From Bacteroidia bacterium (GTDB lineage: Bacteria; Bacteroidota; Bacteroidia; Bacteroidales; Azobacteroidaceae): 19,635 nt of DNA. The translations under genes and the position numbers were made by a program. A model generated the notes under the pieces. That model searched no databases and was not told the DNA's origin. It saw nothing but the letters and a program-made list of their open reading frames with translations. Position 1 is the stretch's first letter. Every line of letters begins with the position of its first letter. Where the stretch lies: the NCBI GenBank assembly GCA_025996895.1, contig BNTW01000052.1, positions 1 to 19,635 on the forward strand. The letters are read 5' to 3'. Positions 1 through 19,635 of this stretch are shown in pieces.

Positions 1-3000
1 TTTCGTTATCAGTGGAATATTGCACGGCATTTTTCTGACCATTTTCGTCTATAAAATACACTTGCGGAATATTGTTCGATGCTTCATAAAACAACTGATA
101 CACATTTTGGCCGTCTTGATTGAGGGCAAGCGTTGCCGATGTTGCTTTGTTCTTGTTTGCATTACTTGTCGCCGTAACATAAATCACATCATTGTTTGCT
201 TTGGGTGATTTGAAATAATCCTGATGGGCTTTTGCTGTTTCGCGCGTGATTGATGTTGTTTCAAACGGGAAATACAAATCAACTGTTGCGTTTGCTGATG
301 CTTGCGTTGTGATAAAGAATGCTTGAAGCACGGCAATCGTATCAGTCATGATTGCACCGCCTACATTGTATTCGTAAGTCTGAAAAACACCACCATCATA
401 TAACCGATAATACTTGTCAATCGCCGCACTGTTTGCCAGATAAAAATTATTGAATTTAAACGAGGACATAAACGGATTACCGAGCATGATTTCTTTTCCT
501 GTGGGAACAGTGATTTTGAACGCATTTTTGCCTGCGAGCGTTCCGCCCGGTATTTGTTCCATCTTGCCGTCGAAGATAAAGCGATAGGCTTCGTTCTCGC
601 GTTGGATGCTTCCCTGCGGGTGGTCGGTCAGCGGAACATCCGGCACATAATACCAATATTCCTTGAAAAAACTTGTTTTGCTTCCGGTGTCGTATTTATG
701 CACGCGGTGAGGATGAGTGTGTGGTACAATATCATCAAAATCGCTTTCGTCATACGGGCCTTCAAAGTAGGGTAGGGTGATAATTCCTTTTAAGGTGTCT
801 AATCCAGTTTGATAGCCTTTCGACCAGTCTTCGCCGTTGTAGCCCGGATTATTGTCTGCAACAAGCAAGGCGATTGCAAAACCAAGATCTTCGTTTAATT
901 CCGCTTCGTTGTTGGGGAAAATCGTATCGTCGGGCCAGTCGAAAGCGCCGGTGAAAGTACCGGATACATTTGAGCGGACAAAGCGTTTTTGCCACGTGTG
1001 CGGTTTGCCGCCGAGCGAGAAGTCGCCGGTAACAATCTTATTTAATGGGGCGGAAAGGGCATACCACTGGTCGCGTTCCATTGCTGAGGGCTGCTTGGCA
1101 CCTGCTCCTTTTGTGAAACCTTCGGCTATTGTATCGTTTCCTTCTGTATTGTAAAAACCAAAATTGTATTGAATCCACGCTTTGGTGTAAGTCAACCGGT
1201 CGGTTTGGGCGACTTCGCCGCCAAACTCAAAATGGATGTGGTCGCAGGAAGCATCGCGGTAAATGGTTCTTGTCGTGTTGTCTTCACTCAGATTGGCATA
1301 ATAATCCAAGCCGTCGGGAATTAATACATGTGTACAGGGGCGGGGGATTTTTGACTGCGGGTATTGCGGATTGGTTGGATTCGCATCGTTCGGGTCCAGC
1401 CAGTTATTATAATCGTGCCAGTCGTTATTATGACTGTTTCCCGTCCAAATCAAACTGTCGGGAGCCAGATAAACATCTATGCGATATTTGGATTCCACCG
1501 GAGTATCCGGGTTGGCATTGTCATAGACATCAACAAAGAAGCTGTCTATCGGTGCAACCGTTTTGATAATATCAATGTAATCGCTCGGAGTACCACTGTT
1601 GAGCAGTATTTTATTTCCTGTTCCGTCATCTTCAAACCAGACATACGAATACGAAGAATTTTGCGGAAAGAAATTAATGCGGGTTGTTTCTCCCAAACAA
1701 GCAATTTGGTCGGGTGCACCATAATTGCCACTTGGAAAAAAGTTATTCCAATACACACATTCTTCCTGCAAGGCAGTCATCGGAAAGAGATTATCCAATT
1801 CGTTTAATCGAAGTTGGATTAATCCTTCACTTCCGCCGGTCAGAGCGTATCCGTTAGGAATGGTGAAAGTAAAAGACCGCGTCGCACCCATTGGAATGCT
1901 GTCGGGTGAAATAAATGTGCCGGAAAACTTACGGACGTAGGCCGGAATGGAAGTATCCCAGATATAAGCAGAGATATATAAGGGCATGAGTACATTGGTC
2001 GGAAATACAGCATCGCCCTGATTTTCTACATAAACGGTTACATTATAATCATTTCCACTCTGCGTATAATCAACACCCTCACCACTGATACTTGTACCGA
2101 CAGTCTTATCGAAGGCCAAATCAGGTCCAAAACGCAGTTGCTTGCCCTCGTCATTCAGCAAAGTTGCCTGCTGAAGAAAATTATTATACGGTTGATGAAA
2201 ACTGCCGTCCTTAGTAACAAACTTCGTAGCGGGATTTAATGGATAAGCCGGAACGGTCAAGCTGTCGGTAATATACACCGGATTGTACATGTATTGATTC
2301 CAGACCGGACGAGCGTAGGCCCAAGGCGAGCCGTTGGACTTGAAAATACGTAATGGGCCATTGACAGGGACTGATCCTGATGAAGGGCCGCTAATGAGTA
2401 TTTCAGCTTCACTGTCTCCATCAATATCAGCTATGGTCGCATATTCAAAACCGGTTCCCGACATACAAGCGATTGGCGCAACCAATTCATAATTAGTCAA
2501 TATTTTAGTTGTTGGGTCTATTTTACAGGGATTACCCAAATAATTTACACCTATTCCGCTACCATTAATTATTCGCAAAACATTCTCGTCCCTATAGACA
2601 ATTTCGGATACTCCATCTTGATTAAAATCAAATAAAGTAAGACCGGTATTCAAGGATCCGTCTGAATGGCTTAATTTCCAGAAAAGTTGTAGTAAAGGAT
2701 TCCCGTCTTCATATTTGTAAGCATGTATATAATAAGTAGATGCTACACCACTATCACCTGTAATAAACAAGATTTCAACATTTCCGTCTCCATCAATGTC
2801 GCCAATAAAAGGAATACATAATCTATCACATTGGTCAGGAAGTAATTTTTGAGCTAACATTTCTCCTTTAAAAGGACTCCAAATATAAATAAAACTGTTC
2901 TGTGCCGATGTGTGATTTTCCACAATAATATCCAAATGACCATCTTTATCAACGTCTGCTACTTGCGTCCAACCGTCTAATACAAAGGTTTCACTTGGAT

Positions 3001-4270
3001 TGTCAATACATTTCAATGAGTCCGGTGTCCATTCCTGTATAACTGTCATGGAAGTTAAATCAGTGGCTACTTGATAAATCTGATTACCGGCAATTAATTC
3101 TAAACGGCTGTCGCCATAAACATCGGCAACAGAGGATACGACTAGGGAGATCTCGTTTGTCTTATTTACATTCAGGTTATAATCCAGACCTATATTTCCG
3201 GATCCTTGACAAAGCAGAACTCCCGTTGCTGCGTTAAATATCTGATTACTTGTATATATTTCTGCATATCCATCATTATTGAAGTCAGTAAAATTAACGG
3301 AAGTATGACAATAATTTATCGAAGTAGAGAGATGGCTAAATGTCCATTGAGCAGATGATGTCCATATAAGTGTTCCATTCATATCATATGCTCTCAAATA
3401 TTCGTCTGCTTCTGCAACTACAATAATTGCTGAATCTACTTCAATCCCTGATGTGTTTTGAATTTTTGTTTTCCCGATAGCAATCACTCCGGGCATATAA
3501 CTTGTATAAGGTTGTGTTGTTATAAAATTAATTCTGGACCTGTCTGTCCCTCTAAAAACAGATATGCGTTGTACGGGATGGCTTAAATCGGTTATCGGAT
3601 TGGGAATACTTTGATTTTCCATATAGCCTGTAACGATTTCGGGTTTCCCGTCGCCGTCCATATCACCCACTAAAGCTGGAGTATAAATACAAACCTCTCC
3701 TAAATTCTGCACTTCTTTCATTGCCCAAACCGTAGGTATGGGTGATACAGCACATACATTATCCAATATATTTCCCGGTTGATCCATTACATTGATTAAC
3801 ACCAACACTGAATCCGGCGAGAATTTACCGTTACATTCGATTTTATATCGCAAACTGTCCTGTCCGACAAAAGAAGCAGAAATTGGTGTATAGATGATTA
3901 TTTTATTTCCAACACCGTCAGCCGAAACAACTGCCGTTCCTCCGGCGCCGGTTATTAATGACGTTTGCAACGCTCCGGTGTTGTCAAACAGTTGAATTGC
4001 AACACTGGTACTGTTGCATGCACCTAATTCGTCATTCCGGAGGACATTCAAATTGACGGAGCCGGAGCTGGGAAGCATGAAAGCATTGTCGGGTACGGCT
4101 TTTAAGGGTAGTTGTGCATACGTGTTTCCGCAGAAAAGCAGGAAAAACAGGAATAGTTTACCCCCCAACCCCCTGAAGGGGGCTTTGAGAGTCTGCGAAT
4201 TTTCAACATTATGCGTCAGCCAAAGTCTCCCCTTCAGGGGAGATTTAGAGGGGTATATCATTGTTTTCAT
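1..4270 (-). CDS. Large secreted FG-GAP/VCBS repeat surface protein, C-terminus beyond left edge
   Basis: At least 1,423 codons are open, and the C-terminus lies outside the window. From the ATG at 4270 the product has an odd 37-residue lead, then a hydrophobic core (residues 39-47, KLFLFFLLFC) and a likely signal-peptidase I site after TYA (residue 52). About seven calcium-loop-like FG-GAP/VCBS motifs follow, such as GDMDGDGKPEI near residue 203, FTDFNNDGYAEI near 330, DVDKDGHLDI near 440, GDIDGDGNVEI near 495, DFNQDGVSEI near 550 and DIDGDSEAEI near 617. These are expected to form a beta-propeller. Next come a CARDB-like segment (VTVYVENQGD, about 720-830), an Ig-like segment and a WTGNSHNNDWHDYNNW stretch typical of large Bacteroidetes secreted proteins. 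Export by type IX secretion is inferred from family context, because the diagnostic C-terminal domain would be off the window. Adhesion or a structural surface role is possible but unproven. The frame is continuous with the gene upstream, so the real start could be 4681. Confidence 0.85.
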   Translation of the reverse strand, partial: MKTMIYPSKSPLKGRLWLTHNVENSQTLKAPFRGLGGKLFLFFLLFCGNTYAQLPLKAVPDNAFMLPSSGSVNLNVLRNDELGACNSTSVAIQLFDNTGALQTSLITGAGGTAVVSADGVGNKIIIYTPISASFVGQDSLRYKIECNGKFSPDSVLVLINVMDQPGNILDNVCAVSPIPTVWAMKEVQNLGEVCIYTPALVGDMDGDGKPEIVTGYMENQSIPNPITDLSHPVQRISVFRGTDRSRINFITTQPYTSYMPGVIAIGKTKIQNTSGIEVDSAIIVVAEADEYLRAYDMNGTLIWTSSAQWTFSHLSTSINYCHTSVNFTDFNNDGYAEIYTSNQIFNAATGVLLCQGSGNIGLDYNLNVNKTNEISLVVSSVADVYGDSRLELIAGNQIYQVATDLTSMTVIQEWTPDSLKCIDNPSETFVLDGWTQVADVDKDGHLDIIVENHTSAQNSFIYIWSPFKGEMLAQKLLPDQCDRLCIPFIGDIDGDGNVEILFITGDSGVASTYYIHAYKYEDGNPLLQLFWKLSHSDGSLNTGLTLFDFNQDGVSEIVYRDENVLRIINGSGIGVNYLGNPCKIDPTTKILTNYELVAPIACMSGTGFEYATIADIDGDSEAEILISGPSSGSVPVNGPLRIFKSNGSPWAYARPVWNQYMYNPVYITDSLTVPAYPLNPATKFVTKDGSFHQPYNNFLQQATLLNDEGKQLRFGPDLAFDKTVGTSISGEGVDYTQSGNDYNVTVYVENQGDAVFPTNVLMPLYISAYIWDTSIPAYVRKFSGTFISPDSIPMGATRSFTFTIPNGYALTGGSEGLIQLRLNELDNLFPMTALQEECVYWNNFFPSGNYGAPDQIACLGETTRINFFPQNSSYSYVWFEDDGTGNKILLNSGTPSDYIDIIKTVAPIDSFFVDVYDNANPDTPVESKYRIDVYLAPDSLIWTGNSHNNDWHDYNNWLDPNDANPTNPQYPQSKIPRPCTHVLIPDGLDYYANLSEDNTTRTIYRDASCDHIHFEFGGEVAQTDRLTYTKAWIQYNFGFYNTEGNDTIAEGFTKGAGAKQPSAMERDQWYALSAPLNKIVTGDFSLGGKPHTWQKRFVRSNVSGTFTGAFDWPDDTIFPNNEAELNEDLGFAIALLVADNNPGYNGEDWSKGYQTGLDTLKGIITLPYFEGPYDESDFDDIVPHTHPHRVHKYDTGSKTSFFKEYWYYVPDVPLTDHPQGSIQRENEAYRFIFDGKMEQIPGGTLAGKNAFKITVPTGKEIMLGNPFMSSFKFNNFYLANSAAIDKYYRLYDGGVFQTYEYNVGGAIMTDTIAVLQAFFITTQASANATVDLYFPFETTSITRETAKAHQDYFKSPKANNDVIYVTATSNANKNKATSATLALNQDGQNVYQLFYEASNNIPQVYFIDENGQKNAVQYSTDNE
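4161..4254. repeat. Bipartite palindromic REP-like element (copy A) inside a coding frame
   Basis: This is a 94-bp unit with G/C-block ends in inverted orientation. The left part on the plus strand is CCCCCCAACCCCCTGAAGGG followed by GGCTTTG. The right part read on the minus strand is CCCCTCTAAATCTCCCCTGA followed by AGGGGAGACTTTG. Each half carries its own small palindrome (CCCCTGAAGGGG), so the unit resembles a REP pair (BIME-like). It is read through in frame and encodes residues 7-37 of the FG-GAP protein as numbered from 4270, immediately before the hydrophobic core of its signal peptide. A related unit lies at 4726-4811. Confidence 0.8.
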
Positions 4271-4681
4271 CTTGAATAATTGTTTTTTAGTGATTAAAAT
4301 GGATAAATACAACATCGAAATTATCAGCAAAAACCAAACTCCGTTTCCCAGCGGAATGGACGAGATGGCCAAGTGGTTGCGATGCCCGTCGTCGGTGGAA
4401 AGACCGGTGCCCAGATAAGAGCTGCCGAAGACATTGGTCAGGAAATCGCCGGAAGGATTGAATGACGAAAATTCTCCAAACGAAAAGAGATTGTCACGAT
4501 AAAACAGATCGGATTGCGACAAAAAATCGTTATCGGATTGTAGAGACGCGGCATGCCGCGTCTCTACATTGTCCCACGTGGTGCTTGCCTCAAAGGGCAG
4601 GCGTTGATTCATTTCCCATTGGGCAAAAGCCTCGGCGGGAAGAAGCAGAAAAAATAATGTCAAAAATTTAATTGTTCGCAT
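4271..4681 (-). CDS. Small secreted protein with C-terminal hydrophobic segment; no stop codon before the next gene
   Basis: The start ATG at 4681 gives 137 codons before the in-frame ATG of the large FG-GAP protein. Residues 1-20 (MRTIKFLTLFFLLLPAEAFA) form a clear signal peptide ending AFA, followed by QW. The middle is polar and Ser/Asn/Asp-rich. The end, PLGNGVWFLLIISMLYLSIL then I-T-K-K, is a single membrane-spanning stretch with a positive tail. I have the impression that small proteins of this architecture, with a PxGNG-like turn before one TM helix, occur next to large secreted proteins in Bacteroidetes, but I cannot name a family. Residues 38-48 are encoded by a perfect 30-bp palindrome. 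No stop codon separates this frame from the next gene. Either the stop was lost by mutation or repeat insertion, the two are now one fused polypeptide, or there is a sequence error. No good promoter is visible upstream, where repeats take up the space. Confidence 0.6.
4539..4568. repeat. Perfect 30-bp palindrome inside the small secreted-protein gene
   Basis: The two 15-base arms (TGTAGAGACGCGGCA and its exact complement) meet without a loop. The sequence type, TGTAGAGACGC...GCGTCTCTACA, resembles short palindromic repeats scattered in several bacterial phyla. Here it is translated in frame as part of VETRHAASLQ. As a single-stranded DNA or RNA it would form a 15-bp hairpin within the reading frame. 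Confidence 0.85.
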
Positions 4682-4691
4682 ACTTTTTTTT

Positions 4692-4719
4692 GAGTTATGA
4701 ATTATGAGTTATGAGTTGA
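4692..4719. repeat. Four degenerate heptanucleotide tandem repeats
   Basis: The units are GAGTTAT, GAATTAT, GAGTTAT and GAGTTGA, ending about 10 bases upstream of the ATG at 4681 of the minus-strand gene. The array is short and imperfect. A change in unit number would alter promoter or leader spacing for that gene, but no such role is shown. Confidence 0.7.
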
Positions 4720-4725
4720 GAATGA

Positions 4726-4811
4726 CCCCACCCCAGCCCTCCCCTGAAGGGGAGGGAGTGGCAGTGCACAATTTTGCAAGGACTTTGCTTCCCCTTTAGG
4801 GGGCTGGGGGG
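4726..4811. repeat. Bipartite palindromic REP-like element (copy B), intergenic
   Basis: The left end reads CCCCACCCCAGCCCTCCCCT then GAAGGGGAGGG, with a stem CCCTCCCC-TGAA-GGGGAGGG at 4737-4756. The right end on the minus strand reads CCCCCCAGCCCCCTAAAGGG then GAAGC. The two ends are imperfect inverted repeats around a central roughly 30-bp non-repetitive stretch. It has the same layout and the same C-run/TGAA/G-run core as the copy at 4161-4254. No transposase is encoded nearby, so any mobility would have to be supplied in trans. Confidence 0.75.
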
Positions 4812-4819
4812 AAACAGGG

Positions 4820-4875
4820 GATTGCGGGTCAAGCCCGCAATGACACAACAATTGCCGCCTTCGCAATGACGGAGG
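4820..4875. repeat. ATTGCGGG/CCCGCAAT-type short interspersed palindromes
   Basis: A hairpin ATTGCGGG (4821-4828), loop TCAAG, CCCGCAAT (4834-4841) is followed by a second, shorter ATTGC...GCAAT arm pair at 4851-4867. Repeats of this kind, often beside AATGAC, are common intergenic clutter in many bacteria. They explain why spurious ORFs appear on both strands here. Confidence 0.6.
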
Positions 4876-5151
4876 CCGGAAATATTGCGTATTAAAAATA
4901 TTTTTTGTATATTACGCGCGTGAGAAAAAAGACGCGTTACAGGCCGTGTAGCGCGTGAATTTTTGTTAAACCGCCAGGTGAGTAATGTGTGTGTGTAACA
5001 AATTTTCAGTAAATAAAACAAATATTTCTACCTGTTTTACAACATAAAAATGTACTTTTTTAGAAATTGTTCGCATCACAAATTGTTACGGAGAGAGAAT
5101 ATAGCAAAGAACGTGCCAAAGTTTAACCTTTTTTTAACGAGGGAAAATATA

Positions 5152-5159
5152 TATCTTTG
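5152..5159 (+). promoter_or_regulatory. Promoter -7 element for thyA-folA-hemW
   Basis: TATCTTTG matches the Bacteroidetes -7 consensus TAnnTTTG. It ends only 4 bases before the chosen thyA ATG, so the transcript would have almost no leader. No clean TTTG is seen at the -33 spacing; the stretch there is T-rich. Confidence 0.6.
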
Positions 5160-5163
5160 CAGC

Positions 5164-5958
5164 ATGATTCAATATTTAGATTTATTGCAACGGGTATTGT
5201 CTGAAGGAACGAAGAAGGAAGACCGGACGGGAACAGGGACAATCAGTGTTTTCGGCCATCAGATGCGGTTTGACTTGTCTGAAGGTTTTCCGGTTTTGAC
5301 CACCAAAAAACTGCATTTGAAATCCATTATCTACGAATTGCTTTGGTTTTTGAAGGGCGATACGAATATTAAATACTTGACAGACAACGGTGTACGGATT
5401 TGGAATGAGTGGGCGGACGAAAAGGGCGATTTGGGACCGGTTTACGGTTATCAGTGGCGTTCGTGGCCGGATTACAACGGCGGACATATCGACCAGATTT
5501 CGGAAATCATTCAAACAATCCGGAAAAATCCCGATTCCCGGCGCATGATTGTCAGTGCCTGGAACGTGGGCGACATTCCGCAAATGAAACTTCCGCCGTG
5601 TCATTGTTTTTTTCAATTTTACGTAGCCGGCGGCAAATTGTCGCTGCAACTCTATCAGCGAAGTGCGGATATTTTCTTGGGTGTGCCGTTCAATATTGCC
5701 TCGTATGCGTTGTTGTTGCAAATGACCGCACAGGTAACCGGTTTGCAGGCCGGGGATTTTATTCACACGCTGGGAGACGCGCATATTTACACTAACCATT
5801 TGGAACAGGTGAAGTTACAATTATCGCGCAAACCTCGTCCATTGCCGAAAATGCAAATCAATCCGAATGTCGAAAGTTTGTTCGATTTTCAATACGAAGA
5901 TTTTGCGCTGGAAGGATACGATCCGCACCCACACATCAAAGGGGAGGTTGCGGTATGA
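5164..5958 (+). CDS. thyA: Thymidylate synthase
   Basis: This cytoplasmic enzyme methylates dUMP to dTMP, using 5,10-methylenetetrahydrofolate and releasing dihydrofolate. With the start at 5164 the product is 264 residues, the classic length of the E. coli-type enzyme. The frame is open further upstream (ATG at 5050), but that lead is unlike ThyA and crosses the promoter. Visible features are the N-terminal EDRTGTGT motif that binds phosphate, catalytic Cys146 in [32 protein letters not shown] with the phosphate-binding Arg and nucleotide-binding Asp/Asn, and the [12 protein letters not shown] motif. It is the first gene of a tight operon. Its stop overlaps the start of folA (ATGA), which recycles the dihydrofolate it produces. 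Confidence 0.98.
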
Positions 5959-6446
5959 TATTGTCTATTATTGTCGCTATCGGTAAAAACAACGAGATGG
6001 GTAAAAACGGCGATTTGCTTTGCCATTTGCCGGCCGATTTGAAGCATTTTAAGGAAATCACCTCGGGACATACGGTTGTCATGGGACGAAAAACGTTTGA
6101 TTCCTTGCCTAACGGTGCGTTGCCCAAGCGAAAAAATATCGTGATAAGTCGCAATCCGGAGTTGAAAATCGAAAATGCAACCGTTTATCCGTCATTGGAT
6201 TATGCTTTAATCAAGTTGTTGGACGAAGACGAAGTGTTTATCATCGGAGGTGCGCAGATTTTCAAGCAAATTTTATTCGATACGGATAAATTGTATTTGA
6301 CGAAAATTCATGCTGAATTTCCGGATGCCGATGCGTTTTTTCCGCCGGTTGATTATTCTCAATGGCGCGAAACCGGCCGCGAAACTTTTCCCGCCGACGA
6401 AAAAAATCCGTATTCGTTTTCTTTTATCGAATTAGAGCGAATTTGA
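5955..6446 (+). CDS. folA: Dihydrofolate reductase
   Basis: It reduces dihydrofolate to tetrahydrofolate with NADPH, regenerating the cofactor consumed by the upstream ThyA. The product is 163 residues, the normal size. The N-terminus [32 protein letters not shown] with the substrate-binding acidic residue, the NADPH-binding [23 protein letters not shown] and [12 protein letters not shown] are all in family order, and [15 protein letters not shown] near the C-terminus is typical. The start overlaps the thyA stop by four bases and its own TGA overlaps the hemW ATG (TGATG), so translational coupling across all three genes is likely. The position after the Leu-Leu of the M20 loop is Cys ([10 protein letters not shown]) where many homologues have Trp. 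Confidence 0.97.
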
Positions 6447-7555
6447 TGGCCGGCATTTATATCCATATTCCTTTTTGCCAAACGCGATGTGTCTATTGCG
6501 ATTTCTTTTCTTCGACGCAACAGCAAGAGAAAGAGGCTTATATTGAATTGATTTGCAAGGAATTAAGAGAACGGGAAGACTACTTGAACGGACTGCTGGT
6601 TGAAACAGTTTATTTCGGCGGAGGCACTCCATCGCAATTACCGGCAAAAGATTTTTCCAAAATTTTCAACTCCCTCTATCTGTTTTATTCGATAATCGAC
6701 CGCCCTGAGATAACATTGGAAGCCAATCCCGATGATATTACGCCTGACTATTTGAATGGGTTTATCCATCTGCCGTTTAACCGGGTAAGTTTGGGCATTC
6801 AAAGTTTCAATGACAATGAATTGGCATTTCTAAACCGGCGGCACAACGCCGAATCGGCTGTGCGTGCGGTTGAACTTCTCCAAGATTTTGGTTTTGAAAA
6901 TATCAGCATTGATTTGATGTATGGTTTGCCTGATCAAACGCTTGAAACGTGGGAAGCAACGATCCAGAAGGCGTTGAGTTTGGGCGTTCAGCATATTTCG
7001 GCCTATCATTTGACTTATGAGAAAGGGACGCAACTGCATCATTTGCTGGAAACCGGAAAAATCCAACCGGTGGAAGAAGAAACAAGTATCCAAATGTTTG
7101 AATTGCTTATTGACCGGCTGAGAGACGCTGGTTTTGACCACTACGAAATTTCCAATTTTTCGCGCGCGGGTTGTTTTTCCCGGCACAATTCGGCCTATTG
7201 GAAGGGTACGCCTTATTTGGGAATTGGTGCGTCGGCTCATTCTTACAACGGTATCAGCCGGCAATGGAACAGGCCGGTACACGGTACGCGATACGCAGTA
7301 CACGAAGCGGAAATAGAGATTTTGGACGAAAGAGCGGTTTTTAATGATTTTATTATTACGCGCTTGCGGACAATGAAAGGAATTAATTTGAGCGAATTGC
7401 AGACGCTTTTCGGCGAAGAGAAAAAAGTGGAGTGTCTGGTGCGGGCACAAAAATATCTCAACAGCCGGCAACTGCAAGTCTCCGGCAATCATTTACGATT
7501 GACACGCACCGGTATTTTCGTTTCCGACGGAATTATGCGCGATTTGATTTGCTAA
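6446..7555 (+). CDS. hemW: HemW-type radical SAM heme chaperone
   Basis: The start at 6446 gives 369 residues and the family N-terminus [20 protein letters not shown]. An upstream in-frame ATG at 6362 would place extra residues inside folA and is rejected. Cys11, Cys15 and Cys18 (CxxxCxxC) bind the 4Fe-4S cluster. GGGTPSQL near residue 56 is the glycine-rich SAM-binding motif, followed by LEANPDD, VSLGIQSFNDNELAFLNRRH, SIDLMYGLPDQT and HYEISNFSRAG, then the C-terminal RTMKGINLSEL helical domain. HemW proteins were long labelled oxygen-independent coproporphyrinogen III oxidases, but characterised members bind and transfer heme. The gene is the last of the thyA operon. Its final 63 bases overlap the CYTH gene on the other strand. 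Confidence 0.93.
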   Translation: MAGIYIHIPFCQTRCVYCDFFSSTQQQEKEAYIELICKELREREDYLNGLLVETVYFGGGTPSQLPAKDFSKIFNSLYLFYSIIDRPEITLEANPDDITPDYLNGFIHLPFNRVSLGIQSFNDNELAFLNRRHNAESAVRAVELLQDFGFENISIDLMYGLPDQTLETWEATIQKALSLGVQHISAYHLTYEKGTQLHHLLETGKIQPVEEETSIQMFELLIDRLRDAGFDHYEISNFSRAGCFSRHNSAYWKGTPYLGIGASAHSYNGISRQWNRPVHGTRYAVHEAEIEILDERAVFNDFIITRLRTMKGINLSELQTLFGEEKKVECLVRAQKYLNSRQLQVSGNHLRLTRTGIFVSDGIMRDLIC

Positions 7556-7990
7556 ATAGGCATTGTAATAACGTTCATCGCCGGTAACTTCCTCGCCCAG
7601 CCATTCGGGTTTTTCAAAGGCTTCATCTTCCGATTCTAATTCCAACTCGGCGATAATCAGGCCCTCATGCTTTCCGTGAAACACATCGACTTCAAACAAA
7701 TGATCCCCGAAAAGCACATAGTTTCGTTCTTTTTCAATCCGTCCGGTAGCCGTCAATGCTAACATTTTTTGTGCATCTTCGACCGGAATGGGATATTCAA
7801 ATTCGAGGCGGGAAAAACCGTTGGCGTTCGCCTCACCCTTGACGGTGAGATAAGCCGAGTCGCCTTTAATCCGAATCCGCACCGTTTTTTCCGGCTCAGC
7901 CAGCAAATAAGCCTGTACAATTTTCTCCGTTTTGCTCACAAAAGGCAAAAAATCGCCTTTGACTAAAAATTTCCGTTCAATTTCAATCAT
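7493..7990 (-). CDS. CYTH-domain protein (triphosphate tunnel metalloenzyme family)
   Basis: A 165-residue protein beginning MIEIERKFLV, with the ExExK signature at Glu3, Glu5 and Lys7. Alternating charged strands follow, as expected for the eight-stranded tunnel: RIRIKGDSAYLTVKG, FSRLEFEYPIP, GRIEKERNYVLF, FEVDVFHG and IIAELELESEDE. Family members hydrolyse inorganic triphosphate or other triphosphorylated substrates using divalent metal bound by the Glu residues. The substrate of this one cannot be told from sequence. The tail after YYNAYLANQ (about 15 residues, ending TGACQS) looks longer than usual and lies in the antisense overlap with hemW. The ATG overlaps the stop of a small ORF upstream (ATGA), so expression is probably coupled to it and driven by the promoter at 8142-8172. 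Confidence 0.9.
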   Translation of the reverse strand: MIEIERKFLVKGDFLPFVSKTEKIVQAYLLAEPEKTVRIRIKGDSAYLTVKGEANANGFSRLEFEYPIPVEDAQKMLALTATGRIEKERNYVLFGDHLFEVDVFHGKHEGLIIAELELESEDEAFEKPEWLGEEVTGDERYYNAYLANQIAHNSVGNENTGACQS

Positions 7991-8112
7991 ATTTTACAGC
8001 AATTTATCATTCCACAAGTCAGCTTACCATTCCATATCCATTCGCAAATATCGCGCACTTCCGGACAAGATCCACCTTGATTACCCATTTGCGTGGTTAA
8101 CATTCGTTTCAT
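7987..8112 (-). CDS. Predicted cysteine-rich small protein (41 aa), coupled to the CYTH gene
   Basis: This short ORF begins MKRMLTTQMGNQGG and ends TCGMINCCKI, with five cysteines (16, 23, 33, 38, 39) and the core CPEVRDICEWIWNGK. Support comes from position. A well-formed Bacteroidetes promoter lies just upstream, leaving a leader of about 25 bases, and the TGA stop overlaps the ATG of the CYTH gene in an ATGA junction. It has no signal peptide or membrane segment. The clustered cysteines could bind a metal such as zinc or iron-sulfur, but this is a guess. I do not recognise a family. The alternative is that it is only a translated leader that controls the CYTH gene. A start at the second Met (8103) is also possible. 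Confidence 0.5.
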   Translation of the reverse strand: MKRMLTTQMGNQGGSCPEVRDICEWIWNGKLTCGMINCCKI

Positions 8113-8141
8113 ACGTATTCAAATTTAGATCAATTATGGAA

Positions 8142-8172
8142 CAAAGATAGGGATATAATACAAACGGGCAAA
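8142..8172 (-). promoter_or_regulatory. Promoter for the small ORF and CYTH gene
   Basis: On the minus strand TTTG (8172-8169), a 19-base spacer and TATCTTTG (8149-8142) match the Bacteroidetes -33/-7 consensus almost perfectly. The start of transcription should fall near 8137, about 25 bases before the small-ORF ATG. Confidence 0.75.
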
Positions 8173-8242
8173 TAGAGTAAATAATTCAAATAAATGGATT
8201 ATCGTTTGCAAACGAATGTAATTATACCATAATATTGCTGTG

Positions 8243-8419
8243 ATGGATATCGGCGCATATTACTACGAAATTGCAGAATTTATCAATCTTATTCAGTCAG
8301 GACGTCAGGAATCGACTATCAATTCTCTCGAAAATTCTTTAATTACGATGGAGATTATGGATGAAATACGTCGTCAGACAGGCGTGGTATTGCCGGCGGA
8401 TAACAAAATTATTGATTAA
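8243..8419 (+). pseudogene. C-terminal remnant of a Gfo/Idh/MocA-family oxidoreductase
   Basis: Fifty-eight codons read MDIGAYYYEIAEFINLIQSG and continue to INSLENSLITMEIMDEIRRQ then TGVVLPAD. This matches the usual C-terminal end of Bacteroidetes Gfo/Idh/MocA dehydrogenases, which end in a conserved helix and the RRQTGxxxPAD motif. Everything N-terminal to it, including the Rossmann fold, is missing: the frame hits a stop at 8219, and upstream DNA holds no continuation. The 3' end overlaps the tail of the intact, convergent oxidoreductase gene by 11 bases. That gene belongs to a clearly different subtype, so this is not a duplication of its end. It might be expressed as a stand-alone peptide, but decay is far more likely. 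Confidence 0.65.
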
Positions 8420-9476
8420 TCAATCCATATCCGTTTTTCAACGTTCGCCTGTGTTTTCTAATTTCTTCCAACGTTTGCAGATTTCCGATTGCAGGCAGGT
8501 CGTTACTCTTTGCATTTTCCAAACAATACCAGGCAAATTCAGACGCAATGGCCGCATCCCTTATCGTGGGCAAGCCAGGGTGACGTTCTCCCGACAGGAC
8601 GGAATCGGCAAATTGTTGGCAGAGAACATCCATATTTTTTCCTCCAAAAGGTTTTTCAATTCTGTGGGTTTGAGTTATACCGTGCAATTCTACGACAGCG
8701 GTTTTGAAGTCGTGTGTCATGCGGGCAATTCCTTTCGTACCGATAATGTCAATATAGGAGTTATGCGTTTGATTTTTAGCTAATTGACCATATACATGAC
8801 CTTGTGTAATATCAAACACAACGCCATTTTCGAATGTTCCGTGACATTGCAGCCACCAGGGATCTTTATAGTCCCACATTCGCATGGCTTGAGCATTTAC
8901 TGTTTTGAACTCGCTCCCGGCATACCAGCGGGCAATATCTACATAGTGCATTCCACAATCGTGAAAAGAAGGACCTTCGTATTCATGTCCTTCGCCGGGA
9001 GCTAAACCCGGAGTAAGATGGCAAATGCGGATGATGGCCAATTCGCCGATTTCTCCGGTAGAAATGAAATTTTTGATGCTTTTATGATACCATGAATTAC
9101 GCAGATATAAATTGATGGTAGAAAGTAAAGGCGACTTTTCCGTCATAGCCACTATTTCCCATTCATTGGCAACCGTATCGGAGGCCGGTTTTTCGGCAAT
9201 AATGTGTTTGCCGGAGGCTATCGCTTTTTCAATCTGCTTTTTTCGGGTATCTGCCAAGGCAAATAAGCCAACTACTTGAACTTCAGGATCATCAAAAATA
9301 ACCTGTTCATCGGCAACAATAACCGACTGAGGTGATAATTCCGCTGCCTTTTTACGTGATTTGAGATTGGTGTCGCAGATATAGACAATATCCCATTGGT
9401 TGCTTTTTTGCATTTCCTCCAGATAAAAGCCTCCCATTCTTCCGAAGCCTATCAATCCTATTTTTATTTTATTCAT
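8409..9476 (-). CDS. Gfo/Idh/MocA-family NAD(P)-dependent oxidoreductase
   Basis: A 355-residue dehydrogenase when started at 9476 (MNKIKIGLIGFGRMGGFYLE). An ATG eight codons upstream (9500) adds residues before the Rossmann strand and is less likely. The nucleotide-binding GxGxxG is GFGRMG at 10-15 and the conserved EKP is at 95-97 (IIAEKPASD). The HDCGMHYVD segment (D173, G175, H177) matches the family's catalytic-site motif, and the C-terminal half carries the alpha/beta domain (VVFDITQGHVYG, IDIIGTKGIARM). The family oxidises or reduces sugars, inositols and related alcohols. The substrate here is not predictable. Its neighbours, a flippase, an acetyltransferase and an asparagine-synthase-like enzyme, suggest sugar or glycan metabolism. 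A perfect TATCTTTG -7 word at 9626-9633 could be its promoter. Confidence 0.9.
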   Translation of the reverse strand: MNKIKIGLIGFGRMGGFYLEEMQKSNQWDIVYICDTNLKSRKKAAELSPQSVIVADEQVIFDDPEVQVVGLFALADTRKKQIEKAIASGKHIIAEKPASDTVANEWEIVAMTEKSPLLSTINLYLRNSWYHKSIKNFISTGEIGELAIIRICHLTPGLAPGEGHEYEGPSFHDCGMHYVDIARWYAGSEFKTVNAQAMRMWDYKDPWWLQCHGTFENGVVFDITQGHVYGQLAKNQTHNSYIDIIGTKGIARMTHDFKTAVVELHGITQTHRIEKPFGGKNMDVLCQQFADSVLSGERHPGLPTIRDAAIASEFAWYCLENAKSNDLPAIGNLQTLEEIRKHRRTLKNGYGLINQ

Positions 9477-9526
9477 ATTTGATATTTTTATATTTGCCAT
9501 GCAAGATAATTAACTTTAAAATATTC

Positions 9527-9724
9527 TTATATCTCTAAACCCATCTTTTTTCCCATTTCTTTCAAGAGAATAAGGGATTCTTTCGGGAACATACTGTCAT
9601 GCGAAAAAGAATAGTTACGTCCCAACAAAGATAAGACGATTAAATTGAATTTTACCCCAACCTTTATACGAAAAAGAATAATTGCGCCCCAATTGTTCGT
9701 ACTTGGTCTTTCCCAATATATGGA
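9527..9724 (-). pseudogene. Decayed coding remnant with a duplicated segment, family unknown
   Basis: Between the flippase stop and the oxidoreductase lie about 200 bases with no intact gene. On the minus strand two frames both contain LGRNYSFS. One runs KYEQLGRNYSFSYKGWGKIQ and stops near 9617; the other runs LGRNYSFSHDSMFPKESLIL then LKEMGKKMGLEI and stops at 9527. The two LGRNYSFS-coding stretches (9666-9692 and 9599-9625) match at 23 of 27 bases. This looks like the fused ends of two related genes, or one gene scrambled by duplication and frameshift. I cannot assign the family. Confidence 0.4.
9626..9633 (-). promoter_or_regulatory. Possible -7 promoter element for the oxidoreductase
   Basis: TATCTTTG on the minus strand matches TAnnTTTG. 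A -33 TTTG at the right distance is not seen, and the leader would be about 145 bases, so this is tentative. Confidence 0.35.
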
Positions 9725-11248
9725 TTAGCAAGACTTTATTCTAAACTTTCGTTTTACCTCTTTTATCACAAATCCCTTTTCACTGCCCGTCAATCCCAAA
9801 AACCAGAACATAACGGTAATAGATATAGTGCTAATTGCCAATAAACCAATCAGATGCAACCAAGTGGAAGTCTGATTGACGGCGTAAAGTACCGGTGCAA
9901 TGATTGATACGGAAACGACCAAAAACAAGCGAAGACTGACATGAGTAAGGTATTCCCCGCTCATAAACCGAAGGCTGATGTGCATTTCGACTAAGCGGGC
10001 GAGCAATCCGGCTAAGGTCAGGCAGATGGCCAGGATATAAGTGATATACGCAGGAAATCCCCAATGATAAAACAGCACTGTTCCAGCCAACAGCAGCAAG
10101 CTTTTTGTTGCCATAATGAGTTGATAGCGTTTGAGTTTGCCCGACGCTTGCGATATGGCCGACAACGGTGCGAAAAAAGTCGATAATAAGACATCGATTA
10201 ACGCCAACCGAACAAAAATGACCGTCTGCTCAGGGAAAATTTTCAACCACAAAGTCAGAATATATTCCGTTTTCAACAAAAGGGGTAGTGCAATGAGAAA
10301 GAGGAAGAAAAAGGACATTTTAGACGATAAATACACCAATTTGTACATATAATTCCTCTCGCCGCGCGAATACGACTGTACGATTTGCGGTTGAACGGCT
10401 AACATCAGATTTGCCCCGATGTTTTGGAGAACGATAGAAATTTGTTGCGTAATTCCCCGCGCCGTGTTATAAACCAAACCGAAAAACAGATTGACGGCAA
10501 TTGTAATTCCCTGTGCGCTAACCGTATCGCTCGAAATGCCCAACAACATCCACCCGGAAAAACGAAACATCTTTTTTGCCAGTTGTTTGTTCCAGATCCA
10601 ACCTGCCCGGCATTCGTGGAAAACCCGCCGGCCATACAGCGGATAACCCAACCGGACAATGATTGCGGAGAGCAGCAGCAAAATACCGTAAGATTGCAAT
10701 TTATCAAAAGTTAAATAACTTAATGCACAGGCAATTATAAATTTCAAGATAACGTCCAACAGGGAAAGGAAAGCATAAATATTCAGCCGTTCGCGGGCGA
10801 CCAAAACGGCCTGATAAGGCGTAATGAGGATATGCAGCACAAAAATCAACAGCGAACAATGATATACCCACAAGGCAGCTGTCAGCCGGCCGGCGGGAAT
10901 GACCATGTGTTGGCCGACAAACCACAAGCCGACTGTTTCGCCCAAAATCAAGACCGCTAATGCAATGATACAGTGGCCGATACGTGCGGTACTAAATACT
11001 TCCGGCAGTTGGCGTTCGTTGCCCGCCCCGATTTCGTAGTTGAGAAAACGTTGTGTGGCTGTCAGCAGGGTACTGTTGAAAAAATCCATCATCATCACCA
11101 CACCACCAACAGCATTGTAAATCCCGACGTCATCAATTCCCAAAACATTCAGCAGAATGCGAGAAGTGTAAAGGCTGATGAGCATCGAAATGAACAGCCT
11201 CACATATAAAATCAACGTATTTTTTGCTATCTGCGTATTTTTTCCCAT
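9725..11248 (-). CDS. Wzx-like polysaccharide flippase (MOP/MATE superfamily)
   Basis: A 507-residue integral inner-membrane protein with a dozen or more hydrophobic segments across its length. The N-terminus KNTLILYVRLFISMLISLYT then SRILLNVLG is typical of Bacteroidetes flippases beside O-antigen or capsule genes, as is the basic C-terminal tail KEVKRKFRIKSC. Such proteins move undecaprenyl-pyrophosphate-linked oligosaccharides from the inner to the outer leaflet for polymerisation or ligation. The internal FSGWMLLGISSDTVSAQGIT and QPQIVQSYSRGE motifs are characteristic of this subgroup. It is divergent from the asparagine-synthase-like gene across a 72-base gap, with no glycosyltransferase or Wzy polymerase in the window. 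A weak TATTTTTA word (11259-11266, minus) may be its -7 element. Confidence 0.88.
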   Translation of the reverse strand: MGKNTQIAKNTLILYVRLFISMLISLYTSRILLNVLGIDDVGIYNAVGGVVMMMDFFNSTLLTATQRFLNYEIGAGNERQLPEVFSTARIGHCIIALAVLILGETVGLWFVGQHMVIPAGRLTAALWVYHCSLLIFVLHILITPYQAVLVARERLNIYAFLSLLDVILKFIIACALSYLTFDKLQSYGILLLLSAIIVRLGYPLYGRRVFHECRAGWIWNKQLAKKMFRFSGWMLLGISSDTVSAQGITIAVNLFFGLVYNTARGITQQISIVLQNIGANLMLAVQPQIVQSYSRGERNYMYKLVYLSSKMSFFFLFLIALPLLLKTEYILTLWLKIFPEQTVIFVRLALIDVLLSTFFAPLSAISQASGKLKRYQLIMATKSLLLLAGTVLFYHWGFPAYITYILAICLTLAGLLARLVEMHISLRFMSGEYLTHVSLRLFLVVSVSIIAPVLYAVNQTSTWLHLIGLLAISTISITVMFWFLGLTGSEKGFVIKEVKRKFRIKSC

Positions 11249-11289
11249 ATTTGCGAGGTAAAAATAATGAAACTTTTTAGAATAATTCC

Positions 11290-11297
11290 TATTTTTG
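11290..11297 (+). promoter_or_regulatory. Promoter -7 element for the asparagine-synthase-like gene
   Basis: TATTTTTG matches TAnnTTTG and lies 23 bases before the ATG at 11321. No clear -33 TTTG is present. Confidence 0.55.
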
Positions 11298-11320
11298 CAA
11301 AACTTCTATCGTAAAAACAT

Positions 11321-12910
11321 ATGAATACTATTTTTCTGACATGTAACAAGGGCTACAAGTGGTTTAACAAAGCGAATGAAATTTGGGCGAAAGGCTATGT
11401 TTTTTCTCCTGATAATCAGCTTTTTAGAGGTGAAGATCTGTTAAATTATTTTGCCGAAGCGACTACTTTTGCCGAGTTTCAACAGCGAGCCGGACAGGCC
11501 AATGGACTGTTTTCGGCCATTGTCCGCAGAGGCCAATCGGTTTGGGCGGCGATTGACGCTTCGCGCACTTTTCCGTTATTTTATTACCACGATAATGAAA
11601 AATTTCTGCTGACCGACACGCCCGACGAAATGCAAAAAATCGGCGTTCCGATGGAATTAGACGGCGAAAGCGAAGTCTTGTTGCGTTATTCCGGCTTTAT
11701 CACCGGGAAAAAAACCTTGTTGAAAAATCTGTTTCAACTGATTGCAGGACAGAGCCTTTGCTTTGAAAATAATACGCTCACTACCGAGTTTCACACCGAA
11801 TTTCTGACGGACACTTTCTTTACGGAAACGCGCGAGGAATTAAAAATTCGTTTAGAAAAGATATTGGATCATGTCGGCAAGCGAATGATACAAGTTTTGA
11901 ACGGCCGGCCGGCGGGCATTTCGTTGAGCGGCGGTTTTGATTCCCGCCTAATAGCTTATTTATTGAAGAGAAACAATTATCCGAACGTATTTTGTTATAC
12001 TTACGGCAAAAATAATAATATTGAGGTAAATAATGCCCGGCGAACGGCAGAAAATCTGGGTTATCCGATTTATTTCATCGATTACGATACGAAAACGCAG
12101 CAATCGCTGGCGCACAATCCATTGTTTCGCGAATATGCCTTATATGCGGGACAATATACAATGCGGTTTATCGAGCAGGATTTTTCTGCTTTGCAGGATT
12201 TATTACAGGCAAATAAAATTCCCGAAAATTCGGTGTTTATTTCCGGAAATTCGGGCGCAGTGGCGGGACATTTGCTTTCTCCGGTAATGAAAAGCCCTGA
12301 TTATCCTTTTGTAGAACAGTCGATTTACTCTATTTTCGGATTCGTTTATCCTCGCAGAAAGGACATCCAATTGATAAGGCAAAACATTCAATTTCTGGAT
12401 GTTCCCCATCCGCGTTTTCCATCGTATTTGGTTTATGAAAATTGGCGTTTTCAGGGAACGACGGCGATGGCTTTCAACAGTTCCAAAATATGGGATTTTT
12501 TCGGATTTGAATATCTTTTTCCACTGTGGGATAAGGAGTTATTTGATTTTTTCGTTCAGGTTCCTTTTCAGCATAAATACGATAAAAACCTGTATAAGGA
12601 AACGCTTACGGAACTTTTTCAGGAGTATGGTATTTATTTTGAAGACGAAGAATTGTATCCGTCCAACGAATTGGTTAAAAAAGTCGCTTTTCGCACGAAA
12701 TTGAAGAAGCAATTCCCTTTCCTGAAGCAGTTTATCAATATCTGGAAAAACGATATATTAGGATCAAAAGAGTATGCGGAAGGATTTTTGCAGGATTTAA
12801 AAACGGCGAAAGTGCGTATCAAACCGCTGTCTTTCAACGGTATATCTTCTGCATGGTATATCTTACAAGTCAAACAAAAATTGCAAAAAATCCATGAAAC
12901 AAATCATTGA
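11321..12910 (+). CDS. Asparagine-synthase-like protein lacking the glutaminase cysteine
   Basis: A 529-residue protein with the two-part layout of glutamine-dependent asparagine synthetases. Residues 1 to about 160 resemble the N-terminal amidotransferase fold in outline (RGEDLLNYF, GLFSAIV, DASRTFPLFYY), and a PP-loop ATP pyrophosphatase domain follows, with SLSGGFDSRL at about 201-210. The catalytic Cys that should follow the initiator Met is absent (MNTIFLT), so glutamine hydrolysis is not expected. If active, it would use free ammonia or another nucleophile to open an acyl-adenylate. Proteins of this type are frequent in O-antigen and capsule loci, where they may amidate uronic acids or acids on glycans; that role is inferred here. 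The stop overlaps the start of the acetyltransferase by 17 bases, so the two form an operon. Confidence 0.82.
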   Translation: MNTIFLTCNKGYKWFNKANEIWAKGYVFSPDNQLFRGEDLLNYFAEATTFAEFQQRAGQANGLFSAIVRRGQSVWAAIDASRTFPLFYYHDNEKFLLTDTPDEMQKIGVPMELDGESEVLLRYSGFITGKKTLLKNLFQLIAGQSLCFENNTLTTEFHTEFLTDTFFTETREELKIRLEKILDHVGKRMIQVLNGRPAGISLSGGFDSRLIAYLLKRNNYPNVFCYTYGKNNNIEVNNARRTAENLGYPIYFIDYDTKTQQSLAHNPLFREYALYAGQYTMRFIEQDFSALQDLLQANKIPENSVFISGNSGAVAGHLLSPVMKSPDYPFVEQSIYSIFGFVYPRRKDIQLIRQNIQFLDVPHPRFPSYLVYENWRFQGTTAMAFNSSKIWDFFGFEYLFPLWDKELFDFFVQVPFQHKYDKNLYKETLTELFQEYGIYFEDEELYPSNELVKKVAFRTKLKKQFPFLKQFINIWKNDILGSKEYAEGFLQDLKTAKVRIKPLSFNGISSAWYILQVKQKLQKIHETNH

Positions 12911-13457
12911 AATGCTGTTAAGACCGCTTATCCGCTGGGCATATCCTCAATTCAAACGGCGGAAAGGGTATACTTCGTACGCGCGGGTTTTCAAGCGTTA
13001 TTTTCTCTTGCAAAAAATAATCGGTTTCAACCGGCAGGTTCCTTGGCCGGTGCATTTCACAACGGTTATCTTTTGCTGGGAAAAAATCGAAAAAGGCATT
13101 TGCTGCGATCCGGGCGACAACAACGGAATGTATATCAACGCTTCCGGCGGGCTGAAATTGGGCAACAATGTCAATATCGGTGCCAATTCGGCCATCAACA
13201 CGGTCAATCATTATAAGTATGACCACCGCAAAAAAGGGTTTAAGCAGGGAATTACGATTGGAAATAATGTGTGGATTGGCGCGAATTGCGTCCTCACCGC
13301 CGGAATTACCATCGGCGACAACGTTACCATCGGCGCAGGTTGCGTTATCCGGCAAGATATTCCTTCCGGCACGACGGTTGTGCAAAAAAACGACTGCCTG
13401 GATTTCCTGCCCAAACGCACGTATGAATGGGATTGCACGCAGGAAGAATGGATGTAA
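12894..13457 (+). CDS. Left-handed beta-helix (hexapeptide) O-acetyltransferase
   Basis: A 187-residue protein of the serine-acetyltransferase/LbH-like group. After a basic N-terminal region come hexapeptide repeats: ASGGLKLGNNVNIGANSAIN, then GITIGNNVWIGANCVLTAGI, then TIGDNVTIGAGCVIRQDIPS. NTVNHYKYD holds a candidate catalytic histidine. The C-terminus (YEWDCTQEEWM) is short and acidic. Such enzymes move acetyl or another acyl group from CoA to a hydroxyl of a sugar or serine. Because it overlaps the asparagine-synthase-like gene and sits near a flippase, modification of a surface glycan is more likely than cysteine synthesis. No metabolic partner such as cysK is present. Confidence 0.85.
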   Translation: MKQIIEMLLRPLIRWAYPQFKRRKGYTSYARVFKRYFLLQKIIGFNRQVPWPVHFTTVIFCWEKIEKGICCDPGDNNGMYINASGGLKLGNNVNIGANSAINTVNHYKYDHRKKGFKQGITIGNNVWIGANCVLTAGITIGDNVTIGAGCVIRQDIPSGTTVVQKNDCLDFLPKRTYEWDCTQEEWM

Positions 13458-13458
13458 G

Positions 13459-13490
13459 TTTGTATCGCTCTAAAATTATGCTTATTTTTG
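13459..13490 (+). promoter_or_regulatory. Promoter for serS
   Basis: TTTG (13459-13462), a 20-base spacer and TATTTTTG (13483-13490) match the Bacteroidetes consensus closely. It begins immediately after the acetyltransferase stop codon. The ATG at 13512 leaves a leader of about 15-20 bases. Confidence 0.75.
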
Positions 13491-13511
13491 CACTCTAAAT
13501 TCATAATTATT

Positions 13512-14780
13512 ATGCTTACGCTGAAAGTTATTACGGAAAACACCCAAGAGGTGATTGATAAGTTGGCTAAAAAACATTACGATGGCCAATCTATTCTGAC
13601 AGAAGTGATTGAAACGGATAAAAAACGGAAATCCGTTCAACAGATTTTGGATAATAACTTGGCGGAACTCAATCAGTTGTCCAAATCCATCGGGCAGTTG
13701 ATGAAAGAAGGACAAAAAGAAGCGGCGGAACAGGCGCGGCAACAGGTCGCTTCGTTGAAAGAAGGTAACAAAACACTGGAAATCGACATGAAAGAAGCGG
13801 AAAAACGATTAACGGAACTGCTGTGTCAAATTCCTAATCTGCCGTCCGACCGCGTTCCCGAAGGCAATCATGCAGAGGACAATGTCGTGGAAAAATCCGG
13901 CGGCGTGATACCGGCTTTGCCTGATAATGCATTGCCTCATTGGGAGTTAGCAAAAAAATACGATTTGATTGATTTTGAATTGGGCGTGAAAATTGCCGGT
14001 GCCGGTTTTCCAGTGTATAAGCAAAAAGGGGCGCAATTGCAACGGGCACTGATTAATTTCTTTTTAGATAATGCCCGCGAAGCCGGTTACATCGAAATTC
14101 AACCGCCTTACGTGGTCAATGCCGATTCGGGTTACGGCACAGGACAATTGCCCGATAAAGAAGGCCAGATGTATCACTGCGATTTGGACGATTTGTATTT
14201 AATACCGACCGCCGAAGTGCCGGTTACGAACATCTACCGCGATGTGATTTTGGACGAAAAGGATTTGCCGGTGAAAAATGCGGCTTATTCGGCTTGTTTC
14301 CGGCGTGAAGCCGGCTCTTACGGCAAAGATGTGCGCGGACTAAACCGCCTGCACCAGTTCGACAAAGTGGAAATCGTACGTATCGACACGCCCGAACATT
14401 CATACGAGTCGTTGCAAGAAATGGTCGATTATGTTCAGTCGCTGGTCGAAAAGCTGGAACTGCCCTGGCGCATTCTGCGCTTGTGTGGCGGCGACATGAG
14501 CTTTACGTCGGCTTTGACTTTCGATTTTGAAGTGTATTCGGCTGCCCAACAACGTTGGCTCGAAGTCAGCTCGGTTTCTAATTTTGAGAGCTACCAAGCC
14601 AACCGCCTGAAATGTCGTTATCGCGGAGAAGACAAGAAAATTCAACTTTGCCACACACTCAACGGTAGTGCCTTGGCTTTGCCCCGCATTGTCGCTGCGT
14701 TGTTGGAAAACAATCAAACGCCGGAAGGAATTAAAATTCCCCAAGCATTAATACCTTATACTCGATTTGAGATGATTTAA
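13512..14780 (+). CDS. serS: Seryl-tRNA synthetase
   Basis: This cytoplasmic class II aminoacyl-tRNA synthetase charges tRNA-Ser and tRNA-Sec with serine. The start at 13512 (MLTLKVITENTQEVIDKLAK) gives 422 residues, the normal size. The ATG eight codons upstream (13488) lies within the promoter and is rejected. Residues 30-105 form the long antiparallel coiled-coil arm that grips the tRNA variable arm (IETDKKRKSVQQILDNNLAE onward). Motif 1 lies near 170-200 (QLQRALINFF, IQPPYVV). Motif 2 starts at Phe263 (FRREAGSYGKDVRGLNRLHQ), and motif 3 is NGSALALPRI at 384-393. TAEVPVTN is the family's serine-site motif. It is a stand-alone housekeeping gene beside the glycan genes, convergent with susD across a bidirectional terminator. 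Confidence 0.98.
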   Translation: MLTLKVITENTQEVIDKLAKKHYDGQSILTEVIETDKKRKSVQQILDNNLAELNQLSKSIGQLMKEGQKEAAEQARQQVASLKEGNKTLEIDMKEAEKRLTELLCQIPNLPSDRVPEGNHAEDNVVEKSGGVIPALPDNALPHWELAKKYDLIDFELGVKIAGAGFPVYKQKGAQLQRALINFFLDNAREAGYIEIQPPYVVNADSGYGTGQLPDKEGQMYHCDLDDLYLIPTAEVPVTNIYRDVILDEKDLPVKNAAYSACFRREAGSYGKDVRGLNRLHQFDKVEIVRIDTPEHSYESLQEMVDYVQSLVEKLELPWRILRLCGGDMSFTSALTFDFEVYSAAQQRWLEVSSVSNFESYQANRLKCRYRGEDKKIQLCHTLNGSALALPRIVAALLENNQTPEGIKIPQALIPYTRFEMI

Positions 14781-14801
14781 ATGTTATTTTGCACGGCACT
14801 T

Positions 14802-14929
14802 GATTTATTTGCGGAAAAACGTTACCTTTTGACCAAAATTGGGTATCGCCGAAATTTGCATACGATATTTATGACGACCGTATTTTAGTATTGATACTTT
14901 CTCTCGAAGGGCATTATAATGATAAATAA
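14802..14929 (+). pseudogene. C-terminal remnant of a RelE/YoeB-like toxin gene
   Basis: The frame from 14825 to the TAA at 14927 reads PFDQNWVSPKFAYDIYDDRI then LVLILSLEGHYNDK. The AYDIYDDRILVLILSLEGHY end resembles the last strands of RelE/YoeB-type mRNA interferases (LVYxIxDxxLxVxxxxGHYxDK). The N-terminal two thirds, the start codon and any antitoxin gene are missing, and the frame is stopped at 14801. A non-toxin origin cannot be excluded for so short a piece. Confidence 0.5.
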
Positions 14930-14966
14930 ATTTTTCACAAATTTCAGAAAATTAATAACATAAAAA

Positions 14967-15006
14967 GCGAGAGGCTGTTTCAAAGTAGAAACAGCCTCGC
15001 ACTTTT
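14967..15006. terminator. Bidirectional rho-independent terminator between serS and susD
   Basis: An 11-bp stem, GAGGCTGTTTC (14971-14981) and GAAACAGCCTC (14988-14998), encloses the loop AAAGTA. It is followed by CTTTTTAAT on the plus strand and by CTTTTTATG on the minus strand. It therefore serves both convergent units. Confidence 0.85.
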
Positions 15007-15027
15007 TAATATTTGTCTTTCAACAAC

Positions 15028-16602
15028 TTATCTCGTTCCGCCTGCCCACCAAACATTTTCTTTATAAACATATTGGCCGTCACCAAATGCTTCTTTTACA
15101 GATGAATTGGTCGTTGTATCGGAATTACCGTATCCGCAGCGTAAGGGGAATTTGTCGGTATTGTTGGGGTTAGCCAACGTGACGAAGTTTTCGCCCGAAG
15201 CTTTCAAACGACGTACATCGTTATATGCTTCAACCGATTCGCCGGATGCACCGAAGAAAGAAAGATATTTTTGAATCATGGTTTCTTTCAACGGATTAGC
15301 GGCAAACAAAGGTTGTACTTCCGTATCAAAATATTCTTCCGCTTCTTCTTCCGTAATTGCATCTGATGTTTCTTCCAAACCACCATAGTAATTAACCGTC
15401 GGTGCATTGAATGCAGCAGCGACATTCACTTCCGTATTCGCAATACCGGCAAGCACAGCTTCTTTCAATACCGCTTCCGCTTCAGCCGTATTGCCTTTAC
15501 GGGCAAGAACTTCCGCTTTGATAAACAACAATTCGTGGTAGCTCAAGAACAAAGTCGGTGCTACTTGAGAATATACGAATATAGACGTATTATAATAATA
15601 ACGACTTTGTTCAGGCGTTCCGTTAGGAGCCATAAAATAATTTTCAGCATCAGGACTTTCTACTTGTGCCCAATCTGCATCAACGAAAACACGGCGCAGG
15701 CGCGGATCATTGCGTTCAATCAATTTATCGGCCAAACTTTCGCTGGCTGCCAAACCGTCGCGACTCCATTGGAAGTCAAACAACGGATTCAAATTGGCGT
15801 CGTCATAAATACCTAAAGCGGCTTGTTCTTTAACGGAAGCAAATGATTTGGAAATATAATCCAATATTTTGTTCAATTCCGCTGTTTTGTCCGAAGCCTT
15901 TGCCAACAAATGTAAAGAATAGCGTGCTTTTAATCCGTATGCCAATTTCAACCATTTGGCTTTGTCGCCTTTATACAACAGGTCGAAATTGCCGATAGGT
16001 TTAAGGTCTGAGAGTTGCAAGTCTGCAATAGCTGCGTCCAGATATGCGTCAATACCTTTATAGATGTATTCCTGCTTATCCATCTTGGGTGTCATATATA
16101 CCGGACTTCCGTCGGGATTGACAAGAGCTGCCTCACTCCAGGGTGCATCTCCGAACAAATCGGCAATCAATGCCGAGTTATAAGCAGCCAACACTTCTGC
16201 AACCCCTCTGGTTACAAAATTTCCTTCGTCACGACCGCCTTCGCTGCATTGGTCAATGGCGATACGAGCATTTCGTAACTCTGAGTAAAGACTTTCCCAC
16301 GTATTGTTGAAAGTAGAAGACGACGAAGGTTCGCCCTCACGTGTTTCAGCACGCCAAAGTTGGTTGTCGATTCCTACTTCATGCTCCACATAAGTGGAAA
16401 GGTAAGTATTGAAATCACCCCCGATGTTATGAAATGCCGTAGAAGTAATTACTTCTGCAAGAATGTATTTAGCTTCCACACCTTTCGCATGGTCACCGTC
16501 CTCATTTACTTTATTCAAAGCCTCATCAGAACAGGAAAACAGGAAAGCAGACACCAAAAATACACCCACTATTTTCTTTGTTATATCAAATAATGTTTTC
16601 AT
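15028..16602 (-). CDS. SusD/RagB-family outer-membrane lipoprotein
   Basis: A 524-residue surface lipoprotein that caps the TonB-dependent porin encoded just upstream. The signal peptide ends in a lipobox, FLFSC, with lipidated Cys24. The acidic SDE that follows is compatible with surface-export signals described for Bacteroidetes lipoproteins. The body is of the SusD-like type with TPR-like helices (NTWESLYSELRNARIAIDQC, AYNSALIADLFGDAPWSEA, KWLKLAYGLKARYSLHLLAK, LFLSYHELLFIKAEVLARKG). The C-terminus ENVWWAGGTR is characteristic of the SusD-like_2 group. No carbohydrate-active enzyme or regulator lies beside it in the window, so the ligand (glycan, peptide or other) is unknown. Only 12 bases separate it from the susC stop, and the terminator at 14967-15006 ends the operon. 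Confidence 0.95.
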   Translation of the reverse strand: MKTLFDITKKIVGVFLVSAFLFSCSDEALNKVNEDGDHAKGVEAKYILAEVITSTAFHNIGGDFNTYLSTYVEHEVGIDNQLWRAETREGEPSSSSTFNNTWESLYSELRNARIAIDQCSEGGRDEGNFVTRGVAEVLAAYNSALIADLFGDAPWSEAALVNPDGSPVYMTPKMDKQEYIYKGIDAYLDAAIADLQLSDLKPIGNFDLLYKGDKAKWLKLAYGLKARYSLHLLAKASDKTAELNKILDYISKSFASVKEQAALGIYDDANLNPLFDFQWSRDGLAASESLADKLIERNDPRLRRVFVDADWAQVESPDAENYFMAPNGTPEQSRYYYNTSIFVYSQVAPTLFLSYHELLFIKAEVLARKGNTAEAEAVLKEAVLAGIANTEVNVAAAFNAPTVNYYGGLEETSDAITEEEAEEYFDTEVQPLFAANPLKETMIQKYLSFFGASGESVEAYNDVRRLKASGENFVTLANPNNTDKFPLRCGYGNSDTTTNSSVKEAFGDGQYVYKENVWWAGGTR

Positions 16603-16614
16603 ATTTCTTTTGTT

Positions 16615-19600
16615 TTAAAATTTAACAGTAAGACCTAAACCATAACTGGAAGTTCCCGGTAGAGAAAACCGTTCAAAACCTCCTGCCATATTCGTATTTC
16701 CTTGAGAAGCTTCCGGGTCAAATCCTTTAATCGTTTGCCAAAGGATAAGATTACGTGCAAATGCGTTCAAGGTAACATTTAGATTTTTCTTGTCCCATAC
16801 TGGGTAGCTTAACGATATTTCCCTTACTTTGATAAAAGAATTTTCTTTTATCATCGCTGCGGTAATATTGTTCAGCCTGTTGAAATAAGCATAAGCATTC
16901 GTTCCTTCAATCTCAATATCATTGGATGTTCCGTCTGCTTTTACAGCCGGTTTTTCAAACAAGAATTTTTCTTTATTCCGAAAATCAGCCGATCGTTGGG
17001 ATACACCGTAATAATCCAGTAGATTATCGGTTGCCGCATACATATAACCGCCTTGTTTCCAATCCAAAACTGCGGACAAACGTAATTTATATACGGTCAA
17101 AGAGGTGTTGAATCCTAAACGGAAATCAGGCTCTACTGTTCCTAAAACTGTTTCTTCGCCTGCTTGCGGAAGACCGTTTTTATCTACAATAATTTGTCCG
17201 TCATCATTTCTCAAATAATCTGTACCGTAAATAACCGGGAATTTGTAACCGATACCGGCTCTGATTTGCGGTTCAACAAATCCGCCGAGGAAGATACTTT
17301 CAACGCCCGGAGCTAATTCATCCACAAAGTTTTCAATTTTCGTGAAATTAAAAGCGAAATCCCACTTAATATTCTTTTTATTGATAGGATTGAATCCAAG
17401 TGTAATTTCATGTGCATTGGTGTGAATCGATCCGCCGTTAGTAAGCAAATCGCTTGTTCCGGTAGAGCCGGCTAAAGGAACGCTAAAAATTTGATTGATT
17501 ATCTTCTGATGAGAATAAGTATAATTTAATGATACCAATCCGTTCAGGAAGGTAAGGTCTGTTCCGAGTTCATACGATTTTGTATTCTGAGGTTTTAAAT
17601 TCGGGTCATAAACAACACCATACAAAGTATAAGCTGTAATTCCATTAATCGGATACATGATAGGAGTTCCGGAAGAGAAACCACCACTGTAAGCAGGTGT
17701 AGTGTAGTAACTATCCAAGTAATCGCCTGCTTGACCGACCTCAGCATAAGAAGCACGTAACTTGCCAAAAGTAAGCACATCATTCTTCAAAGCGTCCAAT
17801 TCGGTGAAAATCCAACTCAAAGATACGGAAGGATAAGTGAATGAACGGCTACCCGGAGGCATGAACGATACGAGGTCGTTACGTACGGTAGCATTCAAAT
17901 ACAACTGATTGGCATAAGCCAGCGACAAGTTGCCGAAATTACCGAAAGTCCTTTTGTTCCTGCTTGTCTCTCCACCATTGTAGTTTGCCCCGTTGTTTAA
18001 GTTATTCCAACCGGAAAAATTATATCCGTTAGTGAAAGAATCTAAATATCGTCTTTGGAAGCCAATAATTTCATTCCCATACAAAAGGTCTAAAACCAAA
18101 TCATCAGTCAAATATTTGTTCCATGATGCCGTAAACAAAGAGTTTAATTCGTTTTTAGTAATGATATAACGATCTAATTCTCCTTTTCCTTGAGCGTGAC
18201 CAAATCCCCATAAATCGGTATAGTCGGTCGAATAGGAATCAATACCCAACTGATATTTGATGTTTAATTTGCTTTTGTCGGCCAATGTCGTAGAATAATT
18301 AGTGTATGCACTGCCGAAAAAGCGTTGCGTTTTTTCTCCGAATTTATTGTTATCAATATACCAATAGGCCGGGTCGAAATTGAGTGCGCGGTAGGAGTTC
18401 GGCGTATAGGGGTCGCCTTCGATATGCGCGGGAATACCGGCTAAATCGAAACTTGCGGGTGCACCGTAGATAGTGGCAATAATACCGTCATTTGCACCGG
18501 TCGCTTTCGTAAGTGAAGTTGATACAAAATTACCGATAAAACCAACGTCCCAATGCTTATCTAATTTCAAATCCGTAGCAAATTTGGCATTGTAGCGATC
18601 CATACCGGTTGTTGGAATAATACCATCTTGATTGGTACTACCCAACGACAACGAAAAGTTACCGCCGTCGAAAGATTTGGCCACATTAACCGAATTACTC
18701 CACGTAACGCCTGTATTGAAAAATTCTTTAGCATTGTCGTAGGCTTGTGGTTTAGCCCAAGGATCTAATCCTGCTAAACTCCGTTGCCTAACCCAATAAT
18801 AGCCTTCTTTTTTGCCGTCAGCTTTTGTATAAGCATTGTCGGTATTTCCTCCATAAACAGGGTCATTAGGAAGTTCGGAAATCTTGGGGCCCCAAGCCGT
18901 TGAAGCAGTCGGACTAAATTTTCCACCTGAGCCTTGTGCATATTCCTTTTGAAATTCGGGAATGGTAGAAATTACGTCGAAAGATAGGTTTGAATTAACG
19001 GTAACCGCTGTTTTCCCTCCGGATACTCCTTTACCATTCTTGGTAGTAATTACCACAACACCGTTAGAAGCACGCATACCATACAAAGCTGATGCTGCCT
19101 GACCTTTCAAAATATTGATACTTTCAATATCGTTCGGGTCAATATCCAATGCACGATTGGAAAAATCGGAATAAGTTACCGAATTGCCTGTAGAAACATC
19201 ATAAGTAGATGAAATCGGCAAGCCATCGACTACATACAACGGTGTGTTGTCGCCGGTAAAAGAACGTGATCCACGAATAGTTAGGCGAACGGATGCCCCC
19301 GGCATACCCGACGAAGGAACAATATCCACACCCGAAACTTTTCCTTGTAAAGCACTTGCAAGGTTTGTACTTGCTGCTTGAGAAAGAAGATCAGATTTTA
19401 CTTCCTGAACTGCATATCCCAACGCTTTCTTTTCGCGGGTGATACCCAAGGCCGTTACTACCACTTCACCCAATGTTTTCGCATCCGGCGTCAATGCTAC
19501 CGATACGCCTGTCCCTGCCGAAACTTCCGCTTCAGCATATCCAATGTATTTTACTACCAAAGTGTTCGCGGAAGCCGGTACGGAAAATGAAAATTTCCCA

Positions 19601-19635
19601 TCCAGATCCGTTACTGTCCCTGCAGTTGTCCCTTT
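16615..19635 (-). CDS. SusC/RagA-family TonB-dependent outer-membrane transporter, N-terminus beyond right edge
   Basis: 1,006 residues are visible and the start lies outside the window. The first roughly 45 visible residues (GTTAGTVTDLDGKFSFSVPA onward, then VVKYIGYAE) are the end of a carboxypeptidase-D regulatory-like domain. TLGEVVVTALG, at about 54-64, is the TonB-box region. The plug domain follows (ASALQGKVSGVDI, VRLTIRGSRS, PLYVVDGLPI, DIESINILKGQAASALYGMR), and then a long beta-barrel with repeated aromatic strands. It ends GLGLTVKF with the terminal aromatic residue needed for barrel assembly. The protein imports substrates that SusD delivers, powered by TonB-ExbBD. Any internal ATG, such as 19560, is not the true start because conserved domain sequence continues upstream of it. 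Confidence 0.96.
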   Translation of the reverse strand, partial: KGTTAGTVTDLDGKFSFSVPASANTLVVKYIGYAEAEVSAGTGVSVALTPDAKTLGEVVVTALGITREKKALGYAVQEVKSDLLSQAASTNLASALQGKVSGVDIVPSSGMPGASVRLTIRGSRSFTGDNTPLYVVDGLPISSTYDVSTGNSVTYSDFSNRALDIDPNDIESINILKGQAASALYGMRASNGVVVITTKNGKGVSGGKTAVTVNSNLSFDVISTIPEFQKEYAQGSGGKFSPTASTAWGPKISELPNDPVYGGNTDNAYTKADGKKEGYYWVRQRSLAGLDPWAKPQAYDNAKEFFNTGVTWSNSVNVAKSFDGGNFSLSLGSTNQDGIIPTTGMDRYNAKFATDLKLDKHWDVGFIGNFVSTSLTKATGANDGIIATIYGAPASFDLAGIPAHIEGDPYTPNSYRALNFDPAYWYIDNNKFGEKTQRFFGSAYTNYSTTLADKSKLNIKYQLGIDSYSTDYTDLWGFGHAQGKGELDRYIITKNELNSLFTASWNKYLTDDLVLDLLYGNEIIGFQRRYLDSFTNGYNFSGWNNLNNGANYNGGETSRNKRTFGNFGNLSLAYANQLYLNATVRNDLVSFMPPGSRSFTYPSVSLSWIFTELDALKNDVLTFGKLRASYAEVGQAGDYLDSYYTTPAYSGGFSSGTPIMYPINGITAYTLYGVVYDPNLKPQNTKSYELGTDLTFLNGLVSLNYTYSHQKIINQIFSVPLAGSTGTSDLLTNGGSIHTNAHEITLGFNPINKKNIKWDFAFNFTKIENFVDELAPGVESIFLGGFVEPQIRAGIGYKFPVIYGTDYLRNDDGQIIVDKNGLPQAGEETVLGTVEPDFRLGFNTSLTVYKLRLSAVLDWKQGGYMYAATDNLLDYYGVSQRSADFRNKEKFLFEKPAVKADGTSNDIEIEGTNAYAYFNRLNNITAAMIKENSFIKVREISLSYPVWDKKNLNVTLNAFARNLILWQTIKGFDPEASQGNTNMAGGFERFSLPGTSSYGLGLTVKF

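Follow-up and report, generated by a model that had tools for sequence, protein, structure and literature searches.

The locus described here raises the question of why a palindromic repeat of a type usually met between genes lies in frame inside the gene of an FG-GAP protein, and whether it belongs to that protein or was inserted into it. The window is the whole stretch of 19,635 nucleotides that was analysed, taken from contig BNTW01000052.1 of a Bacteroidia bacterium. A sequence-only reading had placed a bipartite palindromic pair at 4161..4254, read through as protein. Both hairpins were found in their places, and the frame across them is open, without a stop. The repeat is 93 bp long, is in frame on the minus strand and consists of two GC-rich hairpins of opposite sense separated by a spacer. 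The coordinates of the element and of its surroundings are collected in Table 1.

Table 1. Features of the palindromic element and its host gene in the window.
Feature	Position	Strand	Details
Host ORF, 1560 residues, cut by contig end	2..4681	-	Opens at ATG 4681
Predicted signal peptide 1 (MRTIKFLTLFFLLLPAEAFA), residues 1-20	4622..4681	-	Hydropathy peak 1.99; helices 2-12 and 14-24 in low-confidence model
Predicted membrane segment GVWFLLIISMLYLSILI, residues 114-130, then TKK	4292..4342	-	Hydropathy peak 2.54; model helix 114-137
Internal Met, residue 138, possible second start	4268..4270	-	Start used in the sequence-only reading
Bipartite palindromic element	4162..4254	-	Residues ~143-173 (YPSKSPLKGRLWLTHNVENSQTLKAPFRGLG) of host ORF
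First hairpin of element	4226..4243		TCTCCCCTTCAGGGGAGA on plus strand
Second hairpin of element	4169..4182		CCCCCTGAAGGGGG on plus strand
Predicted core and cleavage region of signal peptide 2 (KLFLFFLLFCGNTYA), residues 175-189	4115..4159	-	Hydropathy peak 1.81; model helix 172-187
Second bipartite palindrome, same build as element, other spacer	4726..4811		In 5′ leader of host gene
Perfect 30-bp palindrome TGTAGAGACGCGGCATGCCGCGTCTCTACA	4539..4568		In frame in host ORF (VETRHAASL); 1 match, 0 expected

The fold predicted for the minus strand of 4155-4262 had an energy of -46.5 kcal/mol, compared with -30.2 kcal/mol (sd 3.8) for dinucleotide shuffles (z -4.31), and none of 200 shuffles matched it. 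Copies are present in the window's genome (G000; 3.12 Mb, 258 contigs) and in two genomes of the same genus, G002 and G004; together with the fold, this marks the element as a dispersed palindrome with a stable hairpin. The copy numbers given below for these three genomes are lower bounds. On its forward strand, the window's genome contains the pattern CCCCNNNNNGGGG 110 times and the reversed pattern 3 times. By eye, CGTC was seen on the plus strand 8 nt ahead of the first hairpin in the window; it was missing from the paralogues on contigs C15 and C149, and GTAG was seen in the spacer of the G004 query copy. A known structured RNA was rejected as a candidate: the three matches that cmscan found in 4000-5100 were all below threshold (best E 0.092), and none reached the gathering score. 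Matches resembling the palindrome at 4726-4811 precede other genes of the window's genome. The palindrome at 4539-4568 belongs to another family, and its core recurs in other leaders of the host gene family and at two G004 loci.

The host ORF is at least 1560 residues long, since it runs off the contig. It encodes, in order, signal peptide 1, about 90 residues, a membrane segment, Met138, the element, the core of a second signal peptide and an FG-GAP body (PF01839, E 9.5e-17; PF13517, E 2.7e-14). An AlphaFold2 model of residues 1-330, built with 12 sequences, was poor (mean pLDDT 54.3, pTM 0.37); it contained helices at 2-24, 114-137 and 172-187, and the element had neither helix nor strand, at a pLDDT of about 44-57. 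In the cleavage region of signal peptide 2, A189 was invariant and Q190 nearly invariant among 12 sequences. The C-terminal type IX sorting domain (TIGR04183, cut-off 23 bits) was scored in complete relatives, the window ORF itself being cut by the contig end. Homologues P0003 and P0011 reached 27.3 and 24.3 bits, and P0009 from the window's genome was just under the cut-off at 22.0.

This layout bears on the start of the protein. The earlier reading had counted from the internal Met at 4270, which gave residues 7-37 for the element and a long basic n-region for the signal peptide. The numbering is correct from that Met, but the frame opens at 4681 (Table 1). Signal peptide 1 and the membrane segment precede the Met138-type start in the same frame in all 14 family members of the window's genome with a visible junction; what looked like a long n-region is therefore more plausibly a predicted cytosolic hinge ahead of an internal second signal peptide. 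Met138 is not the sole start, and it is not clearly the true one.

A blastn search of G000 with positions 4150-4265 revealed, among the 55 matches listed, at least nine near-full copies (at least 106 of 116 bases, 91-100% identity), the window included. All nine occupy one site in one gene family, in frame. An upstream start is visible in eight of these paralogues, C149 being cut off at a contig edge, and from that start the frame is unbroken in each of the eight. The paralogue on C11 closes early, with TGA after 292 residues. Since nine paralogues share the element at one site, the suggestion that the insertion is recent is doubtful. A protein search of the same genome found 15 leader-type loci, one of which (C32) is cut before the junction. 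The junctions of the other 14 hold the element in nine cases, its right half only in one (KMKTTIHPFRGVGGKL, C105), a different palindrome at the same hinge in two (GGGCGTTGCGCGCAACGCCC, C79 and C24, loci L153 and L154) and nothing in two (C14:7905 and C59), where KK leads directly to a short signal peptide. The genome also contains stand-alone short leader-like genes, with matches of 143-173 aa on C87, C89, C34, C6, C65 and C9 (three examined). In those at L157, L034 and L159 (C34, C87 and C89), the tail after the membrane segment is encoded by a TTGCGGGTCAAGCCCGCAA-type palindrome.

A protein search with residues 1-330 yielded 11 proteins, three from the window's genome (P0001, P0002 and P0009) and eight from other sources. 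None of the eight contains the ~33 residues; they read KKQKLQMKK.. and then the core, as in LLFIKKQKLQMKKTKISLCILFFLTLCGGNSYAQ. On the strength of these eight, the idea of a conserved part of the protein was set aside, and the residues are extra, as had been proposed; we looked for the opposite outcome, relatives that all carry them, and did not find it among the eight. Identity between the outside homologues and the query region is no more than 35-43%, which counts against the explanation that we prefer below, an inserted repeat. The full order of signal peptide, membrane segment and signal peptide is present in one ORF in seven of the eight. The exception, P0004, begins after signal peptide 1 and is also the only one of 21 aligned leaders without three hydrophobic segments. 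A leader search of 58 relatives gave matches in three genomes, two of them through the element peptide alone. The nearest named relatives by ArgS (75-81% identity) are metagenome-assembled genomes assigned to Dysgonamonadaceae bacterium and Candidatus Symbiothrix, and the host is Bacteroidales-like. Symbiothrix lives on termite-gut protists.

The element could also be effectively extragenic if the leader ORF and the FG-GAP ORF were two translation units sharing a frame by chance, the second starting at 4270 or after the element. The junction ahead of Met138 is A-rich, short leader-like genes do stand alone in this genome, and PMC3733652 warns that REPs at the N-terminus of a protein often turn out to be extragenic, the start having been called wrongly. 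However, no stop separates leader and body in any of the 14 members from the window's genome or the eight outside homologues. The differences among the nine paralogues in the leader ORF were 0.171, 0.148 and 0.287 at the first, second and third codon positions. With this third-position excess and no separating stop, ribosomes that start at 4681 should run through the element, and we consider two separate units unlikely.

Next to the reading as a translated insertion, a role of the element as nucleic acid has to be weighed. Mean pairwise identity among the nine paralogues was highest in the element (94.4%) and lower in the leader ORF (80.0%), the core of signal peptide 2 (73.7%) and the body (58.2% and 51.7%); the 5′ leader reached 92.3% and 86.9%. 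Differences in the element by codon position (0.072, 0.030 and 0.065) lacked a third-position excess, and two of its 15 variable sites fell within the 32 hairpin bases. This pattern suggests that what is maintained or homogenised is the DNA of the element, along with the 5′ cassette, and not a stretch of protein; as the 5′ leader is equally conserved, the whole 5′ cassette may have been homogenised. The hairpin might be kept in mRNA or DNA, where it would slow translation or guide recombination of the 5′ cassette among the nine paralogues. The high identity of the element relative to its flanks and the body, its codon-position profile, the low number of variable sites in the hairpins and the strong RNA fold favour such a role. 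The conservation of the 5′ leader (92.3%), on the other hand, means that the pattern agrees with a cassette homogenised as a whole or duplicated recently, and all eight outside homologues and two paralogues of the window's genome manage without the element. We regard retention for a nucleic-acid role as distinctly improbable.

The translated insertion gains from what was found outside this gene family. Genes of the window's genome that have the bipartite element in frame are ArgS, NuoL, ArgC, IorA and an O-antigen-ligase-like ORF; two further ligase-like ORFs contain halves of it, and other copies are intergenic. In G002 and G004, 62 copies over 60 bp (at least 27 and 35, respectively) were examined among the matches listed. 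Seven of them are in frame in recognisable genes, namely a lipoprotein signal peptide (L082), an RsmF-like gene (L101), IorA (L102), a 1058-residue ORF twice, once in its signal peptide (L122), a Mur-ligase (L146) and CarA (L148); those of L082 and L122 are in signal-peptide n-regions. The remaining 55 lie outside recognisable genes, so the element is mainly intergenic in these two genomes. At L081, L127 and L137 the frame is open into the downstream gene before its likely start, and these copies were not counted as coding; L110, matched over 28 bases, was left out of the 62. In-frame insertion in several unrelated protein genes was thus found in the window's genome as well as in congeners. 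A strongly frame-permissive element was tried as a candidate and rejected: the 62 copies had on average 1.69 stop-free frames of six, against 1.43 after shuffling, a weak excess that 1 of 100 shuffles equalled.

Compared with solved carbamoyl-phosphate synthases, CarA of G004 is longer at the element by an insertion of ~22 residues. For ArgS and NuoL the comparison with solved relatives is not decisive, because the loop varies. The ArgS element takes the place of a loop of 18-24 residues and is not a plain addition, which speaks against simple insertion. The ArgS peptide of the window's genome, TPQPPKGG..KSPSGDLG, was found in none of the 80 relatives compared; among their loops, that of L189 contains a fragment resembling it, and those of L186, L233 and L253 are repeat-like in other ways. 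Some of the loci in G002 and G004 have further peculiarities. The minus-strand ORF at L110 (G002:C54:763-4825), with MRIMKIMKIMKEMK..FIIFISFISFIIFISSC, has an element half between ATGAAAATA-type repeats and their reverse complement; one such repeat encodes the basic n-region of a lipoprotein-type signal peptide, and the complement of that repeat encodes the hydrophobic core. In the draft assembly of G004, MurG and a Mur-ligase are in one ORF at L146, joined by repeats reading TLHSSPF, and CarA and CarB are in one ORF at L148.

The loops of three enzymes were aligned across congeners, using all rows that reach the loop, and the classes were judged by eye. In the case of IorA (25 rows), five have the full element, five a fragment or another repeat and 15 none. 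In NuoL (28 rows from 26 genomes), the element is present in five, another repeat in one and nothing in 22. The ArgC loop (27 rows) has the full element once, a half four times, other palindromes twice (G006 and G010, of GCGGGTCAAGCCCGC type in opposite senses) and none in 20 rows. Two partial NuoL rows (G005 and G013) stayed out of the alignments, as did two second fragments from G010 and G014. The element in IorA of G027 and G061 has the sense opposite to that in G000, G002 and G004; this points to at least two events or to an inversion. At the DNA level, bases are replaced in the loops and a clear target duplication was not seen.

An assembly artefact or a chance GC-rich palindrome is extremely improbable: all genomes used are multi-contig drafts in which repeats are often close to contig ends, yet the nine copies are spread over separate contigs, the gene bodies there have diverged, and other genomes contain the same type of element.

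These results lead us to conclude that the element is probably an inserted, mobile-type 93-bp palindrome; its predicted translation is a hinge of 31 residues that joins a membrane segment to a likely second signal peptide. The frame is open, nine copies are at one site, the residues are missing in homologues, and copies are in frame in unrelated enzymes. An inserted repeat whose translation the cell tolerates is the likely account because the outside homologues lack the element and the repeat is also in frame in unrelated enzyme genes of this genome. Besides the low identity of the outside homologues and the replaced ArgS loop, the position of most G002 and G004 copies outside recognisable genes, the poor structure model and the failure to tie a mobilising enzyme to the element weigh against it.

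Palindromes within coding sequence are already known. PMC3767692 and PMC10969869 describe the Rickettsia palindromic elements (RPEs) as palindromes of about 100-150 bp, in frame in many Rickettsia ORFs, exposed, and with different groups at the same loci. The likeness to RPEs noted earlier holds, since unrelated housekeeping genes of the window's genome and of congeners carry this element type in frame; as with the Rickettsia and Wolbachia elements, the same loci are taken by different repeats among relatives. Differences are the phylum and the size, 93 bp and bipartite versus about 100-150 bp, and the likeness is one of behaviour. In the way it works the element is RPE-like, in Bacteroidales, and it is not placed among the RPEs themselves.

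REP hairpins are described in PMC3733652 as short, GC-rich, arranged in inverted pairs, mostly intergenic, sometimes in ORFs and present in several phyla; REP-like repeats inside genes are therefore in print for other phyla, a point on which the sequence-only reading is not supported. The element resembles REP/BIME dimers, including the intragenic GTAG/CGTC REPs, in its short GC-rich hairpins in inverted pairs. Unlike REPs with a RAYT, its tag tetranucleotide is inconsistent between copies. The Y1_Tnp profile gave no match in G000 (17 of 38 genus genomes were positive), and a RAYT-driven REP in the window's genome was set aside on that ground. Within the stretches examined, no element copy over 60 bp was near Y1_Tnp at five loci of G002 and G004 (L108, L111, L112, L149 and L150). 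No mobilising enzyme tied to the element was found.

According to PMC10969869, MITEs are short non-autonomous repeats that can form in-frame fusions and so add residues to a host ORF. The element is similar as a short repeat adding residues to an ORF; terminal inverted repeats of the MITE type (15-30 bp) with target duplication were not recognised in the loop alignments. The Bradyrhizobium FbcH cytochrome b/c1 precursor is one ORF that gives two products by way of an internal signal peptide. In the host family, too, one ORF would give two exported products, here by prediction and with the element in the hinge before the internal signal peptide.

We infer the insertion mechanism, translation, topology and processing as follows. 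The element and the other palindromes would spread by some mechanism; as with RPEs, a copy would survive as part of the protein if it fell into a tolerant loop or hinge, probably an exposed one, and kept the frame. Family duplication, perhaps with gene conversion of the 5′ cassette, may have multiplied one insertion to nine. In the product, signal peptide 1 would be cut, and the membrane segment would leave its lysine-rich end and the element in the cytosol. There, the element would be just a longer n-region of signal peptide 2; we propose that it is tolerated on account of this position, in a cytosolic hinge with the membrane segment on one side and the internal signal peptide on the other. 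Cleavage after AYA/Q would release the FG-GAP body, for which the sorting domain of complete relatives suggests the type IX route.

The one-ORF layout of the host family with two predicted signal peptides is a separate oddity. Palindromes that encode protein had been described as peculiar to Rickettsia and Wolbachia, apart from intragenic REPs scattered elsewhere. None was found for Bacteroidales in the literature searched, of which subscription journals and preprints mostly formed no part. We give about even chances to a wider reading, in which several unrelated palindrome families are routinely translated in this genus of Bacteroidales symbionts, and the loops of IorA, NuoL, ArgC and ArgS and the internal-signal-peptide hinge are recurrent landing pads where one palindrome replaces another. 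If this is true, repeats would continually supply new hinge, loop and n-region sequence, in the manner of RPEs, with several families acting at once and independently evolved.
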